Shown piece by piece: positions 1 through 64,000 of a DNA stretch of 64,000 nt (position 1 is its first letter; each line of letters opens with the position of its first letter). Below the pieces are notes generated by a model. The model was not told the DNA's origin. It ran no database searches and saw only the letters and a program-made list of their open reading frames with translations. This stretch comes from Candidatus Latescibacterota bacterium. GTDB taxonomy: Bacteria; Latescibacterota; UBA2968; UBA8231. The translations under genes were made by a program, and so were the position numbers. The stretch is from the NCBI GenBank assembly GCA_020852055.1, contig JADZBP010000026.1:1-64000 (forward strand). The letters are read 5' to 3'.

Positions 1-585
1 ACCCTCCACACTCCAGTCCTTGGTCTGGCCGCCCAGCTTCTCGCAGCAGCGTTCGCTCACCTTCACGAAGGGGGGCCGGCCCGGGTCGGCCAGCACCACC
101 TGCTGCACCCCGGCCTTCACCGCCTTCTCGATCATGCTGTACAGGGGGTCCACCATCTCGTCCCAGAAACACACGTCGGCGGCCAGCAGCACATCGAACT
201 CCGCCAGCTCTTTGGTGGTCAATTCCTCGAAGCGGGCCTTGCGCCTCTGCATCTCCACCCCATTGACCTGGGCATGCAGGTCGAGGTAGGGGAAGACCTC
301 CTCGTCGGCGTCGATGCCGGTCACCCGGGCGCCGAACTGCTTGGCGCAGAAAATCCCCGCCAGGCCCCAACCGCAGCCGGCCTCCAGCACCCGGGTGCCG
401 ATGGGCAGCCCCTGGTAGCCGAGGAAATCCATAATTAGATAACTGGAGGACCAGAACTTGTTGCCGTGGATGGAGGGTTCGTGGCTCTTCTTGAGTTGCC
501 GCATCTGCGGGTGGGCGGCCTTGAGGATGGTCAGGCCGTAGGCGCGGCGCTCGACACTTTTATCGACGGTCTTTTTTTTGGCCAT
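1..585 (-). CDS. Class I SAM-dependent methyltransferase (3' end truncated by window edge)
   Basis: Reverse-strand reading from ATG (cat at 583-585): MAKKKTVDKSVERRAYGLTILKAA...VLEAGCGWGLAGIFCAKQFGARVTGIDADEEVFPYL; VLEAGCGWGLAG is a SAM-binding motif I. Open to position 1; not in the ORF track. Confidence 0.8.
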   Translation of the reverse strand, partial: MAKKKTVDKSVERRAYGLTILKAAHPQMRQLKKSHEPSIHGNKFWSSSYLIMDFLGYQGLPIGTRVLEAGCGWGLAGIFCAKQFGARVTGIDADEEVFPYLDLHAQVNGVEMQRRKARFEELTTKELAEFDVLLAADVCFWDEMVDPLYSMIEKAVKAGVQQVVLADPGRPPFVKVSERCCEKLGGQTKDWSVEG

Positions 586-646
586 TGCTCGACAGATAGG
601 ATAGATTATAGGCGGTTTCGGAGCCTGAAAACTAAGGAATTATGCG

Positions 647-1660
647 ATGGAAGCCAAAAGGCCCACCCTGCGGGTGGGCATCTATGGAGCCGGCAACTGG
701 GCCAATGCCACCCACATCCCGAATCTGCTGGGACTCGGCGGGGTGGAGGTCGCCGCCATCTGCGACCGCAACCTCGAGGCAGCCCGGGCCACGGCGGCCC
801 GCTTTGGTATCGCCGGGGTCTACGAGGACGGGCACCAGATGCTGGCGCAGGTGGAACTCGACGCCCTCTTTTCGGTGGTGCCGGCCTTTGCCCGCAGCGG
901 GGTGGAAGAAGCGGCCGCAGCCAGAGGAGTGCACCTGTTCAGCGAGAAACCCCAGGCCCTGAACATGGAGACGGCCCGCCGCATCGACGCGGCCATCCGC
1001 CGGGCCGGGGTGTTGAGCACGGTCTGTTTCCGCGAGCGCTACCGGCCCATCTTCCAGGAGGCCCGGCGGCGCCTGCAGGGTAAGCAGGTGGCGCATATCC
1101 GCTTCCAGAGCATCGGCGGCCTGCCGCCGCTGGCGGCCCAGGCCGGGGACAGTTGGTGGCACCAGCTCGACAAGTCGGGCGGGGCGGCCTTCGACTGGGG
1201 GGTGCACGCCGTCGACTACGCCCGCTTCGTCAGCGGGCTGGAGATCGCCCGCGCCCAGGCCTTCTACACCGAAGCGGCGGCTTATGCCTTGCCGCTTTCC
1301 TATTCCTTCAATTTTCAACTCAGCAACGGCGGCACCATGAGCATGAATTTTGTGGCCGCCACCCCGGCCGCCCCGCCCGGTGAGGCGCGTTTCGTTTTCT
1401 TTTTCGAAGGGGGCTATCTGGCCATCCACGGCTACGAGTACCTCGAGGTCAACGGCGAGAAGGTGTACCATGCCGCCGAGTTCAACCCCTGGTACGAGCA
1501 GGATCGCTGCTTCATCGAGGCCATCCGCACCGGCGACGCCTCACTGCTGCTCAACGACTACCACGACGGCCTCTTTTCCCTCGGGCCGGTGCTGGCCGGC
1601 TGGCAGTCGGCCCGCCAGGGCGGCGCCTGCCTCGATGTGTCCGCCTTCATGAAAGCATGA
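647..1660 (+). CDS. Gfo/Idh/MocA-family oxidoreductase
   Basis: N-terminal Rossmann region 'LRVGIYGAGNWANATHIPNL', 'FSEKPQALNMETARRI' (EKP motif). Confidence 0.85.
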   Translation: MEAKRPTLRVGIYGAGNWANATHIPNLLGLGGVEVAAICDRNLEAARATAARFGIAGVYEDGHQMLAQVELDALFSVVPAFARSGVEEAAAARGVHLFSEKPQALNMETARRIDAAIRRAGVLSTVCFRERYRPIFQEARRRLQGKQVAHIRFQSIGGLPPLAAQAGDSWWHQLDKSGGAAFDWGVHAVDYARFVSGLEIARAQAFYTEAAAYALPLSYSFNFQLSNGGTMSMNFVAATPAAPPGEARFVFFFEGGYLAIHGYEYLEVNGEKVYHAAEFNPWYEQDRCFIEAIRTGDASLLLNDYHDGLFSLGPVLAGWQSARQGGACLDVSAFMKA

Positions 1661-1664
1661 GCGC

Positions 1665-3104
1665 GTGATCGCCTACCTGAAAAAGCGCTGGCACGCCGAA
1701 GGCGGGTACCGCGAGTTCCTCATCCTCGCCTTCCCCCTTGTGCTCAGCACCGCCAGTTGGAGCATCCAGCACTTCATCAACCGGGTCTTCCTCACCTGGC
1801 ACTCCACCGAGGCGCTGGCCGCAGCCCTGCCCTCGGGCATCACCAACTTCATCTTCCTCAGCTTCTTCATGGGCATGGCCCAGTACACCAACACCTTCGT
1901 GGCCCAGTACAGCGGCGCCGGCCGGCCCGAACGGGTGGGGCCGGCGGTGTGGCAGGGCATGTACCTGGCGCTGCTGAGCGGGGCCCTGGGCTGGGGGCTG
2001 TCGTTTTATTCGGGGCCCATCTTCGACCTGATTGGCCACCAGGCCCAGGTGCGCGAGGAGGAGGTCAGCTACTTTCGGGTCCTGTGCTACGGGGTGGGGC
2101 CCTTCGTGCTCTCGGCGGCGGCGGCCTGCTTCTTCAGCGGCCGCGGCCAGACCCTCACCGTGCTGTGGGTCAACGTGGTGGGTACGGTCCTCAACGTGCT
2201 GCTCGATTACGGGCTGATCTTCGGCAACTGGGGTTTTCCCGCCTGGGGCATCCGCGGGGCGGCCTGGGCCACCAACATCGCCTCCGCGGCCACGGCCCTG
2301 CTCTTTGTGGGGCTGATGATGCGCGGCGAGTACCGGCGGCAGTTCGCCACCCTCAGCGGCTGGCGGCCCGACGGGGAACTCTTCAGCCGGCTGCTGCGCT
2401 TCGGCGGGCCCAACGGCCTCAACTTCATGCTCGATATCCTGGCCTTCTCGCTCTTCGTGCTGCTGGTGGGCCGCATCGGCACCGTCGAGCTGGCCGCCAC
2501 CAACCTGGCCTTCAACGTCAACAGCCTGGCCTTCATGCCCCTCATCGGCGGCGGCATCGCCGCCGCCACCATGGTGGGCCAGCGCCTGGGGCAGGAGCGG
2601 CCCGAGGCGGCCGAGTACTGCACCTGGACCGGTTTTCACCTGGCGGTTGGCTACATGAGCGCCATGTCGCTGGCCTATTTCATCTTTCCCGACTTCTTCC
2701 TCATGCCCTTCGGGCTGCGCTCCCAGGGCGCCGAATTCGAGCAGGCCCGCGGGCTGGCGGTCTCGCTGCTGCGCATCGTCGGCATCTACTGCGTCTTCGA
2801 CGCCATGTACATGAGCTTCACCTCGGCGCTCAAGGGCGCGGGCGATACCCGCTTCCTGATGGTGGTCTCGGTAGCCATGGGCTGGGCGCTGCTGGTCATC
2901 CCCTCGTGGGTGACCCTGACCTTTTTCGGGCCCCATCTCTACCTGATGTGGGTTTTTCTGTGTGGTTATATCATCGTCATGGGGGTGGTGTTCTACTTTC
3001 GTTTCCGCGGCGGCAAATGGAAAACGATGCGGGTCATCGAAGAGGTGCCCGTGGTGCCCGCCGAGGAAGAGGTGCTCCGGCAGGAAGCCAAGGCCGGAGC
3101 CTAG
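1665..3104 (+). CDS. MATE-family efflux transporter
   Basis: 479 aa, about 12 hydrophobic segments, MATE-like 'LAFPLVLSTASWSIQHFINRVFLTWHSTEALAAALPSG', 'AFNVNSLAFMPLIGGGIAAATMVGQ'. Confidence 0.85.
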   Translation: MIAYLKKRWHAEGGYREFLILAFPLVLSTASWSIQHFINRVFLTWHSTEALAAALPSGITNFIFLSFFMGMAQYTNTFVAQYSGAGRPERVGPAVWQGMYLALLSGALGWGLSFYSGPIFDLIGHQAQVREEEVSYFRVLCYGVGPFVLSAAAACFFSGRGQTLTVLWVNVVGTVLNVLLDYGLIFGNWGFPAWGIRGAAWATNIASAATALLFVGLMMRGEYRRQFATLSGWRPDGELFSRLLRFGGPNGLNFMLDILAFSLFVLLVGRIGTVELAATNLAFNVNSLAFMPLIGGGIAAATMVGQRLGQERPEAAEYCTWTGFHLAVGYMSAMSLAYFIFPDFFLMPFGLRSQGAEFEQARGLAVSLLRIVGIYCVFDAMYMSFTSALKGAGDTRFLMVVSVAMGWALLVIPSWVTLTFFGPHLYLMWVFLCGYIIVMGVVFYFRFRGGKWKTMRVIEEVPVVPAEEEVLRQEAKAGA

Positions 3105-3119
3105 TACAGGAGAGAAGAG

Positions 3120-4013
3120 ATGTCGGTGCATTGGGGCATAGACCTGGGCGGAACCAAGATCGAAGGGGTGGTGCTGGAGGAGGGGCAGACCGAACCTCGC
3201 TGCCGGATCCGTATCCCCACCGAGGCGGCCCAGGGGTACCAGCATATCCTCGGCCAGATCCAGCGGCTGGTGCAGCAGCTCGTGGCGCAGACCCGGCTGC
3301 AGCCCCAGGCCATCGGGGTGGGCACGCCGGGGGTGCTGGACCCACAGACCCAGACCCTCAAGAACAGCAACACCCTCTGCCTCAACGGCCAGCCGCTCAA
3401 GGCCGACCTGGAGCAGGCCCTGGGAGTGCCCCTCGAACTGGCCAATGATGCCAACTGCTTTGCCCTGGCCGAGGCGCGCCTGGGGGCGGGCAAAGGCGCC
3501 GAGACCGTCTTCGGCATCATTATGGGCACCGGGGTGGGCGGGGGGGTGGTGGTGCGCGAGCGGGTGCTCTACGGCTGCCAGGGCATCGCCGGGGAGTGGG
3601 GGCACAATGTGCTGGATGCCGGGGGGCCGGAGTGTTATTGCGGCAAGCGGGGGTGTGTGGAGCGTTTCCTGGCCGGCCCGGCCCTGCAGGAGTACTACAC
3701 CAGCCTGGCCGGCGAGTCCCTGCCCCTGGCCGAGATCGTCCGGCACTACGAGCAGGGCACCGACGCCCATGCCCGCGCCACCGTCGAGCGGATGATCGCC
3801 TACTTCGGTAAGGCCATTGCCTATCTGATCAACATCCTCGACCCGCACGTCATCGTCATCGGCGGCGGGGTGAGCAACGTCGAGTTGCTGTATCGCGAGG
3901 GGGTGCAGGAGGCCAGGCCCTATGTCTTCAACAACCGGCTGGAAACCCGGGTGGTCAAGAACCTGCTGGGCGACAGCGCCGGGGTCTTTGGCGCTGCCAT
4001 GCTGGTGGCCTAG
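3120..4013 (+). CDS. ROK-family sugar kinase
   Basis: 'WGIDLGGTKIEGVVLE', 'GWG/GEWGHNVLDAGGPECYCGKRGCVERFLAGPAL' ROK zinc-binding CxCGxxGCxE motif. Confidence 0.9.
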   Translation: MSVHWGIDLGGTKIEGVVLEEGQTEPRCRIRIPTEAAQGYQHILGQIQRLVQQLVAQTRLQPQAIGVGTPGVLDPQTQTLKNSNTLCLNGQPLKADLEQALGVPLELANDANCFALAEARLGAGKGAETVFGIIMGTGVGGGVVVRERVLYGCQGIAGEWGHNVLDAGGPECYCGKRGCVERFLAGPALQEYYTSLAGESLPLAEIVRHYEQGTDAHARATVERMIAYFGKAIAYLINILDPHVIVIGGGVSNVELLYREGVQEARPYVFNNRLETRVVKNLLGDSAGVFGAAMLVA

Positions 4014-4018
4014 CGGTC

Positions 4019-4885
4019 TCAGGCGCCGTTCTTTTCGATCAGCGAATCGATATCGTCCTGGCTGACCGATTCGTCGTCGACCTCAACCGGGGCCTCCTCG
4101 GCCTCGGCAAAAAGCAGGCGCTCCCCGTCTCCCTCCAGGTCCTCGCGCTCCTCGGCTACTTCCTCCTCGACGACCTCTTCGCTCTCCTCGGCTTCCGCCG
4201 CCTCGGGCTGCTCCTCGATCAGTTCATCGATCTCGTGCTGCTTTTCCTGGGCGGCCTGGCGGTCGTAGCGGGCGTTGGCGTCGTAGGTGCCCTCTTTCAC
4301 CGCGATCTTCGGCCCCTCCATATTGACGCCCAGGCGTTCGATCAGCTGGTGCAGCCCCTGGCCCAGGTTGGCCAGCAGGGCGTGGGTGGCCTCGATCTGC
4401 TGCGAGGTGATGTCCTGGAACTGCAGGGCGCTCATGATGGTGGTTAGGCGCATGCTCAGGTCGTCGATGGCCTCCTCGACACTCTCCCCGGCGGCGGCGG
4501 TCTCGCGGATCTCCTGCAGCTTGGTGTCCATCTCGTCGAGGGCGGTGAGGATCTCGGTGACGGCCATCTCGGCGGCATTGTTGATGGTGCGCAGGTTGTC
4601 CGAGGCGTTGCCCAGGCCCGAGGAACTGGCGCTGGCCAGGCTGAGCATCTGGTTGACCACCGGCACCATGTCGGCCGAGAACTTGAGCACGTGCACCATG
4701 GTGGGGAGGATCTCGCGCAGCAGGACCAGGTGGGCGGCAGAGTATTCGGGGTCGGTCAGCACCTTGGGATAACTGCCCTGCAGCGCGCCGATGTGGAAGA
4801 TCAGGGTGTTAATGCGCTTCTTGACGTCCTTGATGTCAAAGGTGTGCATGCGCTCTTTGACGTGTCTGATATTGACGCTGGCCAT
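4019..4885 (-). CDS. cheZ: CheZ-like CheY-P phosphatase with acidic linker and C-terminal FliM-like peptide
   Basis: 'MSALQFQDITSQQIEATHALL' matches the CheZ catalytic helix (D...Q); C-terminus 'SVSQDDIDSLIEKNGA'. Confidence 0.8.
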   Translation of the reverse strand: MASVNIRHVKERMHTFDIKDVKKRINTLIFHIGALQGSYPKVLTDPEYSAAHLVLLREILPTMVHVLKFSADMVPVVNQMLSLASASSSGLGNASDNLRTINNAAEMAVTEILTALDEMDTKLQEIRETAAAGESVEEAIDDLSMRLTTIMSALQFQDITSQQIEATHALLANLGQGLHQLIERLGVNMEGPKIAVKEGTYDANARYDRQAAQEKQHEIDELIEEQPEAAEAEESEEVVEEEVAEEREDLEGDGERLLFAEAEEAPVEVDDESVSQDDIDSLIEKNGA

Positions 4886-4941
4886 AGAGGGGTCTCGTCA
4901 GGAAGGGGAGTCCCGAAGGAGAGGCAGATCCAGTAATCTAT

Positions 4942-4968
4942 TTATCGGCTTGAATATAGACGAAGTTG
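4942..4968 (-). promoter_or_regulatory. Putative sigma28 (FliA-type) promoter of the cheZ-like gene
   Basis: Plus strand TTATCGGC at 4942-4949 = GCCGATAA on minus; the -35 (CAACTTCG, 11-nt spacing) is weak; about 57 nt upstream of the start at 4885. Confidence 0.5.
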
Positions 4969-5005
4969 CGCGCGGGGACCAAACTTAGAGCCGATCCCGC
5001 GCTTT

Positions 5006-5719
5006 TCAGCGCCGGCGTTCCTTCCAGCGGGCGAATTCCTCCAGGGTCTGCGCATCGGGCGGATAGGTGCCCACGATGCTGGCCCCGCTGCGGATCTTTT
5101 CCATGATGAAGTCCTCCTTCTCCTCCTGCTCCAGGGCTTCGCGGGCCACAGCGGCGGCCAGGTGGGCGGGCACCACCACCACGCCTTCGCTGTCGCCCAC
5201 CAGCCAGTCGCCGGGGATGATGGCCACCCCGCCGCAGGCGATGGGCACCTGGAATTCGCTGGGGTGGTGGATGGTCTTGTTGGCGTGGGCGTTCATCGCC
5301 GCCGCGTACGCGGGCAGGCCCAGTTCGGCGATCACCGGGCTGTCGCGGTAGGCCCCGTCAGTGACAATGCCGGCCGCCCCCCGCTGGTGCAGGCGCGTGG
5401 CCAGGATGGCGCCCATGGTGCCGGCGCGGGTATCGCCGCGCGCGTCGATGGCAAAGACCTGGCCGGGGGGCAGTTGCTCGATGGCCACTCGCTGGGCATC
5501 CCTGAGGTTGTCCACCTCGCCGGCATTGAGGTCCTCGCGGGCCGGGATATAGCGCAGGGTGAAGGCCGGGCCGGCCATCTTCATGCCCGGCCGCAGCGGG
5601 GCCACCTGGTGCAGGTAGGTATTGGTCAGCCCGTATTTGCGCAACGCCGAGGTGAGGGTGGCGGTGCTGGGGATGAGGAACTGGCGGGCCAGTTCGGCGG
5701 TGTCGGGGGCAGTGGGCAT
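5006..5719 (-). CDS. RraA-like protein / 4-hydroxy-4-methyl-2-oxoglutarate aldolase family
   Basis: 'AIDARGDTRAGTMGAILATRLHQRGAAGIVTDGAYRDSPVI', 'VACGGVAIIPGDWLVGDSEGVVVVP'-type RraA motifs. Confidence 0.85.
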   Translation of the reverse strand: MPTAPDTAELARQFLIPSTATLTSALRKYGLTNTYLHQVAPLRPGMKMAGPAFTLRYIPAREDLNAGEVDNLRDAQRVAIEQLPPGQVFAIDARGDTRAGTMGAILATRLHQRGAAGIVTDGAYRDSPVIAELGLPAYAAAMNAHANKTIHHPSEFQVPIACGGVAIIPGDWLVGDSEGVVVVPAHLAAAVAREALEQEEKEDFIMEKIRSGASIVGTYPPDAQTLEEFARWKERRR

Positions 5720-5728
5720 GGATTCCTT

Positions 5729-6787
5729 TCAGCGGATTTTGCCGCGGGCGGACACCGGCCAGACCGCCTCGACGCGGCCCTGGCGCACGGCGACCAGTTC
5801 ATCGTGTTCGTTGACGCAGGGGCAGGGATGCACCGGCAGTACCTGGACCCGCTCGCCGATCTGAGGTTTGGGGTCGCAGGCCGAGACATCCACGTGGCCG
5901 TGTTCCTCCGAGGCGCCGGAGAACCGCGCCTGGGGGTACTCGACGATGTAGCCCATACTCGTATGGTCGCCATCCTGGATGGTGGAGGCGCTGAGGGATT
6001 TGCTGCCCCCGTCGAGGATGGCCCGGTCCGGGGTGGGCCGGCTGACCACGGTCATCAACACCCGCAGGGCGCACTGGGCCACGGTGTGGGTGCCGCGGCG
6101 CAGATGCCCCACCCCGCCCACGCAGTACTCGCCGGCCCGGTGTTCGGTCAGTTCGGGCACCTCGTGGGCGAGCAGGGCGCTGGCAGTGCTGCCGCCGCTG
6201 ACGATGGGGTGCGGCAGGCCGGATTGGTCGAGCAGGGCCAGGGTTTCCTGGAGCACCGGGCGGGTCCGGGCATCGGTGGGGAAGGCCATCAGGCCGCGCA
6301 GTTCCAGACCGGGAGAACGGGCAATGAGCTGGGCCAGTTCCAGGGCCGCCTGCGGGGTGGGCACCCCGGCCCGCCCGCCCACGCCCAGTTCGACGATCAC
6401 TCCCACAGTGTCGCCGCTGCGCTGGGCGGCAGCCGAGAGCCCCTCCACGGTGTAGGCCGAGTCGGCGGCCACGGTGAGCCGGGTGCGCCGGCTGAGGGCC
6501 ATCAGGCGGTCGAGTTTGGCGGCGCCGATGATGTTGAAGGGGATGAGCACGTCCTGATCCACCCCGCCGGCCACCATCACCTCGGCCTCGCCCAGCTTCT
6601 GGCAGGTGATGCCCACCGCCCCGCGCCTCATCTGCTGGTGGGCGATGGCCAGGGTCTTGTGGGTCTTGATATGGGGGCGCAGGCCGATTTTGTGCTCGGC
6701 GAAGTAGCGGTGGTAGCGGTCGAGGTTGTTTTCGAGGCCGTCCAGATCGACGATCAGTACCGGGGTGTCGAGGTCTTCCACGCGCAT
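5729..6787 (-). CDS. D-threonine aldolase / D-serine dehydratase-like PLP enzyme (alanine racemase N-terminal fold)
   Basis: 'DTPVLIVDLDGLENNLDRYHRYFAEHKIGLRPHIKTHKTLAIAHQQMRRGAVGITCQKLGEAEVMVAGGVDQDVLIPF' DSD1-like. Confidence 0.8.
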   Translation of the reverse strand: MRVEDLDTPVLIVDLDGLENNLDRYHRYFAEHKIGLRPHIKTHKTLAIAHQQMRRGAVGITCQKLGEAEVMVAGGVDQDVLIPFNIIGAAKLDRLMALSRRTRLTVAADSAYTVEGLSAAAQRSGDTVGVIVELGVGGRAGVPTPQAALELAQLIARSPGLELRGLMAFPTDARTRPVLQETLALLDQSGLPHPIVSGGSTASALLAHEVPELTEHRAGEYCVGGVGHLRRGTHTVAQCALRVLMTVVSRPTPDRAILDGGSKSLSASTIQDGDHTSMGYIVEYPQARFSGASEEHGHVDVSACDPKPQIGERVQVLPVHPCPCVNEHDELVAVRQGRVEAVWPVSARGKIR

Positions 6788-6864
6788 GGCGGGTTCTCCT
6801 TCGGGAGTGGTTGCGCCGATGGGGGCGCTGGGTGTACTCTAATACAAGCTAACCCTTCCGGTCA

Positions 6865-7431
6865 ATGTTCTCTATGCCTATCGATCTCCGCCCCCCTCCG
6901 CCCACGGCCCTCATCGCCGCGATCATGGCCCCCGACGAAGAAGTCTTGGCAAAGGCGCGGGAGCGCCTGGCCGATGCCATTGCCCCGATCCACCAGTTGG
7001 GGCCGGTCTATGCCTTTGCCTACAGCCGTTATTACGAGAAGGAGATGGGGGCCGGGCTGCTCAAGCAGCTGGTGTGGTTCGAAGGGCTGGTGGACCCGGC
7101 GGTGCTGGTGCAGGTGAAGCGGCAGACCATGGAATTGGAACGGGCGTTGGGGCGGGAGGAGGAGGGAATGGTGCGGCGGCGGGCCAATCTCGATCCGGGC
7201 CTGGTCACCATCGAGAGCCTGGTGTTGGCCAGCACCAAGTACAGCGGGCACCGGATCTGCATCGGGCCGGGGCTCTATGCCGAGACCACCCTGCTTTTCC
7301 AGCGGGGCGAGTACCGGCCGCTGGAGTGGACCTACCAGGATTTTCGCACTCGGGAGGCGCAGGCGTTGCTGCTGGAGATCCGCGCCTGGCTGCTGCCCCG
7401 GCGGCTCAGCTCCGCGCATCCACCGGGATAA
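6865..7431 (+). CDS. DUF4416-family protein
   Basis: 'YAFAYSRYYEKEMGAGLLKQLVWFEGLVDPAVLVQVKRQTMELE...RRANLDPGLVTIESLVLASTKYSGHRICIGPGLYAE' recalled as DUF4416-like. Confidence 0.7.
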   Translation: MFSMPIDLRPPPPTALIAAIMAPDEEVLAKARERLADAIAPIHQLGPVYAFAYSRYYEKEMGAGLLKQLVWFEGLVDPAVLVQVKRQTMELERALGREEEGMVRRRANLDPGLVTIESLVLASTKYSGHRICIGPGLYAETTLLFQRGEYRPLEWTYQDFRTREAQALLLEIRAWLLPRRLSSAHPPG

Positions 7432-8539
7432 AGGGGCGCTGGTCCAGCCCGCGGTACAGGTGCGCGGGGCGGATCAGGCGGTTGCGGCCCAGCTGCTCGA
7501 CCACGTGCGCCGCCCAGCCGGCCACCCGGCTGGAGACGAAGATCGGCGTGTAGAGCGGGATGGGGATGTTCATCAGATAATAGGTGTAGGCGCAGGGGAA
7601 GTCGAGATTGGGGTGGATGCCCTTCTGCGCGACCATGGTCCGCTCGACGATCTCGGCCACTTCGATCCAATGGCCGTCGCCCACCGCGGCTGCCACCTGA
7701 CGGCCCACCTTCTTCATCGCCGGCACCCGCGAGTCGCCTTTCTTGTACTCGCGGTGGCCAAACCCCATGATCTTCTTCTTTTTGGCGATCGCGTCCAGCA
7801 CCCAGGCCTCGGCCTTTGCTGCGCTGCCGATCTCCATCAGCATGTGCATGGCCGCCTCGTTGGCCCCCCCGTGCAGCGGGCCGGCCAGGGCGCCGATGGC
7901 GGCGGTGACGGCGCTGTAGAGGTCGCTGAGGGTGGAGATCACCACCCGGGCGGTGAAGGTGGAGGCGTTGAAGCCGTGTTCGGAGTAGAGGATCAGAGAG
8001 ACGTCGAGGGCGCGGATCTCGTGGGGGGCCGGCTCGCTGCCGCGCAGCATGTAGAGCAGGTTGCCGGCCTGGCCCAGGCGGGCATGGGGGGCGATGGGCT
8101 GCAGGCCCTGGCTGAAACGGTAGCCGGCGGTGATGGCCAGCGGAATCTTGGCCAGCAGGCGCACGGCTTTGCGGATATTGGCCTGGGGGCTGTTGTCGCG
8201 GGCCTCCGCATCGAAGAAGCCCAGCGCCGAGACCGCGGTGCGCAAGAGGTCCATGGGATGGGCGTCGGCCGGGGCCTGGCGCAACAGGTCGACGACCTGG
8301 GGCGGCAGGGTGCGCTCGGCCCGCAGGGCGGCCTCGAATTCCGCCAGTTGGGCGCGGGTGGGCAGCTCGCCGTAGAGCAGCAGGTAGGCCACCTCCTCGT
8401 ACACCGCCCCTTCGGTCAGGTCTTCGAGGTCATAACCGCAGATGAGCAGCCGGTTGTGCTCGACATCGATACGCGACAGGGCCGATTCGCCGGCGATGAC
8501 GCCTTCGAGACCGGGGCTGTAGGCGGGCTTTTCTGACAT
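7406..8539 (-). CDS. prpC: Citrate / 2-methylcitrate synthase
   Basis: 'GPLHGGANEAAMHMLMEIG', 'IMGFGHREYKKGDSRVPAMKKV' citrate synthase signatures; adjacent to a PrpB-like gene. Confidence 0.85.
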   Translation of the reverse strand: MSEKPAYSPGLEGVIAGESALSRIDVEHNRLLICGYDLEDLTEGAVYEEVAYLLLYGELPTRAQLAEFEAALRAERTLPPQVVDLLRQAPADAHPMDLLRTAVSALGFFDAEARDNSPQANIRKAVRLLAKIPLAITAGYRFSQGLQPIAPHARLGQAGNLLYMLRGSEPAPHEIRALDVSLILYSEHGFNASTFTARVVISTLSDLYSAVTAAIGALAGPLHGGANEAAMHMLMEIGSAAKAEAWVLDAIAKKKKIMGFGHREYKKGDSRVPAMKKVGRQVAAAVGDGHWIEVAEIVERTMVAQKGIHPNLDFPCAYTYYLMNIPIPLYTPIFVSSRVAGWAAHVVEQLGRNRLIRPAHLYRGLDQRPFIPVDARS

Positions 8540-8558
8540 GTAGGGGTCTCCGGAGATC

Positions 8559-9461
8559 CTATGTTTCGGGAAAACGGGCGGCCAGGGCGGCGTCCAGTTC
8601 GGTGTACTTGGGGTATTGGAGCAAGGTGTAGAGTTCCTGTCGCGTCTGCAACTGGTCGAGGATATGGGCCTGGGTGCCGGTGTCGCGCAGTTGGCGGAAG
8701 GTCTGTTCCACGGCCTTCATCATCGCCCGGAAGGCGGTCATCGGAAAGATGACCATGCGGTAGCCCAGGGCGGCGAACTGCGCCACCGTCAGATAGGGGC
8801 TCTTGCCGAACTCGGTCATGTTGGCCAGCAGCGGCGCCTTGACCGCCTCGGCGTAGCGGCCGAATTCCTCGGGGGTTTGCAGGGCTTCGGGGAAGATGGC
8901 GTCGGCCCCGGCTTCGAGGTAGCGCAGGCCGCGCTCGATGCTGGCCTCCAATCCCTCGACGGCGCGGGCGTCGGTGCGGGCGATGAGCAGGAAGTCGGGA
9001 TGGCGGCGCGCCTCGGCGGCGGCGGCCAATTTGCGCTCCATCTCCGCCACCGAGATCAGGGCCTTGCCTTCGAGGTGGCCGCAGCGCTTGGGGGCCTGCT
9101 GGTCTTCGAGGTGGAGACCCGATAGGCCGGCCTGCTCGTAGGCCTGCACCGTGCGCATCACCTGCAGCGCGTCGCCGTACCCGGTGTCGGCGTCGCAGAT
9201 AGCCGGCACCTGCACCGCCTGGGCGATGTACCCGGCCTGGCGGGCCATCTCATCCATGCCCAGAAGGCCGATGTCGGGGTACCCGGCCAGGCCGTTGATC
9301 AGCCCGGCCCCGGAGATGTAGACCGCCGAGAAACCCAGTTGCTGGGCGAGCATGGCCACCGGCGCGTTGAATGCCCCCGGCATCACCACCGTGCCCTCGG
9401 CGAGCAGCCGGCGCAGGGTGCGGGGTTTGTCTGCCGGCGGGTCGGCGGGTTTGAGCAGCAT
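8559..9461 (-). CDS. prpB: Methylisocitrate lyase (PEP mutase/isocitrate lyase family)
   Basis: 'GAFNAPVAMLAQQLGFSAVYISGAG', 'CDADTGYG', 'GLHLEDQQAPKRCGHLEGK'. Confidence 0.9.
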   Translation of the reverse strand: MLLKPADPPADKPRTLRRLLAEGTVVMPGAFNAPVAMLAQQLGFSAVYISGAGLINGLAGYPDIGLLGMDEMARQAGYIAQAVQVPAICDADTGYGDALQVMRTVQAYEQAGLSGLHLEDQQAPKRCGHLEGKALISVAEMERKLAAAAEARRHPDFLLIARTDARAVEGLEASIERGLRYLEAGADAIFPEALQTPEEFGRYAEAVKAPLLANMTEFGKSPYLTVAQFAALGYRMVIFPMTAFRAMMKAVEQTFRQLRDTGTQAHILDQLQTRQELYTLLQYPKYTELDAALAARFPET

Positions 9462-10739
9462 CTAGACCTCGATGGTGGAATCGCGTTCGGGGCCCACCGA
9501 GATCAGCGAGACCGGGGTGCGGCTCAACTGGGCGATGCGCTCCACGTAGTGGCGGGCCGGAGCCGGCAGATCGGCGAAGCGCCGCACGCCGGTGGTGGGG
9601 GTGTTCCAGCCCTCGACTTCCTCGTAGATAGGCACGCAGCGCTCCAGGGCTCCCAGGTCGAGCGGGACCTCCTGCCGCACCTCGCCGTCGAACTGGTAAC
9701 CGGTGCACAGCTTCAGTTTGGGGAAGGTGTCGAGCACGTCGAGCCGGGTCAGGGCCAGGCTGGTGAGCCCGTTGATGCGGGCCGAAAGGCGCAGGATGGG
9801 GGCGTCGAACCAGCCGCAGCGGCGCGAGCGGCCGGTGGTGGCGCCGTACTCGTGGCCCACCTCGCGGATGCGTTCGCCGGTCTGGTCGAGCAACTCGGTG
9901 GGGAAGGGGCCGTTGCCCACCCGGGTGGTATAGGCCTTGGTGACCCCGATGATCTGGTCCATACGCGTGGGGCCGATGCCGGTGCCGGTGCAGGCCCCAC
10001 CGGCGGTGGTGTTGGAGGAGGTGACAAAGGGATAGGTGCCGTGGTCGACGTCGAGCAGGGTGCCCTGGGCGCCTTCACACAGCACCGTCTTGCCCGCGTC
10101 CAGCGCTTCGTTGAGCAGCAGCGAGGTATCGGCGATGTAGGGCCGCAGGCGCTCGGCGTACCCCAGATAAGCGTCGATGATCGGGGCGGCCTCCAGGGGG
10201 GCGTGGTCGTAGAGGCGGCGCAGCATTTCGTTTTTGGCGGCGATGACCACCTGCAATTTCTGGCGCAGATGCTCCGGGTCGAGCATGTCCACCACCCGCA
10301 CTCCCTGGCCGCGTTCCACCTTGTCGCGGTAGCAGGGGCCGATGCCCCGGCCGGTGGTGCCGATCTTATCGCTGCCGCGGCTCTCCTCGGCCAACTTGTC
10401 GAGCAGTTTGTGGTAGGGCATGACCAGGTGGGCGTGATGGCTGATATAGAGCCGCCCGGTTGTGGAATAGCCTTTGGTCTGCAACTCCTCGGCTTCCTGG
10501 AGCAGCGCCTCGGGGTCAACCACCACCCCGTTGCCCACCACGCAGATCTTGCCCGGATGCATGATGCCCGAGGGAATCATGTGAAAAACAAAGGTGGTGT
10601 CGCCCACCTTGACGGTGTGGCCGGCGTTGGCCCCGCCCTGGTAGCGCACCACCAGATCGGCGCCCATGGTCAAATAGTCGACTACCTTGGCCTTGCCTTC
10701 ATCTCCCCACTGTGCTCCCAGTACCACTTTGGTTGGCAT
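9462..10739 (-). CDS. purA: Adenylosuccinate synthase
   Basis: 'VVLGAQWGDEGKAKVVDYL', 'VGNGPFPTEL', 'TTGRSRRCGWFDAPIL'. Confidence 0.97.
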   Translation of the reverse strand: MPTKVVLGAQWGDEGKAKVVDYLTMGADLVVRYQGGANAGHTVKVGDTTFVFHMIPSGIMHPGKICVVGNGVVVDPEALLQEAEELQTKGYSTTGRLYISHHAHLVMPYHKLLDKLAEESRGSDKIGTTGRGIGPCYRDKVERGQGVRVVDMLDPEHLRQKLQVVIAAKNEMLRRLYDHAPLEAAPIIDAYLGYAERLRPYIADTSLLLNEALDAGKTVLCEGAQGTLLDVDHGTYPFVTSSNTTAGGACTGTGIGPTRMDQIIGVTKAYTTRVGNGPFPTELLDQTGERIREVGHEYGATTGRSRRCGWFDAPILRLSARINGLTSLALTRLDVLDTFPKLKLCTGYQFDGEVRQEVPLDLGALERCVPIYEEVEGWNTPTTGVRRFADLPAPARHYVERIAQLSRTPVSLISVGPERDSTIEV

Positions 10740-10751
10740 TTGTCGTTCCTT

Positions 10752-12329
10752 CTAAAGGCTGATTTGCTTGGCCCAGACGATGTTGCTGTGGGTGAGGATC
10801 TCGGCCAGCACCGCGTCGGGGATGAGGCTGTCCACATTGAGGATGGTCAGCGCCCGGCCGCCTACCTGATGGCGGCCGCAGGACATCTGGGCGATGTTGA
10901 CCCGGTGGGTCCCCATCACCGTGCCGATACGGCCGATCACACCGGGAACATCGTCGTTGATGTAGAAAAGCATGTTGCCTTCGGGGATGGCGTCGAAGCT
11001 GTACTCGTCGAGCCGCACCAGGCGGGGATCGCTCTTGCCGAAGAGGGTGCCGGAGAGGATGCGTCGGCTGGTGTCGGTCTGGTAGATCACGCTGATCAGG
11101 CTGGCGTAGTCTTCGTGTTCGCTGCTCTTCAACTCGTCGACCCGCACCCCGCGCTGCTGGGCGAAGAGGGGGGCGTTGACGAAGTTGACTGGTTCGTCGG
11201 AGATGTTGCCCATGATGCCCTTGAGCACTGCGGCGGTCAGCGCCGAGGTGGGCATGGCGCTCACGTCGCCGTGGTACTCGACGGTGATGCGTTCCAGTTG
11301 CCCCTCGCTGAGCTGGGCCAGGATGCGCCCCAGGCGCTCGGCCAGCTCGATGTAGGGGCGCAGTTTCTGGTAGACCTCGGGTTCCACCGAGGGCACGTTG
11401 ACGGCGTTGCGGATCACCCCGTTGAGCAGCACGTCGCTCACCTGCTCGGCGATCTGCAGGGCCACGGTGGCCTGGGCCTCGCGGGTGGAGGCGCCCAGGT
11501 GCGGGGTGCAGATCACTCGCTCGTGGGCCACCAGCGGGGTGAGGCCTGGCGGCTCGTCCACAAAGACATCGAGGGCGGCGCCGGCCACCTTGCCGCTGTT
11601 GAGGGCCGCCAGCAGTTCGGCCTCGTCGAGGATGCCGCCGCGGGCGCAATTGAGCAGGAAAACCCCCTCCTTGCACTGAGCCAGTTGCGGGGCCGAGATC
11701 AGGTGGCGGGTCTGGGTGGTGAGAGGCAGATGCACGGTGATGAAGTCGGCCTCGGCCCAGATCTGCTCCAGGGGGGCCAGCAGGGTGCCAAAGCCCAGGG
11801 CCATCTCGGCGGAGACAAAGGGATCGTAGCCGAGCACCTTCATCTTGAAGGCCGCCGCCCGCAGGGCCACCTCGCGGCCCACCTTGCCCAGACCGAGAAC
11901 AGCGATCGTCTTACCGGCCAGTTCGACGCCGGTATAGCGGCCGCGGTCCCACTTGCCGGCCTTGAGCGAGGCGGTGGCCTGGGGGATGTTGCGGGCCAGG
12001 GACATCAGCATGGCCAGGGAATGTTCGGCGGTGGAGACCGAGTTGCCGCCCGGGGTGTTCATGGCGATCACCCCGTAGCGGGTGGCGGCGGACACGTCGA
12101 TATTGTCGACCCCGGCCCCGGCGCGACCCACCACCTTGAGGCGCGAGGCCGCCTTGAGCAACTCCTCGTTCACCTGGGTGCTGCTGCGCACGATGAGGCC
12201 TTCGTACTGGCCGATGATGCGCTGCAACTCCTCGGCGCTGAGGCCCGGTTGCTGATCCACCTCGATGCCGCGCTGGCTGAGGATGGCGGCGCAACCGGGT
12301 TCCAATCTCTCGCTGATCAGGACCTTCAT
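10752..12329 (-). CDS. serA: D-3-phosphoglycerate dehydrogenase
   Basis: Start at MKVLISERLEPGCAAIL (12329); 'VGRAGAGVDNIDVSAATRYGV', C-terminal ACT domain. Confidence 0.92.
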   Translation of the reverse strand: MKVLISERLEPGCAAILSQRGIEVDQQPGLSAEELQRIIGQYEGLIVRSSTQVNEELLKAASRLKVVGRAGAGVDNIDVSAATRYGVIAMNTPGGNSVSTAEHSLAMLMSLARNIPQATASLKAGKWDRGRYTGVELAGKTIAVLGLGKVGREVALRAAAFKMKVLGYDPFVSAEMALGFGTLLAPLEQIWAEADFITVHLPLTTQTRHLISAPQLAQCKEGVFLLNCARGGILDEAELLAALNSGKVAGAALDVFVDEPPGLTPLVAHERVICTPHLGASTREAQATVALQIAEQVSDVLLNGVIRNAVNVPSVEPEVYQKLRPYIELAERLGRILAQLSEGQLERITVEYHGDVSAMPTSALTAAVLKGIMGNISDEPVNFVNAPLFAQQRGVRVDELKSSEHEDYASLISVIYQTDTSRRILSGTLFGKSDPRLVRLDEYSFDAIPEGNMLFYINDDVPGVIGRIGTVMGTHRVNIAQMSCGRHQVGGRALTILNVDSLIPDAVLAEILTHSNIVWAKQISL

Positions 12330-12937
12330 CAACTTTTTCCGTTGGCGGGACTTTGTACCCCGCACTCCTGGTAGATCCACTCCAACGCCTCGTCGCGGCC
12401 TTCACCGGTGACGGCCGAGAAGGGCAGATAGGCCAGCCCGGCCAGGGTGCCGGCCGCCGTCAATTCGTGCTGGCGGCGGAGCCACTGCTGGCGGGAGAGC
12501 TTGTCCACTTTGGTGAAGACCAGCAGGGAGGGCTTGGGATGCTCCTTGAGCCATGCGATCATCGCCAGGTCCAGTTCCGTAGGACCGTGGCGCGCGTCGA
12601 TGAGCTGGACGATGGCCCGCAGTTCGGTGAGGCTTTCCAGGTACCCCTGGACCAGCCGGCCCAGGGTGAGGCGCAACTCCAGGCCGCCTCTGACAAAGCC
12701 GTACCCGGGCAGATCCACCAGATAGGCGGCGTTGTCGACGCGGTAGTAGTTGAGTTGCTGGGTCTTGCCCGGCGTGGAACTGGTGCGGGCCAGGCTGCGG
12801 CGCTGCACCAGCCGGTTGATCAGGGAGGACTTGCCGACGTTGGAACGCCCCGCCAGCGCCACCTCGGGCAGGCCGTCGGCAGGCAGATCGCCCCGCCCCA
12901 CCGCGCCCACCACGAACTCTGCCGAGCGGATATTCAT
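12329..12937 (-). CDS. engB: Ribosome biogenesis GTP-binding protein YihA/YsxC/EngB
   Basis: 'EVALAGRSNVGKSSLINRLV', 'TPGKTQQLNYY', 'DLPGYG', 'FTKVDKL'. Confidence 0.93.
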   Translation of the reverse strand: MNIRSAEFVVGAVGRGDLPADGLPEVALAGRSNVGKSSLINRLVQRRSLARTSSTPGKTQQLNYYRVDNAAYLVDLPGYGFVRGGLELRLTLGRLVQGYLESLTELRAIVQLIDARHGPTELDLAMIAWLKEHPKPSLLVFTKVDKLSRQQWLRRQHELTAAGTLAGLAYLPFSAVTGEGRDEALEWIYQECGVQSPANGKS

Positions 12938-12940
12938 CGC

Positions 12941-14194
12941 TCAGGCCCGCCAGCGCCGGGACTGGTCCTCGTCCTCGTCGCCGGCCTGTTCCACCCCCTG
13001 GACGATCATCTCGGCAGTCACCGTGATCTGCTGCAGGCCCTCCTGAGAAGGCACTTCGTACATGATGTCCATCATCGCCTGCTCCAGGACCGAGCGCAGG
13101 CCGCGCGCCCCGGTGCCCTTCTTGATGGTCAGCTCCACCACCTTGCGCAGGGCCTCCTCGGTGAACTCGACCTTCACCCCGTCCATCTCGAAGAGCCGCT
13201 GGGTCTGGCGGATGAGGGCGTTCTTGGGTTCGGTGAGGATCTTGAACAGGTCCTCCTCGGTCAGCGGGTCGAGGGTGGTGACCATCGGCACCCGTCCCAC
13301 CAGTTCGGGGATGAGGCCAAAGGCCAGCAGGTCCTCGGGCTGCACCAGGGGCAGCACCTCGCTGGGGGTATCGACATCGGGCAGGTCGCCGCCCGAGCCG
13401 AAGCCCATGGTGCGCCGGCCCACCCGCTGGCTGACCAGCCGGTCGAGGCCCTCGAAGGCGCCCCCGCAGATGAAGAGGATATTGCGGGTATTGATCTGGA
13501 TCATGGGCTGCTCGGGGTGTTTGCGACCCCCTTTGGGCGGGATATTGGCGACGGTGCCCTCCAGCAGTTTCAGCAGCGCCTGCTGCACCCCCTCGCCCGA
13601 AACGTCGCGGCTCACCGAGGGGGTGGCGTTCTTGCGGGCGATCTTGTCGATCTCGTCCAGGTAGAGGATGCCCTTCTCGGCGCGCCCCACGTCATAGTCG
13701 GCTGCCTGTAGCAGGCCCACCAGGATGTTCTCCACGTCCTCGCCCACATAACCCGCCTCGGTGAGGATGGTGGCGTCGGCGATGGAGAAGGGCACTTTGA
13801 GCACCTTGGCCAGGGTCTGGGCCAGCAGGGTCTTGCCGGTGCCGGTGGGCCCGATGAGCAGGATGTTGCTCTTCTCCAGCTCGACGCTGTCGAGGTCCAC
13901 CCCGGAGCGGATGCGTTTGTAGTGGTTGTACACGGCCACGGCGAGCAGTTTCTTGACTGGCTCCTGGCCGATCACGTACTCGTCGAGGACGGTCTTGATC
14001 TCGGGGGGTTTGGGGATCTGGCCGGTGTCCCAGGTCGTGCTCTGCTTCTTGTTCTCGGCGAGCACTTCGTTGCAGAGCCGGACACATTCGTTGCAGATGT
14101 AGACCGAGGGGCCAGTGATGATCTTGTCGACCTGGCTGGTGTTGCGCCCGCAGAAGGAACAGCGCGGCTCGGGTTTTGGAGGCCGTCGGCGCAC
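12941..14194 (-). CDS. clpX: ATP-dependent Clp protease ATP-binding subunit ClpX
   Basis: N-terminal zinc finger '[30 protein letters not shown]', Walker A '[15 protein letters not shown]'. Confidence 0.97.
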
Positions 14195-14224
14195 TGGTTT
14201 GCCTCTCGCGAAATGGGCGGAGCC

Positions 14225-14842
14225 TCAGCCGGCGGCTTCGGCCTTGGGGGCGCCGGCGAGGGATGCCGGCAGGATAAGGTCGTCGATCAGGCCGTAGTCC
14301 TTGGCCTCTTGGGGGCTCATGAAGAAGTCGCGCTCGGTGTCGCGCTGGATGCGCTCCAGCGGCTGGCCGGTGCGCTCCGCCAGGATGTCGTTGATCTGCT
14401 GGCGGATCTTGATGATCTCGCGGGCGTGGATCTCGATATCGGCCGCCTGGCCGCCGATGCGGCCCATGGGCTGGTGCAGCAGGACGCGGGCATTGGGCAG
14501 GCTCTGCCGTTTGCCCTTGGCGCCGCCGGCCAGCAACACCGCCCCCATGCTGGAGGCCTGGCCGATGCAGATGGTGGCCACGCTGTTGGGGATGTACTGC
14601 ATGGTGTCGTAGATGGCCAGGCCGGCGGTCACCGAGCCACCCGGGGTGTTGATGTAGAGCGAGATATCTTTTTTGGGATCCTCGGAGGCCAGGTACAGCA
14701 ACTGGGCGATGACCAGGTTGGCGATCATATCGCCGATGGGCGTGCCGATGAAGACGATGCGCTCCTTCAGCAGGCGCGAGTAGATATCGTACGAGCGCTC
14801 GCCCCTACCCGTCTGTTCGATGACCATGGGGATCAGGGACAT
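14225..14842 (-). CDS. clpP: ATP-dependent Clp protease proteolytic subunit ClpP
   Basis: '[31 protein letters not shown]', '[19 protein letters not shown]', 'RVLLHQPMG'. Confidence 0.97.
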
Positions 14843-14843
14843 C

Positions 14844-16163
14844 TCACACCACCTGCTCTTCGAATTCGGCCCGCTGGGCGAGGAAATCGAAAATCTTGTC
14901 CTCCAGCAACTCCTGGCGCAGATCGTCGAGCCGGGGCGAACGCTTGAGGGCTTCGGGGTCGAGGTTGTGCTCGGCGGCGCGCTGCTGGATGAAGGTCTCG
15001 AATTCTTCGTCGCTGACCTCGATACTGGTCTGCTTGCGCAGGGCCTCGATCAACAAGAAGGTTTTGAGCCGGCGCACAGCAAAGCCGCGCTCCTCCTCGT
15101 TGTGTTCATGCTCGTGGTCGTGGTCATGGTCATGGTCGTGGTCATGGTCGTGATCGTGGTGATGGTGCTGATGACCCTGCTCACGCCGGTGCAGCGACTC
15201 GAGGTAATTATTGACCAGGCTTTCGGGCAGATCGAAGGGATTCTTGGTGATCAGGTCATTGATCAGATCGCTGCGCAAGCGCTGGCGGGCCAGGTACTCC
15301 CACTGCCGCTGGAGCTGCTGGCTGAGGTGCTGCTTGAGGTCGTCCAGGCTCTGGAAGGACTCCCCCACCTTCTTGGCGAACTCGTCGTCGAGCGGCGGCA
15401 GGACGCGCTGGCGCACCTGGCGGGCCTGCACGCCGAAATGTTCCTGCTTGCCGGCCATGTCCTTGTCGGGCAGGTCCTCGCGGTAGGAGAAATGGACCTG
15501 GCGCTCTTCGCCGGCCGCGATGCCCACCAGGGCCTCTTCGAACTCGGGGCTGGGGGCATTCTCGTTGCCGATGACGAAATAACGTTCCTCGTAGCGCTCG
15601 CCGATGATGGGCGTGCCCGCCTCGTCGAGGCGCTGCAGATCGGCGATCAGCACATCGCCCTTTTCGAGGGGGCGGTCCACCTGCTCCTCAGTGGCGTGGC
15701 GCTCCTGCAAGTCCTTCAACTGGCGGTCGATTTCCTCGTCGCTGACGTTGTGCACCAGGCGGGCCGCCTTCAACTGCTCGTAGCTCTCCACCTGCACCTC
15801 GGGCCAGATATCGAGGGTGGCAACAAAACAGAGCGGCTGGCCGGGCTGGTAATCGAGCTTGGTGATGCGCGGCGGGGCGGCGGGCACCAGCTTTTCGGTC
15901 TGGGCCGCCTCACCCATCAGCTCGGGCAGCAGCTCGCTGACCACACTCTGGCGGATAGCTTCGCCGTAGCGCCGCTCGACGAGGGTCAGCGGCACCTTGC
16001 CTTTGCGAAAGCCGGGGATCTCAAGCCGGCGCTGGTAGTCTTTCACTGCCTTGGCAACGGCGGCTTCGATGCGTTCGGCCGGTACCTCGACCTCGAGTTC
16101 CCGTTCCCACTTGCCTTTTTCAGTGACCTTGGTTTTCACGATTGATTCCTGTGGTGAGTACAT
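14844..16163 (-). CDS. tig: Trigger factor with His/Asp-rich insert in the C-terminal domain
   Basis: N-terminal '[20 protein letters not shown]...[19 protein letters not shown]' signature; insert [22 protein letters not shown]. Confidence 0.93.
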
Positions 16164-16239
16164 AAAAAACGCAGCCGCTCACTCCGGAAAAGCTCAGAGC
16201 AGGACTCCTGCGGCGCGTGGTCTGGTTGGGCTCTGGGCG

Positions 16240-16323
16240 TGCGAAAGGGGGGACTCGAACCCCCAAGCCCTTTCGGGCACCAGATCCTAAGTCTGGCGCG
16301 TCTGCCAATTTCGCCACTTTCGC
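16240..16323 (-). tRNA. tRNA-Leu (anticodon UAG)
   Basis: Reverse complement GCGAAAGTGGCGAAATTGGCAGACGCGCCAGACTTAGGATCTGGTGCCCGAAAGGGCTTGGGGGTTCGAGTCCCCCCTTTCGCA; acceptor stem GCGAAAG/CTTTCGC, anticodon loop CTTAGGA, long variable arm, GGTTCGAGTCC T-arm; no encoded CCA. Confidence 0.95.
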
Positions 16324-16367
16324 ATTCGAAGTATGCTCAAACAATATATGGGCGCAGGTGGCGCCGG

Positions 16368-17696
<1,329 letters not shown>

Positions 17697-17708
17697 CGGT
17701 TATCCTCT

Positions 17709-18479
17709 CTACTTGGTTGCGGTCGATTCCAGAAAGTCCAGTGATTTGAGATGGCTGTACTGGCCGCCATGGCACTCCAGGAAACCGCGCAGCATGCTGC
17801 GGATCTCGCCGCGGCGGGCCGGGGCGGGTGGCATGGCCTCGGGCCGGTAGGCGGTCAGCGCCTGCAGCCCGGCCAGCAGCCTGAGGCTGTTGCCGGCCAC
17901 CCGGATGCCGCCGGCAGCCGGGCCGCAGCGGGCGCACAAGCCGCCGCCCATGGGAGCGCTGAACCACAGCCACTCTCCTGCCAGCACCTCGCGGCAGGAG
18001 GTGCAATACCCCAACTCGGGGCGGTAACCCAGCGCCTCAGCGGCGCGCAACTGAAAGTACCAGAAGAGCGGCTCCACCTGCGCCGGTTCCACTTCTTCGA
18101 GGCCGACCAGCACCCCCGAGAGGCAGCGGTAGAGCCGGCGGTTGGGATCGCGCTCCACGGTCAGGCGGTCGATCAGTTCGCAGGCGGCGCTGCCAAAGGA
18201 GAGGCGCTCCAGGTCGGTGAGCAGCGCCGGAAAGGAGCGCAGGGCGTCGCAGTCGCTGAGGGTTTGCAGGTCGCGCTCGTCGCGCAGGTAGCAGACCACC
18301 TGCACCTCGGTCATCAGCTCCAGCGCCCCGCCGAACTTGCTCTTGGGCTTGCGGGCGCCTTTGGCGGTGGCCTTGAACTTGCCCTCGTCCTCGGAGTAGA
18401 GGGTCACCAGTTTGCTGGTTTCCCCCATACGTCGGGTCCGCAGGACCACGGCCCTGGTTTTGAGGATGCGGCTGGGCAT
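17709..18479 (-). CDS. recO: DNA repair protein RecO
   Basis: 'KTRAVVLRTRRMGETSKLVTLYSEDEGKFKATAKGARKPKSKFGGALE'; zinc site CTSC...CARC. Confidence 0.92.
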   Translation of the reverse strand: MPSRILKTRAVVLRTRRMGETSKLVTLYSEDEGKFKATAKGARKPKSKFGGALELMTEVQVVCYLRDERDLQTLSDCDALRSFPALLTDLERLSFGSAACELIDRLTVERDPNRRLYRCLSGVLVGLEEVEPAQVEPLFWYFQLRAAEALGYRPELGYCTSCREVLAGEWLWFSAPMGGGLCARCGPAAGGIRVAGNSLRLLAGLQALTAYRPEAMPPAPARRGEIRSMLRGFLECHGGQYSHLKSLDFLESTATK

Positions 18480-18487
18480 AGGCAGGC

Positions 18488-18817
18488 CTATTTGCCGGCA
18501 GACAGTTCCTGCAGCCGGTAGACCTTTTCTCCTGGTTTCACCATGCCGTATTCCTCGCGCGCCACCTTCTCGATGTAATCCTTGTCGTGCTCCAGCATGG
18601 TGAGGATCTGGCGCAGGCTGTCGTTTTCGGCCTCCAACTGGTCCACCCGCGCCTGCAGCACGGCCAGGACCTTGGCCTGGCGGCGAATCTCGATCAACCC
18701 TTCGTCCCCGCCCACGAACAAATAGAGAATGACACCCAGGACCAGCAGGGCCAGCACCAGCCGCCAGCGGGACTTGTCGGTCGATTCGGCCTGCGGCCTG
18801 AGGGGCGAGCGGGCCAC
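18488..18817 (-). CDS. FtsB/DivIC-family septum formation initiator
   Basis: Single TM then coiled coil 'VDQLEAENDSLRQILTMLEHDKDYIEKVAREEYGMVKPGEKVY'. Confidence 0.85.
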   Translation of the reverse strand: MARSPLRPQAESTDKSRWRLVLALLVLGVILYLFVGGDEGLIEIRRQAKVLAVLQARVDQLEAENDSLRQILTMLEHDKDYIEKVAREEYGMVKPGEKVYRLQELSAGK

Positions 18818-18821
18818 GGGC

Positions 18822-19991
18822 TCACCTCTCGTCGGCGGAAGGAGCGGGGTCGAGCAGGGCCAGGTCGTCGCGGTGGATCACCTCCACCGGAGGGCGCCCC
18901 AGGAGTTGTTCGATCTCGGCGGAGTGTTTGCCGAGGATCTGGCGCAGTTCAGCAGCGGCGTAACGACTCAGACCGCGGGCAATCTCCTCGCCGGCTTCGT
19001 TCTCAACCCGGATTGCCTCGCCGGCCACAAAATCCCCTTTGCAGGCCACCACCCCCACTGGCAGCAGGCTCTTGCCCCGGGAGATCAGGGCGCGTTGAGC
19101 GCCCCGATCGATAACCACGGTGCCGGCGCAATGGGAGGCAAAAGCGATCCAGCGCTTACGGCTCTGCAGGCGTTTATGGTCCGGGGTGAAGAGGGTGCCC
19201 AGTTCGGCGCCCTCCATGATGTCCACCAGCCGGTGCTTGCGGGCGTGGGCAATGAGGGCCATCTCGCCGCAGGTGGTCAGGAGCCGGGCAGCCTGCAGCT
19301 TGGTGGCCATGCCGCCGCGCCCCACCTTGCTGGCCGAGCGGCCCACCAGGGCGTCGAGGCGTGGATCGGCGCCCTCGACCTGACTGAGGACCTCGCCCCC
19401 CGTCGCCCCCGGGGTATAAGCCGAGTACAGGCCGTCGACATCGGAAAGCAGGATCAGCAATTGGGCCTGGATCATGTTGGCCACGTACGCGGCCAGCACG
19501 TCGTTGTCGCCGATGGCCCGCTTCAGTTCGGCTACCCCCACGCTGTCGTTCTCGTTGATGATGGGCACGGCTCCGTAGGAAAAGAGCTGGCGGAAGGTGT
19601 TCTTCAGATTTAGGTAGCGGCGGCGGCTGTCGAGGATGTCCTCGGCGGTCAGGAGCACCTGGCCGATGATCACCCCGTGTTTCTTGAAGAGCCCCTCGTA
19701 GGTGTGCATCAGCAGATTCTGGCCCACGGCGGCCAGGGCCTGCAGTTCGGCCACGCTGCGGGGGCGGGCCTCCAGGCCGACGCGACCCATGCCCGAGGCC
19801 ACAGCCCCCGACGAGACCAGTGCCACCTCCAGGCCGCGCTGGCGCAGGGCCACCACCTCGCGCACCAGCTTGGCCATCACCCGCCGGTCCAGGGCCCAGG
19901 TGGCGGTGGTCAGGCTGCTGCTGCCGATCTTGATCACCACCCGCTTCACCTGGCGCAGGCGGGTGCGGCGGCTATCAGTGAGGGGCGGCAT
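18822..19991 (-). CDS. proB: Glutamate 5-kinase (with PUA domain)
   Basis: 'VIKIGSSSLTT', 'SSGAVASGMGRVGL', 'INENDSVGVAEL', 'GRGGMATKLQAARLLTTCG'. Confidence 0.95.
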   Translation of the reverse strand: MPPLTDSRRTRLRQVKRVVIKIGSSSLTTATWALDRRVMAKLVREVVALRQRGLEVALVSSGAVASGMGRVGLEARPRSVAELQALAAVGQNLLMHTYEGLFKKHGVIIGQVLLTAEDILDSRRRYLNLKNTFRQLFSYGAVPIINENDSVGVAELKRAIGDNDVLAAYVANMIQAQLLILLSDVDGLYSAYTPGATGGEVLSQVEGADPRLDALVGRSASKVGRGGMATKLQAARLLTTCGEMALIAHARKHRLVDIMEGAELGTLFTPDHKRLQSRKRWIAFASHCAGTVVIDRGAQRALISRGKSLLPVGVVACKGDFVAGEAIRVENEAGEEIARGLSRYAAAELRQILGKHSAEIEQLLGRPPVEVIHRDDLALLDPAPSADER

Positions 19992-19994
19992 GGC

Positions 19995-20768
19995 TCACTC
20001 CCGGATCACCACCCCGCGCGCCTTGAGGTATTCCTTGACCTGGGGGATGGTGTACTCGCCAAAATGGAAGATGGAGGCAGCCAGGGCGGCGCTGGCTTTG
20101 CCTTCGGTGAGCACCTGGTAGATGTGCTCCGGGTTGCCGCAGCCCCCCGAGGCCACCACCGGCACCCGCACCCGTTCGGCCACAGCGCGGTTGAGGGGGA
20201 TGTCGTACCCGTCATGGGTGCCGTCGGCGTCGATGCTGTTGATCACCAGTTCGCCGGCCCCGCGGTCCACCAGTTCCTCGACCCATTCGAGGGCGTCGCG
20301 GCCGGTGGGCTTGCGGCCGCCGTTGACGTAGACCTCCCAAGAGAGGGCTTGGCCCTCGGCGGCGGGTCGGCGCAGGGCGTCGATGGCCCCGACGATACAC
20401 TGGCTGCCGAAGCTCTCGGCCCCCTGGCGGATCAGGTCGGGGTTGGCCACGGCCGCCGAGTTGATCGAGACCTTGTCCGAGCCGCTCTTGAGCAGGACCC
20501 GGATATCCTCGAAGGTGCGGATGCCGCCGCCTACGGTGAAGGGGATGAAGACCTGCTCCGAGACCTTGTCCACCAGGTCACGGACGATGGCCCGGCCTTC
20601 GGCAGAGGCGGTGATGTCGTAGAAGACCAGCTCGTCGGCCCCGTCGTGGTCGTAACGCAGGGCCAGCTCTACGGGATCGCCGGCGTCGCGATCGGCGGAG
20701 AATTTGACGCCGCGCACGTTGCGGCCGGCCTTGACGTCGAGGCAGGGGATGATGCGTTTGGCCAGCAT
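19995..20768 (-). CDS. hisF: Imidazole glycerol phosphate synthase subunit HisF
   Basis: '[22 protein letters not shown]', '[31 protein letters not shown]'. Confidence 0.97.
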
Positions 20769-20772
20769 GGGT

Positions 20773-21375
20773 TCAGTTCAACCTCGCGAAGTTCTCGAGT
20801 ATCTTGAGCCCGGGCTGCTGGCTCTTCTCGGGGTGGAACTGGACCCCGAAGAGGTGGTCGCGCGCAGCGACGGAGGTGTACTCCAGGCCGTACTCGGTGG
20901 TGCCGGCCACATCGGCCGGGCGTTCCGCATCCACATAGTAGGAGTGGACAAAGTAGAAGAAGCTCTGGTCCTTCACCCCCGCCAGGACGCTCACTGGTTG
21001 CTTGATCACCACCTGATTCCAGCCGATCTGGGGCACCCGCTCGTCGGGGGGGAAACGCCGGACCTTGCCCGGCAGCAGCCCCAATCCAGGATGGGTTCCC
21101 ATTTCCTCGCTCTCGGCAAACATCAACTGCAGCCCCACGCAGATGCCCAGGAAAGGCTTGCCTTGTTTGATACCCCGCAGCAGGGGATCGACCCAGCCGC
21201 GTTCGTGCAGGTTGCGCATCGCATCGCCGAAGGCCGCGTCCCCGGGCAGAACCAGGTGGCTGGCGGCATCCAGGTGGTCGGGATTTTCGCAGATGGAGGC
21301 CGAAAAGCCGAGGTGCTCGAAGGCTTTCTGCACGCTGCGCAGATTGCCCATGCCATAATCGACGATGGCGATCAT
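20773..21375 (-). CDS. hisH: Imidazole glycerol phosphate synthase subunit HisH
   Basis: '[22 protein letters not shown]', '[15 protein letters not shown]', '[10 protein letters not shown]'. Confidence 0.97.
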
Positions 21376-22184
21376 GGTTTGCCCAGCTGTATCGAGCGCT
21401 CGGTGGCGGCCTGCACCGCGCTGATCAGGGCATCGCGCAGGCCCTTCTCCTCGAGTTTGTGCAGGCCGGCGATGGTGGTTCCACCCGGCGAAGTGACCTG
21501 GTCGCGCAGGATGGCAGGGTGTTGCCCGCTTTCGAGGACCATGCGGGCGGCGCCCAGGGCGGTCTGGGCGGCCAACTTGAGGGCCACCTCCCGGCTCAGG
21601 CCCATGCGCACCCCGCCGTCGGCCAGGGCCTCTATTACAGTATAGATATAAGCGGGTCCGCTGCCCGAAAGGCCGGTGACGGCGTCCATCTGGTATTCAC
21701 CTACCAGCACAGTACTGCCCACCTGATCAAAAATGGCACGCACCAGATCGACCTGTGCCGGTGTGGCATGCCGGCCGCCGCAGACCCCGGAAGCGGCGGC
21801 CCCCAACTGGGCCAGGGTTTGGGGCATGACCCGAACCACCGGAACCGACGCCTCCAACTGCGATTCGATGGCGGCGGTGTTCACCCCGGCCATGATCGAG
21901 ACCAGAATCTGGTCGGGACGCAGGTGCTCTTTTACTAGTTGAAATAAGGCGGGAGCGCTCTGCGGTTTGACCCCGAGGACCACCACCTGCTGGCCGAGGA
22001 TGGCGTCTTCGGCCTGGGTGCTGGTGCGCACGCCCAACTGGCGCAGGGGTTGGAGCACGGCGTCGCGCAGATCAGTGGCGGTCAACTGGGCAGGGCGGAT
22101 GTGCCCCGCCGCGACCAACCCACTGATCAGTGCGCCGCCCATGTTGCCGGCGCCGATGACGCCAATCCTGCATTCTTCAGTCAT
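21372..22184 (-). CDS. proC: Pyrroline-5-carboxylate reductase
   Basis: 'IGVIGAGNMGGALISGL', 'VTGLSGSGPAYIYTVIEALADGGVRMGL'; overlaps hisH by 4 nt. Confidence 0.95.
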   Translation of the reverse strand: MTEECRIGVIGAGNMGGALISGLVAAGHIRPAQLTATDLRDAVLQPLRQLGVRTSTQAEDAILGQQVVVLGVKPQSAPALFQLVKEHLRPDQILVSIMAGVNTAAIESQLEASVPVVRVMPQTLAQLGAAASGVCGGRHATPAQVDLVRAIFDQVGSTVLVGEYQMDAVTGLSGSGPAYIYTVIEALADGGVRMGLSREVALKLAAQTALGAARMVLESGQHPAILRDQVTSPGGTTIAGLHKLEEKGLRDALISAVQAATERSIQLGKP

Positions 22185-22482
22185 AAGATGTTCTGCGTTA
22201 GACGGGGAAGTTGCGAGTGATTTTAAGATAGATCACCGGCACAAAACGTGCAATTTATGCTTGACGAATTTGACTGTATGATGGTATCTTACACAAAACA
22301 GTAACACATGCATTGCGTTTTTAGGGGGAGCAATGACACGATGCGCAGAATCTACTGGGAGGGGGTGATCATCCGAGCGTAGACCGGGATACCTGTCAGT
22401 TGTTTCAGATCACGGCCTAAGATCGTTTGATGATCATCCAGGATTCAAACAGCGCATAACAAAAAAACGAGGAGAATAGATC

Positions 22483-22662
22483 ATGGCAGCAAAGAAGAAA
22501 GCCGCTCCGAAGAAGGCTGCTCCGAAGAAGGCCACTGCGAAGAAGGCTGCTCCGAAGAAGGCCGCTGCGAAGAAGGCTGCTCCGAAGAAGGCCGCTGCGA
22601 AGAAGGCTGCTCCGAAGAAGGCCGCTCCCAAGAAGAAGGCCGCAGCCAAGAAGAAGAAGTAA
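22483..22662 (+). CDS. Lys/Ala/Pro-rich histone H1-like protein (59 aa; below ORF-track cutoff)
   Basis: ATG 22483 to TAA 22660-22662: MAAKKKAAPKKAAPKKATAKKAAPKKAAAKKAAPKKAAAKKAAPKKAAPKKKAAAKKKK; AGGAG-type RBS upstream (ggagaatagatcATG). Confidence 0.8.
   Translation: MAAKKKAAPKKAAPKKATAKKAAPKKAAAKKAAPKKAAAKKAAPKKAAPKKKAAAKKKK
22513..22632 (+). repeat. About 30-nt tandem repeat coding AAPKKAAAKK
   Basis: Repeated unit aaggctgctccgaagaaggccgctgcgaag with single-base differences between copies. Confidence 0.8.
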
Positions 22663-22675
22663 GGAGAGAATCGAG

Positions 22676-23086
22676 ATGGCCAAGCAAAAGGCTGCTCCGA
22701 AGAAGAAAGCGGCGGCCCCGAAGAAGGCGGCCCCGAAGAAGGCTGCTCCGAAGAAGGCAGCCCCCAAGAAAGCGGCGGCCCCGAAGAAGGCAGCCCCCAA
22801 GAAAGCGGCGGCCCCGAAGAAGGCCAAGGCTAAGCGCAAGCCGAATCCTTCCTTCATGAAGCCCCTACAGCCCTCAGCGGTGCTAGCCGCTGTTGTGGGC
22901 AGCAAAGGTCTCCCCCGCACGCAGGTCGTCAAGAAACTCTGGGAGTACATCAGAAAACACGGCCTGCAGGATTCCCAGAACAAGCGCATGATCAACGCCG
23001 ACGACAAGCTCAAGCCCGTTTTCGACGGCAAGAAGCAGGTGAGCATGTTCGATATGACCAAACTGGTCAATAAGCATTTGAGCTGA
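22676..23086 (+). CDS. SWIB/MDM2-domain protein with N-terminal Lys/Ala/Pro-rich tail
   Basis: Tail (A)APKKAAPKK...; then 'KPLQPSAVLAAVVGSKGLPRTQVVKKLWEYIRKHGLQDSQNKRMINADDKLKPVFDGKKQVSMFDMTKLVNKHL' SWIB fold signature. Confidence 0.92.
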   Translation: MAKQKAAPKKKAAAPKKAAPKKAAPKKAAPKKAAAPKKAAPKKAAAPKKAKAKRKPNPSFMKPLQPSAVLAAVVGSKGLPRTQVVKKLWEYIRKHGLQDSQNKRMINADDKLKPVFDGKKQVSMFDMTKLVNKHLS

Positions 23087-23115
23087 TCAGCGCCCTACTG
23101 CGCTCGTGTCGCAAA

Positions 23116-23159
23116 AGAAGGGGGTTCCCTCTCCGCGGGGGAAGCCCTTCTTTTTTTTT
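23116..23159 (+). terminator. Rho-independent terminator after the SWIB gene
   Basis: agaagggggttccc...ggggaagcccttct followed by a run of T. Confidence 0.85.
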
Positions 23160-23206
23160 GTCTTTTTCCTTAGGTTTACAACTCCACTTAACAGGAGTTT
23201 GGCGGG

Positions 23207-24289
23207 ATGAAAGCGCTTGTCGCCCTTGCCGATGGCACGGTGTTCCGGGGAAGCTCTGTGGGCGCCACTGGCGAGACCTTGGGAGAGATGGTCTTCAATA
23301 CCAGTATGACCGGGTATCAGGAGATTCTCACCGACCCTTCCTATGCCGGCCAGATGGTCACCATGACCTACCCGCTGATCGGCAATTACGGGGTCAACGC
23401 CGAGGACGAAGAGTCGGCGCGGCCGCAGGTGCGCGGCTTTCTGGTCAAGGAGTGTTGCCGGCGGCCCAGTAACCGGCGCGCCACCCAGAGTTTGCCCGAC
23501 TACCTGGAGGCCAACGGGGTCATTGCCGTGGAGGGCATCGATACCCGACAGCTGACCCGCCGGGTGCGCATCCACGGGGTGATGAACGCCGCCATCTCCA
23601 CCGAAGATCTCGACCCGGAGAGTCTGGTGGCCAAGGCCCGCAACTGGGCCGGTCTCGAAGGCTTGGACCTGGTGCGGGAAGTGAGTTGTGCCACGTCCTA
23701 CGAGGTCAGTCCGCCGGCGCCGCGCTTTCACGTGGTGGCCTTCGACTACGGCATCAAGCGCAATATCATCCGCAAACTAGTCGAGGAAGGCTGCCGGGTG
23801 ACGGTGGTTCCGGCCACCACCACCGCCGAGGAAGCCCTGGCGCTCAAGCCGGATGGCATCTTCCTGTCGAATGGACCAGGCGACCCGCGCCCGCTGCACT
23901 ACGCCATCGATACCTGCAAGAAACTGATCGGCACCCGGCCCATTTTCGGCATCTGCCTGGGGCACGAGATCCTGGGCCTGGCCTTCGGGGCGGAGATCTT
24001 CCACCTCAAGTTCGGGCATCGGGGCGGCAATCAGCCGATCAAAGAAGCGGCCACCGGCCGCATCCTGATCACTGCCGAGAACCATGGTTGGGGTATCGCT
24101 ACCGAAAGCCTGCCCTCCTGCCTGGAGTCCACCCGGGTGAATCTCAATGACGGCTGTATCGAGGGCATGCACCACAAGGAACTGCCGATCTTCTCGATCC
24201 AGTGCCACCCGGAGGCATCGCCCGGGCCGCACGACAGCTTCCATCTCTTTCGCTACTTCACCGAATTGATGGCAAAACACGCCGCTTGA
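23207..24289 (+). CDS. carA: Carbamoyl-phosphate synthase small subunit
   Basis: 'ALVALADGTVFRGSSVGATGETLGEMVFNTSMTGYQEILTDPSYAGQ', 'GICLGHEILGLAFGA', 'QCHPEASPGPHDS'. Confidence 0.96.
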   Translation: MKALVALADGTVFRGSSVGATGETLGEMVFNTSMTGYQEILTDPSYAGQMVTMTYPLIGNYGVNAEDEESARPQVRGFLVKECCRRPSNRRATQSLPDYLEANGVIAVEGIDTRQLTRRVRIHGVMNAAISTEDLDPESLVAKARNWAGLEGLDLVREVSCATSYEVSPPAPRFHVVAFDYGIKRNIIRKLVEEGCRVTVVPATTTAEEALALKPDGIFLSNGPGDPRPLHYAIDTCKKLIGTRPIFGICLGHEILGLAFGAEIFHLKFGHRGGNQPIKEAATGRILITAENHGWGIATESLPSCLESTRVNLNDGCIEGMHHKELPIFSIQCHPEASPGPHDSFHLFRYFTELMAKHAA

Positions 24290-24299
24290 GGTCGATGCC

Positions 24300-25343
24300 A
24301 TGCCTGTAGTCCGCCAGGAAGTGCTGCGCCAGTACGCCTTCGAGATCTTCAAGGCCACCGGCATCCCCGCGGCCGACGCCCGTATCGTCAGCGACCATCT
24401 AGTCGATAGCCAGTTGGCCGGCCACGACTCCCACGGCACCTGGTTCATCCCCAGCTACGCCCAGGGCATGAAGAAGAACTACGTGCGCTGGGAGGAGCGG
24501 CAGGTGGTGCGCGAAAACCCCGCGCTGACCATCCTCGACTGCAAGGGTGGCAACGGCATCGTGGCGGTGAGCCGCGCCCTGGAACTGGCGGCAGCCAAGG
24601 CGCGCGCCGCTACCTTTGGTTTTGTAGGGTTGCACAACCTCACCCATATCGGGCGCCTGGGCGATTACCCGCCGCGCCTGGCCCAGCAGGGTTTGTTGGG
24701 CATGGTCTGGCTCAATGGCGGTGGTCTCTTCATGACCCCCTTTGGCAGCGCCGACCGCCGGCTGCGGCCCGAACCCATCGCTTTTGCCGCGCCGCGCCGC
24801 CAGGGGGCGCCCTTCATGCTGGATATGACCATGACCACGGTGGCCGGCGGCAAGATCGAGCAGAAGCTCATCCGCGACCAACCTCTTCCTGAGGGCTGGG
24901 TCATCGATCAGCAGGGCAAGTGGGTCACCGATGGCCAGCGCTATCGCAACGCCGAGGAGACCGGGGTGCCGCCCCTGGGCGGGTTGCAGTTCGGGCACAA
25001 AGGGTACGGGCTGGCGATGATGGTCGAGATGCTGGTGGGCCCGCTTTCCCACGCCGGCTGCACCAAGGGCGACAAGGGCGGGGGCAACGGGGTGATGGTG
25101 CTGGCCATCGATATCTCGGCCTTCACCACGCTGGATAACTATGTGGATGAGGTGGAAGGCTTGGCCGAGTGGGTGTGTTCGGCCAAGCCGCTGCCGGGCT
25201 TCAACAAGGTTTATGCCCCCGGTGAGATCGAGGAGGAGACCCGCCAGCGCCGGCTGCGCGACGGCATCGATCTCGCCGAAAAGACCTGGGCCGAGATCGG
25301 CAAGACGGCAGCGGAACTGGGTGTGGCGATACCGCAGGTGTGA
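24300..25343 (+). CDS. Ldh-family (malate/L-lactate dehydrogenase-like) oxidoreductase
   Basis: '[28 protein letters not shown]', '[35 protein letters not shown]'. Confidence 0.85.
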
Positions 25344-25364
25344 ACCGGCGGCAAGGAAAGGTAT

Positions 25365-25395
25365 GGGCCTCGACTCCGCAACAGAGTCGAGGCCC
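25365..25395. terminator. Bidirectional terminator between convergent Ldh-like and UxaA-like genes
   Basis: gggcctcgactc-cgcaaca-gagtcgaggccc perfect 12-bp stem, then ttctt. Confidence 0.8.
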
Positions 25396-25401
25396 TTCTT
25401 G

Positions 25402-28095
25402 TTACATCGAAATCCCCAGCAATCCCCGGGTGATCTGGAAATCCGTGTTGCCCTGAGTCAGGGCTTTGGGGCTTTGGCGGCGCGAGGCGACGTCCATGAG
25501 CACCTGCAACAGTTGCTGGGCCCAGCCTGCCGCATCGCCTTCGAGGGCAAAGTCGAGATCGGCGCGGTAGGAGTGCAGGACCGGCGCGGTGGCGGAGACC
25601 TGGACCAGGGGCACCAGGGGATGCCCCTGCAGGGGATGCTCGCCGGCATGGGCCAGCAGCAGTTCCACTCCGGTGGCGCCCAGCCCGGTGAGGGTCTCCA
25701 CCCAGTGTTCGGTGGGGGTATCCATGATATAGAAGCCCGGGTTCTCGAAGGACTGGCCGTGGGCCAGAGCCGGGGTAGGCCGGCGTTCGCCCAGCACCGA
25801 CTCGGTGAAGACCGCAGACTTGAGCACCTCGGCGTTGGCTGGCACCACCACGGTGCCGCCGGCACTGACGATCCAGCGGGTGAGCCGGGCAAAAGCGGCG
25901 GCGGCTGGATCGGGCAGGGGGCCGGCGCTCAGCAGACCCAGGGACAGATACTCGATGCCGACCTGCTGGCTGGGGGGCGGGACCAGCTTGGCCAGGGCGC
26001 CGTCGAAAAAGGCCTCCACCCGCTCCAGGCTCTTCTCTATACCCCCGTCCATCTGCACACTGGCCCAGCCGAACTGGCCCGGGTCCACCCCCAGCTCTTC
26101 GAGGTGGGTGCGGAAGTAGTCGTTGTGGGTCTTCTCGCAGCCGTGTTCCAGGAGCAGGGCCGTCTTCACCAGTGGATGGGTGAGGTAACCGATGAGGGTG
26201 CGGCCGTACAGGCGTTCCGACATCCCGCCCGAGACCCCGCAGCCTTCGGTGTGCAGCAGGGTGGCGAAGCGCGAGATGCCCTGCTGCCGGCCCACCCCGC
26301 TGGCATTGAGCCGTTCGGCGGCCAGACGGGCTACCTGGGCGGCACATAGACTGGTGGGCAGGATCAGCCCCACCTGATCGGCGGCGTGGCTGGTCCCCAC
26401 CTGCAAAGCGGAGAAGGTAGCCTGGGGAATCTGGGGGTCCTGCTGGATGGGCAGTGGCTTGCCGTCGGGGTCCTCGGCGGCCAGTAACCCTTCGAGGCGG
26501 CTGGCATCCTGCTGCGGCCAGTTGCGCCAGACGGAGACCTGCGAGTGGCCGGCCCGTTCCCCGGCCGAGCGGGCGCCGGAGATCACCTTGAGGGTCAGGT
26601 TGAAGAGCTGGCGGCCCATCTCCTCCATGGGGGTGCCTTCGAGGTACGCGCCGGCATTGAAGTCCATGTCCTTTTTGAGCAACTGGAAACGCTCGCTGGT
26701 GGTCACCACCTTGATGGTGGGCACAAAGGGGAAGTTGGTGATCGAGCCGTTGCCGGTGGTGAAGTAGATCAGGTTGCACCCGGAGGCCACCTGCCCGGCG
26801 ATACCCTCCAGGTCGTTGCCCGGGCTGTCCATGAAGCAGTACCCCGGTTCGGGCATGGGCACCGCATAGTCGATGGCGTAGTCGAGGCGCACCTGCGGGT
26901 CGCGCTTGCGGGCGGCGCCGATGGACTTGAGGATGATGTTGTAGAGACCTCGGTACTTGTTCCCCCCCGAGGGATTACCCTCTGCCGAGGTGCCGTGCCA
27001 GGAGGCCCGCTCCTGGAAGCGGTTGACCATGTCGAGGAAACGGCGGGCCGTTTCCAGGTCGCGCACGTTCTCCAGCACATAACTCTCGGCGCCGATCAGC
27101 TCGTCGGTCTCGGCCAGGTTAGCGATGCCGCCGTGGCGTACCACTTCGCCGGCCACCCAGCCGATCAGCGGGTTGCCGGAAACCCCGGAAAAGGCATCCG
27201 AACCGCCGCACTGCAGGGCGATCTTCAGGCCGGCGAGCGGCTGCTGGGTACGCTGGACGCGGCTCACCGGGTCCAGCCACTCGTTGACGAGGCGCTCGCC
27301 TTCGGAAAGATGGGCCTGCAAGTCGCCGCTGAGGGAGAGGAAGCGGTGTGGCAGTTGATCGACGGGATAGCCGTGGGCGGCCAGGTAGTCCTGGAGCATG
27401 CGGTTGGTCACCGCCTCGGTGCCGTAGTCAACGGCCAGCACCGCGCCCACGTTGGGGTGCACCATCCATCCAGCCAGGGTGCGCAGCAGCAACTCCTGGT
27501 TGTTGGGGGTGGTGCTGGTGCCGCCCTCGGTGTGGCTCAGGGCCACCACCCCGTCGAAGGTATCGCCACTCTTGCCGCGGAAACGGTCGGCCAGCAGGCG
27601 CACAAAACTGGCGGTGCGCGAGGAGGTGCCGATGAGGGCGATATGGTTGCGGGTGCCGGTTCCCCGCGCTCCGCGGTCGTAGCCCATGAAGGTGCCCGGT
27701 TGGGCGTGAGGAGGCACCTGCTGGCCGGGGCGGAAGGTGTTTTCGTCGAGCTGGTGCTGGTGCATGTGGTCGGCAAAATTGGGACGCGCCGGCAGGGCGA
27801 AATCCAGCTGGCGGATGCGCAGGGCCTCGAGTACGCCGTGGTTGCAGACGTAGGCTCCGGGGGCGATGGGGGTCAGGGCCAGGCCAAAGGGTAATTCCCA
27901 CGAGAGCAGGGGCTGACCCGGCTCGATGGCCTGCACGGCAAAGCGGTGCCCCTCCAGCACGGTATGGTCGAGGGTGAAGGAGCGGTCCTGCCAGCGGATG
28001 AGGGTGCCGGCTTCCAGACGGCGGATGGCGATAGCCACATTGTCCCTGGGCATGGGGAGGCGGCCGATTTCGTCGAAGGCGAAGGTCTGCGGCAT
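25402..28095 (-). CDS. UxaA-family hydrolase/dehydratase (altronate/galactarate dehydratase-like), 897 aa with internal duplication
   Basis: First half has '[34 protein letters not shown]', '[29 protein letters not shown]'; second half repeats the layout (see findings). Confidence 0.85.
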
Positions 28096-28103
28096 ACGCT
28101 GTC

Positions 28104-29348
28104 CTAGAATAGTTTGAAGTTTTCCGCGGCTACGCGGCCGGCCTGGTGCACCAGCACCGCGTTCATCAGTTCGATGGCCAGGCGGGATTCGAGGGTGATA
28201 CCGGCCCGCACCCCCACGCAGGGGTCGTGACGGCCCTTCTGCAACTGGAAATCGATCTCTTCGAGATCCTTGCGCACCGAATGTTGGGGCAGGGCGATGG
28301 TGGCGGTGGGTTTGAAGCCCACCCGGAACACCAGGGGCATGCCGGTGGTGATGCCGCCCAGCAGGCCGCCGTGGTGGTTGCCCTGGTACCCCTGGTGGCG
28401 GATGGGGTCGTTGTGTTCGCTGCCGCGCCGCGCCACCGCTTCGCTGCCGGAGCCCATTTCGCAGGACTGTACGGCGTGCAACCCGCCCAGGCTGCCCATC
28501 AGGCGCAGTTTGAGGCTCTGGTACAGGGGCTCTCCGGCCAGGGGCGGCACCTGTACGGCGACTACTTCCACGGCCGCTCCCAGCGAATCGTCCTGCTGGC
28601 GCGTGGTCTTGATCAGCTCGCCGGCCGCGTGCGCGAAGTCTGGGTCGAGGGAGTGGATCTCGGCGGTTTCCAGTTGTGCCGCCAGTTGGTGCAATTTTTC
28701 CGGGGGGATACGACCGTCGGCGGCCTGGAGTCCGGCACAGTGGTCGGCCAATCGCGCCGAGGTCTGCAGCGGACCCACCTGGCAGATCGAAGAGAAGATG
28801 GCGGTGCCGAAGTGCTCCAGCAGAAAGAGGCGGGCGATGGAACCGCCGATCACGTCGGAGATGGTGGAGCGGTAGCTGGAGCGCCCGCCGCCGCGCGGAT
28901 CGGTGAAGCCGCCGGACTTGTGGTGCTTGACCAGATCGGCGTGTCCGGGGCGCACCGCCCCCTGCGGGCCGGCGAACTGGAGATAGTCGGCGGAGCGTTT
29001 GGCGGCCGAAAGCACCACGGCCGCGATGGGCTCGCCGGTGGTGTGGCCTTCTTCGTAGGCGTGGGTTTCGAGCGTGGTGCCACCGGCGGCAACCGCGATG
29101 GCGGGGCCGGCGAGCAGGCGGTCGTGATCCTCGTCGTAGAGGCCCGAAAGCAGCACGAGTTGGTCGGCCTCGTGGCGGGGGGTGCCGTGCTTGTTGCTGC
29201 CGGGCCGGCGCCGGTCGAGAAAGGCCTGGAGCCGCGCGCGTTCCAACTTGAGCCCCGGGGGACAGCCAAAAACGATGGTGGTGATGGCTGGTCCGTGGGA
29301 CTCGCCCGCTCCCGCCACCCCGTACAGGGGCCCGCCGAGTATTTCCAT
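28104..29348 (-). CDS. aroC: Chorismate synthase
   Basis: 'AGESHGPAITTIVFGCPPGLKL', 'FLDRRRPGSNKHGTPRHEAD', 'VRPGHADLVKHHKSGGFTDPRGGGRSSYRSTISDV'. Confidence 0.93.
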   Translation of the reverse strand: MEILGGPLYGVAGAGESHGPAITTIVFGCPPGLKLERARLQAFLDRRRPGSNKHGTPRHEADQLVLLSGLYDEDHDRLLAGPAIAVAAGGTTLETHAYEEGHTTGEPIAAVVLSAAKRSADYLQFAGPQGAVRPGHADLVKHHKSGGFTDPRGGGRSSYRSTISDVIGGSIARLFLLEHFGTAIFSSICQVGPLQTSARLADHCAGLQAADGRIPPEKLHQLAAQLETAEIHSLDPDFAHAAGELIKTTRQQDDSLGAAVEVVAVQVPPLAGEPLYQSLKLRLMGSLGGLHAVQSCEMGSGSEAVARRGSEHNDPIRHQGYQGNHHGGLLGGITTGMPLVFRVGFKPTATIALPQHSVRKDLEEIDFQLQKGRHDPCVGVRAGITLESRLAIELMNAVLVHQAGRVAAENFKLF

Positions 29349-29476
29349 AAAATAGAACCTGTCCTCCGAAAAACAGCTACAATGTACTGTATTGCCTCCC
29401 CCCCGGCAATCTGGCGCCTTCCGGCGCTAATATCGATTGGAAAACGAATAGCTTTTTTTTATATTCGGCGCTTATC

Positions 29477-29494
29477 GCGTGATTTTCCTCACAG
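29477..29494. promoter_or_regulatory. CRP/FNR-family-like palindrome, copy 1
   Basis: GCGTGATTTTCCTCACAG; core CGTGA-N6-TCACA, 1 mismatch to TGTGA-N6-TCACA; 138 nt upstream of the ATG at 29632. Confidence 0.6.
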
Positions 29495-29631
29495 CGCCGC
29501 AACCCTTTCCTCGCTTACTTCGATGTCAGCGCGCATCAGCCTGGCAGTTGGATGTTTCCCTTGCTGAGTTGTTCCGTCTCCAGGGCGCATCGCGGCGGCC
29601 TGTTTCCAGACCCCAGGGCAGGAGATACCAG

Positions 29632-30627
29632 ATGAACAGCTTATGCACCTTGATGCTGGTGGTCGGCCTGTCCCACCTTGGCACTTCGGTGGCAATGGCC
29701 CAGGAAACACCGCCTGCAGGGGAATACCGCCTCACCCTGGCGCCACCGGACCCTGCTGCGCCACCCTTGCCCGAGACCGAGGCCCAGGCCAGGATGCAGT
29801 CCCTCGGACAACTTTGGGGGGCGATGGATGCAAATCGCGACGGGGCACTGGCCTACGAGGAATTCGCTACCTGGGTGAGGCAGATTACTCCTCCAACCAT
29901 GGTATGGACGCAGGGCCAGTGGCTTTCGTCCGGGACCACGATAAATCTGGCGCCTGGTGTGGTGTGGAGTACGGGAGGGTCCGTGGTGGTCGGGTCTGGC
30001 ATTGTGCGTACGAGTGGCACATTGACCACGGTGCCGGGTATGGTGTGGAGTACGGGAGGGTCGATGGTAACCAATAGTCAGGGGACCTGGACCACAAGGC
30101 CAGGAACAGTGTATATAACCGGGTCTGGCGTGACCATGACTCAAGGGACCTGGACCACCGGATCGGCCGTGGTCTACAGCCAGGGAACCTGGACCATTTC
30201 GCCAGGCCACCTCGAAGGGGCAGACAGCCCATCAGCCCTGCCGGCCTGTCCAGAGTGCTCGGCGGAACTGGCAGATCTAGAACAGCGAACCCAATTCCCA
30301 GACATCCCCTGCGGCACCGGGGCAGGCACACTGCGGCTGCGCACGGTGTGCAACATGCAGGGATTCAACAGCCAGACCATCTACGTGCCGGACGGCCATG
30401 ATGCTGACTGTTTTCATATCGAGGCACAGACGGGCGGTCAGGCCACCTTCGCCATTTATCCAGAGAGCAACCCGAACAACATTATTTACAGCAGCCAGCG
30501 GGATGGCCTGGACCGCCTGGGGGCGGTACACTTGAGTGATACCGGGGTTTACCGGATCGACCTGGACCTGGCTGCTGCCGATCCGGAGAGCCGGGTGAGT
30601 ATCGGCTGTGTGACCCACCCCGAATAG
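29632..30627 (+). CDS. Secreted EF-hand protein with TTG/WSTGGSVV-type repeats and a conserved C-terminal domain (paralog A)
   Basis: Signal peptide MNSLCTLMLVVGLSHLGTSVAMAQ; EF-hand 'AMDANRDGALAYEEF'; repeats 'MVWSTGGSMV'; C-terminal domain homologous to the next gene. RBS aggaga upstream. Confidence 0.85.
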   Translation: MNSLCTLMLVVGLSHLGTSVAMAQETPPAGEYRLTLAPPDPAAPPLPETEAQARMQSLGQLWGAMDANRDGALAYEEFATWVRQITPPTMVWTQGQWLSSGTTINLAPGVVWSTGGSVVVGSGIVRTSGTLTTVPGMVWSTGGSMVTNSQGTWTTRPGTVYITGSGVTMTQGTWTTGSAVVYSQGTWTISPGHLEGADSPSALPACPECSAELADLEQRTQFPDIPCGTGAGTLRLRTVCNMQGFNSQTIYVPDGHDADCFHIEAQTGGQATFAIYPESNPNNIIYSSQRDGLDRLGAVHLSDTGVYRIDLDLAAADPESRVSIGCVTHPE

Positions 30628-30652
30628 CGACAGCCGGGCGCAGTTTTTCCGG

Positions 30653-30670
30653 GCGTGATTTTCCTCACAG
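30653..30670. promoter_or_regulatory. CRP/FNR-family-like palindrome, copy 2 (identical 18-mer)
   Basis: GCGTGATTTTCCTCACAG identical to 29477-29494; 104 nt upstream of the ATG at 30774. Confidence 0.6.
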
Positions 30671-30773
30671 ATATTTGTCAAAAACACGCTATTTTCTTTA
30701 GGCAGCTTTTGTCGATGTGTATCCTCACGGGAATGGCGATCAGGTTCCACCCTTAACCATAAGGAGCGTACGT

Positions 30774-31871
30774 ATGCGTCTATCCGTGTTCACCGCTGGG
30801 GTGCTGCTGACCAGTGCCGCCGTGGCGTTGGCGCAGGATAACTCCGCGCCGCCGCCGCCGATGTCGCCGGGGATGGCTCCCCATATCATGTTGGCTCCGC
30901 CTCCGGGCACCGAAAAGCCCGAGGGCGTCCAGATCTCCGAGAACTACGACGAAGCCAAGGGCCAGGTCGTTGATCTCTTCTTTGGTATGATGGATACCGA
31001 TCAGGACGGGCAGTTGAGCAAGGATGAACTCAATGCCTGGGTGGTCGGGGTGATGATTCCGCCTCCCGAAGGCATGATGCCTCCCGGTATGCCCGGTCCT
31101 GGCGGGATGCCTCCCGGGATGCCGAACATGCCGGGTCCTGGCGGGATGCCTCCTGGTATGCCCGGTCCTAGTGGAATGCAGCCGAACATGCCTGGCCCTG
31201 GTGGGATGCCCCCCGGTATGCCTGGCCCTGGTGGGATGCCGCCCGGGACACCGAACATGCCGAACATGCCTGGCCCTGGTGGGATGCCTCCCGGTATGTC
31301 TGGCCCTGGTGGGATGCCGCCTGGGACACCGAACATGCCGAACATGCCGGGTCCTGGTGGAATGCCTCCCGGTATGCCGGGTCCTGGTGGGATGCCGCCT
31401 GGGACGCCGAACATGCCGAACATGCCCGGTCCTGGCGACATGCCTCCTCCGGGGCCCCCGCCGATGGAAGGCATGATGGGGGACAAAATTCCGCCCGACT
31501 GTTCGGCCGAACTGGTCAACAGTGAATTGCTGCCCCAGGCCGAGAACGTGACCTGTGGTTCCACCACCGGCAACCTGCTTTTCCGCTCGGTGTGCAACAT
31601 GCCCGGCTTCGATAGCCAGGCCATCAGTCTGCCCGCCGGCCGCGACGCCGATTGCTTCGGCATCGAGTCGCAGACCTCCGGGGTGGTGGTATTCACCATC
31701 TATCCCGAGAGCGACCCGAGCAACCTGATCTTCGATTCCACTCGCGACGGGCTGCACAATATCGGCGCCGTACATCTGGGCGACACCGGGGTTTACCGGA
31801 TCGATCTGGATGAGGCGGCTTCCGATGCCGGCGCCAAGGTGACGGTGCGTTTCGTCGATCACGCCGAATAA
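30774..31871 (+). CDS. Secreted EF-hand protein with Met/Pro/Gly-rich repeat region and a conserved C-terminal domain (paralog B)
   Basis: Signal peptide MRLSVFTAGVLLTSAAVALAQ; EF-hand 'MMDTDQDGQLSKDEL'; (GMPGPGGMPP)n; C-terminal domain shared with paralog A. Confidence 0.87.
   Translation: MRLSVFTAGVLLTSAAVALAQDNSAPPPPMSPGMAPHIMLAPPPGTEKPEGVQISENYDEAKGQVVDLFFGMMDTDQDGQLSKDELNAWVVGVMIPPPEGMMPPGMPGPGGMPPGMPNMPGPGGMPPGMPGPSGMQPNMPGPGGMPPGMPGPGGMPPGTPNMPNMPGPGGMPPGMSGPGGMPPGTPNMPNMPGPGGMPPGMPGPGGMPPGTPNMPNMPGPGDMPPPGPPPMEGMMGDKIPPDCSAELVNSELLPQAENVTCGSTTGNLLFRSVCNMPGFDSQAISLPAGRDADCFGIESQTSGVVVFTIYPESDPSNLIFDSTRDGLHNIGAVHLGDTGVYRIDLDEAASDAGAKVTVRFVDHAE
31078..31452 (+). repeat. Tandem imperfect repeat encoding MPPGMPGPGG / MPPGTPNMPNMPGPGG
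   Basis: Repeated ggtatgcctggccctggtgggatgccgcc units visible in the DNA. Confidence 0.9.
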
Positions 31872-31902
31872 GGGTACCGCACAGTACATAATCAAGTAGT
31901 TT

Positions 31903-31940
31903 GAGGGCCGGCCGCCCTAGGGGGGCCGGCCCTCTGTTTT
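31903..31940 (+). terminator. Rho-independent terminator
   Basis: gagggccggcc...ggccggccctc perfect 11-bp stem followed by tgttttt. Confidence 0.85.
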
Positions 31941-31990
31941 TGCCCGCTTGTCTGGACAGGGTAGGGCAAAAAGTGCAGATTAACAAGGAT

Positions 31991-33115
31991 ATGGATGCCC
32001 AGCCCTCCTCATCGACAGACGAGACTTCCCGCTGGCTGCACCACTGGCAGGACGAGGCGGACGCCGCCTTTCTCTACCAGCATCTGGCCGAGCTGGAACG
32101 CGATCCACGCCGGCAGCAGCTCTACCAGCGCCTAGCCGGGGTCGAGCAACGCCACGCCGAGTTGTGGAAGCGGATCCTGGCCGAACGCGGCCTGGCCCAC
32201 GAACAGCCCTCGCCTTCGATGCGGGCCCGCCTGATGCTCTGGCTGGCCCGCCGTTTTGGCCCCTCCTTCCTGTTGCCGATGTTGTTCCGCGACGAGGGGC
32301 ACGAGACCCGCAACTATCTGGCCCTTTACCGCCGCAGCGGCGCTGATCGCACCCGCGATACCGCCTATACCCTCGCCAAGGAGTCGGCCCAGCACGCCCG
32401 CACCCTGGGAGAACTGGTGGGAGCCCCGGGCGAGCCCTGGCATCACCTCGAATCGGGCGGTATCCTGCGCAATGTGGTCTACGGTTTCAACGATGGCCTG
32501 ACCGCCAATTTTGGTCTGGTGGCCGGGGTCATCGGTGCGGCGGTGGACCCCCATCTCATTCTGGTCACCGGCCTGGCGGGCACGCTGGCTGACGCGCTGT
32601 CCATGGGCTCGTCTGGGTACCTGGCCGCCAAGAGCGAGCAGGAAGTCTACACCCACGAAATCGCCATCGAGCGCGAGGAGCTGCGGCTGATGCCCGAGCT
32701 GGAGGAGGAGGAACTCACCCTCATCTACGCGGCCAAGGGCATGGACGAAGGCGAGGCCAAGGAGTTGGCCCGCCGGGTGATGGCCGACCCGGAACGCGCG
32801 CTGGAAGAGTTGATCACCAACGAGCTGCAGATCAGCCCGCCCCGCTCCTCGCCCATGAAAGAAGGCTGGATCACCGGCACGGCCACGGCCGTGGGCGCCC
32901 TGATTCCGGTGGCCCCCTTCCTGTTGCTCCAGGGGGAGGCGGCCATCTGGCTGTCGTTTGCCAGCGCCATGCTGGCCCACTTTGCCGTGGGGGCGGCGCG
33001 CAGCGTGTTTACCGGGCTGTCGCTCCTGCGCAGCGGTTTGGAGATGCTGGGTGTGGGCATGGGGGTGGCTGCCCTGGGGTATGTGGTAGGCGACGTGCTG
33101 GTCCGCTGGCTGTGA
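31991..33115 (+). CDS. VIT1/CCC1-family protein with N-terminal ferritin-like domain
   Basis: N-terminal 'WQDEADAAFLYQHLAELERDPRRQQLYQRLAGVEQRHAELW' (ferritin/rubrerythrin-like E..H ligands); C-terminal 'NDGLTANFGLVAGVIGAA...LADALSMGSSGYLAAKSEQEVY'. Confidence 0.9.
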   Translation: MDAQPSSSTDETSRWLHHWQDEADAAFLYQHLAELERDPRRQQLYQRLAGVEQRHAELWKRILAERGLAHEQPSPSMRARLMLWLARRFGPSFLLPMLFRDEGHETRNYLALYRRSGADRTRDTAYTLAKESAQHARTLGELVGAPGEPWHHLESGGILRNVVYGFNDGLTANFGLVAGVIGAAVDPHLILVTGLAGTLADALSMGSSGYLAAKSEQEVYTHEIAIEREELRLMPELEEEELTLIYAAKGMDEGEAKELARRVMADPERALEELITNELQISPPRSSPMKEGWITGTATAVGALIPVAPFLLLQGEAAIWLSFASAMLAHFAVGAARSVFTGLSLLRSGLEMLGVGMGVAALGYVVGDVLVRWL

Positions 33116-33133
33116 GCGGAGGGAGCTAAGCCC

Positions 33134-34624
33134 GTGTTCGAGACCGCAGAACTGGGACGCAAGGTTTCGCGCCAGGAGTACAAGGCGCAGGTGCCACAAC
33201 TGCGCACCGAACTGCTCGAACTGCAGCAGCAATTGCGCTCCGCTGGTTTTGCGGTGATCGTCATCTTTGCCGGGGTGGATGGGGCCGGCAAGAGCGAGAC
33301 CATCGATGTGCTCAACGAATGGATGGATCCCCGCGGCCTGCTGACCCGCGCCTTCGATCCCCCGACTTCGGAAGAGCAGGAACGCCCCCATTTCTGGCGC
33401 TACTGGCTGGCGTTGCCGCCCAAAGGGCGGATCGGGCTGTACCTGAGTTCATGGTACTCGCAGCCCCTGGTGGACCGGGTGTACGGGCAGATCGACCAGG
33501 CGATTTTCGACCAGAGCCTCAATCGCATCACCACCTTCGAAAAAGAACTCGCCGCCGACGGCACCCTGATCCTCAAGTTCTGGATGCACCTGGGCAAGAA
33601 GGCCCAGAAGCGGCGCCTCGACGCCCTCGAGAAAGACCCGCTGACCCGCTGGCGGGTCACCAAGCGGGAGAAGCGGCACTGGAAGATGTACGACCTCTTC
33701 GAGTCGGTTGCCGACCGCCTGCTCCACAAAACCAACACCGGCGAGGCGCCCTGGTACATCGTCGAGGGCGCCGACCACAACTACCGCACCCTGAGCGTGG
33801 CCACCCTGCTCCGCGACGCCATCCGCCGGCACCTGGAGCGGCGGGCAGTGGCAGGTGGTGAGAAACTGCCGGTCAAACCAGTGGCCCGGGTTGAGACCCG
33901 GCAACCCCACACGGTGCTCAGCCGGCTCGACATGTCTCAGAAGGTGGCCCGGGCCGAATACGACCTGCTCCTAGAGAAGTACCAGGGCAAGCTCCACCTG
34001 CTCACCCGCGAGGCCAAGGCGCGCCAGGTGTCGACCATCCTGGTTTTCGAGGGGGTGGACGCGGCCGGCAAGGGGGGCGCCATCCACCGGCTGACCGGGG
34101 CCATGGATGCCCGCCTGTACCAGGTCATCCCCATCGCCGCGCCCACCGACGAGGAGCGGGCCCAGCACTACCTGTGGCGTTTCTGGCGGCATCTGCCGCG
34201 CGCCGGGCGGGTCACCATCTTTGACCGCAGTTGGTACGGCCGGGTGCTGGTGGAGCGGGTTGAAGGTTTTGCCGACGATGCGGCCTGGCGGCGCGCCTAT
34301 GCCGAGATCAACGACTTTGAGGAGCAACTGGCCGAACACGGCGTAGTGCTGGTCAAATATTGGGCTCACATCACCCAAGAAGAACAGTTGCGGCGTTTCG
34401 AGTCGCGCCAGGAGACCCCATACAAGAGCTACAAACTCACCGCTGAAGACTGGCGAAACCGGGAGAAGTGGGAGCTTTACGAACAGGCGGTCAACGATAT
34501 GGTCGCCTATACCAGTACCAACTTCGCTCCCTGGACCTTGGTCGAAGGCAACGACAAGTATTTTGCCCGCCTGAAGGTGCTGCGGGTGTTGTGCGAGCGC
34601 CTCGGCGCGGCTTTGAACCGGTAG
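33134..34624 (+). CDS. pap: Polyphosphate:AMP phosphotransferase (two PPK2 domains)
   Basis: Two PPK2-like halves: 'FAGVDGAGKSETIDVLNEWMDPRG' and 'FEGVDAAGKGGAIHRLTGAMDARLYQVIPIAAPTDEE...WRFWRHLPRAGRVTIFDRSWYGRVLVERVEGF'; GTG start. Confidence 0.88.
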   Translation: MFETAELGRKVSRQEYKAQVPQLRTELLELQQQLRSAGFAVIVIFAGVDGAGKSETIDVLNEWMDPRGLLTRAFDPPTSEEQERPHFWRYWLALPPKGRIGLYLSSWYSQPLVDRVYGQIDQAIFDQSLNRITTFEKELAADGTLILKFWMHLGKKAQKRRLDALEKDPLTRWRVTKREKRHWKMYDLFESVADRLLHKTNTGEAPWYIVEGADHNYRTLSVATLLRDAIRRHLERRAVAGGEKLPVKPVARVETRQPHTVLSRLDMSQKVARAEYDLLLEKYQGKLHLLTREAKARQVSTILVFEGVDAAGKGGAIHRLTGAMDARLYQVIPIAAPTDEERAQHYLWRFWRHLPRAGRVTIFDRSWYGRVLVERVEGFADDAAWRRAYAEINDFEEQLAEHGVVLVKYWAHITQEEQLRRFESRQETPYKSYKLTAEDWRNREKWELYEQAVNDMVAYTSTNFAPWTLVEGNDKYFARLKVLRVLCERLGAALNR

Positions 34625-34679
34625 CCCCCACCTGCAATCACGGCTTTCGCCGCCGACCCACACTTTGGAGAAAGATGCA

Positions 34680-35693
34680 ATGTCCACAGCGATACCTGCC
34701 GTGTCCACATCCAGCAAAGGGCGCGTCCTGGTGGTTGATGATGAGCGGCTCAACCGCACCCTGTTGCGCTCCCTGCTTCAGGCGGCCGGCTACCAGGTGA
34801 CCGAGGCCGAGGATGGCGAGCAGGCGCTGCAACAGGTGGGGGCCGAAGCCCCTGACGTGATCCTGCTCGACGTGATGATGCCGGGGTTGGACGGATACAC
34901 GGTGTGCCGCCGTATCAAAGAAGACCAGGCCACGGCCCATCTGCCCATCCTCATCGTCACCGCCCTCAACGACCGCGAGGCGCGGCTGGAGGGCATTGGC
35001 GCGGGGGCCAACGACTTCCTCACCAAACCCATCGACCGGCAAGAGGTGCTGTTGCGCGTGCAGAACGCGGTGTACGCCAAACACCTCTTCGACGAGAACC
35101 TCTCCTACCAGCGCGACCTGGAGGACAAGGTCGCCGCCCAGACCCAGGAATTGCGCCTGGCCTACACCCGCCTCGAGCAGCAGGTGCGGGAGCTGGAGGC
35201 CCGGGATCGCTTGGTCTACCTGCAGAGTTCGGAGGCCGATTTGGCGGGCACCTACGCCGAGATCCTGCGGGTCTTTGCTGCGGTGCTGCCGGCCGACCGG
35301 GTGTTGCTCTACCGCCCGGTGGGCAGCGAATTGCGGGCCGCCGCTGCCCTCGGTGCATCGGCCGAGGGCGGGCTGGAAACCCCAGATCAGCTAGCAGCAC
35401 TGCCGCCGCTGCCCCAGGAGGGCGATACAGAGCTGGTCACCCGGGTTTTTGCCAGCGGTCAGCCGTCCTGCAACGACCAGGACCAGGCCGCCGCGCCCCT
35501 ACTCTACCGCGACGAGAACCTGGGGGTGATCTACCTGGAAGGCGGGGCGGTCGCCGGCGACGAGGAACAACTCAATGCTTTCTGGCGCCTGAGCCGCGAG
35601 GCGGCCCTGGTGCTGCATGCGGTCCAGATCGCCGAGGAGTTGTCGGGGACCGAGGATTTCAAGGCGCTGATCGATCTGGAGGGGAACGAATAA
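34680..35693 (+). CDS. Response regulator: REC + coiled coil + GAF-like domain
   Basis: 'GRVLVVDDERLNRTLLRSLLQAAGY...DVILLDVMMPGLDGYTVCRRIKED'; C-terminal GAF-like region. Start at 34665 also possible. Confidence 0.85.
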   Translation: MSTAIPAVSTSSKGRVLVVDDERLNRTLLRSLLQAAGYQVTEAEDGEQALQQVGAEAPDVILLDVMMPGLDGYTVCRRIKEDQATAHLPILIVTALNDREARLEGIGAGANDFLTKPIDRQEVLLRVQNAVYAKHLFDENLSYQRDLEDKVAAQTQELRLAYTRLEQQVRELEARDRLVYLQSSEADLAGTYAEILRVFAAVLPADRVLLYRPVGSELRAAAALGASAEGGLETPDQLAALPPLPQEGDTELVTRVFASGQPSCNDQDQAAAPLLYRDENLGVIYLEGGAVAGDEEQLNAFWRLSREAALVLHAVQIAEELSGTEDFKALIDLEGNE

Positions 35694-37796
35694 GTGGAGA
35701 CCCTCTCCCTCGCTACTGGCAGCGATCCCCCGACCAGGGGGAAAGCAGCCGAGGCTGCGCCCGACGAGCGCCAGGTGCGCCACTGGCTGGCGCGCGGCCT
35801 GGGGTTGTGGGCCGAGGACCTGGAAGCGCTGGGTGATGCCCAACCCTCCTTCTATGCGGCGGCGCCGGGGGGGATTGAGGTCGCCCTCAGCCGCGACGGC
35901 CTGGGCGCCTACCTGCTGGTGCCGCCAGCGGCGAAAGCGGTGTTGGATGAAGCCCTGGCCGGGCTGCGGGCGCATGGCCTGCAGGCCACCGCCGACCTGG
36001 ACCAGGATCTGGTGGCCAGCCAGCGGGGGTGGCTCAAGATCGCCGCCGGTATCACACCCGTTCCCGGCCAGCCCGGCCGCATCGAGTGGCTCTATGCCGA
36101 CCGCCTCCAGGAGCGGGTGTCAGCGCTGGCGCTCGGTCGTCGCACCGCCGCCATGCTGGAGCTTTTTCAGCGGGTTTCCCGGGGGGAGACGGCGACGCAG
36201 GGGGCGGTTTGGGTGGTGTACCCCGGCCAGTTGGTGGGCCGTGGTGATCCCGAGGATCGGGGAACACCGGGAACGGATGTCTTTGGCCGGCCGGTGGCGG
36301 CACCGCTGTCCACCGCCGATGGTCCACTCGTGGCGGGGGCCTATATCTGCCATGATGAGGCAGGGCAACTCCTAGCCGAACGCTTCGGGTATCTGTGTCT
36401 ACACGAGGGGGTGCTCTCGGTGGTTTCTCCCCTCCACCTCTCGGCAGACAGTCTGTACCTGCACTGGGTGGTGCTGGGGCCCCATCCTCACGCGGTGAAG
36501 GGGGACCTGCTCCTGCCCTGGTTGGAGGATCTGGGGCTTAACCAGGGCGTGGTGCTGGAGAACCTGAAAGCCCTGCTGCCCAAGGTGCATCAGGCCCAGA
36601 TCCCCGGTCGCCACCTGCTGGCTCAGGGCCAGCCGCCAGTGCCTGGCAAGGACAGCCGGCTGCAGGTAATGGTCGAGATCATGCCTGCCTTTGTCGAGGG
36701 ACAGCAGATCCGCTTCGCCCCCAGGGTAAAAGCCGGTGAGCCCGTGGCCCGCCGCTATCTGCCCACCCCTGGAGTGGCGGGTGTGGACCTGAGAGGCCGT
36801 CCCTTGCCGGCTCCGGCCGACCCGTACCGCCCGCTGGGGGAGGGGCCGGGGGTGATGTCCGAAGCGGCGGGAGACACCGAACTGTTTTACGCCACCGAGG
36901 ACGGAACCCTCAAGGTCACCGAGACCAAGCTGAGTGTGGAACCCACCCTGATTGTCGAGCGAGATGTCAGTTTCTCGACCGGCAGCCTGAGTTTCGAGGG
37001 CAATGTCTACGTCAAAGGTGCGGTCAAACGCGGCTTCTCGGTGAGGGCCGACGGCGATATCCTGATCGAAGGGGGGATCGAGGACGGCGGCGAGGTGAGC
37101 GCCGACCAGGGCAGCGTCCTGATCGGGGGTCCGGTCATGGGCCGGCGCGCCAAATTGGCGGCCCAGCAGGATATCCGGGTCCACTTTGTTCAGGAGGCCA
37201 CCCTTTCGGCCGGCCAGGACATCCTGATCGGCGAGGCCAGCAGCGCCATCCTGCGGGCGGGTGGCCAGGTGGTATGCACCCGGCGTGGCGACGGGGCCGG
37301 GGGCATCATCGCCGGCGGGCAGACCTGGGCGCTGCGGCGCATCTCGGCCTGGCAGTTGGGCGCCGCCACCGGCCTGGCGACGGTGCTGGTGGTCGGTGTC
37401 AACCGCAAAGAGGCCGTACGGCTCGACCACCTCAAGCGCTGTATGGAGGAGAGCCGCAAGCGCATCGTCCAGTTGTTGGCCCGACTGGGGGTTTCGCGCA
37501 TCGATGCCAAGCAGATCAAGACCCTCATCGACGCCGCTGCCGAGCCACGCCGCAAGGTGCTGCTCAATTACGCCAAACAGCTCAACCAACTGGTCCGCCT
37601 GTACCAGCGGTTCCAGAGCGAGTACCAGGCGCTCGACAGTCAGATCAAAGGGGCGGGGGAACTGGAGGTGGAGGTGGGTGATCGGATCTATCCGGGGGTC
37701 ACGCTCCGCCTGGGAAAAACCAACACCACCTTCGCCGCGCTCCGCCCCGGAGGCCGGTTCTGCAGCAGCGCCCAGGATGAACCCGTTCCCGCCTGA
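35694..37796 (+). CDS. FapA/DUF342-family protein (polymer-forming beta-solenoid)
   Basis: 'ERDVSFSTGSLSFEGNVYVKGAVKRGFSVRADGDILIEGGIEDGGEVSADQGSVLIGGPVMGRRAKLAAQQDIRVHFVQEATLSAGQDILI'; GTG start directly following the REC-GAF stop. Confidence 0.85.
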   Translation: METLSLATGSDPPTRGKAAEAAPDERQVRHWLARGLGLWAEDLEALGDAQPSFYAAAPGGIEVALSRDGLGAYLLVPPAAKAVLDEALAGLRAHGLQATADLDQDLVASQRGWLKIAAGITPVPGQPGRIEWLYADRLQERVSALALGRRTAAMLELFQRVSRGETATQGAVWVVYPGQLVGRGDPEDRGTPGTDVFGRPVAAPLSTADGPLVAGAYICHDEAGQLLAERFGYLCLHEGVLSVVSPLHLSADSLYLHWVVLGPHPHAVKGDLLLPWLEDLGLNQGVVLENLKALLPKVHQAQIPGRHLLAQGQPPVPGKDSRLQVMVEIMPAFVEGQQIRFAPRVKAGEPVARRYLPTPGVAGVDLRGRPLPAPADPYRPLGEGPGVMSEAAGDTELFYATEDGTLKVTETKLSVEPTLIVERDVSFSTGSLSFEGNVYVKGAVKRGFSVRADGDILIEGGIEDGGEVSADQGSVLIGGPVMGRRAKLAAQQDIRVHFVQEATLSAGQDILIGEASSAILRAGGQVVCTRRGDGAGGIIAGGQTWALRRISAWQLGAATGLATVLVVGVNRKEAVRLDHLKRCMEESRKRIVQLLARLGVSRIDAKQIKTLIDAAAEPRRKVLLNYAKQLNQLVRLYQRFQSEYQALDSQIKGAGELEVEVGDRIYPGVTLRLGKTNTTFAALRPGGRFCSSAQDEPVPA

Positions 37797-37891
37797 TCGG
37801 GTCCATTCCTTGCCTTGATTTTGGATCTAAAAGGGCTGTTATTATAGCTTATTGCCCCTCAGTTTATCCTCTCTTCAGGATCTGTTTACCC

Positions 37892-39931
37892 TTGTCACTC
37901 AGAGTTCTCATTGCCGAAGATTCCATGGGTATGCGCAAGCTCGTCGGGGCCATGCTCAAAAAATTGGGCTACGACGAGGTGCTCGAAGCCAAACACGGAG
38001 GCGAGGCCTGGTCGATCCTGCGCGCCCAGAGTGTAGACCTCCTGCTGACCGACTGGAACATGCCGATCATGAGCGGCCTGGAACTGGTCGAGAAGGTGCG
38101 CCAGAACCCCGCCTACGATCAGTTGCCCATCCTGATGTTCACTGCCCGCGCTGCCAAGGAAGACGTGATTGCCGCCGTCAAGAGCGGGGTGGACGGTTAT
38201 ATCGCCAAACCCTTCACGCCCCAGCAACTGGAAGCCAAATTGCGCGCCATCGTCGGCCGGCGCCAGCAGAACCAGATCGGCCAGATCCTCCGCGGCAAGG
38301 ACACGCTGGATCGCCACGAGGAGCACACCCTGGTCCTCTTCGGCGAGGAGGCCAATACCCTCGAGCAACTGGCCAAACCGGACAAGTACTACATCGTCCG
38401 CTTCCTCTCTCAGGCGATGATCAGCTACAATCTGCTCAAGGGCCGCTTCCCCGAGGCCAAGGTCGGCTACGGCATCGAATCTAGCAGCAACATCATCACC
38501 AAGCGCCTGCGCGTGCTGGGCAACCGCATCAAACTGCTGATGCTGTCGACGCGGCTGCAGGGTGGCGGGGTTACCCTGGCCCGGCTGGCCAGCATCAACA
38601 GCCGCTCGGGCATGAAGGTCATGGTGTTGTGCGACAACATCAGCGAGCTGAGCAGCAAGGAGCGTTTTGGCCTCGACCGCCTCGGCATCTCCCTGATCGA
38701 GCGCCACAAGCTCAAGAGCGAAGAGCTAGAGCAGCTGATCAACGAGTTTGCTTTCACCCCCGCCCGGCAGGGCCTGCGCGGCGAGTTGCCGCCCCCCGAG
38801 GAGATCCGGCGCCGGCTGGACAACGATATCCGCAACATGGTCAAGCTGCCGGTGCTGCCCGGGGTCTATCACCGGATCGTCTCCCTCGACCACGACCGCG
38901 ACAGCGACATCCAGGAATGGATCAAGGCCATCAACCTCGATCCCCTGTGCCAGGCCCAGGTCATTCGCCGGGCCCGGTCGCCCATCTACGGGTTCCGCGG
39001 CGAAATCACCGACGTGGGCAAGGCCGTCATTCTGATGGGCAAAAACGCCGTCAAGGAGCTAGTGGTTTCGGGGGCGTTGCAGCGTTCCTTCGAGGAGGTG
39101 GACAAGGAGCAGGTTCCGGTCGAGGATTTCTGGCTGCACAGCGTGGCCACGGCCCTTGCCGCGCGTATCCTTTCCTGCCCCCTCGACCCGACCCGCCAGA
39201 GCCCGGACCAGCGCCGCGAACTCGAAGAGCTGGCCTTGCCCCCCGAGGCCATCGATGCCCTCAAGCGGTTCAATATCTACGATCGTCTGCGCCTGAGCGC
39301 CGGCCAGGACCCCTTTATTGGCGGCATGATGCACGATATCGGCAAGATCGCTCTGGCCCACGCTTACCCGGGCATCTTCTCCCTGTTCGTCGAACACCTG
39401 CAGGTGCAGAACTGGAACAGCACCATGCTCTCGGCCGAAGAGATGGTGGCCGGCGGCGCCCAGCATTGCCATGTGGGCCGCATCCTCGCCGACTCGTGGC
39501 AACTGGGCGAGGAAACGACCCGGGTGATCCAGTCGCACCATGCGCCCGCTGCCGACGACCGTTTTTCCCAGCTGATAGGCTTGGCCAATTTCGTGGCCGG
39601 CGGTATCTATCCCTATCCGCTGACTGCCGCCTACCCGCTGGTGCGCCTGCTGCCCGGACTGACGGCGGCCAAGGCGCCGGCGGCGGCGGCGCCCCCACCG
39701 CCGCCGGTCGCCGAAGGTGCGGCAGCCGGGGCGGCTGCGGTTGCCGACGAAGCGCTGCCTTATCCGGTGGGAGCGCAGGAAGCGCTGGCGCAGTTCCTGC
39801 CTACGGGGCTCGTCGAAGCCCTCGTGGTGCAGCCGGATGAGCTGGTCGAGTTGGCCAAACTCCTGGCGCCCACCATTCGCAAATTTACCGAGGATATGCG
39901 CAAAAACCTCAGCACGGGAAAAGGCTCATGA
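37892..39931 (+). CDS. REC-HDOD response regulator (with a second, degenerate REC-like region between)
   Basis: 'LRVLIAEDSMGMRKLVGAMLKKLGY...DLLLTDWNMPIMSGLELV'; HDOD 'LPVLPGVYHRIVSL...DIGKIALAHAYP...HCHVGRILADSWQL'; TTG start. Confidence 0.85.
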   Translation: MSLRVLIAEDSMGMRKLVGAMLKKLGYDEVLEAKHGGEAWSILRAQSVDLLLTDWNMPIMSGLELVEKVRQNPAYDQLPILMFTARAAKEDVIAAVKSGVDGYIAKPFTPQQLEAKLRAIVGRRQQNQIGQILRGKDTLDRHEEHTLVLFGEEANTLEQLAKPDKYYIVRFLSQAMISYNLLKGRFPEAKVGYGIESSSNIITKRLRVLGNRIKLLMLSTRLQGGGVTLARLASINSRSGMKVMVLCDNISELSSKERFGLDRLGISLIERHKLKSEELEQLINEFAFTPARQGLRGELPPPEEIRRRLDNDIRNMVKLPVLPGVYHRIVSLDHDRDSDIQEWIKAINLDPLCQAQVIRRARSPIYGFRGEITDVGKAVILMGKNAVKELVVSGALQRSFEEVDKEQVPVEDFWLHSVATALAARILSCPLDPTRQSPDQRRELEELALPPEAIDALKRFNIYDRLRLSAGQDPFIGGMMHDIGKIALAHAYPGIFSLFVEHLQVQNWNSTMLSAEEMVAGGAQHCHVGRILADSWQLGEETTRVIQSHHAPAADDRFSQLIGLANFVAGGIYPYPLTAAYPLVRLLPGLTAAKAPAAAAPPPPPVAEGAAAGAAAVADEALPYPVGAQEALAQFLPTGLVEALVVQPDELVELAKLLAPTIRKFTEDMRKNLSTGKGS

Positions 39932-40287
39932 GCGAATTCGCCAACAGGCGTCGCCTGACGCGCCTGCCTTTCGCCGTTGAAGTGGAGGTCCGCGCCAAGG
40001 ACCATACCTCCAAGTCCCAGACCAGAGACATCAACATGCAGGGGGTTTTTGTCGCCCAGGAGGAACCCCTGGCTCTGGGCACCGAATGCCAGGTGGAGGT
40101 GGTGCTGTCCTCTGGAGAGGGCAAAATGGCCATCAAGGCCAACGGGGTGGTGGTGTGGCAGGGGCGCGATCCGGAGAGTGGGCTGCAGGGGGTAGGGATC
40201 AAGTTCCTGGAGTTAGATCCCCATTCCCAGGAGATTTTGTGGCTGGTGGTGCGCTATAACAGCCCCATAGAGGAGACCCCGCAGTGA
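39928..40287 (+). CDS. PilZ-domain protein
   Basis: 'NRRRLTRLPFAVEVEVRAKDHTSKSQTRDINMQGVFVAQ...GVGIKFLELDPHSQEIL' PilZ RxxxR...D/NxSxxG-like pattern. Confidence 0.85.
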   Translation: MSEFANRRRLTRLPFAVEVEVRAKDHTSKSQTRDINMQGVFVAQEEPLALGTECQVEVVLSSGEGKMAIKANGVVVWQGRDPESGLQGVGIKFLELDPHSQEILWLVVRYNSPIEETPQ

Positions 40288-41687
40288 CGGCCAACAAAGG
40301 ATACTTCCTGGATGACCAGGCGTTCAAGGCATTCCAGGGGTATATCTACGAACTTACCGGTATACAGTACACCGACGCCAAGCGGCAATTGCTCGATATC
40401 CGGGTCCGGCGCCGCGCCACCCAGGCCGGCCTGGACGATGGCATGGGTTACCTGAACTTCCTCAAGCACAACCCCAACAGCAAACAGGAAGTCGAGGAAC
40501 TCATCGATCAGGTCTCCATCCACGAGACCAGCTTTTTCCGCCATCAGCAGCAGATCGATATCTTCCAGCAGTTGGTAGCCGGCATGATCGAGGCCCGCCG
40601 GGGCCAGCCCGACCAGAGCCTGCGGATCTGGTCGGCGGCCTGCTCTTCTGGCGAAGAGCCCTATACCCTGGCCATGGTGTTGCGCCAGTTGCTGGGTGAT
40701 GCCAAGGGTTGGAACCTCTCGATCCTGGGCACGGATATCAGCAGCGGGACCATCGAAAAAGCCAAAGAGGCCCGCTACAGCGCCCGCAATATCCGCAGCC
40801 TGCCCGAGGTCTACGCCAAACACTTCCAGCCTGACCCAGCCGATCCATACCTGGTGCTGTTGAACCCTCAGATCGCGCGGATGGTGAAGTTCGAGGTGAA
40901 CAGCCTGCTCGACAAAAAGCAGGCCTGGAAGGACATGGATATCATCTTCTGCCGCAATGTGCTCATCTACTTCGATGCGCCCACCAAAAAGAAGGTGCTA
41001 GCCGCGTTGTGGGCGGCGCTCAAGCCGGGGGGGTACCTGGTCCTGGGCCCCTCCGACTCCCTGATGGGCCTGAGCACCGAGTTTCAGCGCACGCCGCACT
41101 CGGCCTACAATTTCTATCAGCGCGCCCCCGAGCCGGCCGCCATGGCCACCACGGGGAAAAAGCCGGCCGCCGCCCCGGTTGCCAGTGCCGGAAAAATAGC
41201 AGTGGCGGCCAAAAGCGCCGCCGCGGAACCCACTCCCGACAACCGGAACTTCGCCGCCAACCTCAAGGCGCGCCGTTATGTGCTGAGGCTCGACAGTGGC
41301 CTGCGCGACATCGACCAGGACCTGCAAAATACCCTGACCCGGGCCATCGAATGCCTGGAGGAACTCTCCGCCGGCACCGAGCAACTCGGCAAGGCTCAGG
41401 AGTTCAACCGCCAGACCCGCGCCACCATCGCCGATGCCAGCCGGCAACTGATGCGCCTGTTGACCCTGCTGCAGGTGGGGGATCGCAGTTACCAGAAGAT
41501 CGAGGCGTTGCGGGTGGTGCTGCAGGAGTTTTCAGATCATCTCTTCGCCGGGGATACGGCGGCTCCCGACCTGCGGGTCAAGACCCAGGTCTACGACCAG
41601 AACATGATCCCCAAGGACGAGGAGAAGGAAGGCGAAAGCACCGAGAAGCCCATGTCCCAGGAGGACATCGACGCGCTTTTCGGCTGA
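40284..41687 (+). CDS. cheR: CheR protein-glutamate methyltransferase with CheZ-like C-terminal extension and FliM-like tail
   Basis: 'IWSAACSSGEEPYTLAMVLRQLL', 'ILGTDISSGTIEKAKEARYSARNIRSLPE', 'DIIFCRNVLIYFD'; extension '...LLQVGDRSYQKIEALR...PMSQEDIDALFG'. GTG start. Confidence 0.93.
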   Translation: MTANKGYFLDDQAFKAFQGYIYELTGIQYTDAKRQLLDIRVRRRATQAGLDDGMGYLNFLKHNPNSKQEVEELIDQVSIHETSFFRHQQQIDIFQQLVAGMIEARRGQPDQSLRIWSAACSSGEEPYTLAMVLRQLLGDAKGWNLSILGTDISSGTIEKAKEARYSARNIRSLPEVYAKHFQPDPADPYLVLLNPQIARMVKFEVNSLLDKKQAWKDMDIIFCRNVLIYFDAPTKKKVLAALWAALKPGGYLVLGPSDSLMGLSTEFQRTPHSAYNFYQRAPEPAAMATTGKKPAAAPVASAGKIAVAAKSAAAEPTPDNRNFAANLKARRYVLRLDSGLRDIDQDLQNTLTRAIECLEELSAGTEQLGKAQEFNRQTRATIADASRQLMRLLTLLQVGDRSYQKIEALRVVLQEFSDHLFAGDTAAPDLRVKTQVYDQNMIPKDEEKEGESTEKPMSQEDIDALFG

Positions 41688-42764
41688 CTATTTCAGGTGG
41701 TGGATGATGGTCGCCGCGATCTCCTCGAGCGGACAGACCGCGTCTGCCAGCCCCGCCTCGACCACCGCCCGGGGCATACCGTAGACCACGCAGCTGCGCT
41801 CGTCCTGGGCGATGATGGTGCCGCCCTTGGCCTTCAGTTGGGTCATGCCCTCCTTGCCGTCCTGCCCCATCCCGGTCATAATCACCCCTAGTGCCGATCC
41901 CCCGTACACCTTGGCTGCCGAGGCCATCAACACGTCTACGGCTGGCCGGTGCGGCACATTGGCAGGTTCCTGATCCAGGCCCACACGGCCACGTTCGCGC
42001 AGAACCAGGTGGCTGTGGCCGGGGGCCAGCAGTACCTGGCCGGGAAGGATTTCGTCCCCTTCCTGGGCCTCTTTCACCTTGACAGCGCTGATGCGGTCGA
42101 GACGGGCAGCCAGCGGCTGGGTGAAGGTGGCCGGCATGTGCTGGACGATCAGGACGCCCACCGGCAGGTCGGCGGGCAGCCTGGGGATCACCACCTGCAA
42201 GGCGTTGGGACCGCCGGTGGAGGTGCCGATCAACACGAGTTCTTTTTTCCCGGCCAGCCTGGTTTTGGGGAGGGCGGCTGGATGGGCAGGCGCTGCCGCG
42301 TGTTTGGCCTCCGGCGCCGATATTGGCGCCGGTGCAGGGACGGGCACCGGCAGTGGTTGGCGCCGCCGGCCGGCGATGGCATGGATCTTTTCCAGCAACT
42401 CCTTGCCCAGCTTGCCCAGTTCCGCCGGGTTGCCGCCGGTGGGTTTGGGCAGGAAGTCGGCTGCTCCCAGGGCCAGCGCATCCAGGGTGACCTCGGCGCC
42501 TTCGGTGGTGACCCCCGAAACCATCAGCACCTGGGTGGGGCACTCGCGCATGATCTGTTTGAGCGCCGCGATGCCGTCCATGACCGGCATGATCACGTCC
42601 AGGGTGATGATATCGGGCTTGAGCTGGTGAGCCTTTTCCACGGCCTCTTCGCCATTGTTGGCCAGGGCCACGACCTCGACCCTCGGGTCGCTCTCCACCA
42701 TCTGCTGCAGCATCTTGCGGGTGAAGAGGGAGTCGTCTACGATCATCAGGCGTATGCGGCTCAT
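41688..42764 (-). CDS. cheB: Chemotaxis response regulator protein-glutamate methylesterase
   Basis: REC 'LMIVDDSLFTRKMLQQMVE'; 'ELVLIGTSTGGPNALQVVIPRLPADLPVGVLIVQHMPATFT', 'VIMTGMGQDGKEGM'. Confidence 0.97.
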   Translation of the reverse strand: MSRIRLMIVDDSLFTRKMLQQMVESDPRVEVVALANNGEEAVEKAHQLKPDIITLDVIMPVMDGIAALKQIMRECPTQVLMVSGVTTEGAEVTLDALALGAADFLPKPTGGNPAELGKLGKELLEKIHAIAGRRRQPLPVPVPAPAPISAPEAKHAAAPAHPAALPKTRLAGKKELVLIGTSTGGPNALQVVIPRLPADLPVGVLIVQHMPATFTQPLAARLDRISAVKVKEAQEGDEILPGQVLLAPGHSHLVLRERGRVGLDQEPANVPHRPAVDVLMASAAKVYGGSALGVIMTGMGQDGKEGMTQLKAKGGTIIAQDERSCVVYGMPRAVVEAGLADAVCPLEEIAATIIHHLK

Positions 42765-42807
42765 CAGCTTGTCTTTATAAGCAGGGGCATAAGGGGGAAG
42801 AGGGCGC

Positions 42808-43407
42808 TCAGGCGCGGCTGGCTTTGCCGCTTTTGCCGACTTCAGTCCACAGTTCCTGGAGGGTCTTCTGCAGGGCTTTGGTGGTAAAAGGCTTGGTCAG
42901 ATAGGCGTCGGCGCCGGCGGCAAGGGCCTGCTGCATATTTTCCTCGGAGTTATGGCCGGTGATCACCAGCACCCCGATGCGGCGGGTCTCGGGGGAGGAT
43001 TTGATCTTCTGGCACAACTCGAAACCGTTCACCCGGGGCATCATCAGGTCGAGGATGATGAGATCGGGTTTGAATTTGGCGATCTGCAGGCCGGCGTCGA
43101 ACCCGTCGGTTGCCGAGGCGAGTTCGTACGCGCCGCTATTGGTCAGATTGCGCAGTACACTTTTGAGTACCCGCTGGTCGTCGTCGACTACCAGCACCCT
43201 GGGCTTGGGCGCCGGCACTTCGTCGAAGGGCGGCCAGTTGTGTTGCTGGAGGAAGTCTCTGAATCCATCGATAGGGATGCGGTGGTGCTTGCCTGGGGTG
43301 ACATAGGCGACGAGTTTGCCGCTCTTGATCCAGTTGTTGACGGTCTCATAGGAGACACGGCAATGAGCGGCCACTTCGCCGGTAGTGAGCAGGCGCTCGC
43401 TCTTCAT
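42808..43407 (-). CDS. Excisionase/MerR-like HTH + REC response regulator
   Basis: N-terminal 'LLTTGEVAAHCRVSYETVNNWIKSGKLVAYVTPGKHHRIPI' then REC 'PRVLVVDDDQRVLKSVL...DLIILDLMMPRVNGFEL'. Start at cat 43405-43407. Confidence 0.88.
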   Translation of the reverse strand: MKSERLLTTGEVAAHCRVSYETVNNWIKSGKLVAYVTPGKHHRIPIDGFRDFLQQHNWPPFDEVPAPKPRVLVVDDDQRVLKSVLRNLTNSGAYELASATDGFDAGLQIAKFKPDLIILDLMMPRVNGFELCQKIKSSPETRRIGVLVITGHNSEENMQQALAAGADAYLTKPFTTKALQKTLQELWTEVGKSGKASRA

Positions 43408-43527
43408 GGGCGTCGGGGGGGATGAGGGTAATGGCCATAATAATTTGAATTTTTGAAGATAGGCGAGAGCCGACAACCTGTCAAACCCGTTTCACCCCCC
43501 GCGGCGCTATTTCGGGCGGAAAACAAG

Positions 43528-44469
43528 TTAGTGGATGTAGCGGCTGATCGTGTCGAGCAGGGTCTGAGGGTCGAGTTTGACCAGATACTCGTCGCAGCCC
43601 GACTGCCTGCCCTTGTCGATATTGGCCTGCCCGCTGAGCGAGGAGTGCATGATCACCGGCAGGTCCCGCAACTGAGGATCGGACTTGATGCGGCTGGTGA
43701 GCAGATAGCCGTCCATACGCGGCATCTCCACGTCGGTGATCACCATCTGCAGCTCGGCTTTGAGCTGGTGGCCGGGGGCCTGGGCCCGGAGGCGGACCAT
43801 CTTGTCGATGGCATCCTGGCCGTCGCTGGCCTCGACCACGCGGAAACCCGCCCGGGTGAGCATGTGGGAGAGCTGCTTGCGGGCCACTGCCGAGTCGTCG
43901 ACGATCAGCACCCGACCCTGGTGCTGCTGGACCGGGTCGATGAGCATGGAGTCGACGACCTCTTCCAGCGGCTGGCCGCGGATCTCGGCGGCGATCTTCT
44001 CCACGTCGATCATCAGCAGGGTCTGGTTCTCGTCGATCAGGGTGGTGCCGATGATCGAGGCTCCGTGCCGCTGGGAGATCAACGAGGGGGGGGGCTTGAT
44101 CGAGTCCCAGGAGACGCGGCGGATGCGGTGGGCCTGGTGGATGATCAAGCCCACGGTCTGGTGGCTGAATTCGGTGACGATGGCCTTGCGGCTGGTGTTC
44201 TGGGGCGGGGCCTCGCGGATCTTGAGCCAGGTAGCCAGATTGACGGCCGGCACCTCCACCCCGCGCAGATTGAACAAACCCTCGATGGCTGGATGGGCTT
44301 CGGGAACCCGCGAAAGCCGGGGGAGGATGATGATCTCGCGTACTTTGGAAACGTTGAGGCCGTAGATCCCCTCGTAGACGGAGCCGTCCTCCCGCTGCTC
44401 GAACAGGCGGAAATCGATCAGCTCGATCAGGTTGCTCTCGATCTTGATGGGTTCCTGTTGTGCGTTCAT
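43528..44469 (-). CDS. cheV: CheV (CheW-REC) coupling protein
   Basis: CheW-like 'NVSKVREIIILPRLSRVPEAHPAIEGLFNLRGVEVPAVNLATWL'; REC 'RVLIVDDSAVARKQLSHML'. Confidence 0.92.
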   Translation of the reverse strand: MNAQQEPIKIESNLIELIDFRLFEQREDGSVYEGIYGLNVSKVREIIILPRLSRVPEAHPAIEGLFNLRGVEVPAVNLATWLKIREAPPQNTSRKAIVTEFSHQTVGLIIHQAHRIRRVSWDSIKPPPSLISQRHGASIIGTTLIDENQTLLMIDVEKIAAEIRGQPLEEVVDSMLIDPVQQHQGRVLIVDDSAVARKQLSHMLTRAGFRVVEASDGQDAIDKMVRLRAQAPGHQLKAELQMVITDVEMPRMDGYLLTSRIKSDPQLRDLPVIMHSSLSGQANIDKGRQSGCDEYLVKLDPQTLLDTISRYIH

Positions 44470-44586
44470 ATGCGGTCCTGTATCTTTTTCCTCTCCGGCT
44501 GAACCATCCCTGCAGTCAGCCCTGCCCAGCCCTGCCGCAGCGCATCCCTCTATAAAAAAGACATTCGCCCTACTTCACACCAGTTA

Positions 44587-44613
44587 TTATCGGCTTTCAA
44601 AGGGCGGGCTTGA
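44587..44613 (-). promoter_or_regulatory. Putative sigma28 promoter of cheV
   Basis: Minus strand TCAAGCCC-N11-GCCGATAA (plus TTATCGGC at 44587-44594); exact -10 match; about 117 nt upstream of the cheV start. Confidence 0.65.
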
Positions 44614-44728
44614 CGCTAGTGGCGGGCGCTTGGTGCCCGAGGGTCGGGCCCTTGCCCGTCCCATAGTGGTGGGGCGGGGCGAAAAACACCACCAGTGGGG
44701 GGCACGGCAAATTCGGGGTGCTTCTCTT

Positions 44729-44755
44729 TAAGATGAACCTGGGGATGACCGATAA
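44729..44755 (+). promoter_or_regulatory. Putative sigma28 promoter of cheW-cheA
   Basis: TAAGATGA-N11-ACCGATAA (7/8 to GCCGATAA), 64 nt upstream of the cheW ATG at 44820. Confidence 0.55.
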
Positions 44756-44819
44756 AGAGAAAGCAGAAGCTTATGAAAATTAACAAGGTAGGGCGCATGT
44801 CGCCGGATCGTGGACAGCT

Positions 44820-45314
44820 ATGACCGACTTACTCTCGACCGCAGAGCCCCAGGCGGAAAACAGCCTGGGTTTTGCCGGAGGCCCGCAGGAAGCAGACCTC
44901 ATCCAGGTGATTGGCCTGGAAGTGACCAATGAGCGTTTCATCATTGATATCCTGCACGTGCGCGAAATCGTCCGATTCAGCGAGCTGGAGATCACCCGGG
45001 TGCCGCACTCCCATCTCTATATCCTGGGGGTGGTCAACCTGCGCGGCAAGGTGGTGCCGGTGGTGGATCTGGCCACGCGGTTGGGCCTGCAGTCTCAGGG
45101 CCGCAGCCGCCAATCGCGCCTGGTGGTGGTGGATATCGCCGACCGGCTGATGGGGTTCACCGTCGACGCGGTTTCCGAGGTGCTGCGCCTCAGCCAGGAA
45201 CAGATCGAACCTTCGGCCAACACCGAGGAGTACGTGGCCGGCACGGCTACGGTCAATCACCAGATCATGACCCTGCTGGATCTGGGCAAACTGCTCGCCA
45301 ACGCACAGGAATAG
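44820..45314 (+). CDS. cheW: CheW coupling protein
   Basis: 'LEVTNERFIIDILHVREIVRFSELEITRVPHSHLYILGVVNLRGKVVPVVDLATRLGL'. Confidence 0.95.
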   Translation: MTDLLSTAEPQAENSLGFAGGPQEADLIQVIGLEVTNERFIIDILHVREIVRFSELEITRVPHSHLYILGVVNLRGKVVPVVDLATRLGLQSQGRSRQSRLVVVDIADRLMGFTVDAVSEVLRLSQEQIEPSANTEEYVAGTATVNHQIMTLLDLGKLLANAQE

Positions 45315-45354
45315 TAGCCGGGCCGGGCTAGTCGCCCGCCGAGCCGAGTCCACT

Positions 45355-47682
45355 ATGGAAGAAGATCTCGATATCATCAAGGAATTGACCGACGAGTTTA
45401 TCAAAGAGGCACCAGCCCTCCTCGAACAACTGGAGTACCAGCTGGAGATCCTCGAGGCTGACCCGGCCGATACCGGGGCGGTGGAAGCGCTGGCCGAGGT
45501 GTTCAAGACCCTGATGCAGCGGGTCGGGTTTCTCAATTTCGACGCCCTGGTCTCCCTGCTCCAGGGCTTGGGCGGGTTGCTGGCGACGCCCGATCCGCTG
45601 GGGCCGGTCGCCCTCGAGCTGTTGCGCCAGGGCCGTGACCAGATCGGTGAGGGCTTGCAGTACCTGGGCGCTTACGAGGCTGGTTCCTTTGATCCTGGTG
45701 AGTTGCTGGCCGCGCTGGACCAGCGGGCCGGCATTGCGGCGCCCACGTACCAAGAAGAACACACCGAGGAACTGCGCCTCGAGGAGGAACAGGCAGCGGT
45801 TGCACCGATGGAGTCACAGGCTGAGGCGGAGCCGGAGCTAGCTCCCGAGGTCGAGTTGACCCCCGAGGCCCGGGTGGCAGACCTTGGAGTGACTGAAACC
45901 CCGGCGCTACTTCCGGTTGCTTCGGCGGCCGAGGAGGAAGAGGAGGTGGTGCAGGAGGGACCGCTCAGCGGCGAGGTGATGGATTTTGTCCCGGATTTCA
46001 TCACCGAATCGAACGAGATTCTCGAGAAGTTGGACGAGAACCTAGTTCACCTCGAAGAGGCCAGCAGCGATCTCGACCTGCTCAACGAGATCTTCCGCGG
46101 CGCCCATACCCTCAAGGGAGCGGCCGGTTTCCTGGGCTTCACCCAGATGGCGGGGGTGACCCACAAGATGGAGAACCTCCTCGACCTGTTGCGCAAAGGC
46201 CAGATGCAGCTCTCCCAGGGCATCATGGATGTCATTTTGCAGGGCGTGGATCAGATCAAGGTGCTCCAGGCCGACATCCGCAACAATTTCATCGTGCGGC
46301 GCGACACCAGTGCGGTGCGCCGGGCCCTGACCCATATCGCCGAGACCAAAGGCGCCGATGCGGGCTCCCCGGTGGCGGTGCCGGCGGCGGCAGTGGCCCC
46401 GGTGGCGGCACCGGCAGCTTCGGCGGAGGCACCAGTCCCCCATGAGGCGGCGGCTGGCGCGCATCCTGCCCCGGCGGCGGGCGCCGACCAGGTTATCCGG
46501 GTGGATGTGGGACGTATCGACAAGATCATGACCCTGGCAGAGGAACTGGTGCTGGGGCGCAACCGCCTGCTCCAGCTCAACACCCAGCTGGTGGCCGAAC
46601 ACGGTGAAGAGGAACTGGTCAACCGCCTCAACGAGGCGACCGCCCAGGTCAACATGCTCACCGGCGAACTGCAGGAATCGGTGATGATGATGCGGATGAT
46701 TCCGGTCAGCCGTGTCTTTGCCCGTTTCCCCCGCATGGTGCGCGACCTGGCCCGCGACCTGAACAAGCAGATCGAACTGGTGATCGAGGATCACGACGCC
46801 GAGATCGACAAGTCGGTGGCCGACGAGATCGGCGATCCCCTCATCCACTTGATCCGCAATGCGGTGGACCACGGGGTGGAGACGCCGGCAGCGAGGCAGC
46901 AGGCGGGCAAGGACCCGCGGGGCATCATCCGGCTTTCCGCTACCCACGAGGCCAACCACATCGTCCTGCGCATCCAGGACGATGGCAAGGGTATGGATCC
47001 GGCCAAACTCAAGCAGAAGGCGGTCGAAAAGGGGATCATCAGCACCGCTGACGCCGAGCGTATGGACGACAGTGAAGCCTATAGCCTGATTTTCCTGCCA
47101 GGATTCAGCACCGCCCAGACCATCACCTCGGTTTCGGGGCGCGGGGTGGGCATGGATGTGGTGCGCACCAATATCACCCGCCTCAACGGCACCATCGATC
47201 TGGACTCCACCCTCGGCACGGGCACCACCATCACCATCCGCCTGCCCCTTACCCTGGCGATCATCAGCGGCCTGCAGGTGGCGGCGGCCGACGAGATTTT
47301 TATCGTGCCCCTCACCGCAGTGATCGAGGCGGTGCGTATTTCGCAGGACCAGGTCGAATCCCTTCAGGGCCGCCAGGTGATCCTGTCCCGGGACAAGGTG
47401 CTGCCGCTCATCGATCTGGGGCAGGTGCTGCAGGTGCCGGTTGCCAGCGAGGGGAAACAGGAGGCCTATGTGGTAGTGGCCGGTCTGGCCGAGCGTCGAG
47501 TAGGCATCCTGGTCGATCGCCTGCTGGGTCAGGTCGATGTGGTCATCAAGGCGCTGGGTGATTTTGTCGGCCCGGCTCATGGGATCGCCGGGGCCACCAT
47601 CCTGGGGGATGGGCGGGTGCGGCTCATCCTCGACGTGGGCAAGTTGATGGACCTGCAGGAGCGGTACCGCGAAGCGGGTTGA
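45355..47682 (+). CDS. cheA: CheA histidine kinase with an extra N-terminal HPt-like domain
   Basis: HPt 'EIFRGAHTLKGAAGFLGFTQMAGVTHKMENLLDLLR', 'ADEIGDPLIHLIRNAVDHGVE', 'GRGVGMDVVRTNI', CheW-like C-terminus. Confidence 0.96.
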   Translation: MEEDLDIIKELTDEFIKEAPALLEQLEYQLEILEADPADTGAVEALAEVFKTLMQRVGFLNFDALVSLLQGLGGLLATPDPLGPVALELLRQGRDQIGEGLQYLGAYEAGSFDPGELLAALDQRAGIAAPTYQEEHTEELRLEEEQAAVAPMESQAEAEPELAPEVELTPEARVADLGVTETPALLPVASAAEEEEEVVQEGPLSGEVMDFVPDFITESNEILEKLDENLVHLEEASSDLDLLNEIFRGAHTLKGAAGFLGFTQMAGVTHKMENLLDLLRKGQMQLSQGIMDVILQGVDQIKVLQADIRNNFIVRRDTSAVRRALTHIAETKGADAGSPVAVPAAAVAPVAAPAASAEAPVPHEAAAGAHPAPAAGADQVIRVDVGRIDKIMTLAEELVLGRNRLLQLNTQLVAEHGEEELVNRLNEATAQVNMLTGELQESVMMMRMIPVSRVFARFPRMVRDLARDLNKQIELVIEDHDAEIDKSVADEIGDPLIHLIRNAVDHGVETPAARQQAGKDPRGIIRLSATHEANHIVLRIQDDGKGMDPAKLKQKAVEKGIISTADAERMDDSEAYSLIFLPGFSTAQTITSVSGRGVGMDVVRTNITRLNGTIDLDSTLGTGTTITIRLPLTLAIISGLQVAAADEIFIVPLTAVIEAVRISQDQVESLQGRQVILSRDKVLPLIDLGQVLQVPVASEGKQEAYVVVAGLAERRVGILVDRLLGQVDVVIKALGDFVGPAHGIAGATILGDGRVRLILDVGKLMDLQERYREAG

Positions 47683-47702
47683 CCTGCTGTCCGGCAACAA
47701 AT

Positions 47703-47735
47703 AAGGCCCTGGTCTCGGCGCGAGACCAGGGCCTA
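47703..47735. terminator. Bidirectional terminator between convergent cheA and the unknown gene
   Basis: ggccctggtctcg..cgagaccagggcc perfect stem flanked by ATAA/TATTTAT. Confidence 0.8.
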
Positions 47736-47757
47736 TTTATGTACTGGAGCAAAGCGT

Positions 47758-48972
47758 CTATTCAGCCGCCTTTTGCTCCAGGGAAGGGCCAAAGAGACAA
47801 TTGGTGGTATCGTTCAGATACACGTGGCCATCCTTGAGCAGGAGCTTGCATTTCATGGTCTGGCTCAACTCGAGTTCCTTGGTCTGGGTGATCCAGTCTT
47901 CGCTGCCCACGTAGGTATAGGTCAGGTTCATGCGGTCCTTGTCGCTGCCCAACTGGCAGGCCAGGTTGCAGTCGGCCACCTTTTCGGGGACGATCTTGCT
48001 GCCGGTGACGTGGAACTTCCAGCGCGGGTACTCGATCTGGAAGAAGGGCGCCAACTGTCCTTCGACACTGAGGATCATTGGTGCGTCGCAGAGCCGGTCA
48101 ACTACGGTCTGGGTGAACTGCTCGGTGATCCGGAACCAGGCCTGGATCAGTTTGGGAAAGAGGTAGTCGTACAGCGCGTCCACCGCCACCTGGTACGCTT
48201 CCTCGCCTCGCTGCTTGCGCAGCGCCGCGCCGATGCCGCCGCTATTGGCCTGGCGCAGACTTTCGCGCAGGGTTTCGCGCAGGATTTCTTTGAAGCGGGA
48301 GATCTGTTCGGTTTTGGGGAGGCCCTCTTCCTGGCCCAGCTTGAGGATCAGGTGACGCAGCAGTGTTTTGAGGTCCAGTTCGACCTCGCGGCCCCGTCGG
48401 GTGGGATTGAGGGTAAAAACGGTTTTCGATTGCCGCCCCAGCGTGGCGAAGACCCGAATGTTATAGGGGACTTCCTTCAGGGCGCGCAACAGCAACTGGC
48501 GGGCGGTGTCCTCGCGCTGCGACTGTTGGCTGCTTTCCAACTCGCGCAGCTTCTCCAGGCCCTGCTGGGCCTGGGCGAAAAACCCCGGGTCGCTGGTGGC
48601 CTCGAAGACGATCCACGAATCGACATTGGACTCGCCCTTGCTGCCGAGGTTGTGGACGATCTCTACGTGGCGGGCCCCTTCCAGGCGGCCGCTTAATAGA
48701 TTTCCGGCCTTGACCCGGTAGGCGCCAAAGACCTGGCCACTCAAGGAGCCCAGCACGGTGACCGGGCGCGGGTAGGCCAGGCGCAGCTTCGATCCTTCCT
48801 CGATACTGCGAAGCACCAGTACCGGCCCCAGGCGTGGCTTACCCTTCTGGTCCACATCGTTCAACTCGACCTCGCCCTCGACCCGCTCGAGCACCGTGCC
48901 ATTTTGCAGCAGGATGCGGGATTTCAGCTGGTCAAGCGCGCTTTTTCCCTTGTTGCTCGCTACACCTGTCAC
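47758..48972 (-). CDS. Uncharacterised protein in chemotaxis locus (weak FapA/DUF342-like N-terminal resemblance)
   Basis: 404 aa ORF overlapping the cheY stop by 4 nt; no family confidently recognised. Confidence 0.75.
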   Translation of the reverse strand: MTGVASNKGKSALDQLKSRILLQNGTVLERVEGEVELNDVDQKGKPRLGPVLVLRSIEEGSKLRLAYPRPVTVLGSLSGQVFGAYRVKAGNLLSGRLEGARHVEIVHNLGSKGESNVDSWIVFEATSDPGFFAQAQQGLEKLRELESSQQSQREDTARQLLLRALKEVPYNIRVFATLGRQSKTVFTLNPTRRGREVELDLKTLLRHLILKLGQEEGLPKTEQISRFKEILRETLRESLRQANSGGIGAALRKQRGEEAYQVAVDALYDYLFPKLIQAWFRITEQFTQTVVDRLCDAPMILSVEGQLAPFFQIEYPRWKFHVTGSKIVPEKVADCNLACQLGSDKDRMNLTYTYVGSEDWITQTKELELSQTMKCKLLLKDGHVYLNDTTNCLFGPSLEQKAAE

Positions 48973-49340
48973 TTCTTGATCAGCACGCGGTCGATTTTCT
49001 CTTTGATGGTCTTGGGATCGAAGGGTTTGGTGACGTAGTTGTTGACCCCGGCCTTCATGGCAGCGACGATGTCCTGTTTCATGTTGCGGGTGGTCACCAT
49101 CAGGATGGGGAGGCCGGCCAGTTTGGCATCGGCGCGCACCGCCTGGGTCAGTTCCAGGCCAGTCATCACTGGCATGTTCCAGTCGGTGAGCAACAATTCG
49201 AAGTTGCCCTCGGCATGCAGGCGCTCCAGGGCGTTCTGGCCGTTGTCGGCTTCCGAGATGTCATTATAGCCGATTTTCTTGAGCATCTGGACCACGATGC
49301 GGCGCATCGTGGGGGAGTCGTCCACGACGAGTACTTTCAT
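48969..49340 (-). CDS. cheY: Single-domain CheY response regulator
   Basis: 'MKVLVVDDSPTMRRIVVQMLKKIGYNDISEADNGQNALERL...LLLTDWNMPVMTGLEL...VTKPFDPKTIKEKI'. Confidence 0.95.
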   Translation of the reverse strand: MKVLVVDDSPTMRRIVVQMLKKIGYNDISEADNGQNALERLHAEGNFELLLTDWNMPVMTGLELTQAVRADAKLAGLPILMVTTRNMKQDIVAAMKAGVNNYVTKPFDPKTIKEKIDRVLIKK

Positions 49341-49485
49341 AGGCGTCCGTTCCTGTGAAAGAGGCGATAGATACCCGACAAAGGCGGAACTTACCCTTTA
49401 AGCATATTAAATTAGATCCCCCTCTGCCAGGTGTCAATCAAAGCAGCCGGGTGGCGGGCGGCGGTGCTGACAGGAACTGGTCCTC

Positions 49486-51783
49486 TCAGTGCTGCTCGCG
49501 CTGCTGTACCGGCGAGGCGTTCAGGCGGTCCAACTGGAGCACCTCACCGGTGCGGGGATCTACTTGGCCGAACTGGAGGACTCCGGTGGGACAGGCCGCC
49601 ACGCAGGCGCTGCAGCGCACACACTGTGGGTCGGCCATGGGTCTGCCCTTGTTGGCAAAGTTCATGACGTCGATACCCTGGTGACAGACCGCGGTGCAGA
49701 GGTTGCAGGAGACACATTTCCTTTTGTCGGCCAGAATGCGGAAGCGACTGAAGCGGGCGTAGATATGCATCAGCGCGGCCAAGGGACAGGCGAAGCGGCA
49801 CCAGATGCGGCCGCTGAAATGCCAGTAGAGGCCCACCCCGAGGACGCCGGCCAGCAGCAGATCGACCAGCCATACATAGTTGAAAAAAGTGAAGGGGAAA
49901 CCCAGCGAGCCCCAGTCGGCCTTCTTGCCCATCAGCAAGCCCATGTATAGGGCATTGACCCAGTGGTCGGCGGGCAGCAGCCAACCGGCCAGCCGCAGGC
50001 CGAGCAGGACGAAGGTGAGGGCCAGGATTCCCTGCCCGACCATGTTCAGTCGGTTCCAGCGCGGACCGTGCGGCATCTGTTGACGGTGGGCATCCCCCAT
50101 GGTTTCGGCCAGGGCGCCGCAGGAACAGATCCAGCCGCAATACGCGCCCTTGCCCCAGCGGTACACTATGAGGGGAATGAGCACAAAGGTCTGCACCAAG
50201 CTGATGACCAGCCAGGATATCAGGGGTTGGGCAGTGAACACGTTCCAGAAAAAAAGGGGCCAGGCCAGGATCAGGCCCAGCGAGCGCCAGTACTCGCGCC
50301 CGTGCTCAGCCCAGGGCGATTCGGGGAAGAGGGCGTCGGCCAGGGGTTTGAGGGTGCTGCCATCCGAGAACCAGCCCTGGTGCCCGGCCCAGGGCAGCAA
50401 TAGGTAGGGCAGCAGGAAAAGCGGGAGGCACTGGATGAGTGCCAGGGTCAGAGTCTGGCGTTTGATATAGGGGGTGGGCCGTCGCTGGATGCGCCGATAG
50501 CCGAAAAAAAGAACACAGCCGCAATAGAGCAGGGAGTAGTAGAAACTGGGTTGGCCCATGGAGAGGGCCAGGGTGCCGCGGAGGGAAGCCGGATCAGCGG
50601 GTTTGGCGAGATTGAAAGGAAAGAGCCCTGCTTCCTGGAACCAGTGTTTGACCGGTATGCCAGCGTCGGTTTTCCAGTGGTAGACAAAAAGGGCTGCCAG
50701 CAGGATCAGTCCCAGAGAAACCTGCCGCCGCCACGACCAGTCGCCGCGGATCCTCACCCCTGAGCGGCGCAGGAAATCGAGCGGGGCCTGGCGGCCGACC
50801 ATCGCAAACACCGCGTCATTGGGCAGGATGCGCTGCTCGCCTTCGCGGTTTTTGAGCACCACCTCCGTGGTGTCGATGCGCTGCACGACACTGCCCGGCA
50901 ACCAGACCAGACCTCCCCCACCGGGAATCGGCGCCCCTGCCAGCCGGTGTAGATCTTCGAGATTTTCCGGTTTCGGGCGGGATAATTCGGTGCTGCGGTG
51001 AGAGAGGGTGACCCGGCTGCCGGCCTGAGCGAGGGCCAGGGCGGTTTCGAGGGCGCTGTCGCCCCCGCCGACCACCAGTACCTCCTTGCCGGCGAAATCT
51101 CCGGGGTCGTGTAGCCGATGGTAGACCTTGGCCAGGTGCTCCCCTTCCACCCCGAGCCGGCGGAAGTCCCCCGACCGGCCGATAGCCACGACAACCCTCC
51201 TGGCGCGCAGGGGCTCCTGCCCGGGTATGACAATGGCGAAGAGCCCACCCTGCTTTTTGACGTGGTCTACCCTGGCGATACGAGGTTCTATCCCCGCTGC
51301 AGCGGTCTGGGACCGCAGTTCGGCGAGCAAATCCTCCTTGACAGTGGCGGCGATTTTCAGGTCGCCCGCCGGTTCCATCGAGGTCGGGTAGGCAAAGATG
51401 GGTTTGGCTCTGGGGAAGTCTGCCAGGGTGGAAAAGGCTTCGGTGGCTTCGATCAGGGCGAATGAGAGCCCGCCTTTCTGGGCCGCCAGTGCGGCCGCCA
51501 TGCCTGCGATCCCGGCGCCAACGATGGCAACGTCGACGATGCCTGAATCCGGGGTGTCTTGCTCTAGTCGGCGCAACTCGGGGTCGGCCTCGATCTGTTG
51601 GATGGCCCGGGCCCCCGAATCCGCAGCAAACTTGAGCAAGGGAATGCCCTTCAGGTCCCCGACGACAATCAACCCGGGAACATTGGCCCGCCCCTCGTCG
51701 TCCACTTGAGGCAGACGCTCTACCGTTCCAGCCGGCCAACGGGTGTGGAGCCAGTGGGCGTAGCGCAAGATCCAATTGAACAT
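49486..51783 (-). CDS. FAD/NAD(P)-dependent oxidoreductase fused to NapH-like membrane 4Fe-4S protein
   Basis: 'VDVAIVGAGIAGMAAALAAQKGGLSFALIEA', 'EVLVVGGGDSALETALALAQAGSRVTLSHRS'; then TM helices, 'YCGWICSCGALAE', 'CRFACPLAAL', two 4Fe-4S ferredoxin motifs CVSCNLCTAVC and CVRCSACVAACP. Confidence 0.9.
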   Translation of the reverse strand: MFNWILRYAHWLHTRWPAGTVERLPQVDDEGRANVPGLIVVGDLKGIPLLKFAADSGARAIQQIEADPELRRLEQDTPDSGIVDVAIVGAGIAGMAAALAAQKGGLSFALIEATEAFSTLADFPRAKPIFAYPTSMEPAGDLKIAATVKEDLLAELRSQTAAAGIEPRIARVDHVKKQGGLFAIVIPGQEPLRARRVVVAIGRSGDFRRLGVEGEHLAKVYHRLHDPGDFAGKEVLVVGGGDSALETALALAQAGSRVTLSHRSTELSRPKPENLEDLHRLAGAPIPGGGGLVWLPGSVVQRIDTTEVVLKNREGEQRILPNDAVFAMVGRQAPLDFLRRSGVRIRGDWSWRRQVSLGLILLAALFVYHWKTDAGIPVKHWFQEAGLFPFNLAKPADPASLRGTLALSMGQPSFYYSLLYCGCVLFFGYRRIQRRPTPYIKRQTLTLALIQCLPLFLLPYLLLPWAGHQGWFSDGSTLKPLADALFPESPWAEHGREYWRSLGLILAWPLFFWNVFTAQPLISWLVISLVQTFVLIPLIVYRWGKGAYCGWICSCGALAETMGDAHRQQMPHGPRWNRLNMVGQGILALTFVLLGLRLAGWLLPADHWVNALYMGLLMGKKADWGSLGFPFTFFNYVWLVDLLLAGVLGVGLYWHFSGRIWCRFACPLAALMHIYARFSRFRILADKRKCVSCNLCTAVCHQGIDVMNFANKGRPMADPQCVRCSACVAACPTGVLQFGQVDPRTGEVLQLDRLNASPVQQREQH

Positions 51784-51908
51784 GGCGGCCTCGCGAAAAA
51801 GGATCTTTTTTTTGTCGATTTCTTTACCTATAATATATGTACTGTCCGCCGAGTCGATGGATATTTGCTAAGACCTTCAAAATCATCTATTTTCAGGATG
51901 TTGATATC

Positions 51909-51924
51909 TGTGACACTGGTCACA
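51909..51924. promoter_or_regulatory. Perfect CRP-type palindrome
   Basis: TGTGACACTGGTCACA = TGTGA-N6-TCACA; 126 nt upstream of the start of the minus-strand redox fusion. Confidence 0.6.
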
Positions 51925-52046
51925 GCGTGCTTGCGGAAAAATGGTTAATTTGGTAATATCTCCACTAGCTGCGACGCACGGCAGTGGAACATCCAAAATA
52001 CTGGGATGGCTTTGGTTATTGTGTAGGTGGTGCAGGCAAAAAATGC

Positions 52047-52075
52047 TTGACACTGCATAGGGCTTTTGATATTAT
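52047..52075 (+). promoter_or_regulatory. Strong sigma70-like promoter for the large surface-protein gene
   Basis: TTGACA-N17-TATTAT. Confidence 0.75.
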
Positions 52076-52100
52076 TACACCCTACTTGGGGTAGGGTGTA
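52076..52100. promoter_or_regulatory. Perfect 10-bp-arm inverted repeat at predicted +1 (operator or 5' hairpin)
   Basis: TACACCCTAC-TTGGG-GTAGGGTGTA directly abutting the -10 box. Confidence 0.6.
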
Positions 52101-52339
52101 TTGTGTTTGGATATCCTCGTTATTCGTAACAATCCAAGCTTTTTTTGAACATTCGCACTCACATATAGAACTTTTTCAGGTAGAAAGGAGGGATGAGGCG
52201 TCGAGACGAACCGAAGTTCCTCTCGTCGTAGCCGAGCCCAAGGAAAGAGTGCAACGCAGACGAGATCAGTTACAAGAAGTAATGAGTTTGATTCCCACCG
52301 CGTTTCAAGACAGGGAGATTTCTCCTTGAGGAGGAAAGC

Positions 52340-55300
52340 ATGAAACTGAGGAGACTGGCATTTTTGGTTGCCTTGTCTCTTGTATTTACTGCAGGTTTTT
52401 TCTCCAGTAATACAGAGGCAGCAATCATAGATAAAGTGCTGGTAGTGTCGCCGGATAGTGGTGCCATTAGGGGTATTGACTCCCTTGTGGTCGTCTCGAC
52501 GACTATCCGTACTGCCACGATCGATAGCAATCTGAATGTTTTCTTTTGGCTGGTGCAGTTTAATGCCAGTGGTGATTCTAGCCTGGTGCTGGGTGATACT
52601 ACCGGGGTTGGGGCGGCCACTGCAGTTACTGATTCAATTAAGACGAATATCGTAGGTGTTTCTGATGGAGGAGCAGCTCTCACCGCCATCAATACTCGGT
52701 TGACTTCCCAGGGTACAGATAAGGGGTTGACCCTGAGCAACTTTATTGCGGCTCGGCGTGCTTTGAAGGGCGGGCGCAATAGTTATACTCCTGCTATCGG
52801 CAATGGGGATTCGATTGTTTTTACCAAAAAAGCTCCCAATTCTGGTTCTGGACCAGATTCTCTGACCTTCACGTGGTATGTCAGGATTCCTGCTCAAACG
52901 GGAACTTTTGGCTCCGTTCGGGTCCGCGTGGCTATTTTTGATCCCACTGAAGCTGGGGCTGCCCAGATCAGTCGCGGCGTGTCTCCTGCCAGTAAGCTTT
53001 TTAAGGTAGATGGAGATCGTCCGGCTCAAGGCGGTGGGACGGGTCTGACCTTGACCTCGGTTAGTACCTTGGGGCTGGAGGGTCGAACCCTGCCTACTCT
53101 TATCAATTTCGCGACGGCACCTACCTCTAGGACGGGCCTCGCGATTGGGGATTCGATTGTCCTCAATTATGACCTAGGTACCAAGGCCTCTGCGGTTATC
53201 TTGGCAGATACCCTGAAGTTGGCCACAAGGATTTTTGGTAAGAAATTCGTTCCTACGAGCCCTACCTCCGGCTCGTCAGCAACCTACAAGTTGGGCTTGA
53301 CTGAAGGTGCTTTTGCTGATATGCCGGCAAGCCTTAGTCAATCTGCAAGTGATACTACGGGTATCTTCCTGGTAGATGCTGCAGGTAACTATAGTAGTGT
53401 GAATGGTTATGACGCAGTGCCTACTGGTGTTACTGCTAGTGTCTCTTTCTTGGTTGATACCAAGAGGCCAGCTTTGGATGCACAGGTTATTGATGGCGAT
53501 ACGCTATTGCCTGTGAGTGGTGACACTATTTCTGATGGTACGCTGCATGATGATCTGACGGCCAACTTGGCCTACCCAGACGATGGTGGTGGTCCGCGGC
53601 TGGACAAGTTGCTCACCTGGCGTTTGCCAGAAGCATTGGACTCGTTGATCATCACTTTTGATGGTGCTATCGCCGACGCGCGTGTGGCGATAGGTAATAC
53701 GAGCCACAACTTTGCGGATGCAGCACTTGCAAGGCCATCGAGTGGATCCGATACCACCCAAACTCGAATTCTAGACTTCACGGCCCTGGGAGACTATACC
53801 AGTCTTGATAGTCTCAAGGTCGCGCATATTGGCGGCGGCGGAGTCGCGATTCGCAGTTATGCTACAGGTGGGCCCGCTAAAGTGGTGTTCACCCCAACCA
53901 GCGACTCGTTGCACACGGGGTTACACACCATTAAGTTCCAGGGGAAAGACTTGGTCGGTAACGCTGGGTCAGAGCTTTCCCGCACCAATGTTTACATCGA
54001 CGTTGATGATATCATGCTCTCCCGTTTGTTCCCGACCGATGCTTCGGGGCTGGATACTATCGACGAAGTTACCTCTCAGGTGGTATTTAAGCTGAGTGAG
54101 CCCGCCGATAGCGTGGTCATTTCCTATGAGACTGTTGATGGGGCAGATACGGCGCCTGTGCGTACCCGCCGCCTCAGTGGCTCTTCGCTGACCAACCTTT
54201 CCGAGCAGACTTTTGTTGTTGATTCACTGAAAACCGGCACTAGGTACAAGCTTTCGGTGCTGGCTCGTGACTTGGCTGGCAATTTCACGCGTTCGACACC
54301 TGATACTTTCAGGTATGATACCTCGTTCGTGGTGCCGGTTATTGCCAAGTTCTCGATCGCAGTCAATACCTCCAGCAAGGGGTATGGCCATCCGATTCTG
54401 GCTGGTGATACCCTGACCGTGAACCTGAATGCGTTGACCTCCAAGAGCACCTCGGCGGTTACGTATAAGGGTAGTGCAATCTTGAAGATCCGCGGCAACA
54501 GCGGCACGGGTCACGGCGTCAAATTGGTCAGCGGCACCGGGGCCACAGATGCGGGCAATGGCCGCATCATCCTGAATTCCGATGACTGGGTCACTGGCAG
54601 CAGAAGCGTGATCATCAAGGATACCTCCACGGTTGACACGCTGAGCATCAGCATCGTCGACAGCACCAACACCGCCAGCATCTACTCTGGTAGCCTCGAC
54701 TCGGTGGTGGTGGTGAACCCGAAGATCTACGACCATATCTGGGTCAGCGCTCCTGATACGGTCGATGAAGGTGAGGCCTTCTGGGTCTCCCTCAGGTTGG
54801 TTGACAGCTACGGTAATACCCGCGTAGCCGACAATCGGTACGTGCTGGCCACTGCCAACAAGCTGGGTGTGGATACACAGTTTGAGGCGGGTGGGATCTA
54901 TCTGGAGAAGGGTGTTGGCGGCTTCTGGGCCACCAGTCAGTCCTTCACCGGCAACGACTTGGTCTTCCGTGTCCGCGACACGCTGGCCAAGACCGTCTTC
55001 AGCAGCACCGTCGGCGATAACTATATCCATGGCAAGTCCGACAGCATCGTGGTCCTCGCCGCCGGCGCTTCCGGTAGCGAACTGGCTGCTCCGGGTGAGC
55101 CCGTCGCCATGGATTACATGGGTGCCGATGGTCAGGGCGATCAGGGTGGTTTCATCCTCCTGAGCTTCGCTCCCTCGGCTGACCATGAGACCCTGACGGC
55201 CTACCGTATCTGGCGCGAGAACGTGGTTTATCACGAGCTCGATGCCAATGGCGCTCTGGTTGAACTGGCCGAGCCTACCAGCGAGTTCATCCCCTGGGCC

Positions 55301-56914
55301 AAGGTCGATGCGGTTCCTGGTATCGACGGTGCCATGTACGTTGTCGTTGCCACCCTGGATGGTGTCGCTACCCGCTGGGGTGTGTCTGCCGAGCGTGGTC
55401 GAGAAACCACTGCCAAGCAGGCTTTCATCGCTTCTGCTCAGAGCATTATGCAGAGCCGCCAGGCCGCCAAGACGGGCATGAAGGCTCCGGTCTTCGCTGC
55501 CCTGTCTCCGGAAGCCCTGGCCTTCGCCAAGAACGGCATTGCTCCTCGTATGAAGAGCACCCTGCCGGTCGTGGTTCAGTCCGCCAAGGTTTACACCAAG
55601 GAGGCGGTCCGCGCCATCGACAACAAGGCGCCTGAGGCTATCAGTGCTCTGCGCGTGATCGACACCCCGAGCGACGCCGGCGGCAGCATCACTGTCAGCT
55701 GGGTGAAGTCGGCTTCGGACGGGATGCTTCCTCGTATGATCTCCAGCGCCGTCGGCCCGACCACTACCGACATGGTTGCTGGCGTGAAGGGTTACAACGT
55801 CTACCGCAAGAGCGGCAGAGGCGACTACACCCTCGTCGGCAAAACCGGCGCTGGTGAGACTTCCTTTGTCGATGGCACGGTCTTCAACGGCGAGCGCTAT
55901 ACCTACAAGGTTAGCGCCTACGATGAGGACAATGTTGCTCCTGTCTCCGTCGAGCGCACTGCCATGGCCATCCGTAACCGGGTCTTTGACCGGACCGGCG
56001 CCGTGGTACTGGGTCTCTTCGGTGCCGATAACAAAGTCGGTTTCGATGACTTCTTCGTCCTGGCCGACCGCTTTGGTCTGACCGCGGGTGACGAGGGCTT
56101 CGATTCCGCCTTCGATCTCAAGACCGACAACCGTATCGACTTCGACGACTTCTTCGTCTTCGCCGACAACTTCGGCAGAGGCGTCGAGGGTTCCGCCAAG
56201 GTCGTGCCGGCACTGGCTGGTCTCAACAGCGACGCCCGTCTCGACCTCAATGCTGGCAGCAGCTTGCCGCGCATCGGCGAAGAGCTGACGGTGGCTGTTG
56301 ATCTGGCCAACTTTGTCGAGGTTAAGGGCTACGGCTTCAGCGTCAACTACGATCCGACGGTGTTGGAGTTCGTCCGCGTGGCGACCGACAACAACCTGCT
56401 CGGTTCGGGCCAGCTGGCTCAGCCCCAGGTCGCCAACAAGGCTGACGGTACGGTGGCAGTTGCCGCCTACGGCCAGACTGCTACTCAGGGTAACCTCGGT
56501 GTCAGCTTGGTCTTCCGCACCAAGGCGGAGATCGAGAACAGCTACATCGATGTTACTGAGGGTCAGTTGGCAGATGGTAGCTACGGCTTGAATCAGGTTG
56601 CTTCCCTTGGTCAGGTTCAGGTGCAGACCCGCCCGGAGATCTTCGGCCTGGCGGACAACTACCCGAACCCGTTCAACCCGGAGACGACCCTCAAGTACCA
56701 GCTGCCTGAGGCCGCCGATGTCAAACTGGAAGTCTACAATGTGGTTGGTCAGGTGGTTCGCACCTTGGTCGCGGATCATCAGAATGCCGGCCGCTATGTG
56801 GTCCAGTGGGATGCTACCAATGACAACGGTCAGCCCCTGTCCTCTGGTATCTACTTCTACCATATCCAGGCGGGAGAGTTCCAGAAGACCAAGAAGATGC
56901 TGCTGCTGAAGTAA
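52340..56914 (+). CDS. Large secreted surface protein: Ig/FN3-like modules, dockerin-like EF repeats, cohesin-like domain, FlgD-Ig/T9SS-like C-terminal domain
   Basis: Signal peptide MKLRRLAFLVALSLVFTAGFFSSNTEA; 'VGFDDFFVLADRFG...IDFDDFFVFADNFG'; 'VAVDLANFVEVKGYGFSVNYDPTVLEFV'; C-terminal 'NYPNPFNPETTLKYQLPEAADVKLEVYNVVGQVVRTL...SGIYFYHIQAGEFQKTKKMLLLK'; RBS gaggagg. Confidence 0.87.
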   Translation: MKLRRLAFLVALSLVFTAGFFSSNTEAAIIDKVLVVSPDSGAIRGIDSLVVVSTTIRTATIDSNLNVFFWLVQFNASGDSSLVLGDTTGVGAATAVTDSIKTNIVGVSDGGAALTAINTRLTSQGTDKGLTLSNFIAARRALKGGRNSYTPAIGNGDSIVFTKKAPNSGSGPDSLTFTWYVRIPAQTGTFGSVRVRVAIFDPTEAGAAQISRGVSPASKLFKVDGDRPAQGGGTGLTLTSVSTLGLEGRTLPTLINFATAPTSRTGLAIGDSIVLNYDLGTKASAVILADTLKLATRIFGKKFVPTSPTSGSSATYKLGLTEGAFADMPASLSQSASDTTGIFLVDAAGNYSSVNGYDAVPTGVTASVSFLVDTKRPALDAQVIDGDTLLPVSGDTISDGTLHDDLTANLAYPDDGGGPRLDKLLTWRLPEALDSLIITFDGAIADARVAIGNTSHNFADAALARPSSGSDTTQTRILDFTALGDYTSLDSLKVAHIGGGGVAIRSYATGGPAKVVFTPTSDSLHTGLHTIKFQGKDLVGNAGSELSRTNVYIDVDDIMLSRLFPTDASGLDTIDEVTSQVVFKLSEPADSVVISYETVDGADTAPVRTRRLSGSSLTNLSEQTFVVDSLKTGTRYKLSVLARDLAGNFTRSTPDTFRYDTSFVVPVIAKFSIAVNTSSKGYGHPILAGDTLTVNLNALTSKSTSAVTYKGSAILKIRGNSGTGHGVKLVSGTGATDAGNGRIILNSDDWVTGSRSVIIKDTSTVDTLSISIVDSTNTASIYSGSLDSVVVVNPKIYDHIWVSAPDTVDEGEAFWVSLRLVDSYGNTRVADNRYVLATANKLGVDTQFEAGGIYLEKGVGGFWATSQSFTGNDLVFRVRDTLAKTVFSSTVGDNYIHGKSDSIVVLAAGASGSELAAPGEPVAMDYMGADGQGDQGGFILLSFAPSADHETLTAYRIWRENVVYHELDANGALVELAEPTSEFIPWAKVDAVPGIDGAMYVVVATLDGVATRWGVSAERGRETTAKQAFIASAQSIMQSRQAAKTGMKAPVFAALSPEALAFAKNGIAPRMKSTLPVVVQSAKVYTKEAVRAIDNKAPEAISALRVIDTPSDAGGSITVSWVKSASDGMLPRMISSAVGPTTTDMVAGVKGYNVYRKSGRGDYTLVGKTGAGETSFVDGTVFNGERYTYKVSAYDEDNVAPVSVERTAMAIRNRVFDRTGAVVLGLFGADNKVGFDDFFVLADRFGLTAGDEGFDSAFDLKTDNRIDFDDFFVFADNFGRGVEGSAKVVPALAGLNSDARLDLNAGSSLPRIGEELTVAVDLANFVEVKGYGFSVNYDPTVLEFVRVATDNNLLGSGQLAQPQVANKADGTVAVAAYGQTATQGNLGVSLVFRTKAEIENSYIDVTEGQLADGSYGLNQVASLGQVQVQTRPEIFGLADNYPNPFNPETTLKYQLPEAADVKLEVYNVVGQVVRTLVADHQNAGRYVVQWDATNDNGQPLSSGIYFYHIQAGEFQKTKKMLLLK

Positions 56915-56942
56915 GGCCGGCTTCTTCTCCGCAGGATGAGTG

Positions 56943-56979
56943 AGTGAGATGGGGCCCTAACACAGGGTCCCATCTCACT
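56943..56979 (+). terminator. Stem-loop between the two surface-protein genes (terminator/attenuator/processing element)
   Basis: agtgagatggggccct-aacac-agggtcccatctcact, 16-bp stem with one G-U; followed by attatcccc, no strong T-run. Confidence 0.6.
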
Positions 56980-57023
56980 ATTATCCCCTTCGGCAGGCGA
57001 CCCTTAACGAGGAGATTTTGAAG

Positions 57024-58562
57024 ATGCAGAACTGCGTGCGCAAAGCCTCGCTGCTTGCCATCGCTGTTTTGCTCACCCTGTCAGGTAGTGCTTTTGCAGG
57101 TGATAATGCAGGAGCGACATTCTCTATCACCACTCCGCACGAGATTTCCGGAGTGGGGCCGGGTGCGACAGTTGACGTGGCAATTGCAGCTGCAGGCATG
57201 GTAGGTGTAAAGCAATTCGCAGTAATACTGGAGTGGTCTCCAGCAGATGCGATCGACGTTTCGGCGTCGAGTTTCGATGCAAATGATGTATATGGTCTTG
57301 CACTGCCTTCTGTGGAGGTTGTTGCAGATGGGCAAGGCAAAGTAGGGGCTGCGGCTTTTTCCGGCCAGAGCGGAAGTGGAGCATTAGGTGTAGCCAAGTT
57401 GGTGACCTCAAGCACCGTGACGACGGCAACCGAGATCACAATAAACGTGATCTCGGTGTCCTTAGGTCCCAATTCGAGTACCCGTGATGTGATTGATACT
57501 TCGACGCTCGGCTTGAGTGTCACGGTCAATCCGCCCGCGCCGCCGGTCACTGAGCCCAGCTTGACGGCCAATTCTGCCACGGATCTGAGCCTGGATTTCT
57601 CGGCAGTCGGGACCGGCAACAAAGCCGACGGTAGCGACGGCGAAGCCTCGTTCTCGGTGCTTTTCACCGGTAACACCGGCGCCGCTGCCGCTGGTCAGAC
57701 CATTACCTGGAATATCACCAACAACGGTGCCCAGGCAGTTTATCTGTTGGGTGCCACCGTGGTGCAGATCAATGCTGGTGCTAGCCGTTCGGTCACCTCG
57801 GTTACGGGTGCTGATGGTTCCGCCACTGCGATCTTCGATTCCGAAGGTGACAAGTCGGCCGGCAGCACCAGCCTCTCGGTCACGGCCTCGACTTCGGCCG
57901 CTAATTCCGAGGGCACAAACCGCGCTCTGAGTGTCGCCTTCAGCGCCACTTGGGATGTTCCAGTTCCCGCCGAGTTGGCCAGCTTTGCCGGCCAGGTGTC
58001 GAGCGACAAAGACGTGTTGCTGCAGTGGAGCGTCGTTTCTCAGTCCAATAACCTGGGCTGGGAAGTCTACCGCAGCACCGACAAGGTTCGCTTCGAGAAG
58101 ATCGGTGAGATGGTCCTTGGTGCTGGCACCACGGACGAGCTCATGGATTATTCCTTCACCGATAGCGGTTACCCCGCGGTCGGTACGCTCTACTACTACC
58201 TGAAGCAGGTCGATCTGAGTGGCAACACCGCCCGTTCGAATATGATCGAGGTGGTGCTCGCTCCGGCCCAGGTCCTGCCGACGGCCAACGAACTGCACCA
58301 GAACTTCCCCAATCCCTTCAACCCCGAGACGACCATTTCCTTCGACCTCAAGTCGGCGGTGGTGGTCGAGCTGAGCATCTACGACATGGCGGGTCAGCAT
58401 ATCCGCACCCTGGTCAGTGGCCAGGCCCTGTCTGCCGGCAGCTACAGCTATCATTGGGACGGGCTTGATGACAGCGGGGCCAAGGTTGGTAGTGGTGTCT
58501 ACCTCTACCACCTGAAGTCTGGTGAATTCACTTCGGTCAAGAAGATGGCCTTGCTGAAGTGA
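57024..58562 (+). CDS. Secreted surface protein: N-terminal cohesin-like domain, FN3-like region, FlgD-Ig/T9SS-like C-terminal domain
   Basis: GGAG RBS 9 nt before ATG 57024 (ORF track uses TTG 57018); 'VGPGATVDVAIAAAGMVGVKQFAVILEWSPADAIDV'; C-terminal 'NFPNPFNPETTISFDLKSAVVVELSIYDMAGQHIRTLVSG...VGSGVYLYHLKSGEFTSVKKMALLK'. Confidence 0.83.
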   Translation: MQNCVRKASLLAIAVLLTLSGSAFAGDNAGATFSITTPHEISGVGPGATVDVAIAAAGMVGVKQFAVILEWSPADAIDVSASSFDANDVYGLALPSVEVVADGQGKVGAAAFSGQSGSGALGVAKLVTSSTVTTATEITINVISVSLGPNSSTRDVIDTSTLGLSVTVNPPAPPVTEPSLTANSATDLSLDFSAVGTGNKADGSDGEASFSVLFTGNTGAAAAGQTITWNITNNGAQAVYLLGATVVQINAGASRSVTSVTGADGSATAIFDSEGDKSAGSTSLSVTASTSAANSEGTNRALSVAFSATWDVPVPAELASFAGQVSSDKDVLLQWSVVSQSNNLGWEVYRSTDKVRFEKIGEMVLGAGTTDELMDYSFTDSGYPAVGTLYYYLKQVDLSGNTARSNMIEVVLAPAQVLPTANELHQNFPNPFNPETTISFDLKSAVVVELSIYDMAGQHIRTLVSGQALSAGSYSYHWDGLDDSGAKVGSGVYLYHLKSGEFTSVKKMALLK

Positions 58563-58606
58563 GGTTCAGGCTTATCCGGTAAGATCGCTTAGGTGTAGTT
58601 GAAATC

Positions 58607-58642
58607 AGGGGGGCTGTCGCAGTCGGGCAGCCCTCCTTTTTT
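58607..58642 (+). terminator. Rho-independent terminator after the second surface-protein gene
   Basis: aggggggctg...cagccctcct followed by TTTTTT. Confidence 0.85.
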
Positions 58643-58715
58643 GCCCAGGCGCATGTGCTTGCGCCTGGGATGCCCCGCCGGTATATTCGAAGACAACCCG
58701 ACACGATCATCCCAA

Positions 58716-58961
58716 ATGAAAATCCAACTACTCCTCTTTGCCTCCTGCCGCGATGCTGTTGGCGCCAAAGAACTCGTCCTGGACTTGCCCGAAGGTACCA
58801 CCGCGGCGGGCCTCAGAGACGAGGTGGTATCCCGGTACCCGCGCCTGGCACCCCTGAAGGAGAAGTTGCTGATCGCTGCCAACGCCGAGTATGTCGACGG
58901 GGCTACGGTATTGAAGGATGGCGACGAAATTGCGTTGATCCCGCCGGTGAGTGGGGGCTGA
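58716..58961 (+). CDS. moaD: Molybdopterin synthase sulfur-carrier subunit MoaD
   Basis: 81 aa, beta-grasp, C-terminal 'DEIALIPPVSGG' GG terminus. Confidence 0.93.
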   Translation: MKIQLLLFASCRDAVGAKELVLDLPEGTTAAGLRDEVVSRYPRLAPLKEKLLIAANAEYVDGATVLKDGDEIALIPPVSGG

Positions 58962-58965
58962 ATTG

Positions 58966-59397
58966 ATGATCTTCAAGGTCAGCGAACAGCCGATCTCTCC
59001 TGCCGATCTGTACGCGCAGGTACTCCAGGACCACAACGGTGCGGTAGTCACTTTCTGCGGGGTGGTGCGCAACCACGCGAACAATAAACCTACCCGCTAT
59101 CTGGTCTACGAAGCCTACCCTGAAATGGCCGAAAGGACAATGGCCGAAATCGGGGAGCAGATCGCCGCGAAATGGTCTGTTGAAGATGTCGGGATCCTTC
59201 ACCGCGTCGGCCGGCTGGAGATCGGGGAGATCAGCGTGTTGATCGCTGTTTCCAGTCCCCACCGGGCCCAGGCATTCGAGGCCTGCCGTTACGCTATCGA
59301 CCGCCTCAAGGAGGTGGTGCCGATCTGGAAAAAAGAGGTTGGCGAAAACGGTGAGGAATGGGTGGAGGGACCTGGGGCCGGTGCGCCGAAGGGATAG
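58966..59397 (+). CDS. moaE: Molybdopterin synthase catalytic subunit MoaE
   Basis: 'GAVVTFCGVVRNHANNKPTRYLVYEAYPEMAERTMAEI', 'HRVGRLEIGEISVLIAVSSPHRAQAFEACRYAIDRLKEVVPIWKKE'. Confidence 0.95.
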   Translation: MIFKVSEQPISPADLYAQVLQDHNGAVVTFCGVVRNHANNKPTRYLVYEAYPEMAERTMAEIGEQIAAKWSVEDVGILHRVGRLEIGEISVLIAVSSPHRAQAFEACRYAIDRLKEVVPIWKKEVGENGEEWVEGPGAGAPKG

Positions 59398-59400
59398 CCA

Positions 59401-59916
59401 TTGATCTACAATTTCAGCTGGTTGTTGCCGGGGCAACTGGGTGGGGCGGGCCAACCCGGGGGCATAAGGAATGGATGGGTGGGGCGCGACGAGTACCTGG
59501 CCGAGGATCTGGCCTGGCTAGGAACTCAGGGGGTAGGCGCTTTGGTTTCCCTTACCGAGGAACCCCTCGACAAGGAGGTGGTTTGCCGGTATTTGCTGCA
59601 CTACCTGCATCTGCCCATCGAGGATATGCATGCGCCTAGCCTGGCGGCTATCTCTACCTTTGTTGGGTTTGTCGATCAGTCGTTAGCGGCGGGTTGTCCG
59701 GTGGTGGTGCATTGCCGCGCCGGGATGGGGCGGACCGGGACCATGTTGGCCTGTTACCTGGTTCACCGAGAGGTTGATCCGCAGACCGCTCTTGCTCAGG
59801 TGCGACAGCAGCGCCCGGGTTCGGTGGAAACCTGGGCTCAGGAAATGGCGGTGTACGAATACGCGGCCCATCGCCGAGCCGCTGTCAACTGGAGCGACCA
59901 GGTGGGCATGAATTGA
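59401..59916 (+). CDS. Dual-specificity protein phosphatase-like protein
   Basis: Active site 'VVVHCRAGMGRTGTMLACYLV' (HCxxGxGRT); TTG start. Confidence 0.88.
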   Translation: MIYNFSWLLPGQLGGAGQPGGIRNGWVGRDEYLAEDLAWLGTQGVGALVSLTEEPLDKEVVCRYLLHYLHLPIEDMHAPSLAAISTFVGFVDQSLAAGCPVVVHCRAGMGRTGTMLACYLVHREVDPQTALAQVRQQRPGSVETWAQEMAVYEYAAHRRAAVNWSDQVGMN

Positions 59917-60018
59917 ATTGACATTTGTCGGATTCGTCTCTAAATTGGGGCAAAGATATAATTTACATATAGCTAAACACCAATTCCTGAGCGTCGATCA
60001 GGGAGGGGAGGTCTAAGG

Positions 60019-60210
60019 ATGGATAAGACATTTCCACCATGCCTGAAGTGCAACACGGGGGTACTCGTCCCGCTATCAGACTATGGCCGGGATGGCGCTT
60101 CGATCCACTATAAAGCCTGGGCCTGCACCAATCCCGAGTGCGGTTTCAATATCCGCATCGACAATGGCGAGTTGAGCATCGGCAAGGAGATCAAAGAATC
60201 CTATAAGTGA
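60019..60210 (+). CDS. Small zinc-ribbon-like protein
   Basis: 63 aa with CLKC...CTNPEC cysteine pairs; GGAGG RBS upstream. Confidence 0.7.
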   Translation: MDKTFPPCLKCNTGVLVPLSDYGRDGASIHYKAWACTNPECGFNIRIDNGELSIGKEIKESYK

Positions 60211-60292
60211 TCTTTTCCGCAGACACACGCCGCTTCAGGCGGCCTTCCATCGGGCGGTGTCGCCGAGGTTCCAACCGCAGCAGGTCGAGTTC

Positions 60293-60318
60293 AAAGGCTC
60301 CCATCGCAGGAGCCTTTT
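60293..60318 (+). terminator. Rho-independent terminator
   Basis: aaaggctcc-catcgca-ggagcctttt. Confidence 0.75.
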
Positions 60319-60368
60319 CTACTGTTATAGATTGCCGGTGTTGCCGACCCGGCAGGTAGCACGTAGCC

Positions 60369-61301
60369 TTGAAGAGAAATTTCAGTGATTGGCTGGTCAA
60401 AGGTGGGGCATGCACCCTTGCGGTCCTGCTGTGGTTCCACGCCGTGACTGAGCATACCTACCAGAAGGAAATCGATATCCGCCTGCAAGTCGACGGGATT
60501 CCCGCCGACCCTTCCACCGAGGACCTGATGGTGGCCAATATCCTTCCCGGCAAGGTGCGGGTGCTGGTGTCCGGGCGGGGGAAGGACCTGCTTTCCCTCA
60601 AAGGCGAGGATTTCTTCCTGCGCGTGCAACCGCGCGGGGCTACCCCGGGCAGTGTGTACTCCTATCGGTTGAGCCCGGACCAGGTAGAGAATCTGGCGCC
60701 AGGAGCCGACGTGCAGGTTCGCAAGATCGTCGAGCCGCGCGAAATCGAAGTCGAGATCGACAAACGCAGCGAACGGATGGTCGAGGTGGAGGCCGCGTTA
60801 TCCATGGAGGTTGCGGAGGCCTACCGGCAGGTTGGCCGGGTGAGGGTCGAACCCTCGCAGGTAAAGGTCATCGGGCCGAGCCGGCGCCTCCAGAAGATCC
60901 GGACGATCCGCACCGACTCGTTGGCGCTGCGCGAGGTCCATGACGACGTCGATGTGCAAGTGGGATTGCGGCCGCCTGAAGGCATCCGCTTCGAGGTGAA
61001 CCCTCCCCAGGTGCGGGTCCGGATCGACGTCCAGGAGTTGGCGGAGAACAATATCGCCGAGGTGCCGGTGCAGGTGCACAATGCAGGCGGCCGCAGCGTT
61101 CAACTGGAGCCGGCCCGCGTGCGGGTGCGGGTGCGGGGAGGGGCGGGAGTCGTCGGCCACCTGAAGCCCGAGCAGATATACCTCTTCGTCGACTACCGCG
61201 ATGCTTCCTCTGAGTATGGTCTCAGCATCCAGGCTCGTCCGGATAGCCTGTTCGAGGTGATTGCACTCGAGCCTTCGCGGGTGATGGTGGCCGGCCGCTG
61301 A
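60369..61301 (+). CDS. YbbR-like domain protein (CdaR-like)
   Basis: N-terminal TM 'CTLAVLLWFHAV', repeated YbbR modules 'VKVIGPSRRLQKIRTIRTDSLALREVHDDVDVQVGLRPPEGIRFEVNPPQVRVRIDV'. Confidence 0.82.
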   Translation: MKRNFSDWLVKGGACTLAVLLWFHAVTEHTYQKEIDIRLQVDGIPADPSTEDLMVANILPGKVRVLVSGRGKDLLSLKGEDFFLRVQPRGATPGSVYSYRLSPDQVENLAPGADVQVRKIVEPREIEVEIDKRSERMVEVEAALSMEVAEAYRQVGRVRVEPSQVKVIGPSRRLQKIRTIRTDSLALREVHDDVDVQVGLRPPEGIRFEVNPPQVRVRIDVQELAENNIAEVPVQVHNAGGRSVQLEPARVRVRVRGGAGVVGHLKPEQIYLFVDYRDASSEYGLSIQARPDSLFEVIALEPSRVMVAGR

Positions 61302-61323
61302 AGGCCGGGCGCGGAGGGGGGGA

Positions 61324-62349
61324 ATGCTGGTACTGGGTCTGGAAACTTCCTGCGACGAAACCGCGGCTGCCGTGGTCGATGAGACCTATGCGCTGCGCGC
61401 CAACATCATCTCCTCGCAGCACGAGCACGCGATTTTTGGCGGGGTGGTGCCCGAACTGGCCTCGCGCGCCCATCTGCGCACCGCCGTGCCCGTGGTGCGG
61501 GCGGCACTGGCGGCGGCCGGAGTCAGTCTGGCCGAGATCGACGGCATCGCGGTCACGCGTGGCCCCGGCCTGGTAGGGTCGCTCATCGTCGGTCTTTCCC
61601 TGGCCAAAGCCCTGGCCCTGGCCGCAGGCAAGCCTCTGATCGGGGTGCACCATCTGGAGGGGCATATCTTCTCCAACCTGATCGAGCATGCTCTTGCCCC
61701 GCCCTTCCTCACCCTGCTGGTTTCGGGGGGGCACACCGAGATTCTGCGGGTGGACGAACTGGGCCGGTACGAGTTGCTGGGGCGCACCCGGGACGACGCC
61801 GCCGGCGAGGCCTTTGACAAGGTGGCCAAACTCCTCGACCTCCTGCCCACCACCGGTTCGGTGATGGGGGGGCGGATCGTCGCCGAACTGGCCGCCAAGG
61901 GCAACGCGCGGGCCATCGCCTTTCCCCGGGCCTTGGAGCGCGACGACAGTCTGGACTTCAGCTTCAGCGGCCTGAAAACCGCTGTACTCAACCATGTGCG
62001 CCGCCTTGTCCCCGATCAATTGCAGCGCGAACTGCCCGATATTGCCGCCAGTTTCCAGGAAGCGGTGGTGGATGCCCTGGTGGGAAAAACCATGAAGGCA
62101 GTGGCGCAGACCGGGATCAGGACCGTGGCGCTGGCTGGCGGGGTGGCAGCCAACCGCCGCCTGCGCACTTGCCTGGAGGAAGAGGTACAGGCTCAGGGGG
62201 GGCAACTCCACTACCCCTCTCCGGTGTTGTGTACCGACAACGCCGCCATGATTGCGGCGGCCGGCCTCTTTCACCTTTCCCGGGGCCGGAGATCCGGTAT
62301 GGATCTGGATGCGGTGCCCCGCCTGAGTCTCTCCCTGCCGCATGGCTGA
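61324..62349 (+). CDS. tsaD: tRNA N6-adenosine threonylcarbamoyltransferase
   Basis: 'MLVLGLETSCDETAAAVVDE', 'HLEGHIFSNLIEH', 'LTLLVSGGHTEIL', 'LAGGVAANRRLR'. Confidence 0.97.
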   Translation: MLVLGLETSCDETAAAVVDETYALRANIISSQHEHAIFGGVVPELASRAHLRTAVPVVRAALAAAGVSLAEIDGIAVTRGPGLVGSLIVGLSLAKALALAAGKPLIGVHHLEGHIFSNLIEHALAPPFLTLLVSGGHTEILRVDELGRYELLGRTRDDAAGEAFDKVAKLLDLLPTTGSVMGGRIVAELAAKGNARAIAFPRALERDDSLDFSFSGLKTAVLNHVRRLVPDQLQRELPDIAASFQEAVVDALVGKTMKAVAQTGIRTVALAGGVAANRRLRTCLEEEVQAQGGQLHYPSPVLCTDNAAMIAAAGLFHLSRGRRSGMDLDAVPRLSLSLPHG

Positions 62350-64000
62350 GTGGCTGGACTTCCAGGTTCGCCTGGAGGGACATTGGCTTTGGCTGGCCCT
62401 GATTCCCCTGGCGCTGGCCGGTGCCTACTGCTGCTACCGCCACACGCTGCCGGCGGTCACTCCCCCGTTGCGCTGGACCCTCATCGCCTTGCGCAGCCTG
62501 GCCATGGCGCTGCTGCTGGCGGTTTTGGCCGAGATCGTGGTAGATTGGTGGAACAAGCAGGTGGTTCATCCCTGGGTGCTGGTGTTGGTCGATACCAGTG
62601 CCAGCATGGGGGTGGTGGAGGAAGGTCAGAGCCGTTTTGCCGGTGCTGCTGCCGTGCTCGCCAGCCCCGACTTCGCCCAGGCGCTCTCATCGGCGCGCTT
62701 GGCGGTCTGGGGTTTTGCCGAAGCGCCCTATGCGCTGGCCCTCGACACCCTGTCCCAGGCAAGGGTGGGCGGGCAGGCCACGGACCTGGCCCGCGCGTTG
62801 ACCAAGGGCCTCGAACAGGTAGCAGACCGCGAGCAGTTGGCTGGGGTATTGCTGGTTTCGGACGGGGCCCACAACCTGGGTGAGGACCCAGGGCGGGCAG
62901 CTGCTGAGGGCGGCGTGCCGGTGTACACCGTGGGGGTCGGCAGTACCCGCCCGCCCGCCGATGTGCGTATCGCCCGCGCCCAAGCAACGGAGGCGGGATA
63001 CCTGGGGCGTCCCTTGCGCCTGGAGGCCGAACTCAATAGCTGGGGATATGCCGGACGCGAGGTGAAGATCCTGCTCTCCGAAGGGGACCAACTCCTGGAC
63101 CAACAGTTGGCGGTGCTGGCCGATGGTCCCCAGAGCCTGAGTTTTGAACTGCGGCCCACCGTGGCCGGGCCCCATATCTACCAGGTGGAGGTAGCGCCAC
63201 TGGAAGGTGAGGTGGCGCGCGACAACAACACCGCCCTGGTCTTTGTCCAGGTCCTGCAGGAACGCCTGAAGATTCTGCTGGTGGGCAGCGGGCCCAGTGT
63301 GGACCTGGCCTTTGTGCGGCGCAGCCTGGAGGCCGACTCCTCGCTGGTGGTCGATTGCTGGGTCGAGGAAGAGGCCGGGCGTTTTTACCAGGGGAAGCAG
63401 CTCAGCACCGAGGTCCTGGCTGCTGCCGGCGCGTTGGTGTTGGTGGACCCGGGGCCGGGCTTGATGACCGCCGCCGGGCCCTTGTTCGCCCAGTACGTGC
63501 AAGCGGGCGGCGGCCTGCTCCTGGTGGGCGGGTTGAGGACTTGGCAGAGTGGCGCGCTGCCGCCGGTCCTGGCCGGGATGCTGCCGGTGGAACTGGCCCC
63601 CGGCAAAGGGTTCGTTGCCCAGGAGGTATCGCTGAGCATGGGCCTGGAAGGGCGCGAGCACCCGGTAGTGCGCCTGGTTCAGGAGCAGGAGGGAACCACC
63701 GCCGACCCCTGGGCCCAGTTGCCGCCTCTGCCTGGCTACCTGGAGGGGGCGCGCCGGAAAGAGGGCGCCGCAGTGCTGGTCGAGGGCAATATCGAGGGCC
63801 GGCCGCCCTTGCTGGTGGCGGGCGCCGCCGGCCGCGGCAAGGTGATCGCCGGGCTTTCGGGCTCCTTCTGGCGGCTCGATCTGATCAGCAGCGGTGTGGG
63901 TGGCCGGCCGCAGATCATCCGCCGTTTCTGGCAGAACGCGGCCAAGTGGCTGGCCATGAAAACCCCTGCCGGGCGGGTGCGGGTCTGGACTGAACGCCCC
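62342..64000 (+). CDS. VWA-domain membrane protein (3' end truncated; absent from ORF track)
   Basis: ATG at 62342 overlapping the tsaD stop, open for 553 codons to the window end: MAEWLDFQVRLEGHWLWLALIPLALAGAYCCYRH...VLVLVDTSASMGVVEEGQSRF...AGVLLVSDGAHNLGEDP (DxSxS MIDAS). Confidence 0.85.
   Translation, partial: MAEWLDFQVRLEGHWLWLALIPLALAGAYCCYRHTLPAVTPPLRWTLIALRSLAMALLLAVLAEIVVDWWNKQVVHPWVLVLVDTSASMGVVEEGQSRFAGAAAVLASPDFAQALSSARLAVWGFAEAPYALALDTLSQARVGGQATDLARALTKGLEQVADREQLAGVLLVSDGAHNLGEDPGRAAAEGGVPVYTVGVGSTRPPADVRIARAQATEAGYLGRPLRLEAELNSWGYAGREVKILLSEGDQLLDQQLAVLADGPQSLSFELRPTVAGPHIYQVEVAPLEGEVARDNNTALVFVQVLQERLKILLVGSGPSVDLAFVRRSLEADSSLVVDCWVEEEAGRFYQGKQLSTEVLAAAGALVLVDPGPGLMTAAGPLFAQYVQAGGGLLLVGGLRTWQSGALPPVLAGMLPVELAPGKGFVAQEVSLSMGLEGREHPVVRLVQEQEGTTADPWAQLPPLPGYLEGARRKEGAAVLVEGNIEGRPPLLVAGAAGRGKVIAGLSGSFWRLDLISSGVGGRPQIIRRFWQNAAKWLAMKTPAGRVRVWTERP

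Follow-up and report, generated by a model that had tools for sequence, protein, structure and literature searches.

A CheR methyltransferase with a CheZ-derived C-terminal domain in the Latescibacterota, a candidate receptor-array-tethered CheY-P phosphatase

The window, i.e., the whole stretch of 64,000 nucleotides of a Candidatus Latescibacterota bacterium analyzed here, contains a chemotaxis cluster in the order receiver-HDOD, PilZ, CheR, CheB-like, CheV-like, CheW, CheA, unknown gene and CheY. It comes from a draft MAG (G000) of 5.6 Mb in 333 contigs, with 7% contamination. The receiver-HDOD gene, identified with Pfam (37892-39931, +), lies upstream of cheR, as does its homolog in three other genomes (G009, G014, and G020). 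The cheB-like gene (41688-42764, -), assigned by sequence from its receiver and methylesterase parts, has a homolog that adjoins the corresponding cheR in G008. Pfam matches identify the cheV-like gene (CheW and receiver domain; 43528-44469, -), cheW (44820-45314, +), cheA (Hpt, H-kinase_dim, HATPase, and CheW; 45355-47682, +) and cheY (Response_reg; 48969-49340, -), the product of which is the presumed substrate and partner of the CheR protein discussed below. Between cheB and cheV, the short open reading frame at 42808-43476 (-) appears by eye to encode an excisionase/MerR-type DNA-binding segment joined to a receiver domain. The 404-amino acid protein encoded at 47758-48972 (-) has no Pfam match; its start codon overlaps the cheY stop, and a homolog with 61% identity is located beside cheY in G014. 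Elsewhere in this genome, a second che cluster combines CheX with an ordinary CheR and a CheD-like gene, and three separate FliM genes are present (C244, C330, and C225), as at least three are in several relatives.

The cheR gene (40284-41687, +; GTG start) encodes a protein of 467 amino acids, about 190 of which extend beyond the Pfam-matched CheR domain. As in other CheR proteins (PF01739/PF03705), both domains are complete: the N-terminal all-alpha domain (CheR_N, PF03705, E 3.4e-10; aa 13-64, 40320-40475, +) and the SAM-binding methyltransferase domain (CheR, PF01739, E 3e-56; aa 81-272, 40524-41099, +). In an alignment with E. coli CheR, from which the G011 row, being out of frame, was left out, the equivalents of R98, E129, D154, and Y235 are kept in the CheR of the window, G009 and G008, and G014 has F at the position of Y235. 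No TPR match was found in the protein (Pfam, E<=10). Downstream of the methyltransferase domain and on the same strand (+), an Ala/Pro linker (about aa 283-318; 41130-41237), read from the sequence and of low pLDDT in the full-length model, leads into a CheZ-like hairpin. In AlphaFold models this consists of helix 1 (about aa 320-370; 41241-41393) and helix 2 (about aa 376-426; 41409-41561), the latter being the putative active-site helix that is also covered by the hhalign alignment with CheZ. Helix 2 includes LMRLLTLLQVGDRSYQKIEALRVVLQEF (aa 389-416), with D400 (GAT, 41481-41483) and Q404 (CAG, 41493-41495), which align with D158 and Q162 of the stand-alone CheZ in the window and with D143 and Q147 of E. 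coli CheZ. The hairpin is followed by a YDQN motif (41592-41603), aligned with YDAN of CheZ by hhalign, an acidic linker read from the sequence (41613-41654), and the CheY-docking-type peptide SQEDIDALFG (41655-41684), predicted to be helical in the models. The original prediction that CheR runs on through an Ala/Pro linker into a helical segment thus agrees with the domain scan, the sequence and the AlphaFold models, and its positions for the D and Q codons and for the start of SQEDIDALFG are exact to the base.

A stand-alone CheZ of 288 amino acids is encoded in the same window (4019-4885, -), recognized from Pfam and profile matches, with LQFQDITSQQ in the active-site helix and SQDDIDSLIEKNGA at the C-terminus. 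It scores 22.3 bits (E 1.3e-4) against Pfam CheZ, below the curated cut-off of 30.7, so this cut-off misses genuine CheZs of the lineage. The CheR tail itself matched neither the Pfam (PF04344) nor the NCBIfam CheZ model, and its Pfam matches were weak and of coiled-coil type (Sec20, ATG16). As Pfam CheZ is blind to the tail and weak on the CheZ of the lineage, relatives were gathered. When 60 related genomes were searched at the protein level, the extension was found on CheR in five further genomes, and the two weakest matches, open reading frames of 258 and 281 amino acids, proved to be stand-alone CheZs. Pairwise BLASTP with one CheZ as the target aligned no part of the tail except the docking peptide, indicating that single sequences are too diverged and that profiles are needed.

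Profile comparisons place the tail with CheZ. In hhalign, the six CheR tails match the six stand-alone CheZs with a probability of 96% (P about 4e-9) over ~96 columns, corresponding to residues about 100-204 of CheZ only. The true pair scores 63.8, whereas reversed profiles score 15 and none of 100 heptad-block shuffles exceeds 33. A CheZ-only HMM places every one of the six tails above all of ~1,200 decoys made by shuffling or reversing tail sequences. When the six-tail profile was searched in six frames against 65 genomes of the phylum, it gave 11 matches at E<=1e-3, of which six were the CheR tails and five were CheZs (the stand-alone CheZ of the window among them); no other kind of protein was matched. 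Conversely, CheZ-only profiles rank the CheR tail next after CheZ in the genome of the window (E 4e-5 and 2e-5) and also recover the tails in G009 and G020; reciprocal six-frame searches of the whole window genome returned only CheZ and cheR-cheZ. The alignment is colinear from helix 1 through the D and Q on helix 2 to the YDxN motif. The CheZs of the lineage align with E. coli CheZ at P 0.004, which brings D143 and Q147 of the latter into register with the D and Q pair. Aligned directly with the one E. coli sequence, the tails reach only P 0.05, a weak match in which D, Q, and the C-terminal SQDQVDDLL helix are nonetheless colinear; the link to E. coli CheZ runs via the CheZs of the lineage, that of the window also matching Pfam CheZ at E 1.3e-4. 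Together, the profile comparison, the reciprocal searches and the decoy controls support homology well, and they identify the tail as a genuine though diverged member of the CheZ family and not as a look-alike. The resemblance to the stand-alone CheZ with retention of D-x-x-x-Q, as originally proposed, is thereby borne out; the check suggested for the extension failed with the PF04344 model and succeeded in profile-profile comparison.

The AlphaFold model of the tail, a monomer built from three input sequences, shows two antiparallel helices forming a hairpin, predicted with moderate confidence (pLDDT about 70-82 for most hairpin residues). The first helix spans aa 318-370 and, after a turn, the second spans aa 376-422, with a kink beside the D/Q site; the docking motif forms a further, short helix at the C-terminus. 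In the full-length model pLDDT is <50 for aa 284-329. As in E. coli CheZ, D400 and Q404 lie opposite the hydrophobic face, and the predicted hairpin exposing both residues was thus recovered. A Foldseek search with the tail model returned generic helical hairpins only, none at E<0.001, and so provides no fold evidence for CheZ specifically. A PDB search with the tail profile gave no significant relative and no coiled coil at E<0.3.

The other five tails are 33-40% identical to that of the window, and all six share LQV[GS]DRxxQ[KR]xEALR, with D and Q invariant (6/6), and SQ[DE][DE]IDALF, which forms the C-terminus in every case. The surroundings of the active site differ from the stand-alone CheZ (LQVGDR in the tail vs. 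LQFQDIT), and the AxxFQ motif is replaced by LLQVGD, FLQVGD and similar. For one near genome pair, dN/dS is about 0.5 in the hairpin compared to about 0.2 in the methyltransferase domain, which indicates that the tail is under genuine, though weaker, constraint. CheY-P of E. coli binds the N-terminus of FliM and the C-terminus of CheZ. The acidic linker and terminal SQEDIDALFG pointed out originally can be read directly from the sequence, and the same motif recurs in CheZ and FliM: a degenerate search for SQ[DE][DE]IDxL in the 5.6-Mb genome found exactly four places (none in the reversed control), at the C-termini of CheZ and of the cheR-cheZ product, at the N-terminus of FliM (MGDILSQEEIDQLL) and at the C-terminus of an acidic multi-motif protein.

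Six genomes carry the fusion, CheR-Z; they represent five genera (g1, g3, g5, g6, and g7) of a single family of uncultured, poorly known bacteria. In a tail profile search the fusion was absent from 39 other genomes of the phylum, and no relative was found in viral contigs and plasmids. Named relatives among the matches listed are at least two (L020 and L021), from MAGs labelled Gemmatimonadetes and Candidatus Latescibacterota. The Pfam CheR domains, the profile homology and this recurrence establish the proposed joining of CheR to a CheZ-derived module, and the LQV[GS]DR signature common to all tails is most simply explained by a single, old fusion. CheR-Z is linked to genomes bearing CheA: CheA occurs together with a clear CheR in seven genomes of the family, all of them with CheR-Z except G007, in which an ordinary CheR and a stand-alone CheZ are found. 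In two further genomes (G002:C13 and G016:C181; L052 and L050), an intact stand-alone CheZ and FliM were observed, and CheA and CheR were not detected; this reflects either gaps in the MAGs or a use of CheZ without a classical che system.

The fate of the stand-alone cheZ differs among the genomes that carry the fusion. In G009, CheR-Z is intact and cheZ has decayed, at its syntenic place, to ~86 codons with an in-frame stop and an unrecognizable N-terminus (L046 8750-9007, G009:C203:65755-66012), adjoining the homolog of the gene at 3120-4013 of the window. A stand-alone CheZ was not detected by profile searches in the draft MAGs G008, G011, and G020, and CheX and CheC were not found in the draft MAGs G008, G009, G011, and G020. 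The genome of the window retains an intact stand-alone CheZ as well as CheX, and CheR-Z is consequently not the sole candidate phosphatase there. As all genomes are draft MAGs the absence of a gene is weak evidence, yet the decayed cheZ in G009 and the missing CheZ, CheX, and CheC in the others suggest that CheR-Z can replace CheZ.

The last ~150 residues of CheR represent the catalytic part of CheZ in diverged form, and we consider it probable that they act as a CheY-P phosphatase tethered to the receptor array. The CheR part would bind the array and methylate receptors, and the C-terminal SQEDIDALF helix would catch CheY-P in the manner of the C-terminus of CheZ and the N-terminus of FliM. 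In a dimer of CheR-Z the hairpins probably pair into a four-helix bundle, and Q404 and D400 would be placed at the aspartyl-phosphate of CheY and accelerate its hydrolysis. CheR would take the place of the N-terminal helical region of CheZ and hold the phosphatase at the source of CheY-P, a task performed by CheA-short in E. coli and by the N-terminal helix of CheZ itself in Azorhizobium. The N-terminal region of Azorhizobium CheZ is sufficient for polar localization (PMC7750401), and by analogy this fits with CheR supplying the localization address. Binding of CheY-P by CheR-Z is predicted with high confidence. Its dephosphorylation, predicted from homology, conserved residues, and gene-content patterns, is likely, and tethering at the array only slightly less so. 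Two observations make catalysis the most probable reading: D and Q do not vary among tails otherwise so diverged, and in several genomes that retain the fusion the stand-alone CheZ has decayed or was not detected.

The main rival to the phosphatase reading is a non-catalytic CheY-P sensor. The CheZ-derived tail would then bind CheY-P with little or no catalysis, and CheY-P occupancy would alter the activity or localization of CheR, so that methylation follows output. The conserved docking peptide, the altered D/Q surroundings and the separate CheZ kept in the genome of the window are all compatible with such feedback, and there is a precedent in the CheR-TPR protein FrzF, whose TPR extension has been reported to restrict methylation (PMC3447774). 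It leaves the invariance of both D and Q in six diverged tails unaccounted for, and the takeover by CheR-Z suggested by the decayed cheZ in G009 and by three more genomes in which CheZ, CheX, and CheC are all missing also points away from it; we regard this feedback as rather unlikely, though worth serious consideration.

It is far less probable that the tail is an unrelated dimerizing coiled coil with a CheY-docking peptide, its likeness to CheZ being convergent. Long helical hairpins resemble each other, as the generic Foldseek hits illustrate, and the weak Sec20 and ATG16 matches are of the coiled-coil type. Such a convergent origin is hard to reconcile with reciprocal genome-wide searches specific to CheZ and the CheR tails, with reversed and heptad-block-shuffled controls that score far lower and ~1,200 decoys that all six tails beat, with an alignment that reaches past the helices to YDxN in the D..Q register, or with a tail profile that matches no PDB coiled coils. 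Finally, a chance match or an artefact (frameshift or MAG chimera), conceivable for a contaminated draft assembly, is refuted by the intact fusion in six independent genomes of five genera, with the same neighbors in several, and is given practically no weight.

The acidic protein of 460 amino acids found in the motif search (L057, on C40 of the same genome, with the motif at about 17190) has relatives (L068 and L070). Its N-terminus resembles the N-terminal domain of CheZ (HMM i-Evalues of 3e-5 to 1e-3 in three genomes). The remainder, a long acidic and Ala/Pro stretch, carries numerous FliM/CheZ-like docking motifs and ends in SQDEIDALFG. This protein is possibly a multivalent CheY-P binder. 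We tentatively raise the idea that CheZ has been dismantled in this lineage, its hairpin and docking helix going to CheR as a receptor-tethered form that can replace CheZ, and its N-terminal domain to the acidic protein, which might serve as a CheY-P buffer or scaffold.

To our knowledge, the chemotaxis systems described so far assign adaptation to CheR and signal termination to CheZ, as two separate proteins. A CheR-CheZ fusion was not found in the literature (open-licence papers), and although the parts of CheR-Z are known, their combination appears to be new. CheZ starts with an N-terminal helix, continues with a hairpin that pairs into a four-helix bundle in the dimer, and ends, after a linker, in a C-terminal helix; its active motif is DxxxQ, next to which an AxxFQ motif influences localization (PMC7750401). 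The CheR-Z tail shares with CheZ (PF04344; E. coli structure 1KMI) the hairpin, the D-x-x-x-Q on helix 2, the linker and a C-terminal helix of CheY-binding type. It differs in having CheR instead of the N-terminal helix, in lacking AxxFQ, in its LQVGDR where CheZ has FQDLT/FQDIT, and in falling below Pfam detection. Accessory domains at the C-terminus of CheR are a known theme, exemplified by FrzF (PMC3447774), in which the accessory domain is TPR rather than CheZ. The CheA-CheC/CheX fusions of Leptospirae, for which a dual function was proposed (PMC10782961), likewise join a CheY-P phosphatase domain, as predicted for CheR-Z, to a chemotaxis enzyme, but with the CheC/CheX fold and with a kinase rather than a methyltransferase as partner. 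R. sphaeroides CheA3 is a bifunctional kinase-phosphatase (Porter et al., 2008, cited in PMC10782961); it would resemble the predicted CheR-Z in uniting a signalling enzyme with CheY-P phosphatase activity in one polypeptide, with a kinase as the partner. In E. coli, CheA-short anchors CheZ at the array (Cantwell et al., 2003, cited in PMC2577667). The proposed logic of a phosphatase held at the receptor patch would be common to both, the tether being non-covalent via CheA-short in E. coli and covalent via CheR in CheR-Z.

Proteins that carry no annotation beyond CheR thus contain CheZ-type phosphatase domains, recognized by homology, that Pfam overlooks. In standard models of adaptation, the amounts of the methylating enzyme and of the phosphatase are independent quantities. 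If our reading is correct, a covalent CheR-CheZ would fix their proportion at the receptor array, adaptation and signal termination may share one molecule, and CheR-CheZ would represent a natural test of why CheZ localizes at receptor patches.
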